The notes beneath the pieces were generated by a model. That model searched no databases. It saw only the letters and a program-made list of their open reading frames with translations, and was not told the DNA's origin. The translations under genes were made by a program, and so were the position numbers. DNA of 64,000 nucleotides from Sphingomonas lacunae (lineage in GTDB: Bacteria; Pseudomonadota; Alphaproteobacteria; Sphingomonadales; Sphingomonadaceae): assembly GCF_012979535.1 (NCBI RefSeq), contig NZ_CP053015.1, positions 2,852,001-2,916,000 of the forward strand, in the 5' to 3' direction. This document shows positions 1-64,000 of the stretch, piece by piece (position 1 is the first letter of the stretch; every line of letters begins with the position of its first letter).

Positions 1-826
1 GGTCATAATCGGCGGCTGCGAGCGTGATCTGGTTGAGCGCCGGGCCGGTAAACAGGCCATCGTTGCGCACACTCGCGTGCCCCATCGGCCCATGGCCCTG
101 CCCCAGCCCCGGCGCATTGTGGAGCGCGAGGCGGACAAAATCGCGGGCGCGGGCGACAGCGGCTTCGAGTGGCAGACCGTCACCAAGGCCGGTGGCAATG
201 GCGCTGGCGAGCGTGCAGCCGGTGCCGTGGGTGCTGGTCGTGTTGATGCGCGGCGCCTGCCAGGCCGCGAGTTGCACTTTCTCGCCATCGACAATTGCGA
301 GCAGGTGATCGGTGATCAGCTCATCATCGCTATGCCCGCCCTTGGCGAGCAGCGCGCAGCCGTGCGCCAACACTGCGTCATCCCCGCCAAGCGCGGCGAG
401 TTCGGGCAGGTTGGGCGTAACAACAGTGGCACGGTCCATCAGCGGGCCAAAGGCGGCGATGGTCGCCTCATCGGCGAGCGACGAGCCGCTGGTGGCGACC
501 ATGACAGGGTCAAAGACCAGCGGGACCGAGGCGAGGTCAGGCGCGGAGAGGCGCGCGGCGACGGCGTTCAATGTGTCGACGCTGCCGATCATGCCGATCT
601 TGATGGCATCGACGCCAATGTCCGCGACGACGCTGTCGATCTGGGCAATGACCATCCCGGTCGGGATGGCGTGGACGCCCTGCACGCCAAGCGTATTTTG
701 CGCGGTAATCGCGGTGATCGCGGTCATGGCATGGCCGCCGAGCATGGTGACGGTCTTTATATCCGCCTGGATGCCCGCGCCGCCGCCGCTGTCCGACCCG
801 GCGATGATGAGGATGCGGGGAGTCAC
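1..826 (-). CDS. thiD: Hydroxymethylpyrimidine/phosphomethylpyrimidine kinase ThiD (3' end cut by window)
   Basis: ThiD phosphorylates HMP and then HMP-phosphate to HMP-pyrophosphate for thiamine synthesis in the cytoplasm. Translation from a GTG start gives the ribokinase-fold N-terminus PRILIIAGSDSGGGAGIQAD, the central VFDPVMVATSG stretch, and the late THGTGCTLASA anion-hole motif expected of ThiD. About 275 codons are visible and no stop is reached, so only a short C-terminal part is missing, given usual lengths of about 265-280 residues. The GTG overlaps the TGA of the upstream DUF1272 gene in a GTGA, which suggests translational coupling and fixes the start. It is the third gene of a glmM-DUF1272-thiD operon. 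Confidence 0.93.
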   Translation of the reverse strand, partial: MTPRILIIAGSDSGGGAGIQADIKTVTMLGGHAMTAITAITAQNTLGVQGVHAIPTGMVIAQIDSVVADIGVDAIKIGMIGSVDTLNAVAARLSAPDLASVPLVFDPVMVATSGSSLADEATIAAFGPLMDRATVVTPNLPELAALGGDDAVLAHGCALLAKGGHSDDELITDHLLAIVDGEKVQLAAWQAPRINTTSTHGTGCTLASAIATGLGDGLPLEAAVARARDFVRLALHNAPGLGQGHGPMGHASVRNDGLFTGPALNQITLAAADYD

Positions 827-1047
827 CCCTTGTGCTTCCGCTCGGTCGAGGCCGGGTGCGCGGCGAGATGCTTCTTTGCCCGCGTCGGCCGGTCCATCAG
901 TTCCCCGCCGCAATTGGGGCAGCGCTCGTCAAGCTCATCGGCGCATTCGGCGCAAAAGGTGCATTCGAACGAGCAGATGAACGCGCCATGGGCATGGGCG
1001 GGCAGGTCCGTGCCGCAGCGTTCACAATCGGGGCGCATTTCAAGCAT
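823..1047 (-). CDS. DUF1272 small zinc-ribbon-like protein
   Basis: A 74-residue protein starting MLEMRPDCERCG, which matches the DUF1272 family by eye. Cysteine pairs occur in the order CERC, CSFEC, CAEC, CPNC, consistent with binding one or two structural zinc ions. The C-terminus is basic and has no membrane segment. The molecular function of the family is not established. It lies 3 bases after glmM and its stop overlaps the thiD start, so it is co-transcribed with both. The link to either pathway is positional only. Confidence 0.85.
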   Translation of the reverse strand: MLEMRPDCERCGTDLPAHAHGAFICSFECTFCAECADELDERCPNCGGELMDRPTRAKKHLAAHPASTERKHKG

Positions 1048-1050
1048 GGC

Positions 1051-2394
1051 TTATCCTGCCGCCTTTTCCACCGCTTCGCAGATACGGTCGACCACCGCCG
1101 TCACCGTGTCACCATTGTCGCCTTCGGCCATGACGCGGATGACGGGTTCGGTGCCAGAGGGACGGATGACGATGCGGCCTGAACCGGCGAGGTCGCGTTC
1201 GCCATCGGCAATCGCCGCCTTGACGCTGTCAGCATCGAGCGGCTTGGCGCCAGAGGCGTAACGGACATTTTTGAGCAGTTGCGGGACCGGATCGAACAGC
1301 TTGAGGAATTCGCTCGCCCGCTTGCCGCTGTCGATCATCGCGGCGAGCACTTGCAGCGCGGCCATGGTGCCGTCGCCGGTGGTGGCATGGTCAATGAGGA
1401 TCATGTGGCCCGACTGTTCGCCGCCGACGTTAAAGCCACCCTCACGCATCCGTTCGAGGACGTAGCGGTCACCCACCTTGGTCCGTTCCAGCGTCAGCCC
1501 TTCGGCCTGCAGGCGGCGTTCGAGGCCGAGGTTCGACATGATGGTGGCGACAATACCACCGCCGCGCAGACGCCCCGCGCCATGCCAGCTGAGGCCAAGC
1601 GCGGCCATGATCTGGTCGCCATCGACAATGGTGCCATGTTCATCGACGACGATCAGCCGGTCGGCGTCGCCATCAAGCGCGATGCCGATATCAGCACCGC
1701 TGGCGACTACGGTTTCCCGGAGCAGCTGCGGATGCGTCGAACCGCACTGGTCGTTGATGTTGCGGCCATTGGGTTCGACGCCGATGGCGATGACCTCGGC
1801 ACCCAGTTCCCACAGCGCGGTCGGTGCGCTGTTGTAGGCGGCGCCATTGGCACAATCGATGACGATCTTTAGCCCGTCGAGCCGGACGCTTTCGGGCAGG
1901 CTGCCCTTGACCGCGTGGATGTAGCGACCACGCGCGTCCTCGATGCGGCGGGCGCGACCGATGTCATTGGGCTTGGCGAGATTGGGGGTGCTTTCAAGCA
2001 AGGCTTCAATGGCATGCTCATCCTCGTCAGACAGTTTGAAACCGTCGGGACCGAACAGCTTGATGCCATTGTCATGAAAGGGGTTGTGGCTGGCCGAGAT
2101 CATGACGCCCAGGTCGGCGCGCATCGAACGGGTGAGCAGCGCAACGGCAGGCGTCGGCATCGGACCGACCTGCACCACGTCCATGCCGACAGCGGTGAAG
2201 CCGGCGACCATGGCATTTTCGAGCATGTAACCCGACAGTCGGGTATCCTTGCCAACCACGACGCGATGCTTGTGGCTGCCGCGCAGGAAATGGGTGCCCG
2301 CCGCCATGCCGACCCGCATCGCCACTTCAGCTGTCATCGGTGCGCTGTTGGTCAGTCCGCGAATGCCATCAGTGCCGAAAAAGCGTTTTCCCAT
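1051..2394 (-). CDS. glmM: Phosphoglucosamine mutase GlmM
   Basis: GlmM interconverts glucosamine-6-phosphate and glucosamine-1-phosphate, feeding UDP-GlcNAc for peptidoglycan and LPS. The 447-residue product starts [13 protein letters not shown], the invariant family N-terminus. It has the active-site loop MISASHNPF with the phosphoserine near residue 102, the metal-binding DGDADR loop in the middle, and [12 protein letters not shown] near the C-terminus. The open frame extends 40 codons upstream, but that part resembles no GlmM and lacks a plausible start context, so ATG at 2394 is chosen. It heads the glmM-DUF1272-thiD operon and is divergent from the MFS gene, with about 100 bases between them. 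Confidence 0.97.
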
Positions 2395-2498
2395 CGTCCA
2401 TCCCTGTCCTTGTCTGGTCCTGTGACAGTTCCGATAGGACGCGACGAAGCGAATGCCAAGCGTTGCACCCACCCCGGCGCTGTGGCACGGCTGGAGGC

Positions 2499-3830
2499 AT
2501 GGCCAATATACCAACGCCGACTGTCGCCAGCATTCCCAACGGCCGCCTCGCCGTGCTGTTCATGGTGATGCTGGTCGCGGCAGCGGGCAATACGGCGATG
2601 CAGTCAATCCTCCCGGCACTGGGAGCGAAGCTGGGCATCGCCGATGTCTGGGTCAGCCTGGCCTTCAGCTGGTCGGCGCTGTTGTGGGTGATCACCGCGC
2701 CAAAGTGGGCGCGACAGTCGGACAAGCGGGGCCGCAAGGCGTTGATGGCGGTGGGCATCATCGGCTTTGTCTCGTCTATGCTGTTCTGCGGTCTGACCTT
2801 GTGGGCCGGCCTCGAAGGCTGGTTGAGCGCCGGGGTGACCTTTGCCTTTTTCGCCCTGTTCCGCAGCCTTTATGGCGGGTTCGGATCAGCGGCGCCGCCG
2901 GCGGTGCAGGCCTATGTTGCCGCCCGCACCGAAGCGGCTGAGCGGACCAAGGCGCTGAGCCTCGTTGCCTCGTCGTTCGGACTTGGCACGGTGATCGGCC
3001 CGACCATCGCACCCTATCTGATCCTGCCGGTGCTGGGCCTTTCGGGGCCACTGTTTGTCTTTGCCGGGATCGGCGTGGCAGTCATCATTGCGCTGCGCCT
3101 CGTGCTGCCCGATGACACGCCACGGTTTGAAGTGCGCGGGCAGGTGAGCGCCTATCCGGCTGCGGGCGGCGGCGGACAGATTGTCGATTCCGACGGCGAT
3201 GGCGAAATGGACCAGGACGACCGCTCGTCCACCGAACGGATCGGCTGGTTTGACCCGCGTGTGCGCGGCTGGAACATCGCCGGACTGGTCGGCGGCCATG
3301 CGCAAGCAATGACCATGGGGGTAATCGGATTCCTGATCCTCGATCGGCTCAACCTGCGCCAGACTCCCGACCTCGCCGCCGAACCGACCGGCCATGTGCT
3401 GTGGGTCGGCGCCATCGCAACGCTCTTGGCGCAATGGGCGCTGATCCCCCTGCTCTCGCTCAAACCCCGCACGGCAGTCATTTCAGGATGTGCGGTCGGT
3501 GGCATGGGGGCCTTGCTGGTCGGGCTGGGTGACACGCTGCCGACGATCAGCACCGGCTTTGCCTTTGCCATGCTGGGCTTTGGCCTGTTCCGGCCCGGCT
3601 TCACTGCCGGCGCCTCGCTGGCGGTGCCCCGCCCATTGCAGGGACAGGTGGCCGGGCAGACAGCGTCGATCAATGGTGCGGCCTATATTGTCGCTCCGGC
3701 AATCGGTGTGCTGCTGTATAACTGGCACGCGGAACTGACCTTCCTTTTGATCACCACGCTTTGCCTGGGCATGAGCATCTGGGGCTGGCGCGGCCTCAAG
3801 GAAGCGCCTGTCCGCAATCCGGAGCAATAG
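2499..3830 (+). CDS. MFS transporter with EF-hand-like loop
   Basis: A 443-residue inner-membrane protein with about twelve hydrophobic segments in two halves and the MFS loop 2-3 signature ([16 protein letters not shown]). This pattern is typical of drug/metabolite:proton antiporters of the TetA/TCR group. The substrate cannot be told. The hydrophilic loop between halves contains [12 protein letters not shown] (residues 230-241), which fits the acidic spacing of an EF-hand or dockerin-type calcium loop. The ATG at 2499 follows GGAGGC closely and gives MANIPTPT; upstream codons in the longer frame overlap the glmM leader and are rejected. It stands alone, about 90 bases before ppiB on the same strand. 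Confidence 0.88.
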
Positions 3831-3923
3831 GCATCGGCTTTTCCTGATGACGCACCGCCGCGCGGTCGCTATGGCAGCCGCCATTCCACCAACGGCGCCT
3901 ACGCCTCAAGAAGGAAGTCCTCC

Positions 3924-4373
3924 GTGACCGCACAGACCCTGACCCTGACGCTCGACACCGGTGATGTCGTCATCAAGCTCCGCCCTGACCTTGCGCCCAA
4001 GCATGTCGAGCGCATCAGCCAGCTCGCCAGCGAAGGCTTCTACGATGGCGTCGTGTTCCACCGTGTGATCGCCGGTTTCATGGCGCAGGGCGGCGACCCG
4101 ACCGGCACCGGCATGGGCGGTTCCAAGCTGCCTGACCTGCCCGCCGAATTTTCGACCGAACCGCACGTCCGCGGCGTCTGTTCAATGGCCCGCGCGCAAA
4201 ATCCGAACAGCGCCAACAGCCAGTTCTTCATCTGCTTTGACGATGCCACTTTCCTTGACCGCCAGTACACCGTGTGGGGCGTGGTCGAGAGCGGCATGGA
4301 ACATGTCGATGCCCTGCCCAAGGGTGAGCCGCCGCGCGCTCCCGGCAAGATCGTCAAGGCGACTGTCGCCTGA
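3924..4373 (+). CDS. ppiB: Cyclophilin-type peptidyl-prolyl cis-trans isomerase
   Basis: A 149-residue cytoplasmic-type cyclophilin that catalyses prolyl isomerisation during protein folding. The family core is present: VVFHRVIAGFMAQGGDPTGTG, the SMARAQNPNSANSQFFICFDD active-site region with its conserved Gln and Phe, and a late WGVVESGMEHVDAL. There is no signal peptide. The start is GTG at 3924, placed about 8 bases after AAGGAAG. It may be transcribed with the MFS gene, but the 93-base gap leaves that open. A clear hairpin terminator follows at 4399-4432. Confidence 0.95.
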   Translation: MTAQTLTLTLDTGDVVIKLRPDLAPKHVERISQLASEGFYDGVVFHRVIAGFMAQGGDPTGTGMGGSKLPDLPAEFSTEPHVRGVCSMARAQNPNSANSQFFICFDDATFLDRQYTVWGVVESGMEHVDALPKGEPPRAPGKIVKATVA

Positions 4374-4398
4374 ACCAACAGGGATTTTTCACATGTGC

Positions 4399-4432
4399 AA
4401 GGGGCCGGGACCAGAGTTTCGGCCCCTTTGCT
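4399..4432 (+). terminator. Intrinsic terminator after ppiB
   Basis: Nine-base perfect stem AAGGGGCCG/CGGCCCCTT with a 12-base loop, followed by a T-rich TTGCTTGTT tract. It lies between the convergent ends of ppiB and the zinc-ribbon gene, so it may serve both strands. Confidence 0.75.
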
Positions 4433-4442
4433 TGTTGGCCGC

Positions 4443-5147
4443 TCAGTAACGCGACAGTTCGTCAATCCTGCCGCGCAACATCTGTTCGATGCAGAGTTCA
4501 TCCCTGCATTGCGCCACCTGTGACAGGAACAGACGCTGATCAACCAGCACCTGGCGACGCAACTGACGGTTCGAACGGATCTGGCCGTAAAGAGTGCTCA
4601 TCTGGCGTTCCAGAGCAGCGAGGTTCGCGCTGCCGCAGATCATCAGTTCCACATCGGTCGTCGCCCGCGCGCAGGAAAAACTTGGCCCGCCAGATGCCGC
4701 TTTGGGCCGAGAGCGCTCTGCTGCCGGCATGGTTGGCGAGATTATGATGTCAGCGGCGGGCAACGGCTCAGCTGAAGTGTCGGGTTGCGACGGCGGCACT
4801 GCCGTTGTTGGCGTGGCATCGGGCCCTGCACCCACCGGAGCCGGGGCCGGACGCGCTTGACCTGCCACAGGCGCCGCGAGTGCGACATCGGGTTCCTCCC
4901 GCATGTACAGGTGCAGGGCCGTGCCAGTCAGGAAAAGCACGGCAAGCCCGGTGACAAGCCACGGCAGAAGCGAGGCAGAAGGGGCGGGCACTGGCGGCGC
5001 CAAGGGCGCTGCGGTAGGAACGTAGGGACTGGCTTGAGAAGCAGGACCGGTCGGTAGCCCGCGGACCACCGGAGCGCCACAGGCTCCGCAGAATCGGGCG
5101 TCTAAATCCAACGTGGTTCCGCAGACGCTGCAACCTCTTGTCATCAT
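4443..5147 (-). CDS. Zinc-ribbon, single-pass membrane protein with LprI/DUF1311-like C-terminus
   Basis: A protein of about 234 residues with three parts. The N-terminus carries a zinc ribbon (CSVCG then CGACG). A Pro/Ala-rich linker follows, then one membrane segment around LLPWLVTGLAVLFLTGTAL. After a second Pro/Ala-rich stretch, the C-terminus carries FSCARATTDVELMIC and RQVLVDQRLFLSQVAQC, the Cys-paired pattern of LprI-like (DUF1311) domains, some of which bind lysozyme. The likely topology is a cytoplasmic ribbon and periplasmic C-terminus. Two adjacent ATGs (5147 and 5144) follow a GGGGGG tract that acts as ribosome binding site, so the extra upstream codons are not used. Function is unknown. 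Confidence 0.7.
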   Translation of the reverse strand: MMTRGCSVCGTTLDLDARFCGACGAPVVRGLPTGPASQASPYVPTAAPLAPPVPAPSASLLPWLVTGLAVLFLTGTALHLYMREEPDVALAAPVAGQARPAPAPVGAGPDATPTTAVPPSQPDTSAEPLPAADIIISPTMPAAERSRPKAASGGPSFSCARATTDVELMICGSANLAALERQMSTLYGQIRSNRQLRRQVLVDQRLFLSQVAQCRDELCIEQMLRGRIDELSRY

Positions 5148-5170
5148 CGTCCCCCCCAACGGTTGGAAGA

Positions 5171-6049
5171 TCAGAGTCCAGCCGCGACCAGCCAATCGTG
5201 GAACAGTTTGACGGCCGGTCGTTTGAGCGCGCGTGGGCGGCAAACGAACCAGTAGCTGTAGGGACTGTCTATGTCGAAATCGAACAGCTTTGTCAGGCGC
5301 GGGTCATGGGCATCGGTGTAGTGGTGGCCGTGCATGAAGGCGACGCCGACACCCTGTGCGGCTGCCTCGAGCATCAGCGGGCCACTGTCGAAATGGTCGA
5401 TCCCGGCCGGTTCGAGCCAGGGCATGCCGATGGCATTGCGCCATTCGCTGAAGGTTTCCGGCATTTCGCGGTGAAGAAGCACGGTCATCCGCTGCAACTG
5501 TTCGGGCACGCTGATGCGTTCCGAACCCTCGCCAAAGCGTTTCGCGGCAATCGGATAGACCTTGTCTTGATCAAGGCGGACAGCGTGCAAGGCGGGATCA
5601 ATTTCCTTGGCCAGTGCAATCGCCGCATCAATCCCGTCGCCCAACCGGGTTTCGCCATGACCGACGGTCTCGATGTCGATATGCAGTTTGGGATGGCGCG
5701 CGCGCAGTTCGGGCAACCGGGGAAACAGCCGCTGCTGGGCGAACAGCGGCAGGACATTGAGCCTCAACCGCAATTCATCGGTGCGCTTGACTGCACCGTC
5801 AACGGCTTCGCGGACCGCGTCAAGCGCGGGACCAAGCGCGGACAACAGCCGCTCACCTGTCTCGTTGAGCCGCATGGCATGGTGGTCGCGGTCGAACAGC
5901 GGCTCGCCGATATGCCGTTCCAGTGTCTGAATGCGGCGTGACAGGGCGGGAGTCGACAGGGCCAGTTCCGTCGCCGCCGCCTTGACCGAGCCTAGCCGCG
6001 CGACGTGCATGAACGCCTCCAGCCCACTCAGCGAGGGTAAACGACGCAT
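5171..6049 (-). CDS. LysR-family transcriptional regulator (GcvA-like)
   Basis: A 292-residue regulator with a winged helix-turn-helix at residues 1-65 (LSGLEAFMHVARLGSVKAAATELALSTPALSRRIQTLE) and a LysR substrate-binding domain behind it. The N-terminus, LPSLSGLEAF, and the AT-ELxxSxPALSRxIxxLE form resemble the GcvA subgroup. The effector and targets are unknown, because no divergently transcribed target gene sits next to it; the nearest upstream gene lies about 380 bases away. ATG at 6049 is chosen because the longer frame runs into unconserved sequence. It is 23 bases downstream of the zinc-ribbon gene's start, on the same strand. Confidence 0.9.
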   Translation of the reverse strand: MRRLPSLSGLEAFMHVARLGSVKAAATELALSTPALSRRIQTLERHIGEPLFDRDHHAMRLNETGERLLSALGPALDAVREAVDGAVKRTDELRLRLNVLPLFAQQRLFPRLPELRARHPKLHIDIETVGHGETRLGDGIDAAIALAKEIDPALHAVRLDQDKVYPIAAKRFGEGSERISVPEQLQRMTVLLHREMPETFSEWRNAIGMPWLEPAGIDHFDSGPLMLEAAAQGVGVAFMHGHHYTDAHDPRLTKLFDFDIDSPYSYWFVCRPRALKRPAVKLFHDWLVAAGL

Positions 6050-6210
6050 TTCAATCCTCTCCTGCCCCGGCCTTGCCCTAATGCTGCACCGCACATCCGA
6101 TCGAACGACGGTGCGCGACACCCGCCAGCAGCCCGCAACATGACCTATCGTTCCACATATTGCCACCCCTTAAGTTGCAAAAAATGCAACATGGTTGGAT
6201 CTTTTCGCAC

Positions 6211-6239
6211 TTGCACAAAAGTTGCAGGTGCAACATTAG
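6211..6239 (+). promoter_or_regulatory. Candidate sigma-70-type promoter for an intergenic RNA
   Basis: TTGCAC (6211-6216) and CATTAG (6234-6239) are separated by exactly 17 bases. The stretch overlaps a run of TTGCA/TGCAA half-sites between 6175 and 6235 that could bind a regulator. No coding gene starts close downstream on this strand before the terminator at 6281-6310. Motif match only. Confidence 0.35.
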
Positions 6240-6245
6240 GGTCGG

Positions 6246-6310
6246 GCCTTTCAGGCATCCTCTCCTAAAGAAACTTTCATCGGCCGCCCCTTCGGGTGGC
6301 CGTTTTTTTT
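6246..6310 (+). ncRNA. Candidate small RNA ending in a strong intrinsic terminator
   Basis: The stretch from 6050 to 6430 has no convincing reading frame, yet contains a textbook terminator on the plus strand that no annotated gene uses. The simplest reading is a short transcript of about 65 bases starting just after the promoter-like elements at 6211-6239. It carries an unpaired pyrimidine-rich CATCCTCTCC before the terminator hairpin, which could pair with ribosome binding sites (anti-Shine-Dalgarno character). Boundaries are estimates and no known RNA family is recognised. Confidence 0.4.
6281..6310 (+). terminator. Strong intrinsic terminator without an assigned upstream gene
   Basis: Nine-base stem CGGCCGCCC/GGGTGGCCG (one G-T pair) with loop CTTC, followed directly by eight T residues. 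The closest plus-strand gene upstream ends at 4373, behind two minus-strand genes and its own terminator. Confidence 0.85.
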
Positions 6311-6430
6311 GCCTGTAGCGCCGGGGGCAACGACCGTGCTCCACTCTGTCAGGACTGGCTGGGGGCTCGAAAGGCCGCAACAGCCTTCCTATGTTGGCGT
6401 TGACCAGCAACGCCAGACGAGGAACACCGC

Positions 6431-8788
6431 GTGGCCGAGAGCGAAAATCAAGAGAAGCAGGACATCCGCCTGCAGGTGGCCAATTCCCGCCCCGAGGAAT
6501 CTGGCAGCGGCATTGCGCGATTGCCCCGCCCAATGTTTGCCAGATTGGGCCTGACCGAAGGCGACATCATCGAAATCAGCGGCAAGCGCATCACGGCCAG
6601 CCGAGCCGTCGGCCCCTATGCCGAGGATGAGGGGATCGAGGTGTTGCGGCTCGACGGGCTGCAGCGCGCCAATGCCGGTGTCGGCACCGGGGATTTTGTC
6701 GGCATCCGCAAGATCGAGTCGAAAGCGGCCAAATCGGTGACATTGGCACCGGCTCAACCGAACCTGCGGCTGCAAGGATCGGGGCAGGCGCTCAAGCGCA
6801 CCTTTATCGGCCGGCCAATGGTGGCGGGGGACATTGTCGCCACCACCGGGCAGCAACGCATGGGGCATGAGGGCCTGCCGCCGCAGTTGCGGCAGATGCT
6901 CGCGGCGCCCGCCTATGCCTTGCAGGAAATCCGTCTGACGGTGGTGGAGACCAGTCCCAAGGGTATCGTCCACATCGACGACTCCACCGAAATCGAGCTT
7001 TTGCCCGAATATGTCGAGCCCAAGGAATCGCGCCGCGCCGACGTGACCTATGACGATATTGGCGGGATGGGCGAAACCATCGACCAGCTGCGCGAGATGG
7101 TCGAGCTGCCGCTGCGTTATCCCGAGCTGTTCCAGCGGCTGGGCGTCGATCCGCCCAAGGGCGTACTGCTCTATGGCCCACCGGGCACGGGCAAGACGAG
7201 GCTTGCGCGGGCCGTGGCCAACGAGAGCGAGGCCGAGTTTTTCCTGATCAACGGTCCGGAGATCATGGGCAGCGCCTATGGCGAGTCCGAAAAGGCGTTG
7301 CGTGACGTGTTTGAAAAGGCCGCCAAGGCGGCACCGTCCATCATCTTCATCGACGAGATCGACAGTATCGCGCCGAAACGGGGCCAGGTGCAGGGCGAGG
7401 CGGAAAAGCGGCTGGTAGCGCAATTGCTGACGCTGATGGACGGGCTGGAACCGCGCGCCAATCTGGTGGTGATCGCCGCCACCAACCGTCCCGACGCGAT
7501 TGACGAAGCGCTCCGCCGGCCCGGCCGCTTTGACCGGGAAATCGTGGTTGGCGTACCCGACGAGCGCGGCCGGCGCGAAATCATCGCCATCCACAGTCGC
7601 GGCATGCCCCTGGCAGAAGATGTCGACGTCGGCGAGCTGGCGCGGACCACCTATGGCTTTGTCGGTGCGGACATCGCCGCGCTCGCCCGTGAGGCGGCGA
7701 TCGAGGCCGTGCGACGGATCATGCCGCGCCTCAATCTGGAGGCAGGCACCATCCCGCCGGAGGTTCTCGACGAGTTGCAGGTCACCCGCGAGGATTTTGT
7801 CGGAGCCCTGAAGCGCGTCCACCCCTCAGCCATGCGCGAGGTGATGGTGCAGGCACCCAATGTCCGCTGGAACGACATTGGCGGGCTGGACGCCTCCGCC
7901 GAAAGGCTGCGGGAGGGCGTCGAACTGCCGCTCAAGGACCCGGAGGCCTTCCGCCGCCTCGGCATCCGTCCGGCCAAGGGCTTCCTGCTCTATGGCCCAC
8001 CGGGCACTGGCAAGACCTTGCTGGCAAAGGCTGTCGCCCGCGAGGCAGAGGCCAATTTCATCGCCACCAAATCGGCTGACCTCCTGTCCAAATGGTATGG
8101 CGAGAGCGAGCAGCAGATTGCCCGCCTGTTCGCCCGAGCCCGGCAGGTGGCACCCTGCGTCATCTTCATCGACGAGCTCGACAGCCTTGTGCCGGCGCGC
8201 GGATCGGGCGGTGCGGGTGAGCCGCAAGTGACCGAGCGCATCGTCAACACGCTGCTCGCGGAGATGGACGGCATCGAGGAGATGCAATCGGTCGTCGTCA
8301 TCGGCGCGACCAACCGGCCCAACCTGATTGATCCCGCCCTGCTCCGTCCGGGTCGGCTCGATGAGCTGGTCTATGTCTCGGTGCCCAATGCGGAGGGACG
8401 TCGGCGCATTCTCGACATCCACACGGCAAGGATGCCCTTGGCCAAGGATGTCGATCTCGACGCCATTGCCGAAAAGGCCAACCGCTACACGGGCGCCGAT
8501 CTGGAAGATCTGGTGCGCCGGGCCGGCATGGTTGCCCTGCGCAAGTCGCGCGACGTGCCCGAGGTGACGCAAGAGGATTTTGAGGCCGCGCTCAAGGATA
8601 CACGGGCGACCGTGACGCCCGAGATGGAGCGGGAATATGAAAAGATCGCCGGCGAGATCAAACAGAATGCCGCCGCGCTCAACCCCATCGGCTTCATCGC
8701 GCCGGGAATGCTGACGCCGGCACGCCAGACCAAGCATGGCGACCCTGAAAAGGGCGACAGCGACAAGGCGAGGCCGGTCACCGACTGA
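6431..8788 (+). CDS. Cdc48/p97/VAT-type double AAA+ ATPase
   Basis: A 785-residue protein with the complete architecture of archaeal VAT and eukaryotic Cdc48. The N-domain (residues about 10-190) contains the double-psi barrel and the CDC48_2-like part. D1 has Walker A GPPGTGKT with K255 and Walker B IIFIDEID with E309. D2 has Walker A with K528 and Walker B VIFIDELD with E582. Such enzymes thread and unfold proteins from complexes as hexamers. D1 has Arg after the Walker Thr (GKTRLAR), an uncommon residue there. The start is GTG at 6431. The C-terminal tail is short and charged with no obvious hydrophobic HbYX proteasome-docking end. Partner proteases cannot be seen here. Followed by mgtE on the same strand after 172 bases. 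Confidence 0.93.
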   Translation: MAESENQEKQDIRLQVANSRPEESGSGIARLPRPMFARLGLTEGDIIEISGKRITASRAVGPYAEDEGIEVLRLDGLQRANAGVGTGDFVGIRKIESKAAKSVTLAPAQPNLRLQGSGQALKRTFIGRPMVAGDIVATTGQQRMGHEGLPPQLRQMLAAPAYALQEIRLTVVETSPKGIVHIDDSTEIELLPEYVEPKESRRADVTYDDIGGMGETIDQLREMVELPLRYPELFQRLGVDPPKGVLLYGPPGTGKTRLARAVANESEAEFFLINGPEIMGSAYGESEKALRDVFEKAAKAAPSIIFIDEIDSIAPKRGQVQGEAEKRLVAQLLTLMDGLEPRANLVVIAATNRPDAIDEALRRPGRFDREIVVGVPDERGRREIIAIHSRGMPLAEDVDVGELARTTYGFVGADIAALAREAAIEAVRRIMPRLNLEAGTIPPEVLDELQVTREDFVGALKRVHPSAMREVMVQAPNVRWNDIGGLDASAERLREGVELPLKDPEAFRRLGIRPAKGFLLYGPPGTGKTLLAKAVAREAEANFIATKSADLLSKWYGESEQQIARLFARARQVAPCVIFIDELDSLVPARGSGGAGEPQVTERIVNTLLAEMDGIEEMQSVVVIGATNRPNLIDPALLRPGRLDELVYVSVPNAEGRRRILDIHTARMPLAKDVDLDAIAEKANRYTGADLEDLVRRAGMVALRKSRDVPEVTQEDFEAALKDTRATVTPEMEREYEKIAGEIKQNAAALNPIGFIAPGMLTPARQTKHGDPEKGDSDKARPVTD

Positions 8789-8800
8789 CCTGGGGTGGCC

Positions 8801-8862
8801 AAGCGTAGCGCCCCCGGTGGCGGCTTGCAGCAAGCGTAGCGCCCCCGGTGGCGGCTTGCAGC
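8801..8862. repeat. Tandem 31-base direct repeat with downstream inverted partner
   Basis: Two identical 31-base units (8801-8831 and 8832-8862), each beginning AAGCGTAGCGCCCCCGG, lie directly behind the Cdc48-like gene. The second unit is followed by AAAA and then GCTGCGGGTTGCATGCCGGGGGC, an imperfect inverse complement of the unit's second half, so the RNA can fold into a long G+C-rich hairpin. It may act as an mRNA 3' structure or be a small chromosomal repeat element. Confidence 0.75.
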
Positions 8863-8960
8863 AAAAGCTGCGGGTTGCATGCCGGGGGCGTTGCCTTGAC
8901 GGGCCAACCGGCCTATTCCGCCGCGACGACAGCAGACAATACAGGGCAGGAGGAGCGGCC

Positions 8961-10415
8961 ATGACTGACATCGACCGCCAGACCCTGCCCGACACCATGG
9001 ACAGGGTGGACGAGTTGACGCCGGGAGACGCTCTGGCGGCGACCCACGCCGAACGCCTCGATGCGGATGACCGGTTGCGTCCCGATTTTGTTGACCGCGT
9101 GCTTGAAGCCGTAGCACGGGGCGAGGCCGAAGCGGCGCGCGACCTTGTCCGCCCGCTCCACCCGGCTGACCGCGCCGACCTTGTCGAACTGACGCCCGAA
9201 GAAGACCGTCCTGCCCTCGCCGCCGCACTGGGCGACCTGATCGACGCCGACGTGATTGCCGAGATGAACGATTATGTCCGCGAGGACATTGTCGACACGC
9301 TTGAGCCCGAACAGGTCGCCGACATCGCCCGCGAACTCGACACCGACGACGCGGTCGCGATGATTGAGGACATGGACGTCTCCGATCAGGCTGCTGTCCT
9401 CGCCGCGCTCGACCCCGAAGACCGTGCCGCCATCGAGGATGCGCTGTCCTACCCCGAGGAGTCCGCCGGCCGCCTGATGCAGCGCGATCTGGTCGCGGTG
9501 CCGGAGCATGTCACGGTCGGCGATGTCATCGACCGGCTGCGCCATGATGGCGATCTCGCCACCGACTTTTGGGAAATCTATGTCGTTGATGCCCGGCATC
9601 ACCCGGTAGGCTATGTGCAGCTGAGCTGGTTGCTGCGGACGCCGCGGGACATAGCCATCTCCGACGCCATGATGCGGCGGCAGACATTGATCCCGGTCGA
9701 TATGGACCAGGAAGAGGTGGCGCTGCGTTTCCAGAAATATGCCCTGATCTCGGCGGCTGTGGTCGATGGCGATGGCCGGCTGGTCGGGATGATCACCGTC
9801 GATGACATCGTCCACATTATCCAGGAAGAGGCGAGCGAAGACGTGCTGCGCCTGTCGGGCGCGGGTGAAGGCGACATCAACGAAAGCCCGACTGAATCTT
9901 ACCGGGCGCGCATCCGCTGGCTGGTCGCGAACCTTGGCACGGCTCTGGTGGCGTCAACCATCATCAGCTTCTTTGGCGGCGCCATCGAACATATGGTCGC
10001 GCTGGCCGTGCTGATGCCGATTGTCGCAGGCGTTGGCGGCAATGCTGGAACACAGACTTTGGCGGTGACTGTGCGTGCCATTGCCACCAATCAGCTGACC
10101 CAATCGAACACGCGTCGAGCGATTACCCGCGAACTATCTATCGCGCTGCTCAATGGCGCGACCATAGCGTTGATCGCAGGCATTGGCGTTACCATCTGGT
10201 CGGGCGACTGGCATTTGGGCGCGGTGATCGCCGCTGCGATGCTGACCAATATCCTGATCGCCGGTCTTGCCGGTGTAATCATACCGCTGACACTCGATCA
10301 TTTTGATCAGGACCCGGCGGTGGCGAGCAGCATCTTTGTCACCATGATCACCGACTCGATGGGCTTTCTCGCCTTCCTTGGCCTTGCGGTGCTCAGCGGG
10401 CTGGTCAGCCTTTGA
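8961..10415 (+). CDS. mgtE: Magnesium transporter MgtE
   Basis: A 484-residue MgtE family channel for Mg2+ (possibly other divalents) in the inner membrane. It begins with an acidic alpha-helical N domain (residues about 40-140), continues with two CBS motifs (about 145-270), and ends with five membrane helices including the pore sequence PIVAGVGGNAGTQTLAVTVRA. Acidic residues at the N/CBS interface are the Mg2+ sensor in this family. ATG at 8961 follows AGGAGC; the longer frame runs back through the tandem repeat and the end of the previous gene. No M-box-type leader is recognisable in the 172-base upstream region. Confidence 0.95.
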   Translation: MTDIDRQTLPDTMDRVDELTPGDALAATHAERLDADDRLRPDFVDRVLEAVARGEAEAARDLVRPLHPADRADLVELTPEEDRPALAAALGDLIDADVIAEMNDYVREDIVDTLEPEQVADIARELDTDDAVAMIEDMDVSDQAAVLAALDPEDRAAIEDALSYPEESAGRLMQRDLVAVPEHVTVGDVIDRLRHDGDLATDFWEIYVVDARHHPVGYVQLSWLLRTPRDIAISDAMMRRQTLIPVDMDQEEVALRFQKYALISAAVVDGDGRLVGMITVDDIVHIIQEEASEDVLRLSGAGEGDINESPTESYRARIRWLVANLGTALVASTIISFFGGAIEHMVALAVLMPIVAGVGGNAGTQTLAVTVRAIATNQLTQSNTRRAITRELSIALLNGATIALIAGIGVTIWSGDWHLGAVIAAAMLTNILIAGLAGVIIPLTLDHFDQDPAVASSIFVTMITDSMGFLAFLGLAVLSGLVSL

Positions 10416-10491
10416 GATTTTGCCGGTCGCGACAGCTCGCCACCCTGTTTTCAATTGCAACCACATCCCCGCTGCGCCAGTCAGTGGGGCC

Positions 10492-12606
10492 ATGATGACT
10501 CGCACCCTCTTGCGCGCTTCGGCCGCGCTTCTCGCCCTTGCCCCGATCACCCTTACCGGCACCGCCAACGCCCGTCCGCTAACGCCGGAGGATCTGGCGA
10601 CGTTGGGCCGGCTGGCCTCGCCCGCCGTATCGCCCGACGGACAGTGGGTAGTCTATCAACAGACGGATACCAATGCCGAAACCTACGCGCGGTCGACCGG
10701 CCTGTGGCTGGTGCCGAGCAATGGCAGCGCCGAACCGGTGCGCATCGCCGACCTGGAAGGGGCCAATGAAAGCGGCGCCGCCTTCTCGCCCGATGGGCGC
10801 CGTCTCTATTTCCTGTCGAACAAGTCGGGCAAGGACCAGCTTTGGACGGCCTCTTTCAGCCCGACCGGCACGGTCGACACGCCGGTCCAGGCGAGCGACA
10901 CCATTGCCGATGTCGCCGGTTTCCGCATCGCCCCCAATGGCCAAAGGATTGTCATGTGGGGCGACATCGGCATGGATTGCCCGACCTTTGGCTGTGCCAA
11001 TCAGGCGGACCGCGCCCTGCCCGGTCCCGGCACAGGCCGCGTCTATAACGAGATGTTCGTCCGTCATTGGGATTCATGGGAAACCACCGGCATTCACAGC
11101 CGCGCCTTTACCTTTGCCATTGGCGCCGATGGCCGGTTGAGCGGTGACGCCGCCGCCATCGCCCCCGAACTGCGCGGTGACGCGCCGTCCAAGCCCTTTG
11201 GCGGGGCCGAGGAAATCGGCTGGAGCGCTGACAGCGCCGTCGTCTATTTCACTCTGCGCGTCGCCGACCGAAACGAACCGCGCTCGACCGACCTCGATAT
11301 TTACAGCGCCCCTGCGACCGGGGGCGCTGCCGCCAATCTGACGGCGAGCAATGAGGCGACCGACACCATGCCGGCGGCCTCTCCTGATGGCCGCTGGCTC
11401 GCCTATGCCGCCATGGCCAGACCGGGCTATGAGGCTGACCGGCTGGTGCTGATGCTGAGAGACTTGCGCAGCGGCACGGTGCGCGCACTGACGCAGGATT
11501 GGGACCGCTCGGTATCCAGCATCGCCTGGGCGGCCGACAGCCGCAGCATCATCGTTACCGCGCAGGACACGCTGGAACACCCGGCTTATCGTGTCGATGT
11601 GCGCACGGGCCGTGTGACGCGTTTGACCGAACGCGGCAATGTCGGCGACACCATCCCGCTGGCCAACGGTGGGATGATCTACACGATCAATTCGATCACT
11701 TCACCTACCGACCTTGTTCGGATGGATCGCCGCGGACAGACAACAGCGCTTACCGCTGTCAACCGCGAGCGCATGGCCCAGATCGACCCGGTCCATTATG
11801 AGCAATACAGTTTCGCCGGCGCCAATGGTGACCGCGTCTGGGGCCAAATCCTGACGCCGCAGGGGGCTGCCGGCCCGCTGCCGACAGTTCTGCTGGTGCA
11901 TGGCGGACCGCAGGGAAGCTTTGGCAATAGCTGGTCAACCCGCTGGAACCCGATGCTGTGGGCGGCGCAAGGCTATGCCGTTGTCACCGTCGATTTCCAT
12001 GGGTCCACCGGATATGGCCAAGCCTTTACCGACAGCATCAACCGTGACTGGGGTGGCAAGCCGCTCGAGGACCTGCGGCTCGGCATGGCTGCTGCGGCAG
12101 CGACCAATGCTTCGGTCAATCCCGCCAACGCCTGCGCCGCCGGCGGCAGCTATGGCGGCTATATGATGAACTGGATCGCCGGCAACTGGCCCGACGGCTT
12201 CCGCTGCCTCGTCACCCATGCCGGCGTGTTTGACCTGCGCGCCATGGCGTTCGAGACCGAGGAACTGTGGTTCGATGAATGGGATCATGGCGGCCCATGG
12301 TGGGCGCGCGAGAATGCCGAGCGCTGGAACCCGGTCAACCATGTCACCAACTGGCGCACGCCGACCCTCGTCATCCATGGCGAAAAGGATTTCCGCATCC
12401 CCTACAGCCAAAGCCTCGCCGCCTTCACCGCGCTCCAGCGGCAGGGCATCCCGTCGCAGCTGCTGATCTATCCCGATGAGAACCACTGGATCCTGAAAGG
12501 CCGTAACAGCGTGCAATGGTATCGCACCGTTTTCGACTGGATGCGGCGCTGGACCGGGCCGGGCGATACGGCGGCGGCACCTGCCAGCGGCGGCGGCAAC
12601 CAGTGA
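10492..12606 (+). CDS. Secreted S9-family prolyl oligopeptidase-like peptidase
   Basis: About 704 residues. An N-terminal signal peptide (MTRTLLRASAALLALAPITL, cleavage probably after TANA) directs it to the periplasm. A WD40/PD40-type beta-propeller spans about residues 30-430, with DGRWLAYAAM-like blades. The alpha/beta-hydrolase domain follows, with the nucleophile in GGSYGG (S553), D633 in GEKDFRIP, and H665 in DENHWIL. It resembles dipeptidyl/acylaminoacyl peptidases of the S9B/C groups that cleave short peptides. Two adjacent ATGs (10492, 10495) are possible. The stop overlaps the start of the next small gene. Confidence 0.92.
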   Translation: MMTRTLLRASAALLALAPITLTGTANARPLTPEDLATLGRLASPAVSPDGQWVVYQQTDTNAETYARSTGLWLVPSNGSAEPVRIADLEGANESGAAFSPDGRRLYFLSNKSGKDQLWTASFSPTGTVDTPVQASDTIADVAGFRIAPNGQRIVMWGDIGMDCPTFGCANQADRALPGPGTGRVYNEMFVRHWDSWETTGIHSRAFTFAIGADGRLSGDAAAIAPELRGDAPSKPFGGAEEIGWSADSAVVYFTLRVADRNEPRSTDLDIYSAPATGGAAANLTASNEATDTMPAASPDGRWLAYAAMARPGYEADRLVLMLRDLRSGTVRALTQDWDRSVSSIAWAADSRSIIVTAQDTLEHPAYRVDVRTGRVTRLTERGNVGDTIPLANGGMIYTINSITSPTDLVRMDRRGQTTALTAVNRERMAQIDPVHYEQYSFAGANGDRVWGQILTPQGAAGPLPTVLLVHGGPQGSFGNSWSTRWNPMLWAAQGYAVVTVDFHGSTGYGQAFTDSINRDWGGKPLEDLRLGMAAAAATNASVNPANACAAGGSYGGYMMNWIAGNWPDGFRCLVTHAGVFDLRAMAFETEELWFDEWDHGGPWWARENAERWNPVNHVTNWRTPTLVIHGEKDFRIPYSQSLAAFTALQRQGIPSQLLIYPDENHWILKGRNSVQWYRTVFDWMRRWTGPGDTAAAPASGGGNQ

Positions 12607-13022
12607 TCGCGCTGGCTTCGCTCGCCGGGCTGCTGGCCCTGTCCTCGGCCGCTGTGCAGGAAGCACCGGCGGCGCCAGTGCCGCCACCGACACCTATCTC
12701 CCCCGCTCCGCCGCGCGGCGGCGATGTGATCGGCGCGTGGACCGTCGATCTGCGCGTGTCGGAGACGGACGCCCCCTACAACCAGCCGATGCATCTGCAG
12801 GTCGATGCCGATGGCAAGGTGACTGGCGATTTCTACAACAGCCCGATCAGCTCCGGCCGCTATGGTCATAATATGGGTCGCAGCTGTGTCGCCTTTGTCA
12901 CCAGCGACGGCATGGGCGATTATCAGCACAGCGCCTGTCTGGTCGACGGGCGCATGGTCGGGCAAAGCTGGGCCGAGCATCGCGGCTTTGTCCTGCCCTG
13001 GACCGCGGTGCGGGAGCAGTAA
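12603..13022 (+). CDS. Small secreted protein coupled to the S9 peptidase
   Basis: A 139-residue product starting at GTG that overlaps the peptidase stop in GTGA. It has a signal peptide-like N-terminus ([20 protein letters not shown]) and a Pro/Ala-rich linker. The folded C-terminal part includes [20 protein letters not shown], a tract found in small periplasmic beta-barrel-like hypothetical proteins. I do not recognise a function. The tight coupling suggests co-expression with the peptidase. The longer frame that starts inside the peptidase gene is rejected because a signal sequence begins exactly at the overlap. Confidence 0.75.
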
Positions 13023-13074
13023 GCGGCACCCTGCCCCCTTGCCGCGCCGCAGCATGGCTGGCAAAGGCGGGGCC

Positions 13075-15780
13075 ATGACTGATACGCCTGCATCCGCGCC
13101 TGAACCCGCCAAGACATTCGATCCCGCCGCCATTGAGGCGCGCTGGGCCGCGCATTGGGAGGCCAATGGCCTGTTCCGCCCCGAACGGCCGGACGCCACG
13201 CCCTTCACCATCGTCAACCCGCCGCCCAATGTCACCGGCGCGCTGCACATCGGCCATGCGCTCGACAATACGTTGCAGGACGTGCTGGTTCGCTATGAGC
13301 GGCTGCGCGGCAAGGATGCGCTATGGGTCGTTGGCACCGACCATGCCGGTATCGCGACGCAGATGGTCGTTGAACGGCAGATGGCGGAAAAGCAGGACCG
13401 GCGCACCAATTACAGCCGCGAGCAGTTCATCGACAAGGTGTGGGAATGGAAGGCGGAAAGCGGCGGCCAGATCACCGGCCAGCTGCGCCGCCTCGGCTGC
13501 TCGATGGACTGGAGCCGCGAACAATTCACCATGGACCCGCACTTCACCAAGGCGGTGGTGAAGGTGTTCGTCGATCTCTACAATCAGGGCCTGCTGTATC
13601 GCGACAAGCGGCTGGTCAATTGGGACCCGGGCCTCAAGACCGCCATTTCTGACCTTGAGGTCGAGACGCAGGAGGTCAAGGGCAGCTTCTGGCACTTCAA
13701 ATATCCGCTCGCCGACGGGGTGAAGCGCGACGACGGCCTCGACTATATCGAGGTGGCAACGACCCGGCCCGAAACGATGCTGGCCGACATGGCGATCGCG
13801 GTGCACCCCGAGGATGAGCGATACAAGTCAATCATTGGCAAGGACATCCTCCAGCCGATCACTGGCCGGCGCTTCAAGGTGGTGGCCGACGAGCATGCCG
13901 ACCCCGAACTGGGTTCGGGCGCGGTCAAGATCACGCCGGGGCATGACTTCAACGACTTTGAGGTCGGCAAGCGCGCCGGCATCAAACCCGCCGAAATGCT
14001 CAACATGTTCGATGCCGACGCACGGGTCGTGCAGGTCGCCGACGGGCTGATCCCCGCCGAGTTCATCGGCCTCGACCGGTTCGACGCGCGCAAGGCGGTC
14101 GTCGAGGCGATGAAGGCGCTGGGTTTCCTGATCCCGCATGTGACCAGGGACAAGGAAGGCAATGAGACCCTCCACGACGCCGAACCGCGCACCATCCAGA
14201 CCCCATTCGGTGACCGCTCGGGTCAGGTCATCGAACCCTGGCTGACTGACCAATGGTATGTCGATGCCGCCACGCTCGCCCAGCCGGCGATCGAGGCAGT
14301 GAAGTCCGGCGCGATCGAGATCGTCCCCAAGACGTGGGAAAAGACCTTCTTCAACTGGATGGAGAATATCCAGCCCTGGTGCGTCTCCCGCCAGTTGTGG
14401 TGGGGACACCGGATCCCGGCTTGGTATGCCGAAGATGGTCAGGTGTTTGTCGCCGAAACCGAAGAAGAAGCACAGGCGCTGGCCGGTACAGGGGTTGCCC
14501 TCAACCGTGACGAAGACGTGCTCGACACATGGTTCTCCTCCGCCTTGTGGCCCTTTGCCACGCTTGGCTGGCCGGAGCAGAGCGACCTCCTCGCCCGCCA
14601 CTACCCCAATGATGTGCTGATTTCAGGCTTTGACATCCTGTTCTTCTGGGATGCGCGCATGGCGATGCAGGGGCTGCACTTCATGAAGGAGGTGCCCTGG
14701 CGGCGGCTCTATCTCCACGGCCTCGTCCGCGATGCCAAGGGCGCGAAAATGTCCAAGTCCAAGGGCAATGTTGTCGACCCCCTTGGCCTGATCGACCAAT
14801 ATGGCGCCGACGCGCTGCGTTTCTTCATGAGCGCGATGGAAAGCCAGGGCCGCGACATCAAGATGGATGAGGCGCGGCTCGAGGGCTATCGCAACTTTGC
14901 CACCAAGCTGTGGAATGCGGCGCGTTTCTGCCAGTCGAACGGCATCGGGGCGAGCAAGACGCTGGCCGCGCCCGCCGCGACCCTGCCGGTCAACCGCTGG
15001 ATCATCGGTGAAGTGGCGGCGACCGTCACCCGCATGCAAGAGGCCTTTGCCACGCTGCGTTTCGACGATGCCGCCAACGCCATTTACCAGTTCGCCTGGA
15101 GCCGTTTCTGCGACTGGTATCTCGAATTGATCAAGGGTCAGATCGATGACGAAACCCGCGCTGTCGCCGGCTGGGTCCTCGATCAGATCCTCGTCATGCT
15201 CCACCCCTTCATGCCCTTCATCACCGAAGAGCTGTGGCACAATCTGGGGGATCGCCCCTATGAGCTGATCGTAGCGAAGTGGCCGGAACCCGCCGCCAGC
15301 AGCGACGCGGAGGCCAGCGCCGACATCGACTGGCTGATCACGCTGGTGCAGTCGCTGCGCGGGGCAAAGGCGGAGCTGGGCATTGCGCCAGGCGCTCGCC
15401 TGCCGCTGTTTGCCGAGGATGCCGATGCCGCCACTCAGGCGCGTATCGCCCGCATGGCAGCCGCGCTGGACCGGGTCGGCCGGATCGAGGCAGTGCATAT
15501 CGGCGGCGCACCTGCGGGGGCGGCGATGCAGTTGGTGGTGGAGGGCGCGACCTATGTCGTCCCGCTCGAAGGGCTGATCGACATTGACGCCGAACGCGCC
15601 CGCCTGACCAAGGCGCTGGCGGCAGCGCAAAAGGAAGCCGCCAGCCTCGCCGGCCGCCTTTCCAACCCCGCCTTCACCGAAAAGGCCAAGCCCGAAGCGG
15701 TGGAAAAAGCGCGCGAAGACCACGCCGCCCGCGCCGCGGAGGCCGAACGGCTGGAGGCCGCGCTCAAGCGGCTGGGATAA
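13075..15780 (+). CDS. valS: Valine-tRNA ligase
   Basis: A 901-residue class I aminoacyl-tRNA synthetase that charges tRNA-Val. The HIGH motif is HIGHA (residues 58-61) in [15 protein letters not shown], and the KMSKS loop is KMSKSKGN (558-562). A CP1 editing domain lies between them ([19 protein letters not shown]). The anticodon-binding domain follows ([26 protein letters not shown]), and an Arg/Glu-rich coiled-coil C-terminal arm ends the protein, as in bacterial ValRS. ATG at 13075 follows AGGCGGGG. The MATE gene starts 4 bases after the stop. Confidence 0.98.
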
Positions 15781-15784
15781 AGCC

Positions 15785-17224
15785 ATGGAAGAAGATGTGC
15801 CGGGCGCTGGCCCTTCCGCCGCGCCCGGCCATGGTCAGGGCCCGCGTGACCTGACGCAAGGGCCCATCGCCCGCACTCTGGTTGCCTTTGCAATGCCGAC
15901 ACTGCTGGCCAATGTCCTGCAATCGCTCAACGGGTCCATCAACGCCATCTGGGTCGGCCGTTTTCTGGGGGAAGGAGCGCTGGCGGCGACGGCCAATGCC
16001 CATGTCATCATGTTCCTGATCTTTGCGAGCGTGTTTGGCATTGGCATGGCATCAACGGTGCTGATCGGGCAGGCTATGGGGCGGAGGGACATTGACGCCG
16101 CCAGGCGCGCCTTTGGGACGGCCACGGGGTTCAGCCTGATCCTCTCCGTGGTTGCCGGTGCGGGCGGCTGGTTTGCCGCGCCGGCGATCCTGCACACCCT
16201 AGCCACGCCGACGGAGGCCTTCCCCCTCGCCCTCACCTATCTGCGGGTCATGTGCATCACCATCCCGTCGTCAATATTGTCGGTTTCGGTGATGATGGCA
16301 CTGCGCGGCGCGGGGGATTCGGTCACGCCCCTGCGTTTCATGATCGTGTCGGTGGTTCTCGACATCCTCCTCAATCCCGCCCTGATCCTGGGGATCGGTC
16401 CCCTGCCGGCGCTGGGCATAGCCGGGTCGGCGCTGGCCACGGTCATTGCTGGCACAGTGAGCCTGACCGCGATGATTATCTGGGTCTATTGGCGCGACCT
16501 GCCTCTCAGGTTGCGCGGTCCGGAATGGCGCTATCTCCTGCCTGATCGCGAGATGCTCGGCTTCATCCTGCTCAAGGGCCTGCCGATGGGCATACAGATG
16601 GTCATCATTTCGGCAGCCGGCCTGATCATGTCCGGGCTGGTCAATCGGGAAGGCCTGATTACTGCCGCCGCCTATGGCGCGACGTTGCAGTTATGGAACT
16701 ATGTGCAGATGCCGGCGCTCGCGGTCAGCGCGGCGGTCAGCGCGATGGCGGCGCAGAATATCGGCGCCGGGCGATGGGACAGGGTGGGATCGATCAACCG
16801 GGCCGGCATTGTCACCAACCTCTTGATGACAGGGACACTGGTCACGCTGATCCTCTTGTTCGACCGGCCGGTACTGGCCCTTTTCCTCGGCAGCGAAAGC
16901 CCGGCGATAGAGGTGGCACGGCACCAGCAGTTGCTGGGCAGCTGGTCGTTCCTCCTGTTCGGGGTGACAATGGTACTGTTTGGCACCATGCGTGCCAATG
17001 CGGTGGTCATTCCGCCGCTGATCATCCTCGGCATTTCCATGTATCCGGTGCGGCTCGCCTTTTATTACACGGCCTATCCCTTGATCGGTGCCGATGCCAT
17101 TTGGTGGAGCTTTCCGATCACATCGATGGCATCAATGCTGATGGCCATTGCCGTTTATCGATGGAGCAAATGGCGCCAGGCCAGCCCTGCACTGCCAATG
17201 CATTTGCCCAAGACGATGGACTGA
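15785..17224 (+). CDS. MATE-family multidrug/metabolite exporter
   Basis: A 479-residue inner-membrane protein with about twelve transmembrane segments arranged as two related halves, as in MATE (NorM/DinF-type) antiporters that export cationic drugs or metabolites using Na+ or H+ gradients. Recognisable parts include LTQGPIARTLVAFAMPTLLANVLQSL at the start and AAYGATLQLWNYVQMPALAVSAAVSAMAAQNIGAG in the second half. The substrate is unknown. The start lies 4 bases behind valS, so the two are very likely on one transcript. Confidence 0.92.
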   Translation: MEEDVPGAGPSAAPGHGQGPRDLTQGPIARTLVAFAMPTLLANVLQSLNGSINAIWVGRFLGEGALAATANAHVIMFLIFASVFGIGMASTVLIGQAMGRRDIDAARRAFGTATGFSLILSVVAGAGGWFAAPAILHTLATPTEAFPLALTYLRVMCITIPSSILSVSVMMALRGAGDSVTPLRFMIVSVVLDILLNPALILGIGPLPALGIAGSALATVIAGTVSLTAMIIWVYWRDLPLRLRGPEWRYLLPDREMLGFILLKGLPMGIQMVIISAAGLIMSGLVNREGLITAAAYGATLQLWNYVQMPALAVSAAVSAMAAQNIGAGRWDRVGSINRAGIVTNLLMTGTLVTLILLFDRPVLALFLGSESPAIEVARHQQLLGSWSFLLFGVTMVLFGTMRANAVVIPPLIILGISMYPVRLAFYYTAYPLIGADAIWWSFPITSMASMLMAIAVYRWSKWRQASPALPMHLPKTMD

Positions 17225-17272
17225 CGGCCAAGTTCAAAGGTTTCATAGCCGGATCTGGGGCAAAAACCGCAC

Positions 17273-17304
17273 TGGCGCGACCGGTCTCGGGTCCGGTCGC
17301 GCCA
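17273..17304. terminator. Perfect 12-base inverted repeat after the MATE gene
   Basis: TGGCGCGACCGG and CCGGTCGCGCCA flank an 8-base loop. On the minus strand the stem is followed a few bases later by GGTTTTTG, so it can end transcripts coming from the opposite side; the plus-strand side has no T-run. It lies between convergent genes. Confidence 0.6.
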
Positions 17305-17440
17305 ATGGGTTGCCTCAGGCAGATGCCTGGGAAAACGGATGCGCCAACCAGCGCAAAACTCTCGCTCCCATGCGGATCGGGACCTTGTCCTCCTGACCCG
17401 CCGCTTCGCTGGGGAGCGTTTGCCACCATTTTCGATGAAC

Positions 17441-17462
17441 AAGCGTGACGTGCGTCACGCTT
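17441..17462. promoter_or_regulatory. Near-perfect 22-base palindrome, possible operator
   Basis: AAGCGTGACG-TG-CGTCACGCTT is symmetric except for the central pair, and a further GTCAC half-site follows at 17464. It lies between convergent gene ends, 28 bases from the stop of the minus-strand gene, with no T-run. It could be a protein-binding site or a hairpin. Nothing else is recognisable in 17305-17489. Confidence 0.45.
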
Positions 17463-17489
17463 GTCACCATATTTGCTTCAGATGGCTGC

Positions 17490-17960
17490 TCAGCTAGGGC
17501 CGCTGCCCGGCATGCTGCTCTGACAACGGCTATGCTCTCCGGCACGGCACGCGGCCACATCCGCCTGCCAACGGGCATAGGCCGCATCATAGGCTGCCTG
17601 CGCATCGCGATGCGCCTGCATCTCTCGTTCGTAACGCGCCTGGGCTTCAGCAGCGGCAGTCCGCGCTGCCTGATAATCAGCGGTGGCCGAGTTATAGGTG
17701 GTGGCACTGTCCGCATTGGCTGCGTTTTGCGCGCGGGCATTGTCTGCCTGGATGCGGTTCAACGATCGCGTGCCGGGGTCAGCGGCACTTGAACCGGCAG
17801 CGCCCGATGCAGACGCTGCAGGCGGGGCTGGCTCCGATCCTGTTTTCTGGGCCAGGACCGGCGATGCAGCCAACAAAAGCGCACTCGGCAAAAGCGCGCT
17901 GGTCAAAAGCACCAAACGGGCTGTCGGCCGAGCCTTCGACTTGTGATGAGTGCATTGCAT
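17490..17960 (-). CDS. Secreted Ala-rich coiled-coil protein
   Basis: About 156 residues beginning MQCTHHKSKARPTARLVLLT, with a signal peptide and likely cleavage after SPVLAQ. The mature part is low complexity and alanine-rich. The stretch from ATADYQAARTAAAEAQARYEREM onward has heptad-like spacing of charged and hydrophobic residues, so a periplasmic coiled coil is likely. Two Cys near the end (AACRAGEHSRC) could form a disulfide. Function is unknown. An in-frame ATG at 17987 is possible, but 17960 has the better site (AGGAACC). It lies about 120 bases downstream of the repeat-rich lipoprotein on the same strand. Confidence 0.65.
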   Translation of the reverse strand: MQCTHHKSKARPTARLVLLTSALLPSALLLAASPVLAQKTGSEPAPPAASASGAAGSSAADPGTRSLNRIQADNARAQNAANADSATTYNSATADYQAARTAAAEAQARYEREMQAHRDAQAAYDAAYARWQADVAACRAGEHSRCQSSMPGSGPS

Positions 17961-18080
17961 TATCCGGTTCCTATCCTGTTCGGGCATAATTTCGCGTGCA
18001 TGACGCTGAAACGTCAACATGCCGCATGCTGTTTGGTTCCGCCAGATGCTCTGTTGCTAGGCATGGCTGATCTGGGCCCG

Positions 18081-19673
18081 TCACTGCGGTTCGGCATTCG
18101 CTTCCTCCAGCGTCGGCGCGCGGACGCGGGCGGCGGCATTGGCCTGTTCGCGTTGCTCCGCTTCGAGCGCAGCGCGCGCGTCCGCTTCGGCCCGGGCGCG
18201 CGCCTCTGCTTGGGCCCGCGCTTCTGCTTGCGCCTGCGCCCTGTCCCGCGCTTCGGCCTGTGCATCAGCCTCGGCTTGCGCCTGTGCCCGCGCCTGCTCC
18301 TGCGCCAGCGCCAGCGCCTGTGCCTGTGCCTGAGCGCGGGCAGCATCGGCACGCGCTTCGGCTTCGGCCCGGCGCCGGGCGATTTCGGCCTGCATCCGTT
18401 GCTCGGCCCGATCGTCCGGTGCTGGCGCAACCGGCGCGGGCACAGGGGCTCCGCGACCATAGTCAGGCAGGGGTTCAGGCCGGATCTCGACCGGCAAGGG
18501 TTGGGGGGCAACAGGCGCAACGCGCCCGCGCTCACCGCGGGGCGGGCGTGCCGTGTCCCTTGCCGGCGCAGTTACCGGGGGCACCACCGTCACTGGCGAA
18601 ACCGGCTCGGGAATTGTCGTCGTTGGTGGCGGCATGACCGGCTGTGGACTGGCAGGCGGTGCATTGACCCGTGGCGGCGCCGATGGGGCAATGACGGTAC
18701 CACCCGGATTGTCTCCGGGTTGACGGGGCGGACGTGGCCGCGGGGTTGCTGGCGGAGGCAAGCCCTGCGCAGGGCTGGACGTTGTGACGCTTCCCGCTGT
18801 TTCCGGCGTCATTGCGACAGTCGGAGGGCTGCCCCGGCTGCCGCGCCGCCGCCAATCGTCGAAGCGGGCGCGGGCCTCGCGCCGGGCCTGCCGCTCTTCA
18901 TCAAGCGCACGGCCGGGACGGCTCGATCGCCGTTGTTGTTCGAAACTGCTCCAATCCGGCCGGGTCCGCCAGTCATCGCGCCAGCCACCGCCCCACCCGC
19001 CTGCCCAGATCGCGCCATAGCCGGGGTCCAATGAATAGCGCGCCCAACTGTTGGCGGTCCGGTTGTCCCACTGGCGCTGCCGCCAGGCCGAAGAAACTAT
19101 CTCCCTGCCGCGATCCCGCAACCGGTCGATGTCATCACGTTGCGTGCGGCCCAACGTTCCCCACCACAAGCGCCCTTCATTGTCATAGATACGGACCAGA
19201 TCCGGCCCTTCAAACGCATAGCTGTAATAGCTGTCGCGGATCAGATAGGGTGCCGTGGCCCGCGGGGCGCAGTAATATTGGACGATTCCGCTGCGACCCG
19301 GCTCGACGATCAACGTTTCGCCAGCGCGGCTGACCCAGGCCCAGCTGTCGATACCGTCATGGCGGAATCCGAAATCGGGCGGCGCATCGCCGATTGCCTC
19401 GGCGAAACCATCGGCCTGATCAATCCAGAAAAAGTCGGCTGCGCTGGTCACGCCTTGCTGAACCGGCCCCGATTCCGTTGGCACGGGCATGGGCGGGCGC
19501 ATTGCCTGACGCTGGGGCATGGGCCGCGGAACGGACGCCACTGGCGGCGCCTCGGCGAGTGGCGGCGGCGTCACACAGCCGCTGAGCATCATGCCGGATG
19601 CGCACAATCCACTGACCGATGCGACCAATCTGGCGGTCAACCGCTTGCCCACTTTGCCATATGGCATCGTCAT
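18081..19673 (-). CDS. Repeat-rich lipoprotein with Pro-rich linker and Ala/Gln/Glu/Arg helix
   Basis: About 530 residues. A lipoprotein signal (LCASGMMLSGC lipobox) is followed by a Pro-rich stretch. A folded domain lies at about residues 55-220 with aromatic motifs (DFFWIDQADGFAEAIGD, DSYYSYAFEGPDL, WAGGWGGGW) that I cannot assign. A long Pro/Thr/Val-rich linker comes next, and a final run of roughly 100 residues built from short Ala-Gln-Ala-Glu-Ala-Arg units forms a single charged helix or coiled coil. At DNA level the last part is a degenerate repeat. The start ATG at 19673 follows AGGGGGAG; the upstream extension is rejected. Envelope tethering is an inference. Confidence 0.7.
   Translation of the reverse strand: MTMPYGKVGKRLTARLVASVSGLCASGMMLSGCVTPPPLAEAPPVASVPRPMPQRQAMRPPMPVPTESGPVQQGVTSAADFFWIDQADGFAEAIGDAPPDFGFRHDGIDSWAWVSRAGETLIVEPGRSGIVQYYCAPRATAPYLIRDSYYSYAFEGPDLVRIYDNEGRLWWGTLGRTQRDDIDRLRDRGREIVSSAWRQRQWDNRTANSWARYSLDPGYGAIWAGGWGGGWRDDWRTRPDWSSFEQQRRSSRPGRALDEERQARREARARFDDWRRRGSRGSPPTVAMTPETAGSVTTSSPAQGLPPPATPRPRPPRQPGDNPGGTVIAPSAPPRVNAPPASPQPVMPPPTTTIPEPVSPVTVVPPVTAPARDTARPPRGERGRVAPVAPQPLPVEIRPEPLPDYGRGAPVPAPVAPAPDDRAEQRMQAEIARRRAEAEARADAARAQAQAQALALAQEQARAQAQAEADAQAEARDRAQAQAEARAQAEARARAEADARAALEAEQREQANAAARVRAPTLEEANAEPQ
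18140..18345. repeat. Degenerate short tandem repeats inside the lipoprotein gene
   Basis: Six- to twelve-base units rich in GCCTGCGCC/GCGCGCGCC encode the Ala-Gln/Ala-Glu/Ala-Arg array. Such stretches can change length by slippage. Confidence 0.6.
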
Positions 19674-19863
19674 TCTGCTCCCCCTTACAAAGCTGAAGCC
19701 CGATAAGGCTTGGCCATACTGTTGCCTATCCGACATGGCCGCAAAATGAACGGATTGGATGTTTGGTTTGACTATGCGACCGGCTTTGCAGCCTTGACCA
19801 TTGTCCGCTGTCCGCTCATCTGCTCGCGCTGCTTGCATGTAGCGGTCCCGCCTTGCCCACTTC

Positions 19864-19878
19864 GAACAAATATGGAAC
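19864..19878 (+). promoter_or_regulatory. LexA (SOS) box upstream of uvrA
   Basis: GAAC-AAATATG-GAAC matches the alphaproteobacterial LexA direct repeat (GTTC-N7-GTTC in the other orientation) with no mismatch. It ends 10 bases before the uvrA ATG. Repression of uvrA by LexA is the expected consequence from knowledge of the class. Confidence 0.85.
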
Positions 19879-19888
19879 ATAAGCGCCC

Positions 19889-22876
19889 ATGAGTCTGACA
19901 CATATCTCGGTCCGCGGCGCGCGGGAACATAATCTCAAGGGCATCGATGTCGATCTGCCGCGCGATAAGCTGGTGGTCATCACCGGCCTGTCCGGTTCCG
20001 GCAAATCCAGCCTCGCCTTTGATACCATCTATGCCGAAGGACAGCGCCGCTATGTCGAGAGCCTGAGCGCCTATGCGCGGCAGTTCCTCGAAATGATGCA
20101 AAAGCCGGATGTCGAGCATATCGACGGCCTGTCCCCCGCGATCAGCATCGAGCAAAAGACGACCAGCCGCAATCCGCGCTCGACAGTCGCGACCGTCACG
20201 GAAATCTATGACTATATGCGCTTGCTCTGGGCGCGGGTCGGAATTCCTTACTCGCCGGCCACCGGTCTGCCCATCTCGGCGCAGACCGTCAGCCAGATGG
20301 TCGACCGGGTGATGGCCCTGCCGGAAGGAACGCGGGCCTATCTGCTCGCCCCGGTCGTGCGCGGCCGAAAAGGTGAATATCGCAAGGAACTGGCTCTCTG
20401 GCAAAAGGAGGGGTTCACCCGCGTCCGCATCGATGGCGAATTTTACGAGATTGACGAGGCCCCTGCCCTCGACAAGAAGTACAAGCATGACATTGAAGTG
20501 GTGGTTGACCGCATCGTCGTGCGCGAAGGGCTGGAAAGCCGGCTCGCCGACAGTTTCGAAACCGCGCTGAAGCTGGCCGAGGGTCTCGCCTATGTTGACC
20601 TGGCCGACGGAGTGGCTCCGGGCCGGGAGCAAGATGCAGCGGGCGCCGGAGCGATGAAGAATGCCGGTCTGCCCGCCAACCGCATCGTCTTCTCGGAAAA
20701 ATTCGCCTGCCCCGTCTCGGGCTTTACCATTGCTGAAGTTGAACCCCGCCTGTTCAGCTTCAACGCGCCGCAGGGCGCCTGTCCGGCTTGCGATGGCCTT
20801 GGCGAGAAGCTCGAATTCGACGACGAACTGGTCGTCCCCAACGAGGCGCTGAGCCTCAAACAGGGGGCGATAGTTCCCTGGGCCAAGTCCAACCCGCCAT
20901 CCCCCTATTACATGCAGGTGTTGGGCAGTCTCGCGCGTGAATTCGGCTTTGACCTGACCACGCCGTGGAGCGACCTGCCCGGCGAAATCCGCCTGATTAT
21001 CCTGCATGGCACTGGCGGCCGCCCGGTCAACCTGACCTTTCAGGACGGGCGCAAGAGCTATACGGTCAAAAAGCCCTTCGAAGGCGTTATCGGCAATCTC
21101 AACCGCCGGATGCTCCAGACCGAAAGCGCCTGGATGCGCGAGGAACTGGGCAAATATCAGCGGCCGCACCCTTGCGAAACCTGCGGCGGTGCCCGCCTCA
21201 AGCCCGAAGCACTGGCCGTGAGGATAGCCGGAGAGGACATCAGCCTGTCCGCCCGGCGCAGCGTCGCGGATGCCCTCGCCTGGTTCAGGGCCCTCGCGCC
21301 GCAATTGACGCCCCAGCAGCAACAGATTGCGACGCCGATCCTGAAGGAAATTATCGAACGTCTGGGTTTCCTCGACAATGTCGGGCTCGATTATCTCAAC
21401 CTTGACCGCACCTCGGGCACATTGTCGGGCGGGGAGAGTCAGCGCATCAGACTCGCCAGCCAGATTGGCTCCGGCCTTTCCGGCGTGCTCTATGTCCTTG
21501 ATGAGCCCAGCATCGGCCTGCACCAGCGCGACAATGACCGCTTGCTGGCGACGCTGCGGCGGCTGCGCGATCTGGGCAATACGGTCATTGTCGTCGAACA
21601 TGATGAGGACGCCATCCGCTCCGCCGACTGGATCATCGACATGGGACCGGGCGCCGGTGTCCATGGCGGCGAAATCGTCGCTCAGGGCGAATTGAAAACC
21701 ATCCTCAAGGCAAAGGGCAGCCTGACCGCCGACTATCTCACCGGCACCCGGCGCATCGACGTGCCCCGGGAACGGCGCATCGCTGCCAAAGGGGACGGCA
21801 GCCAGATCCGCACCCGCGCCAAACCCGCTGCGAAGCCGACCAAGAAGCAGCTCAAACTGCTCGAAACGCAGGGCAAGTTCATTGAACTGGCCAACGCCCG
21901 TGCCAATAATCTGCGCAATGTCACCGCGCGTATCCCGGTCGGCACCTTCACTTGTGTCACGGGCGTGTCGGGTTCGGGCAAATCGTCGCTGATCATCGAC
22001 ACGTTGCAGGCGTCGGCCAGTCGCATCCTCAATGGCGCACGGGTCCTTTCCGGCCCGCATGACAGCCTGACCGGCCTGGAGTTTTTCGACAAGGTGATCG
22101 ACATTGACCAGTCGCCGATTGGCCGCACCCCGCGTTCCAATCCTGCGACCTATACCGGTGCCTTCACCACCATCCGTGACTGGTTCGCCGGCCTGCCCGA
22201 AAGCCAGGCACGCGGCTACAAGCCGGGCCGGTTCAGCTTCAACGTCAAGGGGGGCCGGTGCGAGGCTTGTCAGGGCGATGGGCTGATCAAGATCGAGATG
22301 CACTTCCTGCCCGACGTCTATGTCACCTGTGAGCAGTGTCACGGCAAGCGCTACAACCGGGAAACGCTCGAGGTGAAGTTCAAGGGCATGAGCATCGCCG
22401 ATGTGCTCGACATGACGGTTGAGGATGCGGTCGATTTCTTCAAGGCGGTGCCACCTATCCGCGACCGCATGGCGATGTTGCAGGAAGTCGGCCTGGGTTA
22501 CCTCAAGGTCGGGCAACAGGCGACAACCCTGTCAGGCGGCGAAGCGCAGCGTGTCAAGCTGAGCAAGGAATTGAGCCGCCGCGCCACCGGCAACACGCTC
22601 TACATCCTCGACGAGCCGACTACCGGCCTTCACTTTGAGGATGTCCGCAAATTGCTCGAAGTGCTCCACGCACTCGTCGATCAGGGCAATACGGTGGTGG
22701 TCATCGAACATAATCTCGACGTCATAAAGACGGCCGACTGGATCCTCGATCTTGGCCCTGATGGCGGAGTCAATGGCGGCGAAATCGTCGCCGAAGGCAC
22801 GCCAGAGGACGTGGCGGCCAATCCGCGCAGCCATACCGGGCAATATCTGAAAGCGATGTTGGGCAGCTCCGCCTGA
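19889..22876 (+). CDS. uvrA: Excinuclease ABC subunit A
   Basis: UvrA recognises DNA lesions with UvrB in nucleotide excision repair. The 995-residue product has two ABC ATPase modules with Walker [10 protein letters not shown] (K39) and GVSGSGKSS (K698). It has signature motifs [16 protein letters not shown] and [15 protein letters not shown], and zinc-binding cysteines in [25 protein letters not shown] and [10 protein letters not shown]. It is longer than the approximately 940-residue E. coli protein. Extra residues lie near [18 protein letters not shown] and in a basic inter-module linker ([15 protein letters not shown]). The start at 19889 sits 10 bases after a LexA box, and terminators follow the stop. 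Confidence 0.98.
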
Positions 22877-22899
22877 CCAGCCTCGCATCCCCAAGGTGC

Positions 22900-22943
22900 G
22901 ACGGGGAAGGCGCCCGACAATGAGCCACCTTCCCCGTCATTTT
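22900..22943 (+). terminator. Intrinsic terminator after uvrA
   Basis: Eleven-base perfect stem GACGGGGAAGG/CCTTCCCCGTC with a 17-base loop, followed by ATTTTC. Confidence 0.8.
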
Positions 22944-22975
22944 CGGCCGGGAAGCCCCCCGGCACCGGCCGAAAA
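22940..22975. terminator. Second, symmetric hairpin between uvrA and the dksA-like gene
   Basis: TTTTCGGCCGG/CCGGCCGAAAA is an 11-base perfect inverted repeat with a 14-base loop. Each strand ends the stem in four T, so it can stop transcripts from both convergent genes. Confidence 0.75.
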
Positions 22976-22996
22976 CCGGTCAATTCCGCCTAGTGC

Positions 22997-23080
22997 CAGT
23001 CCGAGCAGGCGCCATTGGCGTCGCCTCGCGCTAGTCCGCGCAGGCTTCATTAGCGTCGCCTCGCGCTAGTCCGCGCAGGC
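22997..23080. repeat. Tandem repeat (35-base period) duplicating the 3' end of the dksA-like gene
   Basis: About two and a half units: 22997-23030 (diverged), 23031-23065, and 23066-23080. The last unit contains the stop codon and final codons of the dksA-like gene. The core shared sequence is CTAGTCCGCGCAGGC followed by CATTRGCGTCGCCTCGCG. Confidence 0.8.
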
Positions 23081-23389
23081 GATACACTTCGCGGCCGTGG
23101 GCAACACCGCCAACCGCTGTGGGCTGATCGCATTGCCGCAGCTGATGCATTCCCCATAAGTGCCGGCATCAATGCGCCCAATCGTCGCCTCAATCCGGCG
23201 GATTTCCGCAAGCGCAGCTTTCTCCTGACCCTCCACAGAATCCTGCACTTCCATGTCCACCGCCTGTTCTTCCCAGTCGGCGGAAAGCGGCTGATGCAAT
23301 TCGGCATCCAGATGTTCGACCCGGGCGCGCAATTCCACCAACCTAGCGCCCAGTTGCGCCTTGATTTCCGGGGTTTTGAGGCCCGTCAT
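23066..23389 (-). CDS. DksA/TraR-family zinc-finger protein
   Basis: A 107-residue protein with a helical N-terminal hairpin rich in Glu and Arg and a C-terminal zinc finger (GECISCGNAI then KCIAC). DksA/TraR proteins enter the RNA polymerase secondary channel and modulate transcription. This is a short family member, and the acidic tip is not clearly the DxxDxA of true DksA, although VDMEVQDSVEGQEKAAL occupies the corresponding region. Its ATG overlaps the stop of the YdcH-like gene in ATGA, so the two are coupled. The stop falls inside a tandem repeat that copies the last codons downstream. Confidence 0.85.
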   Translation of the reverse strand: MTGLKTPEIKAQLGARLVELRARVEHLDAELHQPLSADWEEQAVDMEVQDSVEGQEKAALAEIRRIEATIGRIDAGTYGECISCGNAISPQRLAVLPTAAKCIACAD

Positions 23390-23634
23390 GGTTGACGGGC
23401 CTTGGCGATCATGGCGCTGACCTCATCCAGCATCGCCAGCCGCTGGCGCTTCAGTTGCTCGACATGATCATCCGATGCCGCTTCGACACCGCTGTCGATC
23501 CGGTGGATCTCGCGATTGACCCCATGGTAGCGCTCGGCCAGCGCCGCGAAATGACTGTTGCCGGTTTTCAGGCTGTGCAGGACCTCCGCATCCTGTGGGA
23601 ATTCAGCGTGCAGGTCGTGCGGGACGTGACTCAT
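23386..23634 (-). CDS. YdcH/DUF465-family small protein
   Basis: An 82-residue all-helical protein. MSHVPHDLHAEFP, the central SHFAALAERYHGVNREIHRIDSG and the late LKRQRLAMLDEVSAMI match the YdcH/DUF465 pattern, whose function is not settled. ATG at 23634 is chosen over an in-frame TTG three codons earlier because AAAGGA lies at good distance. It leads a two-gene unit with the dksA-like gene. Confidence 0.85.
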   Translation of the reverse strand: MSHVPHDLHAEFPQDAEVLHSLKTGNSHFAALAERYHGVNREIHRIDSGVEAASDDHVEQLKRQRLAMLDEVSAMIAKARQP

Positions 23635-23849
23635 TGGGGGCAATCCTTTTGGCTCTTGTTTCGCTGACCAGTCTAGCGAGCATGGCGCGACAGACTTTGC
23701 GCTGGGTCAAATCCGACCAAAAAACTGCAGGTTACGGCAGGGTAACGAAATGCAAACGGCCCTGTGCCAATAGTGTCGGTCACTATCCGCTTGATGTCCG
23801 CCATGGGGCACGGACGTTCAGTGCACAGCATCGGAGCCTCAAGACCGGC

Positions 23850-25085
23850 ATGAAGCAACAGCCTCCTTCCGCCGCGCCGGTGCAAACCGCGCGCCATTTT
23901 GGCCTCGACTGGCTGCGGATCGGGGCGTTTGTCCTGCTCATCTTCTATCATATCGGCATGGTGTTCGCGCCGGGCCACTGGCTGATCAAGATAGACCAGC
24001 CGGTTGAAGCCGTCGCCTGGCCGATGGCGCTGATCCAGCCTTGGCGTATGCCCCTGCTCTTTGCCGTATCGGGCTATGCATCCCATGCGTTGTTGCAACG
24101 CAGCGCCGGGCTGTTCGGATTTGTGCAGTCGCGGACCCGGCGGCTTTTGCTGCCGCTGCTGTTCGGGTCGCTGGTTATCGTCGCGCCGCAATGGTGGGTG
24201 AAATTCAGCATCGATACGGGCGAAACAAGCGATCTGGCGCACTTCTGGTGGAGACACTGGTTGTCTTTCACCACGCTGGACGGTCAGTTCATGCCCGATA
24301 CCGGCCATCTTTGGTTCATCGCCTATCTGTGGACCTATACCATCGCGCTGGCCCTGCTGGTTTGGTTGGCCAGTGCCCCTGTCCGGACGCCGATGGTCCG
24401 GATCGCGCAATGGCTGGGCGATGGTTCACGCTTGTTGTGGGCCCCGCTGTTGCCGCTGCTGCTGATGCGTCTGGTGATGCTGTTCACCCTTCCGGAAACC
24501 CATGGGCTGCTGCATGATTGGGTCAGTGATGTGACCTTTCTGCCGCCTTTTCTGTTCGGCTTTGCACTGGCAGCGACACCGGCCTGGTGGCCCGCCATCC
24601 GCCGGGTCTGGTGCATCGCGGTCTTGGCTGCCCTGTGCACCGGTGCAATCCTGTTGGCTATTGAGGTCATCTGGCCGGATGGCATCGCCCAACGCAGCCA
24701 TCTGGTACAGGCCCTCCAGCGCGAATCAGCCTTTGTCATGGCCTGGGTCATGCTGTTCGCCTTGCTCGGCCTCGCTGACCGCTGGCTCAATCATGACCAT
24801 CGCTGGCGCGCCCGCCTGTGTGAAGCGGTCTTCCCCTTTTACATCGTGCATCAAACGATCATTGTTGTCGCAGCATGGCTGTTGATCGGTCAGGGGCTGG
24901 GCAGCAGTATGATCTTCGCTGGGCTTGTCATTGCCACCTTCGGCGGATGCTGGTTGTTCTACCGGCTCGCGGTGCACAGCGGCCCGCTGCGTGAATGGCT
25001 GGGATTGGGTCCGCGGCGCAAACCGGCGGTTGCCGCCCTACCGACGGTCAGCCCTGTCACACGGGCCCAGCCCGTCGAACACTGA
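23850..25085 (+). CDS. Acyltransferase family 3 membrane protein (OpgC/OafB-like fold)
   Basis: A 411-residue inner-membrane protein with about ten hydrophobic helices. The N-terminal RHFGLDWLRIGAFVLLIFYHIGMVF is the hallmark opening of acyltransferase-3 proteins, with the catalytic His in the first helix. PWRMPLLFAVSGYA, GHLWFIAYLWTY and FPFYIVHQTIIV are further family motifs. Members transfer acetyl or succinyl groups to glucans, O-antigen or other carbohydrates at the membrane. The acceptor is unknown because no polysaccharide genes are nearby. ATG at 23850 is supported by the conserved start of homology, although the ribosome site (GGAG, 14 bases away) is weak. Confidence 0.88.
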   Translation: MKQQPPSAAPVQTARHFGLDWLRIGAFVLLIFYHIGMVFAPGHWLIKIDQPVEAVAWPMALIQPWRMPLLFAVSGYASHALLQRSAGLFGFVQSRTRRLLLPLLFGSLVIVAPQWWVKFSIDTGETSDLAHFWWRHWLSFTTLDGQFMPDTGHLWFIAYLWTYTIALALLVWLASAPVRTPMVRIAQWLGDGSRLLWAPLLPLLLMRLVMLFTLPETHGLLHDWVSDVTFLPPFLFGFALAATPAWWPAIRRVWCIAVLAALCTGAILLAIEVIWPDGIAQRSHLVQALQRESAFVMAWVMLFALLGLADRWLNHDHRWRARLCEAVFPFYIVHQTIIVVAAWLLIGQGLGSSMIFAGLVIATFGGCWLFYRLAVHSGPLREWLGLGPRRKPAVAALPTVSPVTRAQPVEH

Positions 25086-25156
25086 TCTTCCTGTCCCGGC
25101 ATGGCTTGCCGCCGACAATCCAAACCCGCGCACCGCGCGCACATCAATCAACGCAC

Positions 25157-25194
25157 AAAAAAGGGGAGCGGGAGGCGGCGGCCTCCTGCTCCCC
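25157..25194 (-). terminator. Strong intrinsic terminator of the DUF4402 gene
   Basis: On the minus strand a GGGGAGC/GCTCCCC plus GGAGGC/GCCTCC stem (one internal mismatch, 4-base loop) is followed by six T residues. The plus-strand side ends only in GTTTC, so it mainly serves the minus-strand gene, 130 bases upstream, or both genes as a convergent stop. Confidence 0.85.
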
Positions 25195-25282
25195 GTTTCA
25201 ACCGAGCCCGGTCCCCAAGGTTCCGGGAATGAGCGTCTACGGTTTGTGACTCTCTAACTAACGCATTCAGACGCTTGAGTAA

Positions 25283-25314
25283 AGCGACCCGACGCCCTGC
25301 GGGCGTTCGCGTCG
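25283..25314 (-). other. Hairpin in the 3' region of the DUF4402 transcript
   Basis: GCGAC/GTCGC and ACGCCC/GGGCGT stems separated by a small internal loop lie 14 bases behind the stop codon. There is no strong T-run. It may protect the mRNA end. Confidence 0.5.
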
Positions 25315-25327
25315 CCCTACTTCGCCT

Positions 25328-25840
25328 TCACTGATAGTTGACCGAAACGTTGAACGTGCCGGTGTAAGCGCCATCAGCTTGGTTGGCGGCAAGGCTGAGC
25401 GTACCGGCAACCTGGAAGGTGCCGTTGATGGCGCCGTTGGTCAGCGTCAGCGTCGATGCGCTGCGCGTCAGGGCAGCCGACATGGTGCCGCCCGTGCCAT
25501 TGGCGAGCGAAACCGTATTGTCGCCGGTGATGGTCACCACGGCGGCCGAGGTGCCGGTCACGTTGAAGTTGGCCGACGAAACAGTGCCCGTGCAAGTCAG
25601 GCCAGCGCCACAGGTGCGAACGCCACCAGCCGAAACGGCGACGGTCGAGGCCGAGGTTCCGGCAACGATTGTGCCAAAATCGAGATCGGACGTGTTGGTG
25701 ACGGTGATCTGCTTCAGAACGCGGGCACGGGCAGTAGCCGATGCATTGGCCGGAGCCGCTTCCGCCGCAACGGTGGAAAAGGCGGCAGCAGCCGCAACAG
25801 CCATGCTGGCTGCCTTGAAGAGGGTATTGCTCATGGTCAT
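25328..25840 (-). CDS. DUF4402 secreted protein
   Basis: A 170-residue protein with a signal peptide (MSNTLFKAASMAVAAAAAFSTVAAEA). The body is beta-rich and Gly/Ser/Thr/Ala-rich: ITVTNTSDLDFGTIVAGTSA, TCGAGLTCTG with a likely disulfide, and TGTFNVSVNYQ at the very end, matching the DUF4402 pattern. Such proteins resemble pilin-like or surface subunits and often sit beside chaperone and usher genes. None are present here. Either of two close ATGs (25840, 25834) may start it. The 216 bases upstream to the aminopeptidase gene hold the divergent promoters, which I cannot place exactly. Confidence 0.85.
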   Translation of the reverse strand: MTMSNTLFKAASMAVAAAAAFSTVAAEAAPANASATARARVLKQITVTNTSDLDFGTIVAGTSASTVAVSAGGVRTCGAGLTCTGTVSSANFNVTGTSAAVVTITGDNTVSLANGTGGTMSAALTRSASTLTLTNGAINGTFQVAGTLSLAANQADGAYTGTFNVSVNYQ

Positions 25841-26056
25841 TTGGTCCCTGTGACAAGAAGCAATCAGGCCCCCATGACCTGATCACTTCCCCACCGGGAT
25901 ACGTCCAAAATGGTGAAGACCTTCCTAATTTGGCAGCATTTACAGCCATTATGATTGTATCAAACTGGTTCATTGCCGATAGTGGCCGGGCTGGCTAGAA
26001 CCGGCCCGATCGGCCTTTCCTGAGGCCGGGGCACCGCATCACAGGGTCTCCGTCTT

Positions 26057-27997
26057 ATGCTCCTTGCCCGGTTTCGTTCGCACCTCATCCTGTGTCTTGT
26101 CGGATTGATGATGGGTGCCTGCAGCACGCCAATGACAGCAAGTCCCAACACGCCCGCCCTGGTTCAGCGACCGGTTGCACCGATTCTGGCGACTGCGGAT
26201 GCCGTTGACACGGCCAGCTTTGCCCGTCCCCAGATCGCGCGGGTCACGCATGTTGCGCTTGACCTTGATCTCGATTTCGCCACCCGCCGGGTCGCAGGCA
26301 CCGCGACGCTCGACATACTGGCCGCTGATCAGGCCCGGGACATCATCCTCGACAATCGCGGATTGGAGATTGCAACAATCACAGATGGCGCAGGGCGGCC
26401 CTTGCCATGGACCGTGGGTGCAGAAGTGGACGGCCTGGGCACGCCCCTGACTGTCACCATGGGTGAGGCACGCCGCATCATCATCCGGTATCGCAGCGGA
26501 CAGGAAACCGATGCCCTGCAATGGCTGACGCCGGAACAAACCGCCGGCAAGCGCCATCCCTATCTGCTGAGCCAGGGACAGGCGATACTCAACCGGAGCT
26601 GGATCCCGACCCAGGACAGCCCCGGCATCCGCCAGACATGGGAAGCACGGATCACCGCGCCAGAGCCGCTGACGGTTGTCATGTCCGGCGACCGCCTGAC
26701 CCCTCAAGGTGAACCGGCCGGACCGGGCCGCAGGGCGTTTCGTTTCCGCATGGATCATCCGGTTGCACCCTATCTGATTGCCATTGCTGCCGGTGACATT
26801 GTCTTCCGCGAACTCGGACCGCGCACTGGCGTCTGGACCGAGCCGGCAATGATCGATGCTGCCGCTTCTGAATTGGCCGATACCGAACAGATGGTTGAAG
26901 CCGCCGAACAGCTCTACGGGCCCTATCGCTGGGGCCGCTATGATGTGATCGTCCTTCCGCCGAGCTTTCCCTATGGCGGAATGGAAAATCCCACCCTCAC
27001 CTTCCTGACCCCGACATTCATTGCCGGTGACAAGAGCCTGGTCGGGCTGGTGGCGCATGAACTGGCGCACAGCTGGTCCGGCAACCTTGTCACCAATGCC
27101 AACTGGAGCGACAGCTGGCTCAACGAGGGCGTGACCAGCTATTTCGAAAACCGGATCATGGAACAACTGTATGGTCCCCGCCGCGCAGCTCAGGAAGCAG
27201 CGCTGAGTTATGACGACATGATTGCGGCCTTTGCCGACTATGGCATGGAGTCGTCCGCCACCCGCCTTCACCTCGTCGGACCAGACGGATCACCCGATGG
27301 CGGCGCCGGTGGCGTCATCTATGACAAGGGCGCGCTGTTCCTGCGCACGTTGGAGCAGATCACCGGAAGGGAGCGCTTTGACGCGTGGCTGCGGCAATGG
27401 TTTGACAATCACGCCTTTCAGCCAGCGACATCAGCGATGATATTGGCTGACCTGCGCGCCAATCTGGTGCAGGGCGATTCCGAACTGGAAAGCCGCCTGC
27501 TGCTCGACGACTGGATCCATGCGCCGGGCCTGCCCGCCAATGCCGCCCGGCCTGATCCCGCTGCCTTTTCCCATATTGATGCGGCGGTTGCGGCCTTTGC
27601 CGCCGGTGGCCCGGTCGAAACCACCGCATGGGCTGGCTGGACCACCGCCGAACGGCTGCGGTTCGTCAACCGGCTGCCCCGCGCCATGGACCAGGGCCGC
27701 CTTGCCCTTCTTGACGAGTCGCTTGGCCTTTCGGCGATCGGCAATAATGAAGTGCTCTTCGCATGGCTCAAACTGGCGCTGGCCAACCGCTATGAACCGG
27801 CAGTGGCTCCAGCCGAGGCCTTTCTTGAGCGGGTAGGCCGCCGAAAATTCGTTCTTCCGCTGTTCGAAACCCTGCTTGGCCAGGGCGATTGGGGACAAAT
27901 GATCGCGCGCCGTGTCTACACCAGAACGCGGCCCGGCTATCATCCGGTCACGTCAACATCGGTCGATCGAGCCATGGCTGCCACGCCGACCGACTGA
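26057..27997 (+). CDS. M1-family zinc aminopeptidase lipoprotein
   Basis: A 646-residue enzyme resembling leukotriene A4 hydrolase/aminopeptidase N-like M1 peptidases. The N-terminus is a lipoprotein signal with Cys22 (MMGAC), so it is probably membrane-anchored in the periplasm. The exopeptidase motif GGMENPTL and the zinc site VAHELAHSWSGN (H334, E335, H338) with NEG (E357) are intact. The C-terminal part (about 490-640) is helical as in LTA4H. It probably removes N-terminal residues from peptides. It ends about 40 bases before tRNA-Gln, on the opposite strand. Confidence 0.93.
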   Translation: MLLARFRSHLILCLVGLMMGACSTPMTASPNTPALVQRPVAPILATADAVDTASFARPQIARVTHVALDLDLDFATRRVAGTATLDILAADQARDIILDNRGLEIATITDGAGRPLPWTVGAEVDGLGTPLTVTMGEARRIIIRYRSGQETDALQWLTPEQTAGKRHPYLLSQGQAILNRSWIPTQDSPGIRQTWEARITAPEPLTVVMSGDRLTPQGEPAGPGRRAFRFRMDHPVAPYLIAIAAGDIVFRELGPRTGVWTEPAMIDAAASELADTEQMVEAAEQLYGPYRWGRYDVIVLPPSFPYGGMENPTLTFLTPTFIAGDKSLVGLVAHELAHSWSGNLVTNANWSDSWLNEGVTSYFENRIMEQLYGPRRAAQEAALSYDDMIAAFADYGMESSATRLHLVGPDGSPDGGAGGVIYDKGALFLRTLEQITGRERFDAWLRQWFDNHAFQPATSAMILADLRANLVQGDSELESRLLLDDWIHAPGLPANAARPDPAAFSHIDAAVAAFAAGGPVETTAWAGWTTAERLRFVNRLPRAMDQGRLALLDESLGLSAIGNNEVLFAWLKLALANRYEPAVAPAEAFLERVGRRKFVLPLFETLLGQGDWGQMIARRVYTRTRPGYHPVTSTSVDRAMAATPTD

Positions 27998-28038
27998 CCC
28001 CATGCAACGGGGCATGCCAACGATGGTGCGATTGGGAT

Positions 28039-28112
28039 TGGATGCCCCGCGAGGATTCGAACCTCGATAGACGGAATCAGAATCCGTAGTCTTACCTTTA
28101 GACGACGGGGCA
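28039..28112 (-). tRNA. tRNA-Gln (anticodon CTG)
   Basis: The minus strand folds to a full cloverleaf. The acceptor stem is TGCCCCG/CGGGGCA, the D arm GTCT-AGAC, the anticodon stem ACGGA/TCCGT with loop TTCTGAT (anticodon CTG, reading CAG), and the T arm CGAGG-TTCGAAT-CCTCG. The discriminator is T, and CCA is encoded. The U1-A72 pair suits tRNA-Gln. Confidence 0.95.
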
Positions 28113-28322
28113 GTGAGGCGGCGCAATTATCCGTCGGGCGGGGGCAAGTCAAGCGCCGCGCGGCGCATTGCGCCCCTGTGTCGCGGGCAGGCAGGCTGAA
28201 TCCGCGCTTGCGCTTCCCTTTGGCTAGGTTAGCATGTCAGGCCGCGTCATTTCCTGCGAGGATCAGGCCTGTAGGCCCGGCTCCGGCATGACAGGAAAAA
28301 CGTGAAGGGGAGGAGGCGGTCT

Positions 28323-29636
28323 ATGCGTCACGTCGCTGTCGTTGGATCGGGGCCGGCAGGCTATTATACTGCCGAGGCCCTTCAAAAAGGACTGGGTGAC
28401 CGGGTCCGCATCGACATTCTCGATCGGTTACCGGTTCCTTTTGGCCTGATCCGGACAGGTGTTGCCCCTGACCATCAATCGATCAAAGCCGTCTCTCGCC
28501 GCTATGAAGCGGTCAACCTTACCGAACATGTCCGTTTTGTCGGCCATGTGAATGTGGGTACAGATGTCAGTGTCGATGAACTGATGGGCCTGTATGACGC
28601 GGTCGTGCTGGCAACCGGCGCTCCGGCAGACCGTTCACTCGACATTCCCGGCTGTGACCTGCCCGGCGTGATTGGCAGTGCGGCCTTTGTTGGCTGGTAC
28701 AACGGCCATCCCGATTTCGCCCGCCTCGACCCGCCGCTCGACACCACCAATGTCGCGGTGATTGGCAATGGCAATGTGGCCCTGGATGTCGCCCGCATCC
28801 TTTCGAAAACACCGGATGAATTCCACGGCAGCGATATTGTCGCCCACGCCCTCGAATTGCTCGCCGACAGCCATGTCCGCACTATCCGCCTGATCGGCCG
28901 GCGCGGACCGCATCAGATCGCCATGACACCCAAGGAACTCGGCGAACTGGGTCATCTGTCGCGGGCCGCACCGCGTGTCGACCCGCTTGATTTTCCTGAC
29001 ATAGGTGAAGACGCCCTGCTCGAACCGGGTATGCGCAAGTCGGTCAGCCATCTGCGTGAATTTGCCGCCAACCCGATTGCCAAACCCGTGACCATCGAAT
29101 TTGATTTCTTTGCAATGCCAGTAGCCGTCGAAGGCAAGGGCCGGGCGGAGCGTCTGGTGCTTGAAAAGACACGACTCGATGAAGACCTGCGCTCTGTCGG
29201 GACCGGGGAGCATTATACCGTTCCGGCAGGTCTGGTGATCGCCTGCATCGGGTATCGCACACCACCGATCAGCGATGTCCCCTATGAACATGGTCGCGGC
29301 CGCTTTGCCAATGATGCCGGACTGATCCTTCCTGGCCTCTATTGTGTTGGCTGGGCGCGGCGCGGACCGTCAGGCACGATTGGCACAAACAAGCCGGATG
29401 GCGCCGCCATAGCCGAGCGGATCATCGCCGAGACGGGAGGCCCCGATGCGGCCGGGAGTGGCAAGCGCGGCCGGGCTGGCCTGGACGATCTTATCGCGTT
29501 GCGAGGCCTTGATATTGTGACGTTTCGTGACTGGCAAAAGATTGACGCGGCTGAAATTGCCGCCGCCCGGGCAGGTGCCCCGCGCGAAAAACTGGTCCAC
29601 ATCCCGCACATGCTCGATGCACGCGATTTAAAATGA
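28323..29636 (+). CDS. Ferredoxin/adrenodoxin-NADP+ reductase (FprA type)
   Basis: A 437-residue flavoprotein like mycobacterial FprA and mitochondrial adrenodoxin reductase, which pass electrons between NADPH and ferredoxin. The FAD-binding GSGPAGYYTAEAL is at residues 9-21. FGLIRTGVAPDHQSIK, the NADP-binding IGNGNVALDVARIL and the late GWARRGPSGTIGTNKPDG are typical. Start ATG 28323 follows GGGAGGAGG; a GTG at 28302 lies upstream of that site and is not used. The partner ferredoxin or P450 is not in the window. The 200 bases before it hold only tRNA-Gln flank sequence and presumably the promoter. Confidence 0.93.
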   Translation: MRHVAVVGSGPAGYYTAEALQKGLGDRVRIDILDRLPVPFGLIRTGVAPDHQSIKAVSRRYEAVNLTEHVRFVGHVNVGTDVSVDELMGLYDAVVLATGAPADRSLDIPGCDLPGVIGSAAFVGWYNGHPDFARLDPPLDTTNVAVIGNGNVALDVARILSKTPDEFHGSDIVAHALELLADSHVRTIRLIGRRGPHQIAMTPKELGELGHLSRAAPRVDPLDFPDIGEDALLEPGMRKSVSHLREFAANPIAKPVTIEFDFFAMPVAVEGKGRAERLVLEKTRLDEDLRSVGTGEHYTVPAGLVIACIGYRTPPISDVPYEHGRGRFANDAGLILPGLYCVGWARRGPSGTIGTNKPDGAAIAERIIAETGGPDAAGSGKRGRAGLDDLIALRGLDIVTFRDWQKIDAAEIAAARAGAPREKLVHIPHMLDARDLK

Positions 29637-29701
29637 ACAATTTGTTTAGGATTTCCGGCTAGTTGCTTCGCATTGACCGAGTGAAAGGCGGAACGAATCA
29701 C

Positions 29702-30040
29702 GTGGGTATCATGCCTGACTTTCCTGCACATTTGCGTTCGGCCGACGTCGATCGTCGTGGCGGAGATCGTGCGGGCGTGGCTATCGACGCGGATATTCGC
29801 AAAATGGGTCGCACGCCCTTCAAGGTGCAGGTTCGTGACCTGTCCCAGACTGGCTGTCGTGCGGAAACCCTGACCAAGACCATTCCGGGCGACCGCATTT
29901 GGCTCACCATTCCCGGTTTTCAGGCAATCGAAGCGACCATCCGTTGGTCCAACGCGCGCGGCTGTGGCATCCAGTGGAACCAGCCACTGCATCCGTCGGT
30001 GTTCGACCATATCCGGATGCGTTACCCTGACGCTTTTTAA
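29702..30040 (+). CDS. PilZ-domain protein
   Basis: A 112-residue single-domain protein. A basic N-terminal segment (RSADVDRRGGDRAGV) and VRDLSQTGCRAET resemble the RxxxR and D/NxSxxG motifs of PilZ c-di-GMP receptors. RRGGDR is an imperfect RxxxR, so ligand binding is probable but not certain. IRWSNARGCGIQW closes the beta-barrel. GTG at 29702 lies 9 bases after AAAGGCGGA; an internal ATG at 29711 is an alternative. It fits with a GGDEF-EAL protein near the window end, although they are not linked. Confidence 0.8.
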   Translation: MGIMPDFPAHLRSADVDRRGGDRAGVAIDADIRKMGRTPFKVQVRDLSQTGCRAETLTKTIPGDRIWLTIPGFQAIEATIRWSNARGCGIQWNQPLHPSVFDHIRMRYPDAF

Positions 30041-30094
30041 GCGCGGGTAATCCGGCTGTTCGTCAAACTGGCGCTGGCCCGCATAACGCGCTAG

Positions 30095-30487
30095 ATGCGC
30101 GCCATGTCTTCCACCTTGATCGTCATGCTCGGCGGCGCCCTTGGCGCAGCCATGCGCTATCATCTGAGCCGCAGCGCCACGCATTGGCTTTCTGGTGGCC
30201 TGCTGGCAGGCTGGCCGGCGGCGACGCTGCTGGTCAATGTATCGGGCAGCCTTGCCATGGGTGTGCTGGTGGGCTGGCTGCACCGTCACGGTCCTGCTGA
30301 GCCGTGGCGATTGCTTTTGGGTGTCGGCCTGCTTGGCGGCTTTACAACCTTTTCCGCATTCAGTCTTGAAACCATCGGTCTGATTCAATCAGATCGCTGG
30401 CTGGCGGCGTTTGTTTACATTGGCCTGTCGGTTTTTCTTTCCCTCGCCGGGCTGTTGGCCGGCATGAATTTGGTGCGTGCCCTGTGA
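30095..30487 (+). CDS. crcB: Fluoride channel Fluc/CrcB
   Basis: A 130-residue small membrane protein with four hydrophobic helices that exports fluoride as a dual-topology dimer. Motifs GGALGAAMRYHLSR, LLVNVSGSLAMG and GGFTTFSAFSLET are the family signature. Starting from ATG 30104 gives the canonical length as well. I do not see a fluoride riboswitch in the 55 bases before it. Its stop overlaps the start of the pseudouridine synthase gene, heading a six-gene overlapping operon that runs to 33917. Confidence 0.94.
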   Translation: MRAMSSTLIVMLGGALGAAMRYHLSRSATHWLSGGLLAGWPAATLLVNVSGSLAMGVLVGWLHRHGPAEPWRLLLGVGLLGGFTTFSAFSLETIGLIQSDRWLAAFVYIGLSVFLSLAGLLAGMNLVRAL

Positions 30488-31695
30488 GTGAAGACATCCC
30501 CCTATCGCCAGACGCGCCGGCGTCGGCCAAGGCACGCAAATTGGCGGTCAACGAGTATCGCATTGCTGCCGACGATGACGGCATCCGGCTTGACCGGTGG
30601 TTCAAGCGGCATCGCGACGATGTGCCGCATGCGCTGATTGCCCGCTGGTGCCGAACGGGTGCGATCCGCCTTGATGGATCAAAGACCGACCCAGCCGAGC
30701 GCATTTCCGCCGGCCAATTGCTCAGTGTGCCCCAACCGGGCGTCAACGCCCACACGCCGCGTCCGCGCACCACCCGCAAGCCGATGACGCCAGAGGCGAT
30801 CGAACTGGCGCAGTCGATGGTGCTGCACCAGGACAGCGATGCCATCGTCCTCAACAAGCTGCCCGGTCTCGCAACCCAGGGTGGCACTGGCACGACCAGC
30901 CATGTTGACGGATTGCTCGACGCCTTTTTTGATGAGGACAAGGGTCGGCCAAAACTGGTTCACCGGCTGGACAAGGACACATCGGGGGTCCTGCTTGTTG
31001 CCCGCAGTCCCGGCGCGGCGGCCAAATTCTCCAAAAGCTTTGCCGGCCGTTCCGCGCGCAAGACCTATTGGGCTATCATCACCGGCGTGCCCTCAATCGA
31101 AAGCGGACAGATCGACCTGCCACTCGCCAAACAGCCGGGAAGCGGCGGCGAAAAAATGCATGTCGACGAGGAAAATGGCCTGCCCTCGCGTACCCGCTAT
31201 CGCATCATCGAACGAGCGGGGAATGCCGCGGCCTTTGTCGAATTGCAACCGCTCACCGGGCGGACTCACCAATTGCGCGTCCACATGGCAGCCATCGGGC
31301 ACCCGATTGTCGGTGACGGCAAATATGGCGGCAAAGCGGCTTTTCTGACCGGTAGCATCTCGCGCAAGCTCCACCTCCACGCCCGCCGGCTGCGCATTGA
31401 TCATCCGGCGGGGGGAAAAATCGATGTCACCGCGCCCCTGCCTGATCATTTTGCCGAGTCCCTCGCTGCCCTCGGTTTTGACGAACTGGCTGGTGACGCG
31501 CTGGCCAATGTCGCCGATTTTGTGCCGCCTGATCCCGACGCCAAGAAGCGGGCCCAGGCCCGTGATGCCCGCCGGGCGCGCAAGGGTGAACGTCGCGCCC
31601 GTGGCACTGCCGCCCCGGCACGCGCCCCCGCCGGCAAGCGTCCTGCTAAGTCGGGCACACCCCGGCGCCCCGGTGGCAGCACAAGGAGCCGCTGA
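30484..31695 (+). CDS. RluC/RluD-family 23S rRNA pseudouridine synthase
   Basis: A 403-residue enzyme with an S4 RNA-binding domain (about residues 20-75, IRLDRWFKRH) and the RluA-type catalytic domain with HRLDKDTSGVLLVAR, in which the Asp is the nucleophile, and GRTHQLRVHMAAIGHPIVGD. Members modify uridines in 23S rRNA, and the RluC group is the best match by eye. The C-terminal 60 residues form a Lys/Arg/Ala/Pro-rich tail (RAQARDARRARKGERRARG) not found in E. coli RluC, probably an RNA-binding extension. It starts at GTG overlapping crcB. Confidence 0.9.
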   Translation: MSEDIPLSPDAPASAKARKLAVNEYRIAADDDGIRLDRWFKRHRDDVPHALIARWCRTGAIRLDGSKTDPAERISAGQLLSVPQPGVNAHTPRPRTTRKPMTPEAIELAQSMVLHQDSDAIVLNKLPGLATQGGTGTTSHVDGLLDAFFDEDKGRPKLVHRLDKDTSGVLLVARSPGAAAKFSKSFAGRSARKTYWAIITGVPSIESGQIDLPLAKQPGSGGEKMHVDEENGLPSRTRYRIIERAGNAAAFVELQPLTGRTHQLRVHMAAIGHPIVGDGKYGGKAAFLTGSISRKLHLHARRLRIDHPAGGKIDVTAPLPDHFAESLAALGFDELAGDALANVADFVPPDPDAKKRAQARDARRARKGERRARGTAAPARAPAGKRPAKSGTPRRPGGSTRSR

Positions 31696-32312
31696 TGCAC
31701 CCGAACCGGGCATTCCACTGGGAAGACCGCGACGCCATGCGCCGGCTGGTCGCCGACATCGGCTTTGGCACGCTGTTCGCTGCGACACCGGATGGACCGC
31801 GCGCAGTGCACCTTCCCGTGGTAATCGACGGTAATGTGCTCAGCTTTCATCTGGCACGCGGCAATGCACTGACCCGGCATCTCCATGGCACGCCCGCCCT
31901 GTTCAGCCTGCTTGGACCGGATGCCTATGTCAGCCCGGACTGGTATGGCATCGGGCCTGACCAGGTACCGACTTGGAACTATCTGGCAGTCGAGCTGGAG
32001 GGTCCGGTCCGGCGGCTCGATGAAGCCGACATGCTCGCACAGGTCGATGCGCTGGCGGACCAGCATGAACGGCGGATCATGGACAAGCAGCCGTGGACGC
32101 GGGACAAGGCGGACCCGGCCTATGTCCGAAAGCTGCTGGCAGGCATCACGGGCTTCGCGCTCGACATCACCGCCTGGCGCGGCACCATGAAGCTTGCCCA
32201 GAACAAGCCGGTGGAGGCCCGGCTCGCCGTCGCTGACGCACTGGAAGGCGAAGGCCGCCGGTCGATGGCCCATTTGATGCGCAGTCTGGTGCTCAGCGAG
32301 GACAAGGCATGA
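31695..32312 (+). CDS. PaiB-like FMN-binding protein
   Basis: A 205-residue protein of the FMN-binding negative transcriptional regulator (PaiB) family. It has the flavin-reductase split-barrel fold and typical stretches MHPNRAFHWEDRDAMRRLV, ALFSLLGPDAYVSPDWYG, VPTWNYLAVELEG and GTMKLAQNKP. In Bacillus PaiB influences sporulation and protease genes, but the biochemical function here is unknown. The ATG is joined to the TGA of the rluC-like gene and the stop overlaps the next ATG. Confidence 0.9.
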   Translation: MHPNRAFHWEDRDAMRRLVADIGFGTLFAATPDGPRAVHLPVVIDGNVLSFHLARGNALTRHLHGTPALFSLLGPDAYVSPDWYGIGPDQVPTWNYLAVELEGPVRRLDEADMLAQVDALADQHERRIMDKQPWTRDKADPAYVRKLLAGITGFALDITAWRGTMKLAQNKPVEARLAVADALEGEGRRSMAHLMRSLVLSEDKA

Positions 32313-32989
32313 GCAGCCAGCGCCTTGCCCTGTTTGACTGCGACGGAACGCTGGCAGACAGCCAGCATGAGATTGTCACCGCAATGACAGAGGCGTTTGC
32401 CGCGCTGAACCTTGACTGCCCGCCACCGCAATCGGTCCGCGCGATCATCGGGCTCAGCGTGCCGCGCGCCATCCGGATGCTGGCGCCCGACCTGGACGAT
32501 GCCATGCAAGACCGGCTGTCAGATGCCTATCGCGACGCCTACTTCGCCGCACGGACGACCGCTGGCGCGCAGCCTGAGCCTCTCTATGACGGGATCGTCG
32601 CGATGCTCGATCAGCTGACGGCAGATGGATGGCTGCTCGGCGTTGCCACTGGCAAGTCCCAACGCGGCCTGCTTCGCCTGTTGGGCGCGCACGGCATAGG
32701 TGACCGCTTCGTCACCTTGCAGACTGCCGATTTCCACCCGTCCAAACCTCACCCCTCGATGGTGGAGGCGGCTTTGGCCGAAACCGGCTGCACGGCGCGA
32801 TCGACCGTCGTCATTGGCGATACCGCCTTTGACATGGCCATGGCGCAGGCAGCGGGCGCGCTCGCGCTTGGCGTTGGCTGGGGCTATCATGAGGCTGACG
32901 ATCTTGTTGCCCATGGCGCGATGATGGTGGCCGAACAGGTTGGCGACATTCCCGCGTTACTTCATTCCCTTCTGGATATACCGGCATGA
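32309..32989 (+). CDS. HAD-superfamily hydrolase (phosphoglycolate phosphatase-like)
   Basis: A 226-residue HAD phosphatase with motif I LFDCDGTLADS (nucleophile D9, acid D11), motif II Thr in VATGK, and motif IV IGDTAFDMAMAQAAG. The C1 cap is helical. The family includes phosphoglycolate phosphatases and AMP/pyrophosphatases; the substrate cannot be read from the sequence. It overlaps both neighbours by four bases. Confidence 0.9.
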   Translation: MSSQRLALFDCDGTLADSQHEIVTAMTEAFAALNLDCPPPQSVRAIIGLSVPRAIRMLAPDLDDAMQDRLSDAYRDAYFAARTTAGAQPEPLYDGIVAMLDQLTADGWLLGVATGKSQRGLLRLLGAHGIGDRFVTLQTADFHPSKPHPSMVEAALAETGCTARSTVVIGDTAFDMAMAQAAGALALGVGWGYHEADDLVAHGAMMVAEQVGDIPALLHSLLDIPA

Positions 32990-33231
32990 CCACTCCCGCA
33001 CCCGACCCTGCCCGCGCCCGCTTTGCCATGCTGATGGCCGTCCGCATTTCGGCTGTGCTGATGGTGATGGGCGGAATGCTGATCGCCAGTGACCGCTTTC
33101 CTTCCATCGCGCCTCCGCTGGCGCAGTGGCTCGGCTATGCAATGATGGCCATTGGCTTTCTTGAACTTGTGATCATCGTCCCGATGCTGCACCGCCGCTG
33201 GCGGTCACCGCGTGACGGGGACGCCCAATGA
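32986..33231 (+). CDS. Small two-helix membrane protein
   Basis: An 81-residue protein with a Pro/Ala-rich start and two transmembrane segments (MLMAVRISAVLMVMGGMLI and MMAIGFLELVIIVPML), ending in a basic RRWRSPRDGDAQ tail. No known family is recognised. Four-base overlaps on both sides place it within the operon, directly before atp12. Confidence 0.8.
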   Translation: MTTPAPDPARARFAMLMAVRISAVLMVMGGMLIASDRFPSIAPPLAQWLGYAMMAIGFLELVIIVPMLHRRWRSPRDGDAQ

Positions 33232-33917
33232 AACGCTTTTACAAGGCGGTGACCCATGCCCCTGCCGAGCAGGGGTTCGCCATATTGCTCGACGGGCGGT
33301 CGATCCGCACCCCGAAAAAGGAAGCCTTGATTGTCCCAACCGCCCCGCTGGCTGCGGCCATTGCTGCCGAATGGGACGCGCAGGACGAGGATATCCTGCC
33401 CGCCACCATGCCCCTCACCGGCATGGCCAATGCCGCTATCGACCTGATCGCCCCAGACATTGCTGCTTTTGCCGCCCCACTCGCAGCCTATGGCGAAACC
33501 GATCTTCTCTGCTATCGGGCCCCGGAGGCCGATCTTGCCGCCACCGAAGCGGAGGTCTGGAACCCGATCCTGGCCTGGGCAGAGACACGGCACGGGGTCG
33601 AATTCACGCTGGTCAACGGCATCATGCACCAGCCACAACCACCAGCAACGCTGGCTGCCTTGTCCTCAGCACTGGCCGCGTACGATCCCTTTCGCCTTGC
33701 TGCCCTGTCGCCGCTCATCACCATCGGTGGCAGCCTGGTCGTTGCCCTGGCGCTCGTCGAGCGCGCCTTTGACAGCGAACAGCTGTGGCAGGCGGTCACG
33801 CTTGACGAAGTCTGGCAGGAAAATCGCTGGGGCGCCGATGAGGAAGCGCTCAAGGCCCGCGCGAACAAGCATGTCGAATGGCAGGCGGCGACGCGTTTCC
33901 TTGCCCTGCTTGCCTGA
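33228..33917 (+). CDS. ATP12-family chaperone for F1 ATP synthase assembly
   Basis: A 229-residue ATP12-like protein: MKRFYKAVTHAPAEQGFAILLDGRSIRTPKKEALIVPT is the characteristic opening, and AYGETDLLCYRA the conserved middle. In mitochondria Atp12 binds the F1 alpha subunit during assembly, and alphaproteobacteria carry related proteins. The last gene of the operon that begins with crcB; no atp operon is seen in the window. A weak hairpin at 33940-33970 follows. Confidence 0.92.
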   Translation: MKRFYKAVTHAPAEQGFAILLDGRSIRTPKKEALIVPTAPLAAAIAAEWDAQDEDILPATMPLTGMANAAIDLIAPDIAAFAAPLAAYGETDLLCYRAPEADLAATEAEVWNPILAWAETRHGVEFTLVNGIMHQPQPPATLAALSSALAAYDPFRLAALSPLITIGGSLVVALALVERAFDSEQLWQAVTLDEVWQENRWGADEEALKARANKHVEWQAATRFLALLA

Positions 33918-33939
33918 GGGCACCGGTCGGCAGGAAGGC

Positions 33940-33970
33940 GCGGCATTCCCAGGGATCCCAGGGACGCCGC
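33940..33970. terminator. Possible bidirectional hairpin
   Basis: GCGGC-a-TTCCC/GGGA-c-GCCGC encloses a short palindromic loop between two convergent genes. No T-run follows, so this is a weak candidate. Confidence 0.35.
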
Positions 33971-33980
33971 AATCCCAGAC

Positions 33981-34811
33981 TTATTGCTTCAGCGGAACCG
34001 GATCGACATAGACAGGCGTACGCTTTTCGAACACCGACATCACCGCCTCACGCTGATTGGGCGTGCGGATGATGGCATCCTGCTCGACACTTTCGGCCAT
34101 CAACAAGGCTTCGGCGCTCTCGAATTGCGCAACATTGGCCAGCCGCTTCATGCCCCGAATGGCATCAGGATTCTTGCCGGCAATCTCCCGCGCCAAAGCC
34201 ATGGCTTCAGCCAGCGGATCAGCCGACACATGCGTCACAAAGCCAAGGGCCTTGCCCTCTTCGCCGGTGAAGATGCGGGCGGTATAGCTGAGTTCGCGCA
34301 GCACATCGTCACGAACAATGCCGCGCCACAGCGGCAGGCCGGCCATGTCGGGCACCAGACCCCATTTCAATTCGAGGATCGCCAATTTGGTGTCGGGGTG
34401 GACAAAACGGATGTCGGCCCCGCTTAGCACCTGAAACCCGCCACCCAGCGCCACACCATGGGCGGCGGCTATCACCGGCACCGGCAATTCGCGCCAGCCC
34501 CAGCACACATGCTGCGGATGGTTGGCAATGCCATGGCTGCGGTCGGTCAACTTGCGCGACGGGTCGGATCCGCCACTGGCCATGCTTTCCATGTCCAGGC
34601 CCGCGCAAAAGGCCCTGCCCTCGCCGGACAGGACAACCACGCGCAATCCCGGCAGACTGCCGAGATACTCGATGGCTGCCGCCAGCCCGGCAAACATGTG
34701 CGGATCAAGCGCGTTCATCTTGTCGGTGCGGATCATCCGCACATCGGCAATGCCATCCTCCATACTGATGGAGACTCGCTGATTACCGTCAGTCCATTGG
34801 ATCGCACTCAC
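33981..34811 (-). CDS. Enoyl-CoA hydratase/isomerase family protein
   Basis: A 276-residue crotonase-fold enzyme. It has GEGRAFCAGLDMES for the first oxyanion-hole strand and AAHGVALGGGFQVLSGADIRF for the second. The reaction may be hydration or isomerisation of an enoyl-CoA, but substrate and exact reaction are unknown. The start GTG (34811) overlaps the stop of the upstream acyl-CoA ligase in GTGA, which strongly suggests that both act in one fatty- or aromatic-acyl-CoA route. Confidence 0.9.
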   Translation of the reverse strand: MSAIQWTDGNQRVSISMEDGIADVRMIRTDKMNALDPHMFAGLAAAIEYLGSLPGLRVVVLSGEGRAFCAGLDMESMASGGSDPSRKLTDRSHGIANHPQHVCWGWRELPVPVIAAAHGVALGGGFQVLSGADIRFVHPDTKLAILELKWGLVPDMAGLPLWRGIVRDDVLRELSYTARIFTGEEGKALGFVTHVSADPLAEAMALAREIAGKNPDAIRGMKRLANVAQFESAEALLMAESVEQDAIIRTPNQREAVMSVFEKRTPVYVDPVPLKQ

Positions 34812-36352
34812 TGTCCCTGCTCCTTGGCCTTGGCCCAATATTCGTCGCGCAACAGTCGTTTGTAGAGCTTGCCGGTCGGGTGACGGGGCAATTCCTCGCG
34901 GAAATCGATGCGGCGCGGAGTCTTCACGCCGGACAGCGCGGTCCGGCAATAAGCAACCAGTTCAGCGGCCAGATCGTCACCGGCATCGGCCATATCCTTT
35001 GGCTGAACAATGGCAATCACCTCTTCACCCATTTCGGGATGCGGTCCGCCGATCACTGCCACATCCGTCACCTTCGGGTGATTGATCATGTGGTTTTCGA
35101 TTTCCTGCGGATAGATGTTCACACCGCCTGAAATGATCATGAAGCTCTTGCGGTCAGTCAGGAACAGGAACCCGTCCTCATCCACCCAGCCAATGTCGCC
35201 CAGCGTCGACCAGCCATGCTTGTTGCGCGCCTCGGCGGTCTTGCCCGGGTCATTGTGATATTCGAATTCGGTGCCACCCTCGAAATAGATGGTGCCTTCG
35301 GTCCGCGCCGGCACCTCGTTGCCATCTTCATCACAGATGTGGAGGATGCCGTGGATCGCCTTGCCGACCGTGCCCGGCCGCTCCAGCCATTGCCCGGCGG
35401 TCACCCAGGTCAGGCCATTGCCTTCGGACCCGGCATAATATTCATTGATGACCGGTCCCCACCATTCGATCATCGCCCGCTTGACCGGCACAGGGCACGG
35501 GGCGGCGGCGTGAATGGCCAGCTTGATGCTGCTGACGTCATATTTCGCGCGCACATCATCGGGCAGCTTCAACATCCGGATGAAGTGGGTGGGCACGAAC
35601 TGGCCGCAGGTGACGCCAAATTTCTCTATCGCTTCCAGCGTCTTTTCCGCGTCGAAATGCGGCATCAGCACGACGGTGGCGCCCAGACGCTGGGCGGTCA
35701 TCGACCAGCGAAGCGGCGCGGCATGATACATGGGCGCCGGGGTCAGATAGACACTGTTTTCGCCAATGCCGAACATGCGGGCGATGTCCATCAGCGTATT
35801 CGACTGGTCGATGGCCGGATCCTCCGGCAGCGCGACCTTCACACCCTTGGGCCGGCCAGTGGTGCCGGAGGAATAGAGCATGTCGACCCCGGCGCGCTCG
35901 TCAGCAATCGGCGTCGCGGGCTGCTTGGCCAGCGCCTCTTCAAGGCTGGCAAAACCGTCGATCGCGCCGTTCTGGGCATAGCGGATGCCGTCGAACTCGA
36001 CCTTGCTGGCTTGTGCCGCCAGACTGCCGCTGGCGACGAACAGCTTCGCGCCGGAATCCGACAGGATATAATCGACTTCAGCCTTGGTAAGCCGTGTCGA
36101 AATACAGACATAAAACAGGCCAGATCGTTGCGCACCCCAGGTCAGGTTGAAATATTCGGGGCAGTTTTCGATCATCAGGGCAATGACATCCCCCGCCTGC
36201 AATCCGTGCGAACGCAGCAGGTTGGCAAATCGGTTCGACCCTTCGTCCATTTCCTTGAACGTCAGGATGCGTCCGGTTTCGCTGTCGATCACGGCGGCAT
36301 GGTCGGGGCGGCTTTGGGCAATGGTCTTAGGATGCACGGCGGCTCTCTCCAC
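34808..36352 (-). CDS. Acyl-CoA synthetase (AMP-forming)
   Basis: A 514-residue member of the acyl-adenylate ligase family. The ATP/AMP signature is YSSGTTGRPKGVKV. Further motifs are YYAGSEGNGLTWV, GDIGWVDEDGFLFLTDR and the lysine-containing PTGKLYKRLLRDEYW near the end. It activates a carboxylic acid to its CoA thioester; fatty acid is the most likely substrate class, and the specificity cannot be read. It is co-transcribed with the enoyl-CoA hydratase. It starts 95 bases downstream of the regulator at 36447 on the same strand, so read-through from that unit is possible. Confidence 0.92.
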   Translation of the reverse strand: MERAAVHPKTIAQSRPDHAAVIDSETGRILTFKEMDEGSNRFANLLRSHGLQAGDVIALMIENCPEYFNLTWGAQRSGLFYVCISTRLTKAEVDYILSDSGAKLFVASGSLAAQASKVEFDGIRYAQNGAIDGFASLEEALAKQPATPIADERAGVDMLYSSGTTGRPKGVKVALPEDPAIDQSNTLMDIARMFGIGENSVYLTPAPMYHAAPLRWSMTAQRLGATVVLMPHFDAEKTLEAIEKFGVTCGQFVPTHFIRMLKLPDDVRAKYDVSSIKLAIHAAAPCPVPVKRAMIEWWGPVINEYYAGSEGNGLTWVTAGQWLERPGTVGKAIHGILHICDEDGNEVPARTEGTIYFEGGTEFEYHNDPGKTAEARNKHGWSTLGDIGWVDEDGFLFLTDRKSFMIISGGVNIYPQEIENHMINHPKVTDVAVIGGPHPEMGEEVIAIVQPKDMADAGDDLAAELVAYCRTALSGVKTPRRIDFREELPRHPTGKLYKRLLRDEYWAKAKEQGQ

Positions 36353-36446
36353 TGACTCTCTGGTCGTTGATCGCTATTGGATGGGGATGCCCACTCCAAA
36401 GGTCAACCTAGTGGTTCCGACATGATCATAAACACGGCAATTCGCG

Positions 36447-37181
36447 TCAAAAACTGCCCAATTGTTGAAGCATCCGGGCTCCCGACCGGCTGACCAGCGC
36501 ATAACCGCTGCCCTTGACCGTGCGCAGCATGGCATGCTCGTGCCCGGCGTCGATCCGCTGGCGCAGGCGTGACATATGCACTTCAATCCGGTTGGTGCCG
36601 GGATCGAAGTCAATCCGCCACACTGCCCGCAACAAGTCATGCCGGGTGACGACCCGGTCGGCCGAGCGCGCCAGCCAGGCGAGCAGGTCAAATTCGCGCA
36701 GGGGCATGGCAATGTTCCGACCGGCACGATTCACCGAACGGCGGATCAGGTCGATAGTCAACTCATCACAGGCGAGCATGGTTGCGGACGGCGTCCGTCG
36801 TCGCAACAGCGCCGACAGCCGGGCCATCATCTCCCGGGGGTCTCCGCTGACGGCAAAGGCATCATCGGCGCCGGCCTGCATCGCCATGATCCGCTGTTCG
36901 GCAACATCATCGGGCGTCAACGCCAAGAATGCGCGGCACCCCGCCATCTCGCGGAACAGGGTGATGGCGGTCCGGGGGTCGGCACGGCTGCGAAACGGAT
37001 TGGCGATGATCGCCTCATGCGCTTCGTCCTGCCAGGCACGCGACGCAATCGCCGGGTCGGGCATCAGCACCGGCAGGGCGCCATGGGCACGCAACAGGCA
37101 GGCCAGCTTGGCCGACGCGGTTGGCTCCGGCTCGAACAAGGCGAGCCGAACGGGCGGCTGGCCATCAGCGGCTATCATCAT
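36447..37181 (-). CDS. OmpR-type winged-helix regulator with degenerate receiver domain
   Basis: About 244 residues. The C-terminal part (residues about 140-240) is a transcriptional-regulatory winged helix: AMPLREFDLLAWLARSADRVVTRHDLLRAVW, NRIEVHMSRLRQRID and LRTVKGSGYALV. The N-terminal 115 residues have receiver-like spacing but LFEPEP replaces the acidic pair, IIANPFRS replaces the phospho-acceptor Asp stretch, and the Lys/Thr switch is absent. It is therefore probably phosphorylation-independent. Two adjacent ATGs (37181, 37178) are possible, each overlapping the end of the upstream cupin-like gene. No histidine kinase is nearby. Likely regulator of its own cassette. Confidence 0.78.
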   Translation of the reverse strand: MMIAADGQPPVRLALFEPEPTASAKLACLLRAHGALPVLMPDPAIASRAWQDEAHEAIIANPFRSRADPRTAITLFREMAGCRAFLALTPDDVAEQRIMAMQAGADDAFAVSGDPREMMARLSALLRRRTPSATMLACDELTIDLIRRSVNRAGRNIAMPLREFDLLAWLARSADRVVTRHDLLRAVWRIDFDPGTNRIEVHMSRLRQRIDAGHEHAMLRTVKGSGYALVSRSGARMLQQLGSF

Positions 37182-38088
37182 GCAGGGCCCTCGCGTCCAT
37201 GCGGTCGAGGAACAATTTTGCCATGCCGCTGACAAGCGGGGATGACTCCATTGTGGCCCGTTCATAGAGGCGCCGGCGGCCAGCCTCATCACGCACCCCT
37301 GCCATTGCCTGCCAGGCGCTCCATCGTGCCCGCTCGCTGGGATGGCTCCGGGCCAGGTGCGCGGCGAGTTCCATTGCCTCACTGCTACCAAGCCGCACCG
37401 CCATGCCGAGCAATATTTCCCCTTGCGATAGCGTCGGCACCCCACTGACATGGTTATGCCGCGTGTCGAACAGATATTGGTCCCGCCACACGGTTCCCGG
37501 CTGATCGGCGACAATGTTGAGCGAGACTGACAGGGCGGTTGGCGGCAACTGGTCATGGACATCGCGGTGGGCGCGATAATGCAGCACACGCCCCTCACCC
37601 AACTGGCCCTGTTCGACAAGCCGCAGGCCTGCGGCTTCACCCGGCACCCCGCTTATCGGGGTATCGTCCCGCTCATACCAGTTGCTGCGATAGCCCGGCC
37701 CCCAATAGCCGACGGTGACAAAGTCGAAATTATGGTCATGCGGGACATGATAGAAATAATGCTCGGCACCGCTGGCATGCAGCACCGGATCATCAGCTGC
37801 CGGCCAGAAATTGGCCCGGATGAACCACGCTCCAGGCCGCCGCGCCAGCATCAGCACTTGCGCGCCATAACGGTTGCCGGCCTGCTGTCCCGCGCACCGC
37901 TGGCGCAACTCATCCATCGCCAGTCGAGCCAGAAAGCCCCGATTGGCGCACAGTCCTGCCAACAACTCCCCAGCCCGAGCCACCCCGTCCGGGTTGGACA
38001 GGTCACACCCCGACTCATCCAGCCGCGCGCTGCATTCCTCCAGATCGATGGCGGCCACGCCCGCAGCATGGCGCAGCTCAACCGGCAT
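37165..38088 (-). CDS. Cupin-like protein with HxH motif
   Basis: A 307-residue protein that I do not assign to a named family. Residues about 110-215 contain HYFYHVPHDHNFDFVTVGYW with a HxH pair, and later HYRAHRDVHDQLPPTALSVS, spacing that fits a double-stranded beta-helix metal site as in cupin oxygenases. The N-terminal 90 residues are helical, and the C-terminal 90 residues are helix pairs like HEAT-type repeats (SEAMELAAHLARSHPSERARWSAWQAM). The ATG lies inside the last codons of the HEAT-repeat gene (11-base overlap), and the stop overlaps the regulator's start. Enzymatic role inferred only from the motif. Confidence 0.6.
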   Translation of the reverse strand: MPVELRHAAGVAAIDLEECSARLDESGCDLSNPDGVARAGELLAGLCANRGFLARLAMDELRQRCAGQQAGNRYGAQVLMLARRPGAWFIRANFWPAADDPVLHASGAEHYFYHVPHDHNFDFVTVGYWGPGYRSNWYERDDTPISGVPGEAAGLRLVEQGQLGEGRVLHYRAHRDVHDQLPPTALSVSLNIVADQPGTVWRDQYLFDTRHNHVSGVPTLSQGEILLGMAVRLGSSEAMELAAHLARSHPSERARWSAWQAMAGVRDEAGRRRLYERATMESSPLVSGMAKLFLDRMDARALHDDSR

Positions 38089-39037
38089 GGGCTGCCTCCC
38101 TGGTCATGCGCGCGATCAGCGCCATTGTCGCCTTGGCCGCGGTCCGCACCGATGGATCGGCGTCATCATCCGCCATCCTCGTCAGCACTGGCAGGGCATC
38201 CCTGGCATCCTCGGCCAGCCAGTAGCGCATCGCCTGCCAGCGCAACATCGGGTCAGCGTCGCGGCACAATCGCGACAGCAACTCGCACCGGCCCTCCGGA
38301 CCTGCCGTCGGGATCAATGGCAGCAGCAACAGCATTCTCGACACCGCCGGATCGGCCGTGCCGCGCCGCAGCAGTTGTCCCGAATGCGCGTCAAATTCGA
38401 GGGTAGGCCCGCTCCTGTCCGGCCCTGCGACTGCCATGTTCAACAGCAGCGCATCGGCGGGCGCGCTGTGGATGATGAGTTGTTCGGTGCGGTTGTCCTG
38501 CGCCAAAAGCGCACCTCGCCCCATCCGGCAAGTTCGTTCCAAACACGCGTTGCCGTTGCCCCTGTCGAGCCGCCAAAGCTCCACCTCGATTGTGCCGGCC
38601 ACCACAAAGACCAGCGAAAAGCCACTGTCGAACACCAGCCGGCGCGCTTGGCCGGCCCCGGCTTGCACGGCGAGCCGTTCGGCGCCCAACTGCGCCAATG
38701 TTGCATACGCGCCCCCTGCCTCGATCAGCGCCAGCGCCTGCATCAGCCCACCGGACTGCATCCCCATCGGTAACTCGGCCAGCGCGTCGGCCGAAAGGGA
38801 CTGACAAAATGTGCCTATCAGATCCCGATACCAGCCATCGTTCACCAGCCACGGCATCAATGCATCGGCAAACGCCATCGCATCAGCTGGCAAGGCTGCA
38901 TCCATTGCCATCAGCCGGTCGCGCAGGGCCCGGACATCCTCACGCGCCTGCCAAGCGCCCATCAACTCCGCGCCAATTGCCCTCGCCCTCTCAAGCCGGT
39001 CCCGGTCCGCTAACGCACAGGCCAGCGAACCGGGCAC
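38078..39037 (-). CDS. HEAT-repeat protein with cupin/cNMP-like central domain
   Basis: About 320 residues if translation starts at the GTG at 39037; the start is uncertain. The N-terminal half is helical (RDRLERARAIGAELMGAW). A beta-rich centre (RRLVFDSGFSLVFVVAGTIEVELWRLDRG and MGRGALLAQDNRTEQLIIHSAPADALLL) resembles a cupin or cyclic-nucleotide-binding barrel without clear ligand residues. Helical repeats of HEAT type follow (ADPMLRWQAMRYWLAEDARDALPVLTRMADDDADPSVRTAA). The longer frame reaching 39202 overlaps the peptide gene in another phase and is probably not translated. A stem-loop separates it from the peptide gene. Confidence 0.6.
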   Translation of the reverse strand: MPGSLACALADRDRLERARAIGAELMGAWQAREDVRALRDRLMAMDAALPADAMAFADALMPWLVNDGWYRDLIGTFCQSLSADALAELPMGMQSGGLMQALALIEAGGAYATLAQLGAERLAVQAGAGQARRLVFDSGFSLVFVVAGTIEVELWRLDRGNGNACLERTCRMGRGALLAQDNRTEQLIIHSAPADALLLNMAVAGPDRSGPTLEFDAHSGQLLRRGTADPAVSRMLLLLPLIPTAGPEGRCELLSRLCRDADPMLRWQAMRYWLAEDARDALPVLTRMADDDADPSVRTAAKATMALIARMTREAAHAG

Positions 39038-39047
39038 AGCCGATGCT

Positions 39048-39077
39048 GGCAGGCTGTCGCCGCCAGACAGTCCTGCC
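39048..39077 (-). other. Stem-loop between the peptide gene and the HEAT-repeat gene
   Basis: On the minus strand GGCAGG-A-CTGTC pairs with GACAG-CCTGCC (eleven pairs, one bulged A) around a 7-base loop. It starts 3 bases after the peptide stop codon and has no T-run. It may protect the 3' end of the peptide mRNA or lower transcription of the downstream genes. Confidence 0.75.
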
Positions 39078-39080
39078 GCA

Positions 39081-39224
39081 TCAGGATGCGGAGACGATGA
39101 CGGCGATGACAATGTCGAACACCGTGCCACCGCTGATCTGCAACGGGGCGTTGATCGCGCCATAGGCAGCCGGCACCACGTCCAGTTGCGGCACGAGCTC
39201 AATCGAAAGCGAAACCAGGTCCAT
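39081..39224 (-). CDS. 47-residue peptide, putative precursor or membrane peptide
   Basis: Too short for normal ORF calling, but preceded by AAAGGGGGTCAAG, an excellent ribosome binding site 5 bases before ATG. The product begins MDLVSLSIELVPQLDVVPAA, contains a GG pair after residue 31 (QISGG) and ends in the hydrophobic TVFDIVIAVIVSAS. It has no Cys. The N-terminal half is amphipathic and acidic. It is followed by a stem-loop and three downstream genes on the same strand. The layout resembles a precursor with a double-Gly-type leader, but no peptidase-exporter or known RiPP enzyme is visible. It could instead be a small membrane peptide. The 183 bases upstream to the thioesterase gene contain its promoter, not located with certainty. 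Confidence 0.55.
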   Translation of the reverse strand: MDLVSLSIELVPQLDVVPAAYGAINAPLQISGGTVFDIVIAVIVSAS

Positions 39225-39407
39225 CTTGACCCCCTTTGGCTATGGGCCGGACTGCGACCCCATGCCGCATCCGGACACAGGGCAGGCTAGGCACGGGACG
39301 GCGAGGTGCAAATGAACTTTGCTTAATCGCCGGGCCATGCCGGGCGTCGGCCTGCCTGTCGCAAACAGGGGGTTGCCGCCCCTGACGCAGCGGCTAAGGC
39401 AAGGGGC

Positions 39408-39917
39408 ATGAGCGATGCACCGCCCACCTTTGTGTTTGATCCCGCCCGCATGTTCCGGACGATGGAGAAATATGGGCACAGTCATGCGCTGGGTCTCAAA
39501 TATGTCGCCCATGGCCAGGATTGGGCCGAAATCCGCATGCCGTGGAAAGCCGAACTGGTCGGCGACGCTGCGGCTCAGACCCTGTCGACCGGAGCGATCA
39601 TCGGCCTGATGGACATGTGCGCCGGCGTATCGGTATGGACCCGCCTGTCGGTGTTCCGGCCACAGGCGACGCTTGATCTCAGGATCGATTACATGCGTGC
39701 GGCTGCACCGCGTGCCGATCTCGTCGCCCATTGCGAATGCTATCGTGTCGCCCGGGACATCGCCTTTGTCCGGGGCCTCGCCCATGATGGGGACATGGCG
39801 GACCCCGTTGCTACCATGGCTGCGAGCTTCATGTTTACCGGACCGCCGATGCCGCCCCGCGGCAGCAAGGGCAATCCCCTGCCCGACCATGCCGCCAAGG
39901 CGGAGCGCGGGGCATGA
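39408..39917 (+). CDS. PaaI-family hotdog thioesterase
   Basis: A 169-residue acyl-CoA thioesterase of the PaaI/DUF4442-like group. The fold signature is seen in VGDAAAQTLSTGAIIGLMDMCAGVSVW, ATLDLRIDYMRAAAPRADLVAHCECYRVARDIAFVRGL and VATMAASFMF. It hydrolyses acyl-CoA thioesters, substrate unknown. The stop overlaps the start of a second thioesterase in ATGA, so the pair probably forms a functional unit. It is divergent from the peptide cassette. Confidence 0.88.
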   Translation: MSDAPPTFVFDPARMFRTMEKYGHSHALGLKYVAHGQDWAEIRMPWKAELVGDAAAQTLSTGAIIGLMDMCAGVSVWTRLSVFRPQATLDLRIDYMRAAAPRADLVAHCECYRVARDIAFVRGLAHDGDMADPVATMAASFMFTGPPMPPRGSKGNPLPDHAAKAERGA

Positions 39918-40315
39918 ACAAACCGGCTGTCACCTTGCCGCCCTATGCCGACCTGCTCGGCGCGACCATTGTCGAAAGCTCGCCCGACGATGCGCCGGTG
40001 CTGCGCATGGAGTTCAATCCCGGTCTTTCAGGCCGCCCCGGCTATCTGCATGGCGGTGCCATTGCCGGCCTGCTGGAGATGGCTGCCCATGCAGCCCTCA
40101 CCGCCTCACTCATTGCGTCCGGTCAGGAGCCCCGCTTCAAGCCGATCGGCATCACCATAGATTATGTGCGCGGAGGCAAGGAACAGCCGACCTTTGCCCG
40201 TGGCCGGGTCACCCGCGTCGGCAAGCGGGTCGCGACTGTGGTGGTCGAGGCATGGCAGGAGGAAGGCGGACCCCATATCGCCGCCGCGCGTCTCCACATG
40301 CTCATGGTCGACTAG
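39914..40315 (+). CDS. Second PaaI-family hotdog thioesterase
   Basis: A 133-residue hotdog protein: RPGYLHGGAIAGLLEMAAHAAL (conserved HGG of PaaI enzymes), KPIGITIDYVRGGKEQPTFARG and GKRVATVVVEAW. It is translationally coupled to the previous gene (ATGA). The two may act as hetero-oligomer or on different substrates; they share little identity. The 75 bases before the convergent precorrin-2 dehydrogenase hold no clear terminator. Confidence 0.9.
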   Translation: MNKPAVTLPPYADLLGATIVESSPDDAPVLRMEFNPGLSGRPGYLHGGAIAGLLEMAAHAALTASLIASGQEPRFKPIGITIDYVRGGKEQPTFARGRVTRVGKRVATVVVEAWQEEGGPHIAAARLHMLMVD

Positions 40316-40390
40316 GGAATCAAGCGCCCAATTGCAGCTCTCGCTTGCCCTGACGGGTTGATTGGTGCCTGTTTTCCGCGCTTTCCTCGC

Positions 40391-41155
40391 TTACAGCTCC
40401 AGCCAGACCGCAAGGCCGCTGGCAGGCGGCGGCGGCAGCGCATCGGCGACATGCCGCTCGGCATCGGCGCGGGCGCGGTTCAATATGGCGTCAGGCACAT
40501 TGCCCCGGTGCCACAGCGCATCGGCACGGCCCAGCAAGCGGGCCACGCGCAGGGTCAAGTCATCAGGGTCGCCGCTGGCAAGCTGCACCACTACCAATTG
40601 CCCTGCCGGTGGTTCACCTGCCTCGACCAGCCAACGGTCAACCACGCCCTTGCCATGGTCAGCAAAGGGGTCCAGCGCTCCTCCTTCGGCCAGCGCCGCA
40701 TCAATCGCCCGCCGACGGTCACCGCCATCGGGCCAGCGCCGCCGCATCTCTCCCCGCAATTGGCTCAAACCTTCAGCGATGGAACCAAGGCCGGCTGGCA
40801 GCAGGGCCTCCAGCCGCTGGCGCAGCGTCTTGGCGAGGCCAGCCGAGGCGCCGCCCGTGCCGATGGCGATGATCACCGGACCCCGTTCCACAATCGCCGG
40901 CGTGGTAAAATCACACAGTTCGGGCCGGTCGACGACATTGACCAGCAGGCCGCGCGCTTTCAGCCGGTCCGCGGCGGCTCGCGCGGCGTCACCGTCGAGC
41001 GCGACAACCGCCAGCGCTGCCTCGCCATCCTCTTCGCCAACGATGCGGGCGCCGGCCCGGTCAAGCAACCGCCGCTTGGCATCAGCGGCCTCACCTTCGC
41101 CGACAAGAATAACCGGCCGGCCTGACAGCCTGACAAACAGCGGCAGGCTGTGCAT
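40391..41155 (-). CDS. Precorrin-2 dehydrogenase/sirohydrochlorin ferrochelatase with truncated SUMT remnant
   Basis: A 254-residue CysG N-terminal-type protein (Met8p fold) that oxidises precorrin-2 and inserts iron for siroheme. SLPLFVRLSGRPVILVGEGEAADAKRRLL is the NAD-binding start and ATPAIVERGPVIIAIGTGGASAGLAKTLR the active-site region. The last 80 residues include QLASGDPDDLTLRVARLLGRADALWHR, which aligns with the start of the SUMT methyltransferase domain (GPGDPDLLTLRA...). That domain then stops, so the transferase is missing. A separate cobA/SUMT gene would be required. No siroheme-dependent reductases are in the window. Confidence 0.88.
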   Translation of the reverse strand: MHSLPLFVRLSGRPVILVGEGEAADAKRRLLDRAGARIVGEEDGEAALAVVALDGDAARAAADRLKARGLLVNVVDRPELCDFTTPAIVERGPVIIAIGTGGASAGLAKTLRQRLEALLPAGLGSIAEGLSQLRGEMRRRWPDGGDRRRAIDAALAEGGALDPFADHGKGVVDRWLVEAGEPPAGQLVVVQLASGDPDDLTLRVARLLGRADALWHRGNVPDAILNRARADAERHVADALPPPPASGLAVWLEL

Positions 41156-41182
41156 CAGCGCTGCCCCGCTGACGTCAAATCG

Positions 41183-42445
41183 TCAGTCATTGAGGAAGTC
41201 CGGCACACGTTCGGCCGCTACCGTTGCTGCGGCCGGAATCCGGTCGGCGACAATCGCCCACTGGTCACCATCGACCATCACCTCGGGCACCATCGCCCGG
41301 CTGTTATAGAAACTCGCCATGGTCGCCCCATAGGCGCCGGCGGACCTGAAGATGGCAAGGTCACCGGCAGCCACCACATCAATATCCCGCGCCATGGCAA
41401 AGGTATCGCCTGTCTCGCAGACCGGACCGACGACATTGGCAACCATCCGCTCGCCCGACGGCTGCACAGCCTCAAAATCGTGCCAGGCGTCATACAACGC
41501 GGGCCGCGCCAGATCATTCATCGCGGCATCAACAATGACGAACGGATTTTCCACGCCCGGCTTGACCCGGATCACCTCGGTCACCAGCACGCCGGCATTG
41601 GCGGCGATCACCCGACCCGGTTCGAACATCAGCGTCACGCCCCAGTTGCCAGTGATGCGGGCGACCATCGCGCCATATTCCTCAGGCATTCGGGGGTCGT
41701 CAGCCGCCTTGTACTTGACACCCAACCCACCGCCGAGGTCCACATGGGTCACCTCATGACCGGCGGCGCGCAATTCCTGGACCAGCACACCGACCTTGTC
41801 GAACGCCGCCTCAAGCGGGTCCAGTGTCAGCAACTGGCTGCCAATGTGCAGCGCCACGCCGCGCAACTTGAGGCCCGGCAATGCCGCGAGACGGCCATAA
41901 ATCGCCAGTGCATCGCTGATCGGCACGCCGAATTTATTCTCCGATTTGCCGGTTGAAATCTTGGCATGGGTGCGGGCATCGACATCAGGATTGATGCGCA
42001 GGGTGCAGACCGCTTTCTGTCCGCGCGCGACGGCAATCGCCGACAACTCCGCGCCCTCGATTTCGGACTCGATGTTGAACTGGCCGATCCCCGCGTCCAG
42101 GGCTGCAACCATTTCACGCTTGGACTTGCCAACACCTGAAAAGACAATCTCTTCCGGCGGCACACCCGCCGCCAGGGCGCGCACCATCTCACCCTCGGAT
42201 ACTACGTCAGCGCCCAGCCCGCGTTTGGCAAGAACGTTGAGCACGGCCAGGTTGGGATTGGCCTTGATCGCAAAGGCGACGTGCACGTCACCGGCCTGGG
42301 CAACGCCTGCCTTGAACGCATCGGCATGGCGTTCCAGCGTCGCGCGCGAATAGACATAGACAGGTGTTCCGACGGCATCGGCGATGGTGCGCAGCGACAC
42401 ATTCTCGCAGTGCAATTCGCCGTCGATCAGATTGAAATGATCCAT
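41183..42445 (-). CDS. lysA: Diaminopimelate decarboxylase
   Basis: LysA decarboxylates meso-diaminopimelate to lysine. The 420-residue fold III PLP enzyme has the Schiff-base Lys in VAFAIKANPNLAVL, the substrate loop CALHIGSQ-like (VALHIGSQLL), DLGGGLGV, EPGRVIAANAG, and GPVCETGDTFA. ATG at 42445 gives MDHFNLIDGEL; an in-frame TTG seven codons upstream is possible because the ribosome site is poor (AAAGAAG). It ends a unit argH-lptM-like-lysA on the minus strand. Confidence 0.96.
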   Translation of the reverse strand: MDHFNLIDGELHCENVSLRTIADAVGTPVYVYSRATLERHADAFKAGVAQAGDVHVAFAIKANPNLAVLNVLAKRGLGADVVSEGEMVRALAAGVPPEEIVFSGVGKSKREMVAALDAGIGQFNIESEIEGAELSAIAVARGQKAVCTLRINPDVDARTHAKISTGKSENKFGVPISDALAIYGRLAALPGLKLRGVALHIGSQLLTLDPLEAAFDKVGVLVQELRAAGHEVTHVDLGGGLGVKYKAADDPRMPEEYGAMVARITGNWGVTLMFEPGRVIAANAGVLVTEVIRVKPGVENPFVIVDAAMNDLARPALYDAWHDFEAVQPSGERMVANVVGPVCETGDTFAMARDIDVVAAGDLAIFRSAGAYGATMASFYNSRAMVPEVMVDGDQWAIVADRIPAAATVAAERVPDFLND

Positions 42446-42513
42446 GATTTCAACTTCTTTGCTCAAATAATCAGGTCAGTCACCCGGCAATCAGGCCGGG
42501 CCATATCCGGCTA

Positions 42514-42762
42514 TCAGGAAGGTGGCAGATCAAATTCGTCGGTCTGCCGCTCCTCGGACCGTTTGAGCAATTCGTCACTACGCATTGGTCGTGCCTGTGG
42601 GGATGGCGTCATCAACTCAGCGGGTGTCGGGGCGCGCGTTTCGCCAGTCGGCACTGCCGGACCCGGCGCGCCGGACGGATAGGTCAGATCAGCGCGACGA
42701 CCACAGCCGGTGAGTGCCGCGACCAGCGCGGTGCCAAGCATCAGCTTTGTTACCATCCTCAT
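42514..42762 (-). CDS. Small lipoprotein of LptM type
   Basis: An 82-residue lipoprotein: signal [20 protein letters not shown], then [11 protein letters not shown]. This matches the small LptM/LPAM_2 lipoproteins (GCGxxGPLxxP) that assist LptD maturation in enterobacteria and often lie between argH and lysA. The rest is Pro- and charge-rich, unstructured. It starts inside the argH stop codon (ATGA), so it is coupled to argH. The position next to argH and lysA is conserved in many proteobacteria (established knowledge of the family). Confidence 0.82.
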
Positions 42763-44174
42763 CGCCCGCCTCCTTCCAGCATGGCCCGGGCGGCATCAAT
42801 CCGCTCGCTCACCCGCACCGGCGCGGTCCCGCCATGGCTGGTCCGGCTGGCAACCGATGCCTCAACAGTCAGCGCCGCCAAAACCTCCGCGTCAAGGCGT
42901 TCGTCAATCGCCTTTGCTGTGGCGAGGGGCAGGTCAGGCAGATCGCATCCCTCGGCTTCTGCCGCCTTCACCGCCGCGCCGACGATATGGTGGGCCTCGC
43001 GGAAGGGTACATTGCGCTCACGGACCAGCCAGTCGGCCAGGTCGGTCGCGGTGCTGAAACCGGTGGCGGCTGCGGCCCGCATCCGTTCGGTCCGGAATGT
43101 GGCCGTTTCGATCATGCCGGTCATCGCTGTCAGGCAAAGCTCCAGCAGGTCATGCGCTTCAAAAACCGGCGGCTTGTCGTCCTGCATGTCCTTGGAATAG
43201 GCCAGCGGCAGCCCCTTCATCGTGATCATGAGGGATGTGAAACAGCCGATGATCCGGCCGCTATGGCCACGGACCAGTTCCGCCGCGTCCGGGTTGCGCT
43301 TTTGCGGCATGATCGAACTGCCGGTCGAATAGGCGTCCGGCAAGGCCACGAAACCAAAGGGCTGGCTCGCCCAGATGACAAATTCCTCGGCCAGTCGCGA
43401 CAGGTGCAGCGCGCACTGGCTGGCGGCGGACAGATAATCCAGAGCGAAATCGCGGTCAGACACACTGTCCAGGCTATTGTCGGTGGGGCCATCGAAACCA
43501 AGCATCGTTGCTGTAACGAAACGATCAGTGTCAAATCCGGTTCCGGCCAGTGCCGCGGCACCCAGCGGGCATCGGTTCAAACGCGCCCTGGCATCGGCAA
43601 AACGCGACCGGTCACGATTAAACATCTCAAAATAGGCCATTAAATGGTGGCCGAGGGTGACCGGTTGGGCCACCTGCAAATGGGTGAACCCCGGCATGAT
43701 GCTCGCCACATGCTCCCCGGCCCGGTCCACCAGAATGCGCAAAAGTCGCTCTAACTGGGTATCTACCTGATCGATCGCATCACGAACCCACAGACGGAAA
43801 TCAGTGGCAACTTGGTCGTTCCGGCTGCGCGCGGTGTGCAACCGCCCCGCCACCGGCCCGATCAGCTCGGCCAGCCGGCTTTCAACTGTCATGTGAATGT
43901 CTTCAAGCGACAGATCCACCGGCACTCCCTGCTCAGCGAACTCGGCTTCGACCTGTACCAGCCCGGCATCGATCGCCGCGACATCCTCGGACGACAATAT
44001 CCCCTGCTGACCAAGCATCGCCACATGCGCGCGACTGCCGGCGATATCCTGTTGCCAAAGCCGCTTGTCGAAGGGGATAGACGCATTTATTTCACGCATG
44101 ACCGCCGCGGGGCCTTCCGCAAAGCGGCCACCCCACATCCCGCTCTTGGCTGGAGATTGTCCGTTGCCGTCCAT
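42759..44174 (-). CDS. argH: Argininosuccinate lyase
   Basis: ArgH splits argininosuccinate to arginine and fumarate. The signature [12 protein letters not shown] is intact, together with [18 protein letters not shown] and [16 protein letters not shown] at 44174 ([10 protein letters not shown]) follows CAGGATC; another ATG at 44138 (MWGGRF), where homology usually begins, is equally possible. The frame further upstream runs antisense through the divergent thioredoxin-like gene. Length from 44174 is 471 residues. Its start codon overlaps that of the divergent tlpA-like gene. Confidence 0.96.
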
Positions 44175-44811
44175 GATCCTGTCCATTCCCGCCAGACGCC
44201 CTGTCCCGGGCATCGTTCGCCAATTGAGGGCCGCCGGCATCGCACTCGCTGCCAGCATGCTTCTGGCCGGGTGCGATAGGGAAAAGGCGCCCGAGCCGCA
44301 ACCCAAGGAAAACTCGGCCACGCCAAAGAATGACAGCCAGAATAGCTCGGGTCCGCAACGGTACAGGATCGACTTGAGCTCGGCGGGATCACCCATCCCT
44401 GCGCTCGACATGCTCGCGCCCGATGGCAGCAGGAAATATCTCACAACGCTGAAGGGAAAGCCGATCCTGCTCAACCTCTGGGCAACTTGGTGTGCGCCCT
44501 GCATCGAAGAACTTCCGACACTGGAAGCCGTTGCCGTCCGAGCCGGCGATGCTGCGCAAGTAGTGGTTCTGTCTCAGGATATCGGCAGCGATCCCTCTGG
44601 CCCGCAAGCCTTCTTGCGGGAAAGGTCGTTAAGTCATGTCCAACCCTGGCACGATCCGGAGAATGAGCTCAGCATTGCCACTGGCGGAGCCTTGCCCACC
44701 ACCATCATCTACGATCGCGAAGGCGAGGAAGTGGGCCGTGTAATAGGCCCATTGGACTGGAACGGCCCCGAGGCATCAGAATTGCTTGCCAAAGCCGGTT
44801 TCCCGGCTTGA
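44173..44811 (+). CDS. TlpA-like thioredoxin-fold lipoprotein
   Basis: About 212 residues: a lipoprotein signal ([12 protein letters not shown]), a charged linker, then a TlpA/ResA-type thioredoxin domain with redox motif [16 protein letters not shown] before it, and the cis-Pro region [14 protein letters not shown]. Probably a membrane-attached periplasmic thiol-disulfide reductant, for cytochrome c or other partners. ATG 44173 sits in the sequence CATG with the argH ATG reading the other way, so the two starts overlap. A TTG at 44164 with GGAG at good spacing is a plausible alternative start. Confidence 0.85.
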
Positions 44812-44894
44812 AGCCATGCGAGATCACGGGCCAGTCAACAGACAGGCGCGCTGCAGAGGTTGACTTATCGGTCATAATCTAGCGGAAGTGGCGA

Positions 44895-45809
44895 ATGGAC
44901 CTCTATCTGCCTGTCGCAAACATGTCAGTGAACATTTTCGTCATCATTGCCTTGGGTGGCATGGTGGGCGTTCTGTCTGGCATGTTCGGCGTCGGCGGGG
45001 GCTTTCTCACCACACCATTGCTCATTTTCTATGGCATTCCCCCAACCGTAGCAGCTGCCAGCGCCGCCACCCAGGTAACCGGCTCCAGTGTCTCTGGCAT
45101 GCTGGCGCATTGGAGGCGCGATGCAGTTGACATGCACTTGGGAGCCGTACTGGTTGCCGGTGGCGTTCTAGGGTCCATAATCGGCGCCGCCCTGTTTGAA
45201 TGGCTGGAATCCAAGGGCCAGATCGATACGGTCATTTCCATCTTATATTTGGTTCTGTTGGGATCGATTGGTGCGATGATGCTTCGCGAATCTCTCGACA
45301 CCTTGAAAGCAGAGCGAACGGGTTTTCGGCCGCAAGTCCGCAAGCGCCGCCACCATCCCTTGGTGCTGATGCTGCCTTTCCGATGGCGCTTTTACAAATC
45401 TGGCCTGTATATGTCACCGCTCGCACCGCTAATCCTTGGGATCATTACCGGCATTATGACAATGCTGTTGGGTGTAGGCGGCGGTTTCATAATGGTGCCA
45501 GCCATGCTCTATATTCTGGGCATGGGAGCGCAGGTTGTAGTCGGCACATCTTTGTTCCAGATACTTTTCACAACCATTGCCACGACGATGATCCACAGCG
45601 TTACGACAAGAGCGGTGGACATTGTACTGGCGTTACTCCTGCTGGCAGGTGGGGTTGTCGGAGCCCAATTTGGCGCAAGATTCGCGATGAAGGCAAACCC
45701 CGCCAGACTTCGGTTGGGGCTCGCGATCATCGTTCTGCTTGTCGCGACGCAAATGGCCATAGGACTGGCCTGGCGGCCAAGCGAGATTTACTCGATCCAA
45801 TGGCTGTGA
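44895..45809 (+). CDS. TauE/SafE-family membrane exporter
   Basis: A 304-residue inner-membrane protein with eight or nine hydrophobic helices in two repeats. The repeats have MVGVLSGMFGVGGGFLTTPLLIFYG and ITGIMTMLLGVGGGFIMVPAMLYILGM, the duplicated GxGGG motifs of TauE/SafE (DUF81) permeases that export sulfite, sulfoacetate or other organosulfur anions. The substrate is not known. Its stop (TGA) overlaps the next ATG, pairing it with a TIGR02186-type protein. Base composition from here to 48.4 kb appears less G+C-rich than in the neighbours. Confidence 0.9.
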   Translation: MDLYLPVANMSVNIFVIIALGGMVGVLSGMFGVGGGFLTTPLLIFYGIPPTVAAASAATQVTGSSVSGMLAHWRRDAVDMHLGAVLVAGGVLGSIIGAALFEWLESKGQIDTVISILYLVLLGSIGAMMLRESLDTLKAERTGFRPQVRKRRHHPLVLMLPFRWRFYKSGLYMSPLAPLILGIITGIMTMLLGVGGGFIMVPAMLYILGMGAQVVVGTSLFQILFTTIATTMIHSVTTRAVDIVLALLLLAGGVVGAQFGARFAMKANPARLRLGLAIIVLLVATQMAIGLAWRPSEIYSIQWL

Positions 45810-46597
45810 TGTTCCGCCCAGTCCTGCTCGCCGTGAAAGGGGCTGCATGCTTGTTGGCGATGGCTGCGTCCACTTCGGCGCTTCCTCAATCCAGAGACCC
45901 GGTGCTTGTCCCCGATGTCTCTAGCCGCGCAATTGACATCAAATACAGCTTTACAGGAGAGGAACTTCTGCTGTTCGGCGCCATCGTCTATCCTGACGGG
46001 AGAGCACCGGACGAGCGCGCCGACATCGTGGTTGTCATCAAAGGACCAACCGAAGCGATCCGATTGAGGGAAAAGCAACGCATTGCGGGTATCTGGGTCA
46101 ATGCCCAGAGCGTGAGATTTGCGACCGCCCCCGGATATTACGCGATTGCTGCATCCAGACCGATCAATCAGATGATGGATGAGCGAACAGCGGCTATATA
46201 CGAGCTGGGTCTCGAAAACCTCTCACTATCCCCGGCAAATTTCGAGAATGAGCAACAGCTCAGAACCTTTGAGCGTGGGCTGATTGACTTGCAACGGCGC
46301 CGCACCCTTTACGCGGAAAATTTTGGATCCGTGGAAATCAGCAATGGGGTTCTGTATCGGGCAGCCCTCGCCATCCCGGCCCAGGTGCCTGTTGGCAGAT
46401 ACACGGCGGAGACATATCTTGTGTCCAAAGGCCGCGTGCTCGCAGTTGCGGCCCGGGAGATAGACATCCGCAAGACCGGCTTTGATCGGTTTGTTGCAGA
46501 TGCAGCGGAAAATTATGGCATATTGTATGGGCTTGCCGCTGTTGCGCTATCGCTCGGACTTGGCCTGGGTGCTGGTTATGTGTTTCGACAGCGATAA
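45809..46597 (+). CDS. TIGR02186-family membrane-anchored periplasmic protein
   Basis: About 262 residues: signal peptide (MFRPVLLAVKGAACLLAMAA), beta-rich periplasmic domain with SRAIDIKYSFTGEELLLFGAIVY and DIVVVIKGPTEAIRLREKQR, and a C-terminal transmembrane helix (YGILYGLAAVALSLGLGLGAGYVF). This matches TIGR02186 proteins, which are repeatedly found beside TauE-like permeases and are presumed accessory partners. The ATG in TGATG at 45809 is coupled to the TauE stop; an ATG at 45800 is an alternative. Biochemical role unknown. Confidence 0.85.
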   Translation: MFRPVLLAVKGAACLLAMAASTSALPQSRDPVLVPDVSSRAIDIKYSFTGEELLLFGAIVYPDGRAPDERADIVVVIKGPTEAIRLREKQRIAGIWVNAQSVRFATAPGYYAIAASRPINQMMDERTAAIYELGLENLSLSPANFENEQQLRTFERGLIDLQRRRTLYAENFGSVEISNGVLYRAALAIPAQVPVGRYTAETYLVSKGRVLAVAAREIDIRKTGFDRFVADAAENYGILYGLAAVALSLGLGLGAGYVFRQR

Positions 46598-46697
46598 ACC
46601 ACAATAGCCACTTGTTAACGTCACCAAGCTATTAAGCCTGCTGCGGGACAGCCTTGAGCATAGGCATCCGGACCAATGGCCAAATGAGTGATGACGC

Positions 46698-48377
46698 ATG
46701 GACTCTCAATCTGCCCCACAAGCTGCCCCTAGTGCAGAGGCACTGACCCATCTGGCGGAAGCCAGAACTGCCAGCACGGAACGGCTTCGTATCGGCGAGG
46801 TCATGGACATAGCGGGTTCTTCGTCGGCAGTCCTTTTGAGTGCCGAGGCATTGCATCATTTATCGACCAGTCAGGATTCAGCCGTTTCGATGGCCGGCCA
46901 AGTGGGAAGCCAGATCAAGATACGGGTTGGCAACACCTGGCTTGTAGCCGGCATCCGAAATCAGAAACTGCATCCGCGCGACCATGCCTTGATCGTTGCG
47001 ACAGTGGATTTCCTCGGCGAAGGCGACGAAGAAGTTCTCACAGGCAAAATCAACAATTTCCGTCGTGGCGTCACCCGCTTTCCGATCCCCGGCAGCCCGG
47101 TCTATGCGGCGACATCCAGTGACCTCAAACAGATTTATGCTGCGGACAATCGCAGCCATGTGGAAATCGGAACAATCTATCCGACAAAGGACACGAGGGC
47201 AGCGCTCTATATTGACCCATTGCTTGGCAAACATTTTGCCCTGCTCGGTTCTACCGGCACCGGTAAATCGACGAGCGCGGCACTGATCCTGCATCGCATC
47301 ATCGAAACCGCGCCTCAAGGCCATGTGGTCATGATCGATCCGCACGGAGAATATTCGGCGGCCTTTCGCAATCAGGGCGCGATCTTCGACGTTGACAATC
47401 TTGCCATGCCCTATTGGCTGCTCAATTTCGAAGAGCATTGCGAAATATTCGTTACGTCAGAAGGCAAGGATCGGCAGATCGATTGTGACATTTTGTCCCG
47501 TTGCCTGCTGGCTGCGCGTGCCAAGAACAAGCATGCCGAAGGCATTTCCAAACTGACAATAGATTCCCCAGTTCCCTATCTGCTCTCGGATCTGCTCGGC
47601 ATAATCCAGAATGAGATGGGCAAGTTGGACAAGTCCACTTCAACAGCACCGTTTCAGCGGCTCAAGAGCAAGATCGAGGAATTGCGGGCTGATCCTCGCT
47701 ACAACTTCATGTTCTCTGGCATGCTGGTTGGCGACACAATGACCTCGTTCCTCCAGAAGATATTCCGCCTGCCGACCGACGGACGCCCCATTTCGATCGT
47801 CGACGTTTCCGGCGTCCCTTCTGATGTCGTCCGCGTCGTTGTTGCAGTGCTTGCCCGAATGGTCTTTGATTATGCCATTTGGTCACGAGACGAGCCGCAG
47901 CGACCGATCCTTCTCGTTTGCGAGGAGGCGCACCGCTATGTTCCGAATGAACGCAATGCCGATACGTCTTCTGTTGGACGCATTTTGTCACGTATCGCCA
48001 AGGAAGGCCGCAAATACGGTGTTTCGCTCGGCCTGATCACACAGCGACCGTCGGATCTGGCAGAAGGCGTGCTGTCGCAGTGCGGCACTATCATTTCCAT
48101 GCGGCTCAACAATGAGCGCGACCAGAATTTCGTCAAGGCAGCAATGCCGGAAGGGTCGCGGGGCTTTGTCGAGTCCATTGCGGCACTGCGCAATCGCGAA
48201 TGTGTGATCTGCGGAGAAGGCGTGGCGATTCCGATTCGGGTGATGCTCGACAATCTGGAGCCGGACAAACGACCCGCGTCGACCGATCCGCTGTTCTCCG
48301 AATTGTGGCGTGAATCGGGTGGAGAGCCGGAAATTGTTGATCGCATTGTCCGGCGTTGGCGGAGCCAAGGACGGTAA
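46698..48377 (+). CDS. HerA-like hexameric DNA-translocating ATPase
   Basis: A 559-residue FtsK/HerA-superfamily ATPase. An N-terminal HAS-barrel-like domain (about 25-170) precedes Walker A LLGSTGTGKSTS. DPHGEYSAAF is the conserved aspartate strand after it, ILLVCEEAHRYVP is the Walker B with catalytic Glu pair, and ISMRLNNERDQNFV holds the arginine-finger region. HerA proteins pump DNA with nuclease NurA, or act with Sir2 or DUF4297-type effectors in defence. No NurA, Mre11/Rad50 or effector gene lies beside it, so the role is open. ATG 46698 is the only sensible start. Confidence 0.9.
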   Translation: MDSQSAPQAAPSAEALTHLAEARTASTERLRIGEVMDIAGSSSAVLLSAEALHHLSTSQDSAVSMAGQVGSQIKIRVGNTWLVAGIRNQKLHPRDHALIVATVDFLGEGDEEVLTGKINNFRRGVTRFPIPGSPVYAATSSDLKQIYAADNRSHVEIGTIYPTKDTRAALYIDPLLGKHFALLGSTGTGKSTSAALILHRIIETAPQGHVVMIDPHGEYSAAFRNQGAIFDVDNLAMPYWLLNFEEHCEIFVTSEGKDRQIDCDILSRCLLAARAKNKHAEGISKLTIDSPVPYLLSDLLGIIQNEMGKLDKSTSTAPFQRLKSKIEELRADPRYNFMFSGMLVGDTMTSFLQKIFRLPTDGRPISIVDVSGVPSDVVRVVVAVLARMVFDYAIWSRDEPQRPILLVCEEAHRYVPNERNADTSSVGRILSRIAKEGRKYGVSLGLITQRPSDLAEGVLSQCGTIISMRLNNERDQNFVKAAMPEGSRGFVESIAALRNRECVICGEGVAIPIRVMLDNLEPDKRPASTDPLFSELWRESGGEPEIVDRIVRRWRSQGR

Positions 48378-48388
48378 GTAGACGCCCA

Positions 48389-48414
48389 GGTAGAGCGGCC
48401 ACGGCGCCTCTACC
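48389..48414. terminator. Hairpin between the HerA-like gene and the SleB-like gene
   Basis: GGTAGAG/CTCTACC seven-base stem with a G+C-rich interior, followed by TCTTCAGATAATT. It lies between convergent genes and could stop both. Two copies of a TTCAGATA(A/G)TTA sequence follow at 48417-48444. Confidence 0.55.
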
Positions 48415-48443
48415 TCTTCAGATAATTACATCATTTCAGATAG

Positions 48444-49715
48444 TTAGCGCCGGATATTGGTGCCACTGTCGCGCCATTCTTCGCGCACGGTGCCGGAACG
48501 GTTGAGCCGCGGGTCGGCATAGCTGGGCGCGGGCTGTGCGGCGACCGGAACCGGCGGCTGCGAAAAGCCGGGCGTATTGATCGGCGCGGGCACGGGTGCT
48601 GCAGCTGTAGCCGCGGTCCCGGCCACTGGCACGTTGCGCGCCGCATTGATCGCGGCCACCGTCGCCGCATCAGGCGCACCGGCGGGCGCACCAGCCGGCA
48701 TGGCAGGCGTCACGCCTGCTGCGACAGTGCCAGGAACGACGGCCGAAGGCACGTTGCGGCCGGCCCTGGCAGCCAGCTGGGCAGCAATCGGCAAATAGGG
48801 GCCCGGCGCCGGTTCCCGCCCCGAATATGGCCGGGAGAAAGCGGCAGGCGTCCCATATCGACCACGCCAGCGGTGAAAGATGTGGGCGCCGACAATGTTC
48901 GTCATAGCCAGCGACCGCCCCCAAGACGGCCAAATGGCCGTGGTGTGATAATGGGTAGCCACACCAACTGCCGGAAAAGTCCGTCCGGCGAGGGCTTCAG
49001 CTGCAATACGGCTGGCTCTGGACCAGTTGGTCCGGCTCGGCGAGCGGGCCATCGCGCCGTCGCAGGCAAAGGTAAACTGGCAGACCAGAGGCCGTTGCGA
49101 GCCCTGGAACACCACACCACAAACGCTGCCAGGAAAGCTGGGATGGCGAACACGGTTGAGCACAACCTGCGCAACAGCACGCATTCCGTCATCAGATTCA
49201 CTCGCAGCCTCATAATACAGAGCTGCAGTGAGACAATAATGCGCACGGGCGGTATCAGTGGCGGTTGCGCCGCGAAACACATAGCGGGTCGGCGGCGGAC
49301 CAACATAGGCCTCCATCCGCATGGCGGCGGCATTGGCGGGTGGCAGAGCCGCTTCGCCGTCCCCGCCCGCCAGTTCGGCAACGGTCGGCAATGCAGTCGG
49401 ATCCGGCAAATCGGGCGCAATTTCCCGGGCCGCGTCAAAGCTGGTTGCATTGACAAGCGACCATAGCTGCGCATCATAGGGTTTGAGTGTCACCGGCACT
49501 GACACGGAATAGGGTTCCGGGGAAAAGGGATTGCCCCAAAGCTGATGTGATCCCAGCAACAAAGCAGGTACCAACGCCATCCCGCCCAACAACAGCCAGC
49601 GGCGCGAACGGTGCACCCGGCCACCAGATCGCGGCGGGCGACCAAATGGGCGCGCGGTTCGCCCGTCAGCGGCTTTGCCAGAAGCCCAGTCATCCGGATG
49701 AATTGCTGCGGTCAT
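48444..49715 (-). CDS. SleB-type cell wall hydrolase, membrane anchored
   Basis: About 423 residues. A cytoplasmic basic start is followed by one membrane segment (WLLLGGMALVPALLLGSHQLW). The Hydrolase_2 (SleB lytic transglycosylase-like) domain lies at about residues 155-290, with LTAALYYEAASESDDGMRAVAQVVLNRVRHPSFPGSVCGVVFQ and CQFTFACDG. An Ala/Pro-rich, probably disordered C-terminal tail ends the protein. It likely remodels peptidoglycan during growth or division rather than spore germination. The start at 49715 is chosen by the end of similarity; ATG 49760 is an alternative. Confidence 0.85.
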   Translation of the reverse strand: MTAAIHPDDWASGKAADGRTARPFGRPPRSGGRVHRSRRWLLLGGMALVPALLLGSHQLWGNPFSPEPYSVSVPVTLKPYDAQLWSLVNATSFDAAREIAPDLPDPTALPTVAELAGGDGEAALPPANAAAMRMEAYVGPPPTRYVFRGATATDTARAHYCLTAALYYEAASESDDGMRAVAQVVLNRVRHPSFPGSVCGVVFQGSQRPLVCQFTFACDGAMARSPSRTNWSRASRIAAEALAGRTFPAVGVATHYHTTAIWPSWGRSLAMTNIVGAHIFHRWRGRYGTPAAFSRPYSGREPAPGPYLPIAAQLAARAGRNVPSAVVPGTVAAGVTPAMPAGAPAGAPDAATVAAINAARNVPVAGTAATAAAPVPAPINTPGFSQPPVPVAAQPAPSYADPRLNRSGTVREEWRDSGTNIRR

Positions 49716-49849
49716 GCGCGCCTGTTCTGAACCCACTTTCCTGTGGCTTGCCCGAATCATGCGGCAAGGCCCTGCGACAATGGCACGCATTTATGTCCAA
49801 ATCGCCAACGTGAACCTTTTCGCCCCGCTGCGGGACAGTCACGTCACCG

Positions 49850-50320
49850 TCAGGTCGCGGCCTGACGCGCTTCGCAAAGCACCGGAAAGTTGACAGAACG
49901 GGCAATGAAACAGAGCTGATGCGCCCGTTCATGGAGCGCAGTGATCACGTCCCATTCGACCACGCCATCGACATCGACACAGGGTCTGAGAATGACGCGG
50001 GTGAATTGCCCGCCGCCATCGGCGGCTTCTGTCATTTCGCCAAGCGGCTCGTCACGGTAGGCAGTAACGATGACGCCCGCCTCAGCGGCGAGATGCAGGA
50101 ACCAGAGCTGGTGGCAAGCCACCAAGGATGCCACCAGCAATTCCTCAGGATTCCATGCCGCGGCATCGCCGAGGAATGCCGGATCGCTGCTGCCGGCAAT
50201 GGGCAGCTTGCCAGCCGCCGACAGGCGATGGCCGCGATCATAATCGCGATAGCCGCTGGTCCCGTTGCCACGGTTGCCAGTCCAGTCGAGGGTGAGTGAG
50301 TAACGGTGTATGCGGGCCAT
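49850..50320 (-). CDS. OsmC-family peroxiredoxin-like protein
   Basis: A 156-residue OsmC/Ohr-fold protein (SSDPAFLGDAAAWNPEELLVASLVACHQLWFLHLAAEAGV). The first catalytic Cys lies in VACHQLW. The second, expected in the C-terminal half, may be LCFIARSVNFPV. OsmC/Ohr enzymes reduce organic hydroperoxides; this one is nearer to OsmC-like uncharacterised members. ATG 50320 (MARIHRYSL) is preceded by a short leader only. It lies between sleB and bpt, all on the minus strand. Confidence 0.85.
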   Translation of the reverse strand: MARIHRYSLTLDWTGNRGNGTSGYRDYDRGHRLSAAGKLPIAGSSDPAFLGDAAAWNPEELLVASLVACHQLWFLHLAAEAGVIVTAYRDEPLGEMTEAADGGGQFTRVILRPCVDVDGVVEWDVITALHERAHQLCFIARSVNFPVLCEARQAAT

Positions 50321-50401
50321 GCTGCAACCCGTATCAGACAAGCTGCCTGACTGCCAGTTCATGCCGAGCAAAGCCAGTGCGGCCGGTCAATCTTGCCACC
50401 T

Positions 50402-51259
50402 TCAGATCTGGCCCAGTGCGGCGAATTCTTCTTCGGCCCGGCGGGTTTCGGCATAGATGGATGCGGCGGCCTCGGCTTCCTTTGCCGGTTCGGCCCTTAC
50501 GGTCGCGTTACCACCGGTCCTTTGCACCGGGGCCATGCGGGCCCATCCGTCCGGGCCCAGGCGTTCCAGCGGCTGGAAGCGGGTCTTGTAGCCCATGCGG
50601 TCGGACCCTTCGATCCAATAACCGAGATAGACATATGGCAGACCGGCGCGGGCGGCGCGAACGATATGGTCGAGGATGATGAAGGTACCAAGCCCCTTGC
50701 GTCCGCTGTCGTTCGTTTCGAAGAAACTATAGACCATCGACAGGCCATCACCCTGACGATCAGTAAGGCAGGCACCGACCAGTCGCCCGGCCGAGCCATC
50801 CGGATTGGGTTCGCGATATTCGACAACGCAGCTTTCAACCGGTGAATGTTCGACCATGCCGGCAAAATCTTCCTCGCTCATATCGGCCATTCCACCTGTG
50901 GGATGGCGTGATGCGAGGTAACGGGTGAGAAGTTCATATTGTTCTTCGGTGGCCCAGGGCGCCCGCGCTTCGACGATCAGATCGGCATGGGCCTTTAGCG
51001 TCCGCTTTTGGGAACTGCTGGGTTTGAATTCCCCTGCCGCAACGCGCACCGAAACACAGGCGGTGCAGCCCAGGCAACTGGGCCTATAGGCAACATTCTG
51101 GCTGCGACGAAAGCCGATCCGGCCCAACGCGTCATTGAGTTGCGCAGCATTGCTGCCGGTCAGTTCGGTGAACACCTTACGTTCGCTGCGTCCCGGCAGA
51201 TAGGGACACGGGCTCGGGCTCGTGACAAAGAATCGTGGGAAGCGGAACGGTGCGGTCAC
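50402..51259 (-). CDS. bpt: Aspartate/glutamate leucyltransferase (Bpt)
   Basis: A 285-residue protein of the ATE/Bpt aminoacyl-tRNA-protein transferase family, which attaches Leu from tRNA-Leu to N-terminal Asp or Glu as an N-end rule degradation signal. [39 protein letters not shown] with a Cys cluster, and [24 protein letters not shown] are characteristic. The C-terminal 40 residues ([23 protein letters not shown]) extend past the usual end. GTG at 51259 gives the usual N-terminus; the ORF further upstream starts with TTG and is not conserved. Confidence 0.93.
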
Positions 51260-51398
51260 TGAAAAACGGGCCTTTTGCAACGGGTCCGCCGAGAAGGCGT
51301 TGCGAGCACTATGGCAAGAGGTCCGATTCAATTAAAGCCTGTTAACCACGGAAATGTGAGTTGATCGACAGGTGATTCAGAACGGAACAGCCAGCACG

Positions 51399-52673
51399 TC
51401 AGGCCAGTTCCACCATCGTTACCTGATAACCCGCCTTGCGAAGCGCGGACACCAGTGAATCGAGATGGTCCCTGTCTCGCAATTCGCATTCAATGTCGGT
51501 GATCAGCCCCTTTGCCGGCAAGGTGGTGAAAATGCGCTGATGATAAATCTCGACGATATTCACCTGCAGGCTGTTGAAAACGCTCATGACATTGAACAAG
51601 GCGCCGGGCCGGTCCTGCAAACGGATACGCAGGCGGGCAAGTCGTCCAGACCGGGCGAGATCACGCAGCAGCACATTGGCGAGCAGCCGGGTGTCGATGT
51701 TGCCACCACATAGAACGAGGCCGACATTGCGGCCCTTGAACCGGTCACCATGGGCCAAGAGCGCAGCGAAGCCGGCAGCCCCCGCCCCTTCGACCACCGT
51801 TTTTTCGATTTGCAGCAACAGGCTGACCGCCCGTTCAAGATGACGTTCGGCGACAAGCACAATGTCGTCGGCGAGTTTGGCGACAACACCGCTGGTAAAC
51901 TCACCCGGCTGCTTGACGGCGATGCCTTCGGCCAAAGTATCGCCTTCGCACGGCATGTCGACGTGGTTCAGACGGGCATACATTGACGGATAAAGCTCTG
52001 CCTGCACGCCAATAAGACGGATGTCCGGTCGCAACCCCCGGGCCGCTGTACCCATACCGGAGAAGAGCCCGCCTCCGCCGATCGGAATGATCAGCGTATC
52101 AATCTCTGGCTGATCTTCGAGCATTTCCAGCGCGACCGTGCCCTGCCCTGCGGCGATACGGGGATCATCAAAGGGATGGACAAAGGTCAGCCCCCGTTCC
52201 TGTTCCAGTTCGCGGGCATGCGCGTAGGCATCATCATATTTCTCGCCATGCAGGACGATTTCCGCGCCATGGCTTGCGGTCTGATAGACTTTCACCTGCG
52301 GGGTAGTCTGGGGCATGACGATGGTGACCGGCACACCCAGGCGGGCGCCATGATAGGCCAGCCCTTGCGCATGATTACCGGCACTGGCGGCGATGACACC
52401 CCTTTCGCGCTGCTCCTTGTCCATCATCAACAGCGTGTTGAGAGCGCCCCGTTCCTTGTAGGCCGCCGTAAACTGAAGATTTTCGAACTTCAGAAAGACG
52501 TTCGCACCGACCATGGCGGACAGGGTGCGGCTGATCGTTGTCGGCGTGTGGAGCACGGCATCGCCGATGCGCTCCCGCGCGGCGCGGACATCATCCAAAG
52601 TCAAAAGGGGCGAGCCGCCCGGTGCAACAGGCGAGCCGGGCACCAAGGTCGAAAGAGGTGAGCTATCTGTCAT
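51399..52673 (-). CDS. ilvA: Threonine ammonia-lyase with ACT domain
   Basis: A 424-residue PLP enzyme converting threonine to 2-oxobutyrate and ammonia. The catalytic Lys is K73 in FTAAYKERGAL. The PLP phosphate is bound by GGGGLFSGMG, and VEGAGAAGFAALLA and LCGGNID are in the C-terminal lobe. A single ACT domain at about residues 345-424 (LARLRIRLQDRPGALFNVMSVF) suggests allosteric control. The length and one ACT unit point to the shorter TdcB/IlvA class with ACT, so the gene symbol is tentative between ilvA and tdcB. It is divergent from the oxidoreductase gene, with 58 bases between. Confidence 0.92.
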   Translation of the reverse strand: MTDSSPLSTLVPGSPVAPGGSPLLTLDDVRAARERIGDAVLHTPTTISRTLSAMVGANVFLKFENLQFTAAYKERGALNTLLMMDKEQRERGVIAASAGNHAQGLAYHGARLGVPVTIVMPQTTPQVKVYQTASHGAEIVLHGEKYDDAYAHARELEQERGLTFVHPFDDPRIAAGQGTVALEMLEDQPEIDTLIIPIGGGGLFSGMGTAARGLRPDIRLIGVQAELYPSMYARLNHVDMPCEGDTLAEGIAVKQPGEFTSGVVAKLADDIVLVAERHLERAVSLLLQIEKTVVEGAGAAGFAALLAHGDRFKGRNVGLVLCGGNIDTRLLANVLLRDLARSGRLARLRIRLQDRPGALFNVMSVFNSLQVNIVEIYHQRIFTTLPAKGLITDIECELRDRDHLDSLVSALRKAGYQVTMVELA

Positions 52674-52731
52674 GACGCATCCGCCTCTATCCCATCTGGC
52701 GCGGCACGCAAACCGCCGTTATGCCGATGGC

Positions 52732-53598
52732 ATGGCAAGATTAGCTTTTATCGGACTGGGCACCATGGGCGGCCCCATCGCCCGTCACCTGGCCAAGGCT
52801 GGGCATGAAATGATCGTGTTCAACCGCAGCCGGGCCAAAGCCGACGCATGGGTCACGGCCCATGGCGGCACCGTGGCGAGCAGCCCCGCCGCGGCGGCGG
52901 AAGGGGCCGATGCGGTCATCAGTTGCGTTGGTACCGACGATGACTTGGCCAGCATCACATTGGGCCGCGATGGTGCATTTCGCACAATGGCCAAGGGCGC
53001 ACTGTATATCGACCACACCACCGTATCCGCCAAGATCGCCCGGCAATTGTCGGTGGAGGCGGACTCGCGTGGATTGATGGTGGTCGACGCGCCGGTGACC
53101 GGGGGACAGGCTGGAGCGGAAAATGGCACACTGACGCTGATGTGTGGTGGCAAAAAGGCGGCAATCGAGGCTGCGACGCCGCTGATGACCGCCTATTCGC
53201 GGCGGATTGTCCACATTGGGAGGGCGGGCGCAGGGCAGACAACCAAGATGGCGAACCAGATCGCCTTTGCCGGCATCATCCAGAGCCTGTCCGAAGCATT
53301 GCGCTTTGCCGAGGCGGCGCGGCTCGACCTCGACAAGGTCTATGAGGCAATCAGCGGCGGCGCGGCGGGTAGCTGGCAGATGGACAATCGCTGGCACAGC
53401 ATGGCGAAGGACGAGTTTGATTTCGGTTTTGCCGTTGACTGGATGCGCAAGGACCTGGGCCTCGCCATTGATGAGGCGCGCGCCAATGGGGCCAGCCTGC
53501 CGATTGCCGCGATCATCGACCAATTTTATGCCGAATTGCAGGCGATGGGTGCCGGACGGCAGGATACCAGTGTTCTGGTGAAGAGGTTGCCGAAATGA
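52732..53598 (+). CDS. NAD(P)-dependent 3-hydroxyisobutyrate dehydrogenase-family oxidoreductase
   Basis: A 288-residue beta-hydroxyacid dehydrogenase. The dinucleotide motif is FIGLGTMGGPIARHLAKAGH (about residues 5-24), the substrate motif DAPVTGGQAGAENGTL, and the catalytic Lys region GAGQTTKMANQIAFAG. The nearest named groups are 3-hydroxyisobutyrate and 2-hydroxy-3-oxopropionate reductases; the exact substrate is unknown. ATG 52732 is the start of homology. The stop overlaps the start of the amidohydrolase gene in ATGA, suggesting co-expression. Confidence 0.9.
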   Translation: MARLAFIGLGTMGGPIARHLAKAGHEMIVFNRSRAKADAWVTAHGGTVASSPAAAAEGADAVISCVGTDDDLASITLGRDGAFRTMAKGALYIDHTTVSAKIARQLSVEADSRGLMVVDAPVTGGQAGAENGTLTLMCGGKKAAIEAATPLMTAYSRRIVHIGRAGAGQTTKMANQIAFAGIIQSLSEALRFAEAARLDLDKVYEAISGGAAGSWQMDNRWHSMAKDEFDFGFAVDWMRKDLGLAIDEARANGASLPIAAIIDQFYAELQAMGAGRQDTSVLVKRLPK

Positions 53599-55295
53599 TG
53601 ACGCCCACAATGCGCACCTGTCTGGCGGCCCTGGCCTTGGCATGGCTGCCCACTCCAGCCGTCGCCGAAACGCTGATCGACAATGTCGATGGCCTGACGC
53701 TGACGGCCAATGGCGACGTGCAGCGGTTCAACGCCATTATCATCGGCGATGACGGCCGGGTTGAACAATTGCTGCGGCCGGGAGACCGGCGCCCGGATCG
53801 GCCCGATTTCCGCAAAGACGGGCGCGGTCAGGTGCTGATGCCCGGGCTGATCGACGCGCACGGACATGTGATGGGCCTGGGTTTCCAGCTGATGACGCTC
53901 GATCTTTCACAGACGCGCAGCCTGGCGGAGGCACAGGAAGCCATCCGCGCCTATGCCGCCGCCAATCCCGAATTGCCGTGGATCATCGGCCGGGGATGGA
54001 ATCAGGAAAGCTGGGCCCTCGGCCGCTTTCCCACCGCTGCCGACATTGACGCTGTGGTGGCCGACAAGCCGGTATGGCTGGAACGGGTCGATGGCCATGC
54101 CGGATGGGCGAACAGCGCGGCCATGCGGGCGGCCAGTATCACCGCCTCCACCCGTTCACCCAGTGGTGGGCGGATTGAGACCGTTGGTGGACGACCAAGC
54201 GGCATATTTGTCGATGCCGCAAGCGATCTGATCGCGCGCCATGTGCCACAGCCGCTGGCCCGCGACCGTGACAGGGCACTGGCGCTGGCCCAACAAAGGC
54301 TGCTCGAATCCGGCATCACCACTGTGGCCGACATGGGCACGAGCATGGAGGATTGGCAGGCGTTCCGCAGGGCGGGAGATGGCGGTCGGTTGAATGTCCG
54401 GATCATCAGCTACGCCGCCGGGACCGACGCCATGGCGCTGATCGCCGGGCCGGGGCCGACGCCATGGCTCTATGAGGACCGGCTGCGCATGGTTGGGGTC
54501 AAACTGGTGCTCGACGGCGCGCTGGGCTCGCGCGGCGCGTGGCTCAAAGCTCCCTATAGCGATGCGCCAACGATCACCGGCCTGCCAATGCTGAGCCAGT
54601 CGCAGCTGCGCAACTTCATGGTGCGTGCAACGATGGACGGATTTCAGGTGGCGGTCCATGCCATCGGTGACGCCGCGAATGGCGAGCTGCTGGCCGCGAT
54701 CGATGATGTCGCGGCCAGCTTTCCCGGCGACCGGCGCTGGCGGATCGAACATGCCCAGATCGTTGACCTGCCTGACATCGCCCGGTTCGGCCAGCATGGC
54801 ATCATCGCCAGCATGCAGCCGGTGCACCAGACCAGCGACAGGCTGATGGCCGAAGCGCGGCTGGGACCAGACCGGTTGGGCGGAGCCTATGCCTGGCGGA
54901 CGATTGCAGGGACCGGATCGCGACTGGCCTTTGGCAGCGACTTCCCGGTCGAAAGCCCTGACCCGTTCGCCGGCCTCGCCACCGCCTTTACCCGGGAGGA
55001 TGCACAGGGCCAGCCGTTCGGCGGATGGCGGCCGGAGGAGGCGGTCAACCGTATCGCGGCGCTCGACGGCTTCACCCGCAGCGCGGCCTATGCCGGCTTT
55101 GCCGAGGACCGGATCGGCACGCTGATGCCGGGGATGCGGGCCGATTTCATCCTGCTCGACAAGGATGTGACGCTTGCGAGCCCGAGCGACGTGCGTGGCG
55201 CCCGGGTCGCGGAGACATGGGTTGGCGGGCGGCCGGTGTGGGTGCGCAGCGGGACGAACGATGCCTCAACCGGGGACCCAAGAGAGAGCCTCTGA
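53595..55295 (+). CDS. Secreted amidohydrolase of the YtcJ/LAF3 type
   Basis: A 566-residue metal-dependent hydrolase with a signal peptide (MRTCLAALALAWLPTPAVAE). It has the first metal motif DAHGHVMG, WIIGRGWNQESW, VHAIGDAANGELL with a metal His, IEHAQI, and the late LAFGSDFPVESPDPF metal Asp. YtcJ-like members hydrolyse N-substituted amides; substrate unknown. The coupling to the dehydrogenase suggests that both act on one pathway. It ends before a symmetric hairpin. Confidence 0.9.
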   Translation: MMTPTMRTCLAALALAWLPTPAVAETLIDNVDGLTLTANGDVQRFNAIIIGDDGRVEQLLRPGDRRPDRPDFRKDGRGQVLMPGLIDAHGHVMGLGFQLMTLDLSQTRSLAEAQEAIRAYAAANPELPWIIGRGWNQESWALGRFPTAADIDAVVADKPVWLERVDGHAGWANSAAMRAASITASTRSPSGGRIETVGGRPSGIFVDAASDLIARHVPQPLARDRDRALALAQQRLLESGITTVADMGTSMEDWQAFRRAGDGGRLNVRIISYAAGTDAMALIAGPGPTPWLYEDRLRMVGVKLVLDGALGSRGAWLKAPYSDAPTITGLPMLSQSQLRNFMVRATMDGFQVAVHAIGDAANGELLAAIDDVAASFPGDRRWRIEHAQIVDLPDIARFGQHGIIASMQPVHQTSDRLMAEARLGPDRLGGAYAWRTIAGTGSRLAFGSDFPVESPDPFAGLATAFTREDAQGQPFGGWRPEEAVNRIAALDGFTRSAAYAGFAEDRIGTLMPGMRADFILLDKDVTLASPSDVRGARVAETWVGGRPVWVRSGTNDASTGDPRESL

Positions 55296-55304
55296 GGGTT
55301 CCCC

Positions 55305-55336
55305 CAAAACACAAGGGGCCGGATCGCTCCGGCCCC
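55305..55336. terminator. Bidirectional terminator between amidohydrolase and sdhA
   Basis: GGGGCCGGA/TCCGGCCCC nine-base stem with a 4-base loop at 55315-55336. On the minus strand it is followed by TTGTGTTTTG, which favours termination of the sdhA transcript; the plus-strand side has only CTGAAAG. Confidence 0.75.
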
Positions 55337-55362
55337 CTGAAAGATGGCATTGAGGGCGACGT

Positions 55363-57180
55363 TCAATACACCCGCGCCTTGGGCTTGATATACTCTACCT
55401 CGTCGGAGAGGGTATATTCGTGGACGGGGCGGTAGTCGAGTTTGACTTCGCCGCCCTTGCCGCCCCAGCCGTCGAACCAGCTGACGGTGTGCTTCATCCA
55501 GTTGGCGTCGTTGCGGTCGGGGAAGTCCTCATGCGCGTGGGCGCCGCGGCTTTCCTTGCGGTTCGCCGCCGAATGCATGGTGACGCTGGCCTGGCTGATG
55601 AGGTTGTCGAGCTCAAGCGTCTCGATGAGGTCGGTGTTCCAGATCAGCGAGCGGTCGCTGACGCGGATGTCCTGCATCTTGGCGTAGGTCTTGCCCAGCA
55701 GGTCCTTGCCCTCGTCAAGCAGCGCAGTGTCGCGGAACACGGCGCAATGCTTTTGCATCGTCTTCTGCATTTCTACGCGGACTTCGGCGGTAGGCGAACC
55801 GCCGTTGGCGAAGCGGAAATGATCGAGGCGTTGCAGCGCGAAGTCGGCTGAATCCTTGGGCATCGGCTTGTGCGGGGTGCCGGGCTTGATCAGTTCCTTG
55901 AGGCGGTGGCCGGTGGCGCGGCCGAACACGACAAGGTCGATCAGCGAGTTGGAACCAAGGCGGTTGGCGCCATGGACCGAGACGCAGGCAGCTTCACCCA
56001 CGGCGAACAGGCCGGGGATGACATGCTCAGGATTGCCGTCCTTCAGCGTGACGACTTCGCCATGATAGTTACAGGGAATGCCACCCATATTGTAATGGAC
56101 GGTTGGTGTCACCGGCAGCGGCTGGCGGGTCAGGTCAACACCGGCGAAAATTTTGCCGCTTTCGGTGATGCCGGGCAGGCGTTCGGCCAGCACCTTGGCA
56201 TCGATATGGTCAAGGTGCAGGTAGATATGGTCGCCATCGGGACCAACGCCGCGGCCTTCGCGCATTTCCAGCGCCATCGAACGCGACACGACGTCACGGC
56301 TGGCAAGATCCTTGGCCGACGGCGCATAGCGTTCCATGAAACGCTCGCCTTCGGAGTTGGTCAGATAACCGCCCTCCCCACGCGCGCCTTCGGTAATGAG
56401 GACGCCGGCGCCATAGATGCCGGTCGGGTGGAACTGGACAAATTCCATGTCCTGAAGCGGGAGCCCAGCGCGCAGGACCATGCCGCCGCCGTCACCGGTG
56501 CAGGTGTGGGCGGAGGTCGCGGTGTAATAGGCGCGGCCATAACCGCCGGTCGCCAGCACGACGGCGTGGCTCTTGAACCGGTGGATCGAGCCATCCTCCA
56601 TGCACATGGCGATGACGCCACGGCATTCCCCGTCGACCATGATCAGGTCGAGCGCGAAATATTCGATGAAGAAGTCCGCGTCATATTTCAGGCTCTGCTG
56701 GTAGAGAGCGTGAAGCATGGCGTGGCCGGTACGGTCGGCGGCGGCGCAGGTGCGCTGTACCGGCGGGCCTTCGCCCATATTCTGCATGTGACCGCCGAAC
56801 GGACGCTGGTAGATGGTGCCATCGGCATTGCGGCTGAACGGCACGCCGGCATGTTCCAGCTCGTAAACCGCCTGCGGCGCTTCCCGCACCATATATTCGA
56901 TGGCGTCCTGGTCACCCAGCCAGTCCGACCCCTTGACGGTGTCGTACATGTGCCAGGTCCAGTGGTCCGGCGTGTTGTTGCACAGCGACGCGGCGATGCC
57001 GCCCTGAGCCGCCACAGTGTGCGAGCGGGTCGGGAACACCTTGGTGATGCAGGCGGTTTTCAGGCCGGCTTCGGCGCTGCCCATGGTGGCGCGCAAACCG
57101 GAGCCACCGGCTCCGACGACAACCGTGTCATAGACATGGTCGATGATCTTGTAGGCGGGGGCTGCTTCACTGGCCGACAT
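55363..57180 (-). CDS. sdhA: Succinate dehydrogenase flavoprotein subunit
   Basis: SdhA, 605 residues, covalently bound FAD subunit of complex II oxidising succinate to fumarate. The FAD motif is [15 protein letters not shown], the flavinylation His region is [13 protein letters not shown], and the substrate site includes [21 protein letters not shown] with [18 protein letters not shown] at 57180 overlaps the end of sdhD by 14 bases; the longer frame runs through sdhD and is rejected. The expected sdhB does not follow; a terminator comes 27 bases after the stop. Confidence 0.97.
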
Positions 57181-57565
57181 TGACGGGCGCTCCCAAAGCG
57201 ATCTTGGCAATACAGAAGAGGGCGAAGATGAGGCCGCCCCAGGTGAAGAAGGTGAGGAGCAGGAGAGAGGCAAGCTTGGTCGCTTCGCCGTGCACATAAT
57301 CCTCGATCAACACGGTCAGGCCCAGGCGCATGTGGGTGAAGGCGCTGATCGCCAGCAGCGCCAGCGGCACAGCGGCGAATGGTGAGGCCAGCCAGCGGAC
57401 CATCGCGTCATGGCTGCCCGCGCTGCCCGAAAGCAGGCTGATCAACAGCCAAACCAGCAGCGCCAGATTGGCAATGGCAGTGACGCGCGACAAGGTGAAA
57501 TGATGTGTACCGCTGTGCGCGGAACCTAGTCCGCGAACACGGCCGAGACGGGTGCCGTTACCCAT
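57167..57565 (-). CDS. sdhD: Succinate dehydrogenase membrane anchor subunit SdhD
   Basis: A 132-residue hydrophobic subunit with three membrane helices. The haem- and quinone-site region includes [20 protein letters not shown] with the conserved His. The start follows sdhC by 3 bases, and the end overlaps sdhA. Confidence 0.92.
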
Positions 57566-57568
57566 GGA

Positions 57569-57964
57569 TCAGAGCCTCCCGTAGAAAATGAACAGCCAGA
57601 TCAGCGCGGTGATCAGCACGCCGCCGGCGAGGCTGACGATCGACCAGGCGCGGTTGGCTTTCAGCTCATAACCGGCGCCCGTGTCGAGCAACAGGTGGCG
57701 GATGCCAGAGCAGGCATGGTTGGCAAAAGCCCAGGTGATGCCGATCAGCACAACCAAACCATACCAGCTGCCCAAATGGCCAAGGAAGGCGTCATAGGCT
57801 TCCTTGCCAGCGGCGGCGCAGCCCAGCCAGCTGAGGAACAGAAGGCCGCCAACAATGGCGGCGCCGTCACCCGAAATGCGGTGGAAGATGGAGACCGCCA
57901 TGTGCGGGCCCCATTTATAGACCTGCAGGTGCGGAGAGATGGGACGTTTGCCAGCAAAAGCCAT
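57569..57964 (-). CDS. sdhC: Succinate dehydrogenase cytochrome b556 subunit SdhC
   Basis: A 131-residue membrane subunit with three helices. KRPISPHLQVYKWGPHMAVSIFHRISG is the family opening with the quinone-binding Ser/Arg segment, and FANHACSGIRHLLLDTG carries a conserved haem His. ATG 57964 (MAFAGKRP) is chosen over the longer frame. It is the first gene of sdhCDA; the 105 bases before it contain the promoter region. Confidence 0.94.
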   Translation of the reverse strand: MAFAGKRPISPHLQVYKWGPHMAVSIFHRISGDGAAIVGGLLFLSWLGCAAAGKEAYDAFLGHLGSWYGLVVLIGITWAFANHACSGIRHLLLDTGAGYELKANRAWSIVSLAGGVLITALIWLFIFYGRL

Positions 57965-58069
57965 GACGAGGTTGAACCCCCTTCTGAACCACAATCAATG
58001 CGGCTCGCTTTAACGAGAAAGCGAGGGGATGCAACCAGCCTGTCGCAAACGACAGGGCAAAAAAACCGA

Positions 58070-58279
58070 TCAGTCTTTTCGGTCGCGGTTGGCATAGAGC
58101 AAGGCGGCGATCAGCGCCGCCGAGCCGACACCTATCGCGGCAGCGGCGCCGGCCTTCCAGCCCAGCTTGCCTTTGGCTTCAGCCCTTTCCTTTTGTTCCC
58201 GAACGCGCCGCGCCTCGCGCAGCACTTCATTCTCTTCGGTTTCGGCAGATTCGGGGATGTCGTCCTGGGGGGAGGTCAT
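58070..58279 (-). CDS. Small helical membrane protein, charged N-terminus
   Basis: A 69-residue protein beginning MTSPQDDIPESAETEENEVL, then a Lys/Glu/Arg-rich helix (REARRVREQKERAEAKGKLG) and a C-terminal membrane segment (AGAAAAIGVGSAALIAALL). Function unknown. It starts 19 bases after the alanine dehydrogenase stop, so it is probably co-transcribed with ald. Confidence 0.75.
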   Translation of the reverse strand: MTSPQDDIPESAETEENEVLREARRVREQKERAEAKGKLGWKAGAAAAIGVGSAALIAALLYANRDRKD

Positions 58280-58298
58280 TGCACTGTCTCTCGCAATC

Positions 58299-59414
58299 TC
58301 AAGCCAAAGCCTGCGCCACCGGCAGGTGCGGCAAGTCGAGCGCCTCTGCCACCGGCTGGCAGGTGATGTGACCGTTCCACACATTGAGTCCCGCCGCAAG
58401 ACAGGGATCAGCATTGAGTGCCGCTTTCCACCCCATGCCGGCAATGCGCAATGCGTGCGGCAAGGTGACATTGTTCAGCGCATAGGTGGAGGTGCGGGCG
58501 ACCGCGCCGGGCATATTGGCCACGCAATAATGGACGATCCCATCGACGACAAAGGTCGGCTCTGCGTGGGTGGTCGGGTGCGATGTTTCAAAACAGCCAC
58601 CCTGATCGATGGCGACATCGACGAGCACGCTGCCCGGCTTCATCGTGCCCAGCATGTCCCGCGTGACAAGATGCGGGGCGGCGGCGCCGGGAATCAGCAC
58701 CGCGCCGATGACAAGATCCGCCTCCGCCACGCATTCGGCCAGATTGGCCTTGTTGGAAAAGCGGGTTTTCGCGCGCGATTCGAAATGGATGCCGAGTCGT
58801 TCGAGGACCTCCGGGTCACGATCAAGGATGGTCACATCGGCGCCGAGGCCAACCGCCATCTGGGCAGCGTTGAAGCCGACAACCCCGCCGCCAATGACGG
58901 TCACCTTGCCCGGCGCAACGCCCGGCACGCCGCCGAGCAGGACGCCGCGCCCACCATGCGCCTTTTCCAGCGCGGTCGCGCCGGCCTGGATGGACATGCG
59001 GCCGGCCACCTGGCTCATGGGTTTGAGCAATGGCAGCCCGCCCTGCCGCCCGGTGACGGTTTCATAAGCAATGCCGATCACGCCGGAGGCCTGCAAATCC
59101 CTGGTTTGCTCAGGATCGGGGGCGAGATGAAGATATGTGTACAGGATCTGCCCGGAACGCAGCATGGCGCGTTCGACCGGTTGCGGCTCCTTGACCTTCA
59201 CGATCATTTCCGCCTCGGCAAAAATGGCCGTTGCCATGTCAACGATACGGGCGCCGGCAGCGCGATAATGATCATCGGTCGCACCAATGCCCTGCCCCGC
59301 CCCGCTCTCGATCAGGACAACATGGCCATGGGCGGTCAGTTCACGCGCGCTCTCCGGCGTCAGGCCGACCCGATATTCGTGATTTTTGATCTCGCGGGGG
59401 CATCCGATGATCAT
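58299..59414 (-). CDS. ald: Alanine dehydrogenase
   Basis: Ald catalyses reversible NAD-dependent oxidative deamination of alanine to pyruvate. The 371-residue product begins [20 protein letters not shown] and has the catalytic [10 protein letters not shown]-like stretch, the dinucleotide motif [23 protein letters not shown], and [18 protein letters not shown] near the active site. ATG 59414 is the conserved start. It is followed by the small membrane protein gene; upstream, it is divergent from the chemoreceptor. Confidence 0.96.
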
Positions 59415-59564
59415 GTCCGTCTCTCCTGCTGCGGCCAAAGGCCCGCCCGTACCAGCACGGGAACGCCAACCACGCTCCCGGCCCCTCTTGGCCTAGAAAT
59501 AATATTTCACTGTGCGGTTGGAAAGTTACCGCACACGTCAAGCGGCGCACTTTCTGCGCCGGCT

Positions 59565-59583
59565 CTAACAGCCTGTTAACCAT
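59565..59583 (+). promoter_or_regulatory. Putative CtrA binding site upstream of the chemoreceptor
   Basis: CTAA-N7-TTAACCAT fits the alphaproteobacterial CtrA consensus TTAA-N7-TTAAC with one mismatch, and its second half matches TTAACCAT exactly. It ends about 50 bases before the chemoreceptor start, a typical activator position. It is also about 150 bases from the ald start on the other strand. Motif match only. Confidence 0.55.
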
Positions 59584-59635
59584 GGTGCGATAAGCCCCTC
59601 AAAACACACACTTTGGTTGACGATGGGGCTTGACC

Positions 59636-60994
59636 ATGCCGAGCAGCACCTACCGCAGGCTGACCATGGCCGACGTGCCACCACTGGCAGTTGCCGAGAA
59701 GATGGGCGTCTTTGACAAGGACGGTCGGCTGAGGGAACGATGCGCCAGGGTGCGCGCTGTCTATCGCGGGCATGAGGACACCCTGATCCGGGCATTCTGG
59801 AACACCTATAACAGCCGCGTGCCGCCCGAAGCACAGGTGACCGGCACGGTGCTCGAAAAGAATATCGAGGATGGCCGGCGCTATATTGACGCCAAATTCG
59901 GTGCCCCGGATGAGCAGGAATGGGCAACCATCTGTTGCCTGTTTGCGTGGCGTGCTGTGACATCCGGGTCGGACATCGGCACGATCATCGCCTGCCTGAC
60001 CGCATCGAACGCTGCCGGTGCCCAGTGCATATTAGAAGCCTGTGGCGAAGACACCGCCCGAGCCATTGACCTGGCCGAAACGGTGATGGTGATGGCATCT
60101 TTCGAGGCGGACATATTGCACAGCTACAAGGCGCGGCTCGACCAGCATGTGCAGGCCGATGAACGGCGATTGCTGGCGCAACAATTTCAGTCGACGGTAG
60201 CCAATGACATGCTCGGCGCCTCTGCCGTTGGCACGCAATTGGGCGGGCAAACCAGCGCAGCGGCGAGCGCCGCCCGCGACATGCTGGGCAAGGCGTCCGA
60301 AGTGGCAGCCGCAGCCGAGCAGTCGGCGCTCGCGATGCGCGAGGCAGCCCGCACCGCCGCCGGACTGATCCGCGCCATTGACACCACGCGGCAAGAGGTC
60401 GCCGAAGCCGCGGTGATCGCCGACAAGGCTTCCGAACAGGCGACCGCGGCGCTCGACATTTCCATGGCGCTGTCGGGCCATGCGGAAACGATCGAATCGA
60501 TCCTTGGCCTGATCCGCGACGTGGCGGGCCAGACCAATCTGCTGGCGCTCAACGCAACGATCGAGGCAGCCCGTGCGGGGGATGCCGGGCGCGGCTTTGC
60601 CGTGGTGGCGCAAGAGGTCAAGAGCCTCGCCAACCAGACAGCGCGCGCCACCGATGATATTGCCAGCAAGGTTGCCGCCATCCAGTCGGCGACGCGCACA
60701 ACCGTGTCCGCCAACAGTTCGATCCGCGAAACGGTGGAGGAAGTGAAAGCCGTGGCCGGGCGCATCCGCGATGCCATGGATACGCAAGCGCACACCGTCA
60801 CCACCATCACCGCGGCGGTTGACGAAACCGCTCTGGCGGCTGATTCCATGTCAGGCACGATCGCTTCGATCCGGGAAGACACTGACAAGGTAGTCAGTGA
60901 AATCAATGCCTTGGAATCCGGATTTGAGACCATCAATGAGAATTTGGGCAACCTCGCCCGGTCAACCAGCGAATTCACCCGCAAGGTCGCCTGA
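59636..60994 (+). CDS. Soluble methyl-accepting chemotaxis protein with globin-like sensor
   Basis: About 452 residues with no membrane segment. The N-terminal 165 residues resemble the globin-coupled sensor fold ([52 protein letters not shown]). No His stands where the proximal haem ligand is expected ([17 protein letters not shown]). The signalling domain (about 200-450) has the conserved hairpin tip [37 protein letters not shown]. Probably a cytoplasmic chemoreceptor sensing something other than oxygen, or via non-standard haem ligation. ATG 59636 follows GGGG; a TTG two codons earlier is possible. Confidence 0.88.
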
Positions 60995-61042
60995 CAGTTT
61001 CAACCACTGGCCCGCACCGCTGCTGCCCGCTATGGCGGGGGC

Positions 61043-61750
61043 ATGACGACACATATCCTTTTGACTGGCGCGTCGCGCGGCATCGGCGCGGCCATTGCGG
61101 CTGCCCTTTCAACCCCTAGCAACCGGCTTGTCGCCCTGTCGAGCAAGGACGGCGACCTGGCCGATCCCAGCACGCCGGCGAGAGTGTGGGACGATGCCTT
61201 GGCGCGGCTCGACGGTCGCATTGATGTGCTGATCAACAATGCCGGGGTGTTCGAGGCCAACCCTCTCGACGGCGCGGCGGCAGAGTGGACCGATGGCTGG
61301 AACCGGACCATGCAGATCAACCTGACCGCCAGCGCCGAACTGTGCCGTCGCGCCGTGCTGCACTGGCAGGAGCGCGCCCGCGACGGTGACAATAGCGGCG
61401 GACGCATCGTCAACATCGCGAGCCGTGCAGCCTATCGGGGCGACAGCCCGGCGCACTGGCACTATGCCGCGTCCAAGGCCGGCATGGTGGCGATGACCAA
61501 GACGATTGCCCGCGCCTATGCCAAGGAAGGCATCCTTGCCTTTGCCATCTGCCCCGGTTTCACCATGACCGGAATGGCAGATGACTATCTGGCAAGCCGA
61601 GGCGGCGACAAGTTGCTGGCTGATATTCCGCTGGGCAGAGTCGCCATGCCCGGCGAGGTCGGGGAGATGGCGCGATGGTGCGCGCTGGACGCGCCGCCAT
61701 CGATGACCGGTGCGGTGCTCGACGTGAACGGGGCAAGTTATGTTCGGTAA
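61043..61750 (+). CDS. Short-chain dehydrogenase/reductase
   Basis: A 235-residue classical SDR: TGASRGIGAAIAAAL at the start (NAD(P) site), NNAGVFE, SRAAYRGDSPAHWHYAASKAG containing the catalytic Tyr and Lys (YAASK), and the C-terminal VNGASYV end. The substrate is unknown. It starts 49 bases after the chemoreceptor on the same strand; no functional link is implied. Confidence 0.92.
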   Translation: MTTHILLTGASRGIGAAIAAALSTPSNRLVALSSKDGDLADPSTPARVWDDALARLDGRIDVLINNAGVFEANPLDGAAAEWTDGWNRTMQINLTASAELCRRAVLHWQERARDGDNSGGRIVNIASRAAYRGDSPAHWHYAASKAGMVAMTKTIARAYAKEGILAFAICPGFTMTGMADDYLASRGGDKLLADIPLGRVAMPGEVGEMARWCALDAPPSMTGAVLDVNGASYVR

Positions 61751-61904
61751 TTCGGCAGGCGATGTGCGCCGGATAAGCGCGGAAATGCTTCACTTTCTTT
61801 CATAACCATCAGAAATGCAGCAATAATTTACGCCTAATCAATTGTTGAGCAATTTGTAGTTTAAGCAGCCCCTGCAAAGAATCACATGCGTTTGGGGCCG
61901 CACA

Positions 61905-64000
61905 ATGAAAATCGACACGCTTCGCGTCGGCGGGGCCAGGGATTCAAACGAAAGCTGGCTGTTGCATCGCCAGCTCGAAGAAAATCTCGGCAATCTGCGG
62001 CCATCTGCGGCTGGCAACATTATCAATGCCTTGATCTGTTCGGCATTGTTCATCAGCAGCGTGTCGCCTTTAGTGATCGGCGCGGTTCTGGTGACGCTGA
62101 CCATGCTTTTGGCCTGGCGCGCGCGAACGGCGCGTGATTTTGCCGAGGTAACGCCGGACAGCCCGGCGCTCGACATGGTCAGGCGCCGGGTCAATCTGCT
62201 GGCACTGTCGCTCGGGGCTCTTTGGGGTCTGTCGCTGTGCGCCTTGTTCACTATTGCCACTACCGAGCAACAGATGTTCCTGGGCATATTGGCCGCAGGC
62301 ATGATGAATGCCGGCACGGTAACATTTCGCACCAGGGCGCGCGCGGCACGCCTGTATCTGTTGTCGATCATCCCCGGATTGGCTGTCAGTTTCCTGATGA
62401 CCAACAGCATGTCGGGTGTGGCGGCACTGGGGCTGCTGATCTGTTATTCGGCCTTTCTCTCGTCGCAGATCAGCCTCGCTGCGCAGCGGTTTGACATGGC
62501 CGCGCGCCGCGAACGGGCGCTTGAGGAATCCAACGCGACCGTCGCCCTGTTACTCAATGATTTTGCCGAGCAAGGTTCCGACTGGCTGTTCGAGCTGGAC
62601 CGCGACGGCTGCATCCGCAATCCGGAACAAAGACTGGCTCAGGCCTGCCAGCGTCCGATCGAGACAGTGGTTGGCAAATCCTGGATCAAGCTGTTCGATC
62701 CCAGCATCGAACGCGGTCAGATGGCCGCGCATATCATGGAAGGGCGGGCCTTCCGTCACCTGATCCTGTCGCTGACCATCGGCCAGGTCCAGCATTGGTG
62801 GAGTATCAGCGCGCGCCCTGTAGAGGATGGCTGGCGCGGTGTCTGCACCGACATCACCGCGCAGCGCCACGCTGAAGAACGGGTCAGCTACATGGCCCAT
62901 TATGATGGATTGACCGACCTGCCCAACCGGTTCCTGTTCAACGAGAGCCTGTACCACAGCCTGAACCAGAAGGACGGGGTAGCCGGGTTGATGTGTCTTG
63001 ACCTCGACAATTTCAAGGTGATCAACGACACCCTGGGTCACCCGGTCGGTGACCGGCTGCTCAAGGCAGCAGCACGCCGGATCCAGTCCTGCGTTGGCGA
63101 CACCGAGCTGGTTGCGCGACTGGGCGGCGACGAATTCGCCGTGCTGGTGCCGGCATCGAGGCTCGACCAGATTGATACGATCGCTGCCACCATCATCGAA
63201 AAGCTCTCGGTGCCCTTTGCACTGGGCGATCATGACGTGGTCATCGGCACCAGCATCGGCATCGCAGTCGGTCCTGACCATGGATCCGACACCGACCTGT
63301 TGATGCGCAATGCCGATCTGGCCCTCTATTCCGCAAAAGCATTGGGCCGCAATCGCGCCATCCGCTTTGAAAGCGGCATGGACGAGGCGGCACAGGCCCG
63401 ACGCCTGATCGAACTCGACCTGCGCAGCGCGCTGGGCAAGGGAGAAATGCGCCTGCACTATCAGCAGCTTGTTGACGTCGTGACGGGCGACATCAGCGGC
63501 CACGAGGCATTGATCCGCTGGGAGCATCCGGACCGCGGCATTGTGATGCCCAATGTCTTCATTCCAGTGGCGGAAGATACCGGTCTGATCATCCAGATTG
63601 GCGAATGGGTAATCCGTCAGGCAATTGCCGACTTGGCGACTTGGGACGAAAGGCTGACGGTATCGATCAATCTGTCGCCGGCACAGATGCGCAGTTCCTC
63701 GCTGATCGGCACCATAGCCCATGCTATCGCCGCCAATGCAGTGGACCCGGCGCGGATCTGTTTCGAAATCACCGAAACGGTGCTGATGCAGGACAGCGAC
63801 GCCAATATCGAAACGCTGCACATGCTGCGGCGGCTGGGAGTCAACATCGCGCTCGACGATTTCGGAACGGGCTATTCCTCGCTCAACTATCTGCGCAGCT
63901 TCCCCTTCACCAAGATCAAGATCGATCGTTGCTTCATTGCGGAAATCGACAGTCGCGAGGATTGCCAAGCCATTGTGCGGTCGGTCGTTAATCTTGCATC
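61905..64000 (+). CDS. Membrane GGDEF-EAL protein (3' end cut by window)
   Basis: At least 698 residues. The N-terminus has five or six hydrophobic helices (about 40-205), then a PAS-like region (DWLFELDRDGCIRNPEQRLAQ). The GGDEF domain has an intact RLGGDEF (G407) and the EAL domain HEALIRW (E534) with DDFGTGYSS. The inhibitory RxxD upstream of GGDEF appears absent (CVGD). Both c-di-GMP synthesis and hydrolysis are therefore possible; which dominates cannot be told. The stop lies beyond 64000. ATG at 61905 is the first in frame. The upstream 150 bases contain an AATTG-TTGAG-CAATT inverted repeat at 61840-61854. Confidence 0.9.
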   Translation, partial: MKIDTLRVGGARDSNESWLLHRQLEENLGNLRPSAAGNIINALICSALFISSVSPLVIGAVLVTLTMLLAWRARTARDFAEVTPDSPALDMVRRRVNLLALSLGALWGLSLCALFTIATTEQQMFLGILAAGMMNAGTVTFRTRARAARLYLLSIIPGLAVSFLMTNSMSGVAALGLLICYSAFLSSQISLAAQRFDMAARRERALEESNATVALLLNDFAEQGSDWLFELDRDGCIRNPEQRLAQACQRPIETVVGKSWIKLFDPSIERGQMAAHIMEGRAFRHLILSLTIGQVQHWWSISARPVEDGWRGVCTDITAQRHAEERVSYMAHYDGLTDLPNRFLFNESLYHSLNQKDGVAGLMCLDLDNFKVINDTLGHPVGDRLLKAAARRIQSCVGDTELVARLGGDEFAVLVPASRLDQIDTIAATIIEKLSVPFALGDHDVVIGTSIGIAVGPDHGSDTDLLMRNADLALYSAKALGRNRAIRFESGMDEAAQARRLIELDLRSALGKGEMRLHYQQLVDVVTGDISGHEALIRWEHPDRGIVMPNVFIPVAEDTGLIIQIGEWVIRQAIADLATWDERLTVSINLSPAQMRSSSLIGTIAHAIAANAVDPARICFEITETVLMQDSDANIETLHMLRRLGVNIALDDFGTGYSSLNYLRSFPFTKIKIDRCFIAEIDSREDCQAIVRSVVNLA

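Follow-up and report, generated by a model that had tools for sequence, protein, structure and literature searches.

A conserved short-peptide operon with paired cupin-HEAT proteins in Sphingomonas lacunae is a candidate RiPP-like class

The closest described systems share some features with the operon analyzed here and differ from it in others. First, it has in common with RiPPs in general a short precursor gene in first position, a leader-like N-terminal half that is kept more tightly than the core, a conserved enzyme pair, an exporter in some clusters, and duplicated precursor/enzyme sets. However, no known RiPP enzyme, recognition domain, or protease was found here, and an exporter is usually unlinked. 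Second, the thiol dioxygenases (cysteine, 3-mercaptopropionate, mercaptosuccinate, and cysteamine) are the nearest solved folds for both of its large proteins, and their three-His HxH...H pattern recurs in one of them, the 307-aa protein, whereas sequence similarity is not detectable and the proteins here carry a HEAT tail and are linked to a peptide that is usually Cys free. Third, class IIb bacteriocin clusters resemble the gammaproteobacterial loci of this family, which have two different hydrophobic peptides and ABC transporters, and one gammaproteobacterial peptide type is glycine rich with GxxxG-like spacing. In the present family, however, the cupin pair is always present, the peptides are acidic, and most loci are single-peptide and transporter free. 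Finally, peptide-derived cofactors of the PqqA/PQQ type likewise rest on a small peptide, inherited vertically, and on enzymes that modify it, as is presumed here, and most loci here are also without a clustered exporter, but no enzymes are shared, the core here is hydrophobic and variable, and exporter-linked versions exist.

The operon was found in a 64,000-nt stretch of Sphingomonas lacunae DNA (the window). Its features, a 47-aa ORF, a stem-loop, and the three overlapping genes, all lie on the minus strand at 36447-39224, in the places given by an earlier reading made from the letters alone (the sequence-only reading). The precursor-like peptide gene comes first (39081-39224), and its ATG is directly preceded by AAAGGGGGTCAAG, the good ribosome binding site that had been proposed for it. 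It is followed by a stem-loop reaching from the peptide stop codon to the next gene (39044-39080). Two genes for cupin-fold proteins come next: the HEAT gene (38078-39037), whose 319-aa product ends in HEAT repeats, and the cupin gene (37165-38088), whose 307-aa product has a HEAT tail. The last gene (36447-37181) encodes a winged-helix regulator of the OmpR type in which the receiver is degenerate. As had been described, the three large same-strand genes overlap one another, by 11 and 17 nt. The start of the 319-aa protein is presumably the GTG at 39037, which has no clear ribosome binding site; homologues reach beyond the in-frame ATG at 38980. Two 4HBT-type thioesterase genes (39408-40315, plus strand) are divergent from the peptide operon. 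Homologues of both occupy the same position in 37 of about 60 loci, and because these neighbors are kept, the position of the operon is fixed and old.

Analysis of its homologues, selection, and co-occurrence confirmed the 47-residue ORF as a real gene under selection. With a first HMM, seeded with ten upstream ORFs, nearly all loci proved to have a homologue immediately 5′ of the HEAT gene, about -1.1 to -1.35 kb from the cupin gene. After iteration, the number of loci with a homologue in this position was 127 of 141 (these are loci and not independent genomes, some genomes having been fetched twice by two routes), and among the loci missed by the HMM at least two show a peptide by eye. All nine cupin-positive genomes searched had exactly one significant peptide match, at the cupin locus, several of the nine having themselves supplied sequences to the query alignment, and a peptide search of 13 cupin-negative genomes found none (best E value, 0.07). 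The median dN/dS of the peptide was 0.24 (103 pairs). This linkage, the dN/dS value, and the presence or absence together with the cupin gene led us to reject a chance ORF.

The window peptide, MDLVSLSIELVPQLDVVPAAYGAINAPLQISGG-TVFDIVIAVIVSAS, consists of a leader-like N-terminal half and then a hydrophobic, acidic C-terminal half. The pN/pS ratio was 0.23 for the N-terminal half compared to 0.49 for the C-terminal half, which means a tighter constraint on the former, as in a leader and core. The linked peptide genes, the pN/pS ratios, and the alignment thus fit the RiPP pattern of an encoded precursor with a conserved N-terminal leader and a variable core. The consensus of the N-terminal half is xIDIxxxPxLxTxVGxxGS; the QISGG motif that had been singled out is not conserved as such, and a GG is found there in part of the family. 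Several types of the V/I-rich, acidic C-terminal half can be told apart. Sphingomonas and the window have F[DE]xhh, Novosphingobium/Erythrobacter have [DE]D-hhh, Sphingosinicella and the double clusters described below have VGGxxC, and gammaproteobacteria have [LI][DE]PV. These types broadly track the cupin phylogeny. A Cys is conserved solely in the VGGxxC type, nearly all peptides of the window type having none, and the mean net charge of the peptides is -4.5.

The stem-loop at 39044-39080 was analyzed by folding, by comparison with shuffled sequences, and by its conservation in relatives. It has the 11 pairs noted by the sequence-only reading, with one bulge and 3 additional outer pairs, and spans the gap between the peptide stop codon and the presumed GTG. 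The stem has an energy of -22 kcal/mol, with a z score of -3.0 for its 65-nt context relative to shuffles. A stem search also revealed a second stem-loop on the minus strand just past the presumed GTG of the HEAT gene (39001-39034; 14 pairs, with G-U counted). A continuous stem of at least 11 pairs occurs within 110 nt of the peptide stop codon in 56 of 119 distinct loci, compared to 18 of 476 control windows taken further down the HEAT gene. The stem sequences are unrelated between lineages. In Novosphingobium/Erythrobacter, where the stem sits within the first codons of the HEAT gene, paired changes are seen, for example, GCGCTGCGG/CCGCAGCGC and GCGTTGCGG/CCGCAACGC. An ordinary terminator is unlikely because no U-run was seen after the hairpin and because of this location inside the HEAT coding start; the hairpin may instead set the ratio of peptide to enzymes. 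Since the peptide and hairpin stand directly ahead of the enzymes, the peptide gene could also be a translated regulatory leader (attenuator) for HEAT-cupin enzymes that act on a small molecule. We consider this very improbable, given the purifying selection on the amino acid sequence, the lack of any run of regulatory codons or of a U-run at the hairpins, and the presence in Lysobacter of three homologous peptides per enzyme pair.

Sequence searches said little about the two large proteins: Pfam and NCBIfam gave only weak C-terminal HEAT_2 matches and placed neither in a described RiPP enzyme family. Structure prediction, which the sequence-only reading had called for, gave confident cupin folds for both (AlphaFold mean pLDDT, 93.4 for the 307-aa protein and 93.9 for the 319-aa protein). 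In Foldseek searches of the PDB, thiol dioxygenases ranked first for both, the nearest folds of the 307-aa protein being mercaptosuccinate, cysteine, and 3-mercaptopropionate dioxygenases; the TM-scores of about 0.4 of the query and 0.6 of the target indicate kinship of fold, not of function. Matches to "Pizza" and alpha-Rep proteins were set aside as repeat-composition or HEAT-only hits. The earlier proposal of a cupin/cNMP-like core in the 319-aa protein therefore holds for the cupin and the HEAT tail, whereas the cNMP-like part was rejected because Foldseek favors a thiol-dioxygenase-like cupin. When profiles of the two proteins were compared, they matched across the HEAT tail and the second half of the barrel (probability, 92.9%; pairwise E value, 3.8e-7). 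This means that they are relatives belonging to one family.

The two relatives differ at the predicted metal site. In the 307-aa protein, the HxH cupin-type ligands that had been noticed proved to be part of an invariant set, with H117, H119, H178, R91, W95, and Y133, among others, identical in 40 of 40 aligned homologues. R91 lies 26 residues ahead of the first His, the same spacing as R60-H86 in CDO, and the residues past the third His read S-x-S-x-N, compared to S-x-H-x-Y in CDO. In the 319-aa protein, conserved His residues are absent from the cupin part (38 homologues), and the window protein has a Leu at the counterpart of H178. The 307-aa protein also evolves slowly (mean column identity, 54%), whereas the 319-aa protein evolves fast (31%). 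The pair may thus consist of an active and an inactive paralogue, the 307-aa protein being presumably a peptide-modifying enzyme and the 319-aa protein presumably its pseudoenzyme partner. Its earlier assignment as a scaffold would then be too narrow, since it is a divergent cupin paralogue without metal ligands and not merely a scaffold. The 307-aa protein has what defines a thiol dioxygenase structurally, a cupin barrel with a three-His predicted metal site (by its fold and in 40 sequences), but it showed no sequence kinship with these enzymes, as there was no match between its profile and PDB sequences and no Pfam family. The nearest-fold result indicates the type of predicted metal site and not the reaction. 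Most cores are Cys free, so the thiol dioxygenase reaction as such cannot be the general chemistry, and Cys oxidation was rejected in that role.

In hundreds of Sphingomonas-type bacteria, the peptide gene is almost always accompanied by the HEAT and cupin genes. The window's genome has one copy of the 307-aa cupin protein, which was present in 97 of the 298 genomes sampled from the window's order and in 15 of 398 genomes sampled across the phylum, 13 of these 15 being in the window's own family. The GTDB one-genome-per-species collection contains 347 confirmed relatives, and no relative was found on the viral contigs searched. Four layouts were apparent. In the Novosphingobium and Erythrobacter lineages, the peptide-HEAT-cupin set stands alone. 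In 45 of 141 loci, the window included, the winged-helix regulator follows directly downstream. In Sphingosinicella, an ECF sigma factor and a membrane protein precede the set. This third layout is doubled in S. gei, S. trueperi DSM 7225, and S. sp. DG1-23: the first set is followed by a second peptide-HEAT-cupin set and by genes for an ABC exporter, HlyD, and MacB/FtsX. Polymorphobacter has a similar double cluster. In S. gei and S. trueperi, one cluster thus contains two different peptides, each with its own HEAT-cupin pair, together with the ECF sigma factor and ABC exporters. In the gammaproteobacteria (Alteromonas, Lysobacter, Tahibacter, and Stenotrophomonas), one to three peptides precede the HEAT and cupin genes and ABC transporters; Alteromonas clusters have HlyD, MacB-like, and ABC-2-type sets, and in Lysobacter a single enzyme pair stands behind its three peptides. 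Separately, three genomes (Sphingosinicella terrae, sp. CPCC 101087, and sp. LHD-64; loci L102/L117, L096/L135, and L099/L156, respectively) each have two separate copies of the locus, which fall in two branches of the cupin tree.

A minimal version of the set was found at a gammaproteobacterium-like locus from another family of the phylum (L190, 6716-8330). Here, a 40-aa peptide with an LDPV core, ending in ...LDPVFVIPIIIILTKTL, is followed by proteins of 239 aa (assigned by position and size only) and 234 aa, which have no HEAT tails and are similar in size to the cupin pair. This minimal set lies downstream of HlyD- and RND-type genes. On a plasmid of Vibrio sp. ED002 (L092, 5057-6613), a short cupin protein without a HEAT tail adjoins a 243-aa protein, a 59-aa ORF lies downstream rather than upstream, and a restriction-modification gene set is nearby.

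ABC/HlyD/MacB-type genes were seen at about 10 named loci. The sequence-only reading had reported no RiPP enzyme, protease, or exporter, and this stands for the window, but exporters do occur in relatives. The window has no exporter, most loci have none within reach, and neither a linked protease nor a known RiPP enzyme turned up at the loci examined. In the cupin tree, the exporter-linked clade is apart from the window's clade with good support. The hydrophobic cores and the two different peptides per cluster with transporter genes in gammaproteobacteria and some Sphingomonas raise the question of whether the product is a secreted, membrane-active, bacteriocin-like peptide pair, with the cupin/HEAT proteins as chaperones or immunity factors and not modifying enzymes. 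We regard this as quite unlikely, since the invariant three-His site argues for metal chemistry, the peptides are strongly acidic where typical bacteriocins are cationic, and a transporter is absent from most loci. The family also departs from the class IIb definition of an unmodified cationic two-peptide toxin with a double-glycine leader and an immunity gene: its peptides are acidic, the GG is not universal, and most loci encode one peptide. In the Novosphingobium/Erythrobacter lineages the locus looks old and vertically inherited, which would be unusual for a bacteriocin.

The last gene encodes a protein with a clear OmpR-type winged helix (Trans_reg_C E value, 5.8e-20). The receiver part is degenerate in the homologues from the 45 loci, the acidic pocket, phospho-Asp, and Lys of a phosphorylatable receiver not being kept and the part being truncated or missing in some, which agrees with the dead receiver proposed before. 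The proposed conservation of the peptide with all three proteins holds for the HEAT and cupin genes only; the regulator is optional, its gene lying immediately 3′ of the cupin gene at roughly one-third of the loci. Its receiver part has been lost in Parasphingopyxis (L153 and L055/L149), where the protein appears to be a winged-helix domain only. A degenerate receiver could bind something else, and its gene adjoins the cupin gene. The operon might accordingly be an internal signal or sensory system, in which the cupin pair and the regulator read the peptide as a ligand, whether or not it is modified, without export, for example, with the metal cupin as an oxygen or redox sensor. Vertical inheritance and the lack of an exporter at most loci agree with such a system. 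We still consider it unlikely, as two-thirds of the loci have no regulator, ECF sigma factors take its place in others, and exporters are linked in diverged clades.

The explanation that we favor, and consider probable, is RiPP-like peptide maturation, in which a precursor, a substrate-holding inactive cupin partner, and an active metal cupin that modifies the core work together. The analysis establishes which genes form the set and how far they are conserved, the selection on them, the folds and ligand pattern of the proteins, and the linkage to transporters, whereas the complex, reaction, and product are inferred. The first gene would give a short precursor with an N-terminal recognition half and a V/I-rich, acidic C-terminal core, and the hairpin behind it would let the precursor exceed the enzymes in amount. 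The two cupin proteins probably function together: the divergent 319-aa protein would hold the precursor, and the 307-aa protein, with its thiol-dioxygenase-like three-His site, would modify the core, probably in an iron- and oxygen-dependent reaction. The winged-helix protein, which has no normal phosphorylatable receiver, may regulate the set. In the window's lineage, unlinked transporters would export the product or it would remain inside; in relatives, the linked ABC/HlyD/MacB-type exporters probably carry it out. Support for RiPP-like maturation comes from the co-travelling genes, the leader/core-like selection gradient, the conserved hairpin, the paralogous cupin pair, the peptide types that follow the cupin phylogeny, the double clusters with one enzyme pair per peptide, the gammaproteobacterial transporters, and the minimal HEAT-less version. 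Counting against it are the missing linked protease or known RiPP enzyme, the missing exporter at most loci, the old and apparently vertical inheritance in Novosphingobium/Erythrobacter, the Cys-free state of most cores, and the TM-scores, which speak for fold and not for function.

The operon is thus a candidate RiPP-like class, and a new class within RiPPs if RiPP-like maturation holds. In its fullest form, which we put forward tentatively and at somewhat less than an even chance, the proposal is of a new RiPP class in which a cupin oxygenase of three-His thiol-dioxygenase fold, with a dead paralogue as holder, makes a new modification on mostly Cys-free, V/I-rich, acidic peptides, with a core role in Sphingomonadales and with related sets of other Proteobacteria working as exported systems of one or two peptides. 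If true, this would be a RiPP-like class whose enzyme pair is absent from the libraries searched and which about a third of the genomes sampled from the order possess, type strains such as S. trueperi DSM 7225 among them. It would also mean that thiol-dioxygenase-type cupins act on ribosomal peptides that have no thiol and that an active/inactive paralogue pair can be a recognition device. Searches of Pfam, NCBIfam, PADLOC, and PDB sequence profiles gave no family beyond HEAT_2 and Trans_reg_C, the PADLOC anti-phage defence models gave no match, and titles and abstracts in the open-access literature searched for HEAT, cupin, and RiPP and variants held no description. One contig (L141, RPSH01000001.1) has the title Bacillus sp. 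2B10, but its operon is of the typical Sphingomonas kind, and it probably comes from a mislabelled or contaminated genome.

Follow-up and report, generated by a model that had tools for sequence, protein, structure and literature searches.

What does a stable RNA fold do when it is placed between a short peptide gene and the genes that follow it? The question is raised by the minus strand of the window, the whole 64-kb stretch of DNA analyzed here, in which a GC-rich stem-loop is present at the end of a precursor-like peptide gene of 47 aa (39081 to 39224; TGA stop codon at 39083-39081). Two genes, designated B (38078 to 39037) and C (37165 to 38088), follow on the same strand. The initial annotation described this element as a hairpin of 11 pairs with one bulge, and suggested that it points to differential expression of the peptide relative to the downstream genes.

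Two abutting hairpins at the end of the peptide gene

Folding of the minus strand from 39077 to 39048 (GGCAGGACTGTCTGGCGGCGACAGCCTGCC) reproduced the 11 pairs and a single bulged A, with a free energy of -18.0 kcal/mol, and the stem begins three bases past the peptide stop, as had been reported. None of 300 shuffles of this 30-nt stem was equally stable (z = -3.36). The described stem proved to be only part of the structure. Five extra outer pairs (GATGC/GCATC) extend it to hairpin 1 (39042 to 39082, minus strand), a 41-nt form with 16 pairs (-25.6 kcal/mol, z = -4.44, 0/300 shuffles), in which the GA of the peptide stop codon is paired. Hairpin 1 is directly abutted by hairpin 2 (39041-38994, minus strand), the stronger of the two (-32.9 kcal/mol; core stem 39001-39034), which occupies the beginning of gene B and covers its likely start codon. 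The 89-nt pair of hairpins folds with -60.5 kcal/mol and a z of -5.93, a stability reached by none of 300 shuffles. With flanks (38980-39100), the junction gave a z of -3.29 (2/300 shuffles as stable), and the plus-strand reading with flanks a z of -2.00 (7/200). Windows of 60 nt placed at -20, 0, +20, and +40 from the stop of this locus gave z values of -3.78, +0.26, -4.25, and -3.05, and the first 70 nt past the stop gave -0.57; the values of +0.26 and -0.57 arise because windows cut there split hairpin 2.

Stable folds are readily found in GC-rich DNA, and the stem could be a chance hairpin of this genome. Measured against the 64-kb window (63% GC), which served as the rarity background, 82 places on both strands equal or exceed the 30-nt stem in stability, itself and its mirror counted, and 36 places are as stable as the 41-nt form. 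The two nearest relatives (L003 and L033), in which B starts 5-6 nt past the stop, are also without the window's hairpin. The 89-nt pair, however, is matched in stability at only two places, itself included, among 42,608 windows of the stretch, and its location coincides with the peak of structure found across the family (see below), so that a chance origin appears very unlikely. The other place as stable as the pair is an 89-nt segment at 8806 on the plus strand. A search of the genome that allowed up to three mismatches found the stem once, on which ground its reading as a repeat element was rejected, and a search of 38800-39500 against Rfam returned a sole match below threshold (E = 0.7; 13.4 bits, compared with a gathering score of 291).

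The first start codon in the frame of gene B is a GTG (39035-39037, minus strand), 43 nt past the peptide stop, and is its likely start. The homologue in L003 starts three codons ahead of the matching SLA, at the place that corresponds to this GTG. Resemblance of the gene-B frame to its homologues is confined to the part beyond the hairpin, in agreement with the earlier remark that the frame becomes protein-like only there. The peptide gene is preceded by a ribosome site (AAGGGGG, 39230-39236, minus strand) with a predicted anti-SD pairing energy of -11.2 kcal/mol, compared with -1.1 kcal/mol for gene B. An ATG overlapping the peptide stop (TGATG) begins a short frame of 23 codons, closed by a TAG (39082-39014, minus strand), which is out of the gene-B frame.

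Structure recurs at the junction

The generality of the fold was assessed by sliding 60-nt windows across 126 non-redundant loci, with z computed against shuffles and positions counted from the peptide stop. Mean z over these loci was -0.82 at 0, -2.08 at +20, and -1.05 at +40, while the other 51 positions ranged from -0.59 (at -20, where the junction is still overlapped) to +0.32. At least one of the four junction windows fell below -2.5 in 81/126 loci, compared with 10-22/126 in ten control groups of four. The 45 loci that did not pass include L003, L033, L004, L013, L089, L095, L101, and L122. The B-C junction, compared in 114 loci, gave no signal (mean z of -0.18 to +0.29, with 0-5 loci below -2.5). 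The position of the peak differed among lineages: mean z was -2.06 at 0 in the genus group (24 loci, without the window, L003, and L033), -3.51 at +20 in the Erythrobacter/Novosphingobium type (62 loci), and -1.39 at +20 in the remaining 40 loci, the window among them.

A leaky transcription attenuator, in which the hairpin stops most transcripts past the peptide and a fraction reaches B and C, is a rival reading. A run of at least four T by the hairpin end is present in four of the 126 loci (L031, L046, L059, and L061), and in the divergent locus L164, six T overlap the end of the stem. The remaining 122 loci are without such a run, and a consensus scan calls no terminator at L164 either. In the window, no T-run directly follows the stem (past 39048, minus strand) and no terminator is called at it, upholding the initial view that this is not a normal terminator; a terminator in the strict sense is unsupported there because the T-run is missing. 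We therefore regard attenuation as unlikely.

The hairpin might instead be a spacer fold for translational coupling, which merely brings the peptide stop and the B start close together. Hairpin 1 of the window spans the distance from stop to start almost exactly, and B is without a ribosome site of its own. When the start of B was taken as the first in-frame ATG (or GTG), a hairpin with a free energy of -22 kcal/mol or lower was found between stop and start in 20 of the 24 genus loci, and none in the loci with a short spacer. The exceptions were L041, L044, and L059, whose B starts lie at 19, 8, and 12 nt and which have no such hairpin, and L051, which has a weaker one; in L059 and L051, ATG codons also occur farther on, at 60 and 66. 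A spacer fold leaves unexplained hairpin 2, as well as the lineage whose stem lies after the B start, and as an account of the junction it is quite improbable.

The contrast in ribosome sites seen in the window was also found elsewhere, in a comparison that used, for B, whichever candidate start scored best. The peptide had the stronger site in 23/23 loci of the genus group and in 29/35 of the other loci (B in 4/35). In the Erythrobacter type, the peptide had the stronger site in 38/60 loci and B in 15/60.

Covariation of the stem in a sister lineage

The stem of the Erythrobacter/Novosphingobium type is found 28-52 nt past the stop, within the first codons of B (commonest form, ALRSDRAPQR). 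An alignment of 62 sequences (61 distinct) was assembled by amino-acid similarity alone: 70 of the 126 loci have a B N-terminus with a consensus score of at least 20, and the 62 that score at least 29 entered. Among the eight left outside, L113 and L065 pair well, and L016, L068, L093, L028, L041, and L026 do not. In the alignment, 91.5% of the cells are paired, and changes on both sides were observed at 9 of the 12 pairs. The covariation score was 0.306, compared with 0.154 (sd 0.011) in shuffles, none of 500 being as high, and sliding the partner by one to three columns lowered the score to 0.049-0.099. The synonymous Leu and Gln codons of the two arms change together in the 70 loci: CTG occurs with CAG in 43 and TTG with CAA in 13, while the mixed combinations TTG-CAG and CTG-CAA occur in two and zero, respectively, and other combinations in 12. 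G-U cells outnumber A-C cells, 36 to 17 over the 61 rows, and 26 to 5 when the count is limited to the 50 rows that pair best, which favors pairing in the coding-strand RNA, with the reservation that the sequences are related rather than independent and that codon use may bias the count.

These observations bear on the idea that the element acts in DNA, as an operator or cruciform, rather than in RNA. Perfect inverted repeats could be bound by a dimeric protein. The compensatory changes preserve pairing as the sequence shifts, and for this reason lower the standing of a DNA operator. The excess of G-U over A-C on the coding strand, the unrelated sequences found at the same place in different loci, and the single genomic copy of the stem all argue in the same direction, making a DNA-level element extremely improbable.

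Compensatory changes had been put forward as the check on the stem. They were found for the junction feature in the sister lineage, where the stem lies inside B; the 24 junction sequences of the window's own genus aligned poorly, and RNAalifold returned no consensus. The broader proposal of differential expression has gained from the recurrence of structure at the junction in the 126 loci and in distant ones, from the covariation in one lineage, and from the difference in ribosome sites, and is weakened by the two nearest relatives that are without the hairpin.

The same arrangement in distant loci

A stem follows the peptide gene in seven distant or divergent loci as well. On a plasmid of Alteromonas stellipolaris (L143, CP013927.1), a 41-aa peptide, a perfect stem of 11 pairs, an SD-like AGGAG, B, and C follow one another in this order, flanked by HlyD, ABC ATPase, and MacB genes on the upstream side and by an ABC transporter pair on the other. 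A second short peptide at 4621-4737 of this locus, ahead of the family peptide, also has a stem after it (z = -2.71). In L171 (3298-3798), three tandem precursor-like peptides are encoded between a MacB exporter and gene B; stems follow the second and third, and none follows the first (z = +1.96). HlyD, ABC, and MacB genes lie upstream in this locus and an ABC ATPase gene downstream. In L161, L162, L163, L164, and L173, the stem comes directly after the peptide. The z values past the last peptide were -4.29 (L143), -5.96 (L161), -3.38 (L162), -5.52 (L163), -5.35 (L164), -2.71 (L171), and -2.21 (L173), while control windows of the seven loci had mean z values of -0.27 to -0.03, with 1-6 of 166-213 below -3. 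L163 and L164 belong to the same family as the window. For L161, L162, and L173, the peptide is less sure because it was chosen for its size, place, and ribosome site, without a family match, and the choice among several short open reading frames favors the z values of these three loci. The hairpins of the distant loci are unrelated in sequence and share the same position. No family peptide was recognized upstream of the B-like gene in L144, a relative on a Vibrio plasmid, and L172 and L174, which have no clear precursor upstream of B, were omitted from the outgroup list. A weak peptide-family match is present in L172 at 5479-5598, downstream rather than upstream of gene C.

What recurs is a stable stem just past the precursor gene and ahead of the partner genes, whatever its sequence. 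The simplest function of such a stem would be to keep the output of the precursor above that of its partners.

The peptide-B-C cassette

The cassette consists of a 40-60 aa peptide, gene B (cupin and HEAT), and gene C (thiol-dioxygenase fold and HEAT). The AlphaFold model of B (pLDDT 91.7) is a degenerate cupin barrel with HEAT-like helices (Pfam HEAT_2, E = 2e-5), whose best structural match has a Z of 12.0 (rmsd 3.7 over 149 residues). The model of C (pLDDT 94.9) has HEAT-like helices and a thiol/cysteine dioxygenase fold, which matches 4tlf_B through residues 12-219 with a Z of 13.9 (rmsd 3.4, 162 residues aligned), so that the cupin fold of that enzyme family is present. Gene C shares this fold with the cysteine and thiol dioxygenases but only 17% identity, adds a C-terminal helical domain and, unlike them, has a peptide gene as its constant companion; dioxygenase activity is putative. 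The iron of thiol and cysteine dioxygenases is held by three His ligands. In gene C, H117, H119, and H178 are invariant in 50 sequences and are candidate ligands.

Searches of NCBIfam, PHROGs, and PADLOC gave zero matches for the window's peptide, B, and C, and their Pfam matches were limited to HEAT and a weak row for DUF1513. For four peptide relatives, neither NCBIfam nor Pfam gave a match. Sequence searches of the PDB yielded none for B and three rows at chance level for C.

The cassette was found to be common in Sphingomonadales and sporadic elsewhere. In a sample of 298 genomes of the family, 106 carry relatives of gene B (E = 1e-3); many of the weakest rows (about 1e-4 to 1e-3) match a different open reading frame of ~1,400 codons, and these were not counted as cassettes. 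Within the window's genus, 59 of 80 genomes have a gene C relative (a few of them partial). A collection of named genomes yielded 110 stretches with such relatives, 80 of which were kept; the named relatives are mostly Sphingomonadales. In a draw of 398 genomes across the phylum, 15 have one (E = 1e-10), two of these outside the family. With duplicates counted, 134 of 141 loci encode a family peptide ahead of B. No peptide was recognized in L036, L039, L045, L052, L060, L120, and L123, five of which have gene C within 800 bases of the contig start; removal of these seven and of repeats of the same junction leaves the 126 loci used above. The upstream neighbors seen in the window (a siroheme-synthase-like gene and two thioesterase genes, so named by their NCBIfam and Pfam matches, and a putative lysA) are shared by 37 of 64 loci, counting the window itself, and the cassette has therefore often been inherited in place.

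Neighbors in the window that have a family match are metabolic or regulatory. One of them, a winged-helix response-regulator-like gene (36447-37640, minus strand), overlaps the end of gene C and may be part of the operon. Its true start is probably internal because only the C-terminal part matches (Trans_reg_C), and it is absent from the shared neighbors listed by neighbor clustering.

Comparison with known intercistronic hairpins

The hairpin is a variant of an already known kind of element. In the puf operon of Rhodobacter, an intercistronic hairpin lies between pufA and pufL; the genes for small proteins lead the operon, and their ratio to the downstream genes is fixed by segmental mRNA stability (PMC6238624). 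The title of a 1987 puf paper cited there names the deleted element an intercistronic hairpin loop region. The window likewise has a stem-loop that follows a small gene and precedes further genes of the same orientation, and both systems are alphaproteobacterial with the small gene first. The genes themselves are unrelated, and the window's element, which is known from sequence, differs in that its hairpin reaches the stop codon and a second hairpin covers the next start.

In epeX-epeE of Bacillus subtilis, a stem-loop between the precursor-peptide and modifying-enzyme genes coincides with a drop of mRNA at the epeX end; the annotation there is that of a Rho-independent terminator, to which an sRNA binds (PMC12871923). 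The position between a precursor or precursor-like peptide gene and a partner gene is shared. The window's stem differs in having no T-run, and sRNA binding is a feature of epeX-epeE. The gap between precursor and enzyme genes also limits enzyme expression in lasso peptide operons, where its exchange for a ribosome site raised yields and where, for astexin-1, a hairpin in the gap was removed (PMC7549694 and PMC6092494). The window differs from these operons in having no lasso enzymes, B and C being cupin-HEAT proteins.

A model for the junction and its implications

Taken together, the junction is probably an intercistronic RNA element of two abutting stem-loops, which would hold peptide output above that of B and C. 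One transcript would cover the peptide, B, and C; a sigma-70 scan of 38000-39500 found no promoter-like site. The stem-loops may shield the 3′ end of the peptide segment following cleavage or an early stop of transcription, and may also mask the start of B. Since the start would be hidden in this way and has no ribosome site of its own, B would be translated mainly through coupling to the peptide. The outcome would be a peptide in excess over its two cupin-HEAT partner proteins. The means by which this is reached may be mRNA-end protection, partial termination, a masked B start, or a mix that depends on the lineage.

The layout, a short precursor gene beside conserved enzyme-like genes, resembles that of a RiPP cassette. 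The constant gene order and the exporters in two of the distant loci suggest an action of B and C on the peptide. A description of the cassette was not found in the open-access journal literature searched, and the cassette looks undescribed. Tentatively, it could represent an undescribed class of modified, exported peptide, with one to three precursors that B recognizes and C oxidizes, and with a conserved intercistronic stem-loop that sets the precursor-to-enzyme ratio, with a range that begins in Sphingomonadales and reaches at least one member of the Gammaproteobacteria, Alteromonas; we consider this possible rather than probable.

The structure also points to an unnamed peptide/dioxygenase-fold cassette, whose gene C is carried by 59 of the 80 genus genomes. 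A stem recurs at one junction although its sequence and exact site change, and in one lineage it covaries within coding sequence. The junction is thus a testable case of RNA folding that sets the ratio of a peptide to its partner proteins.
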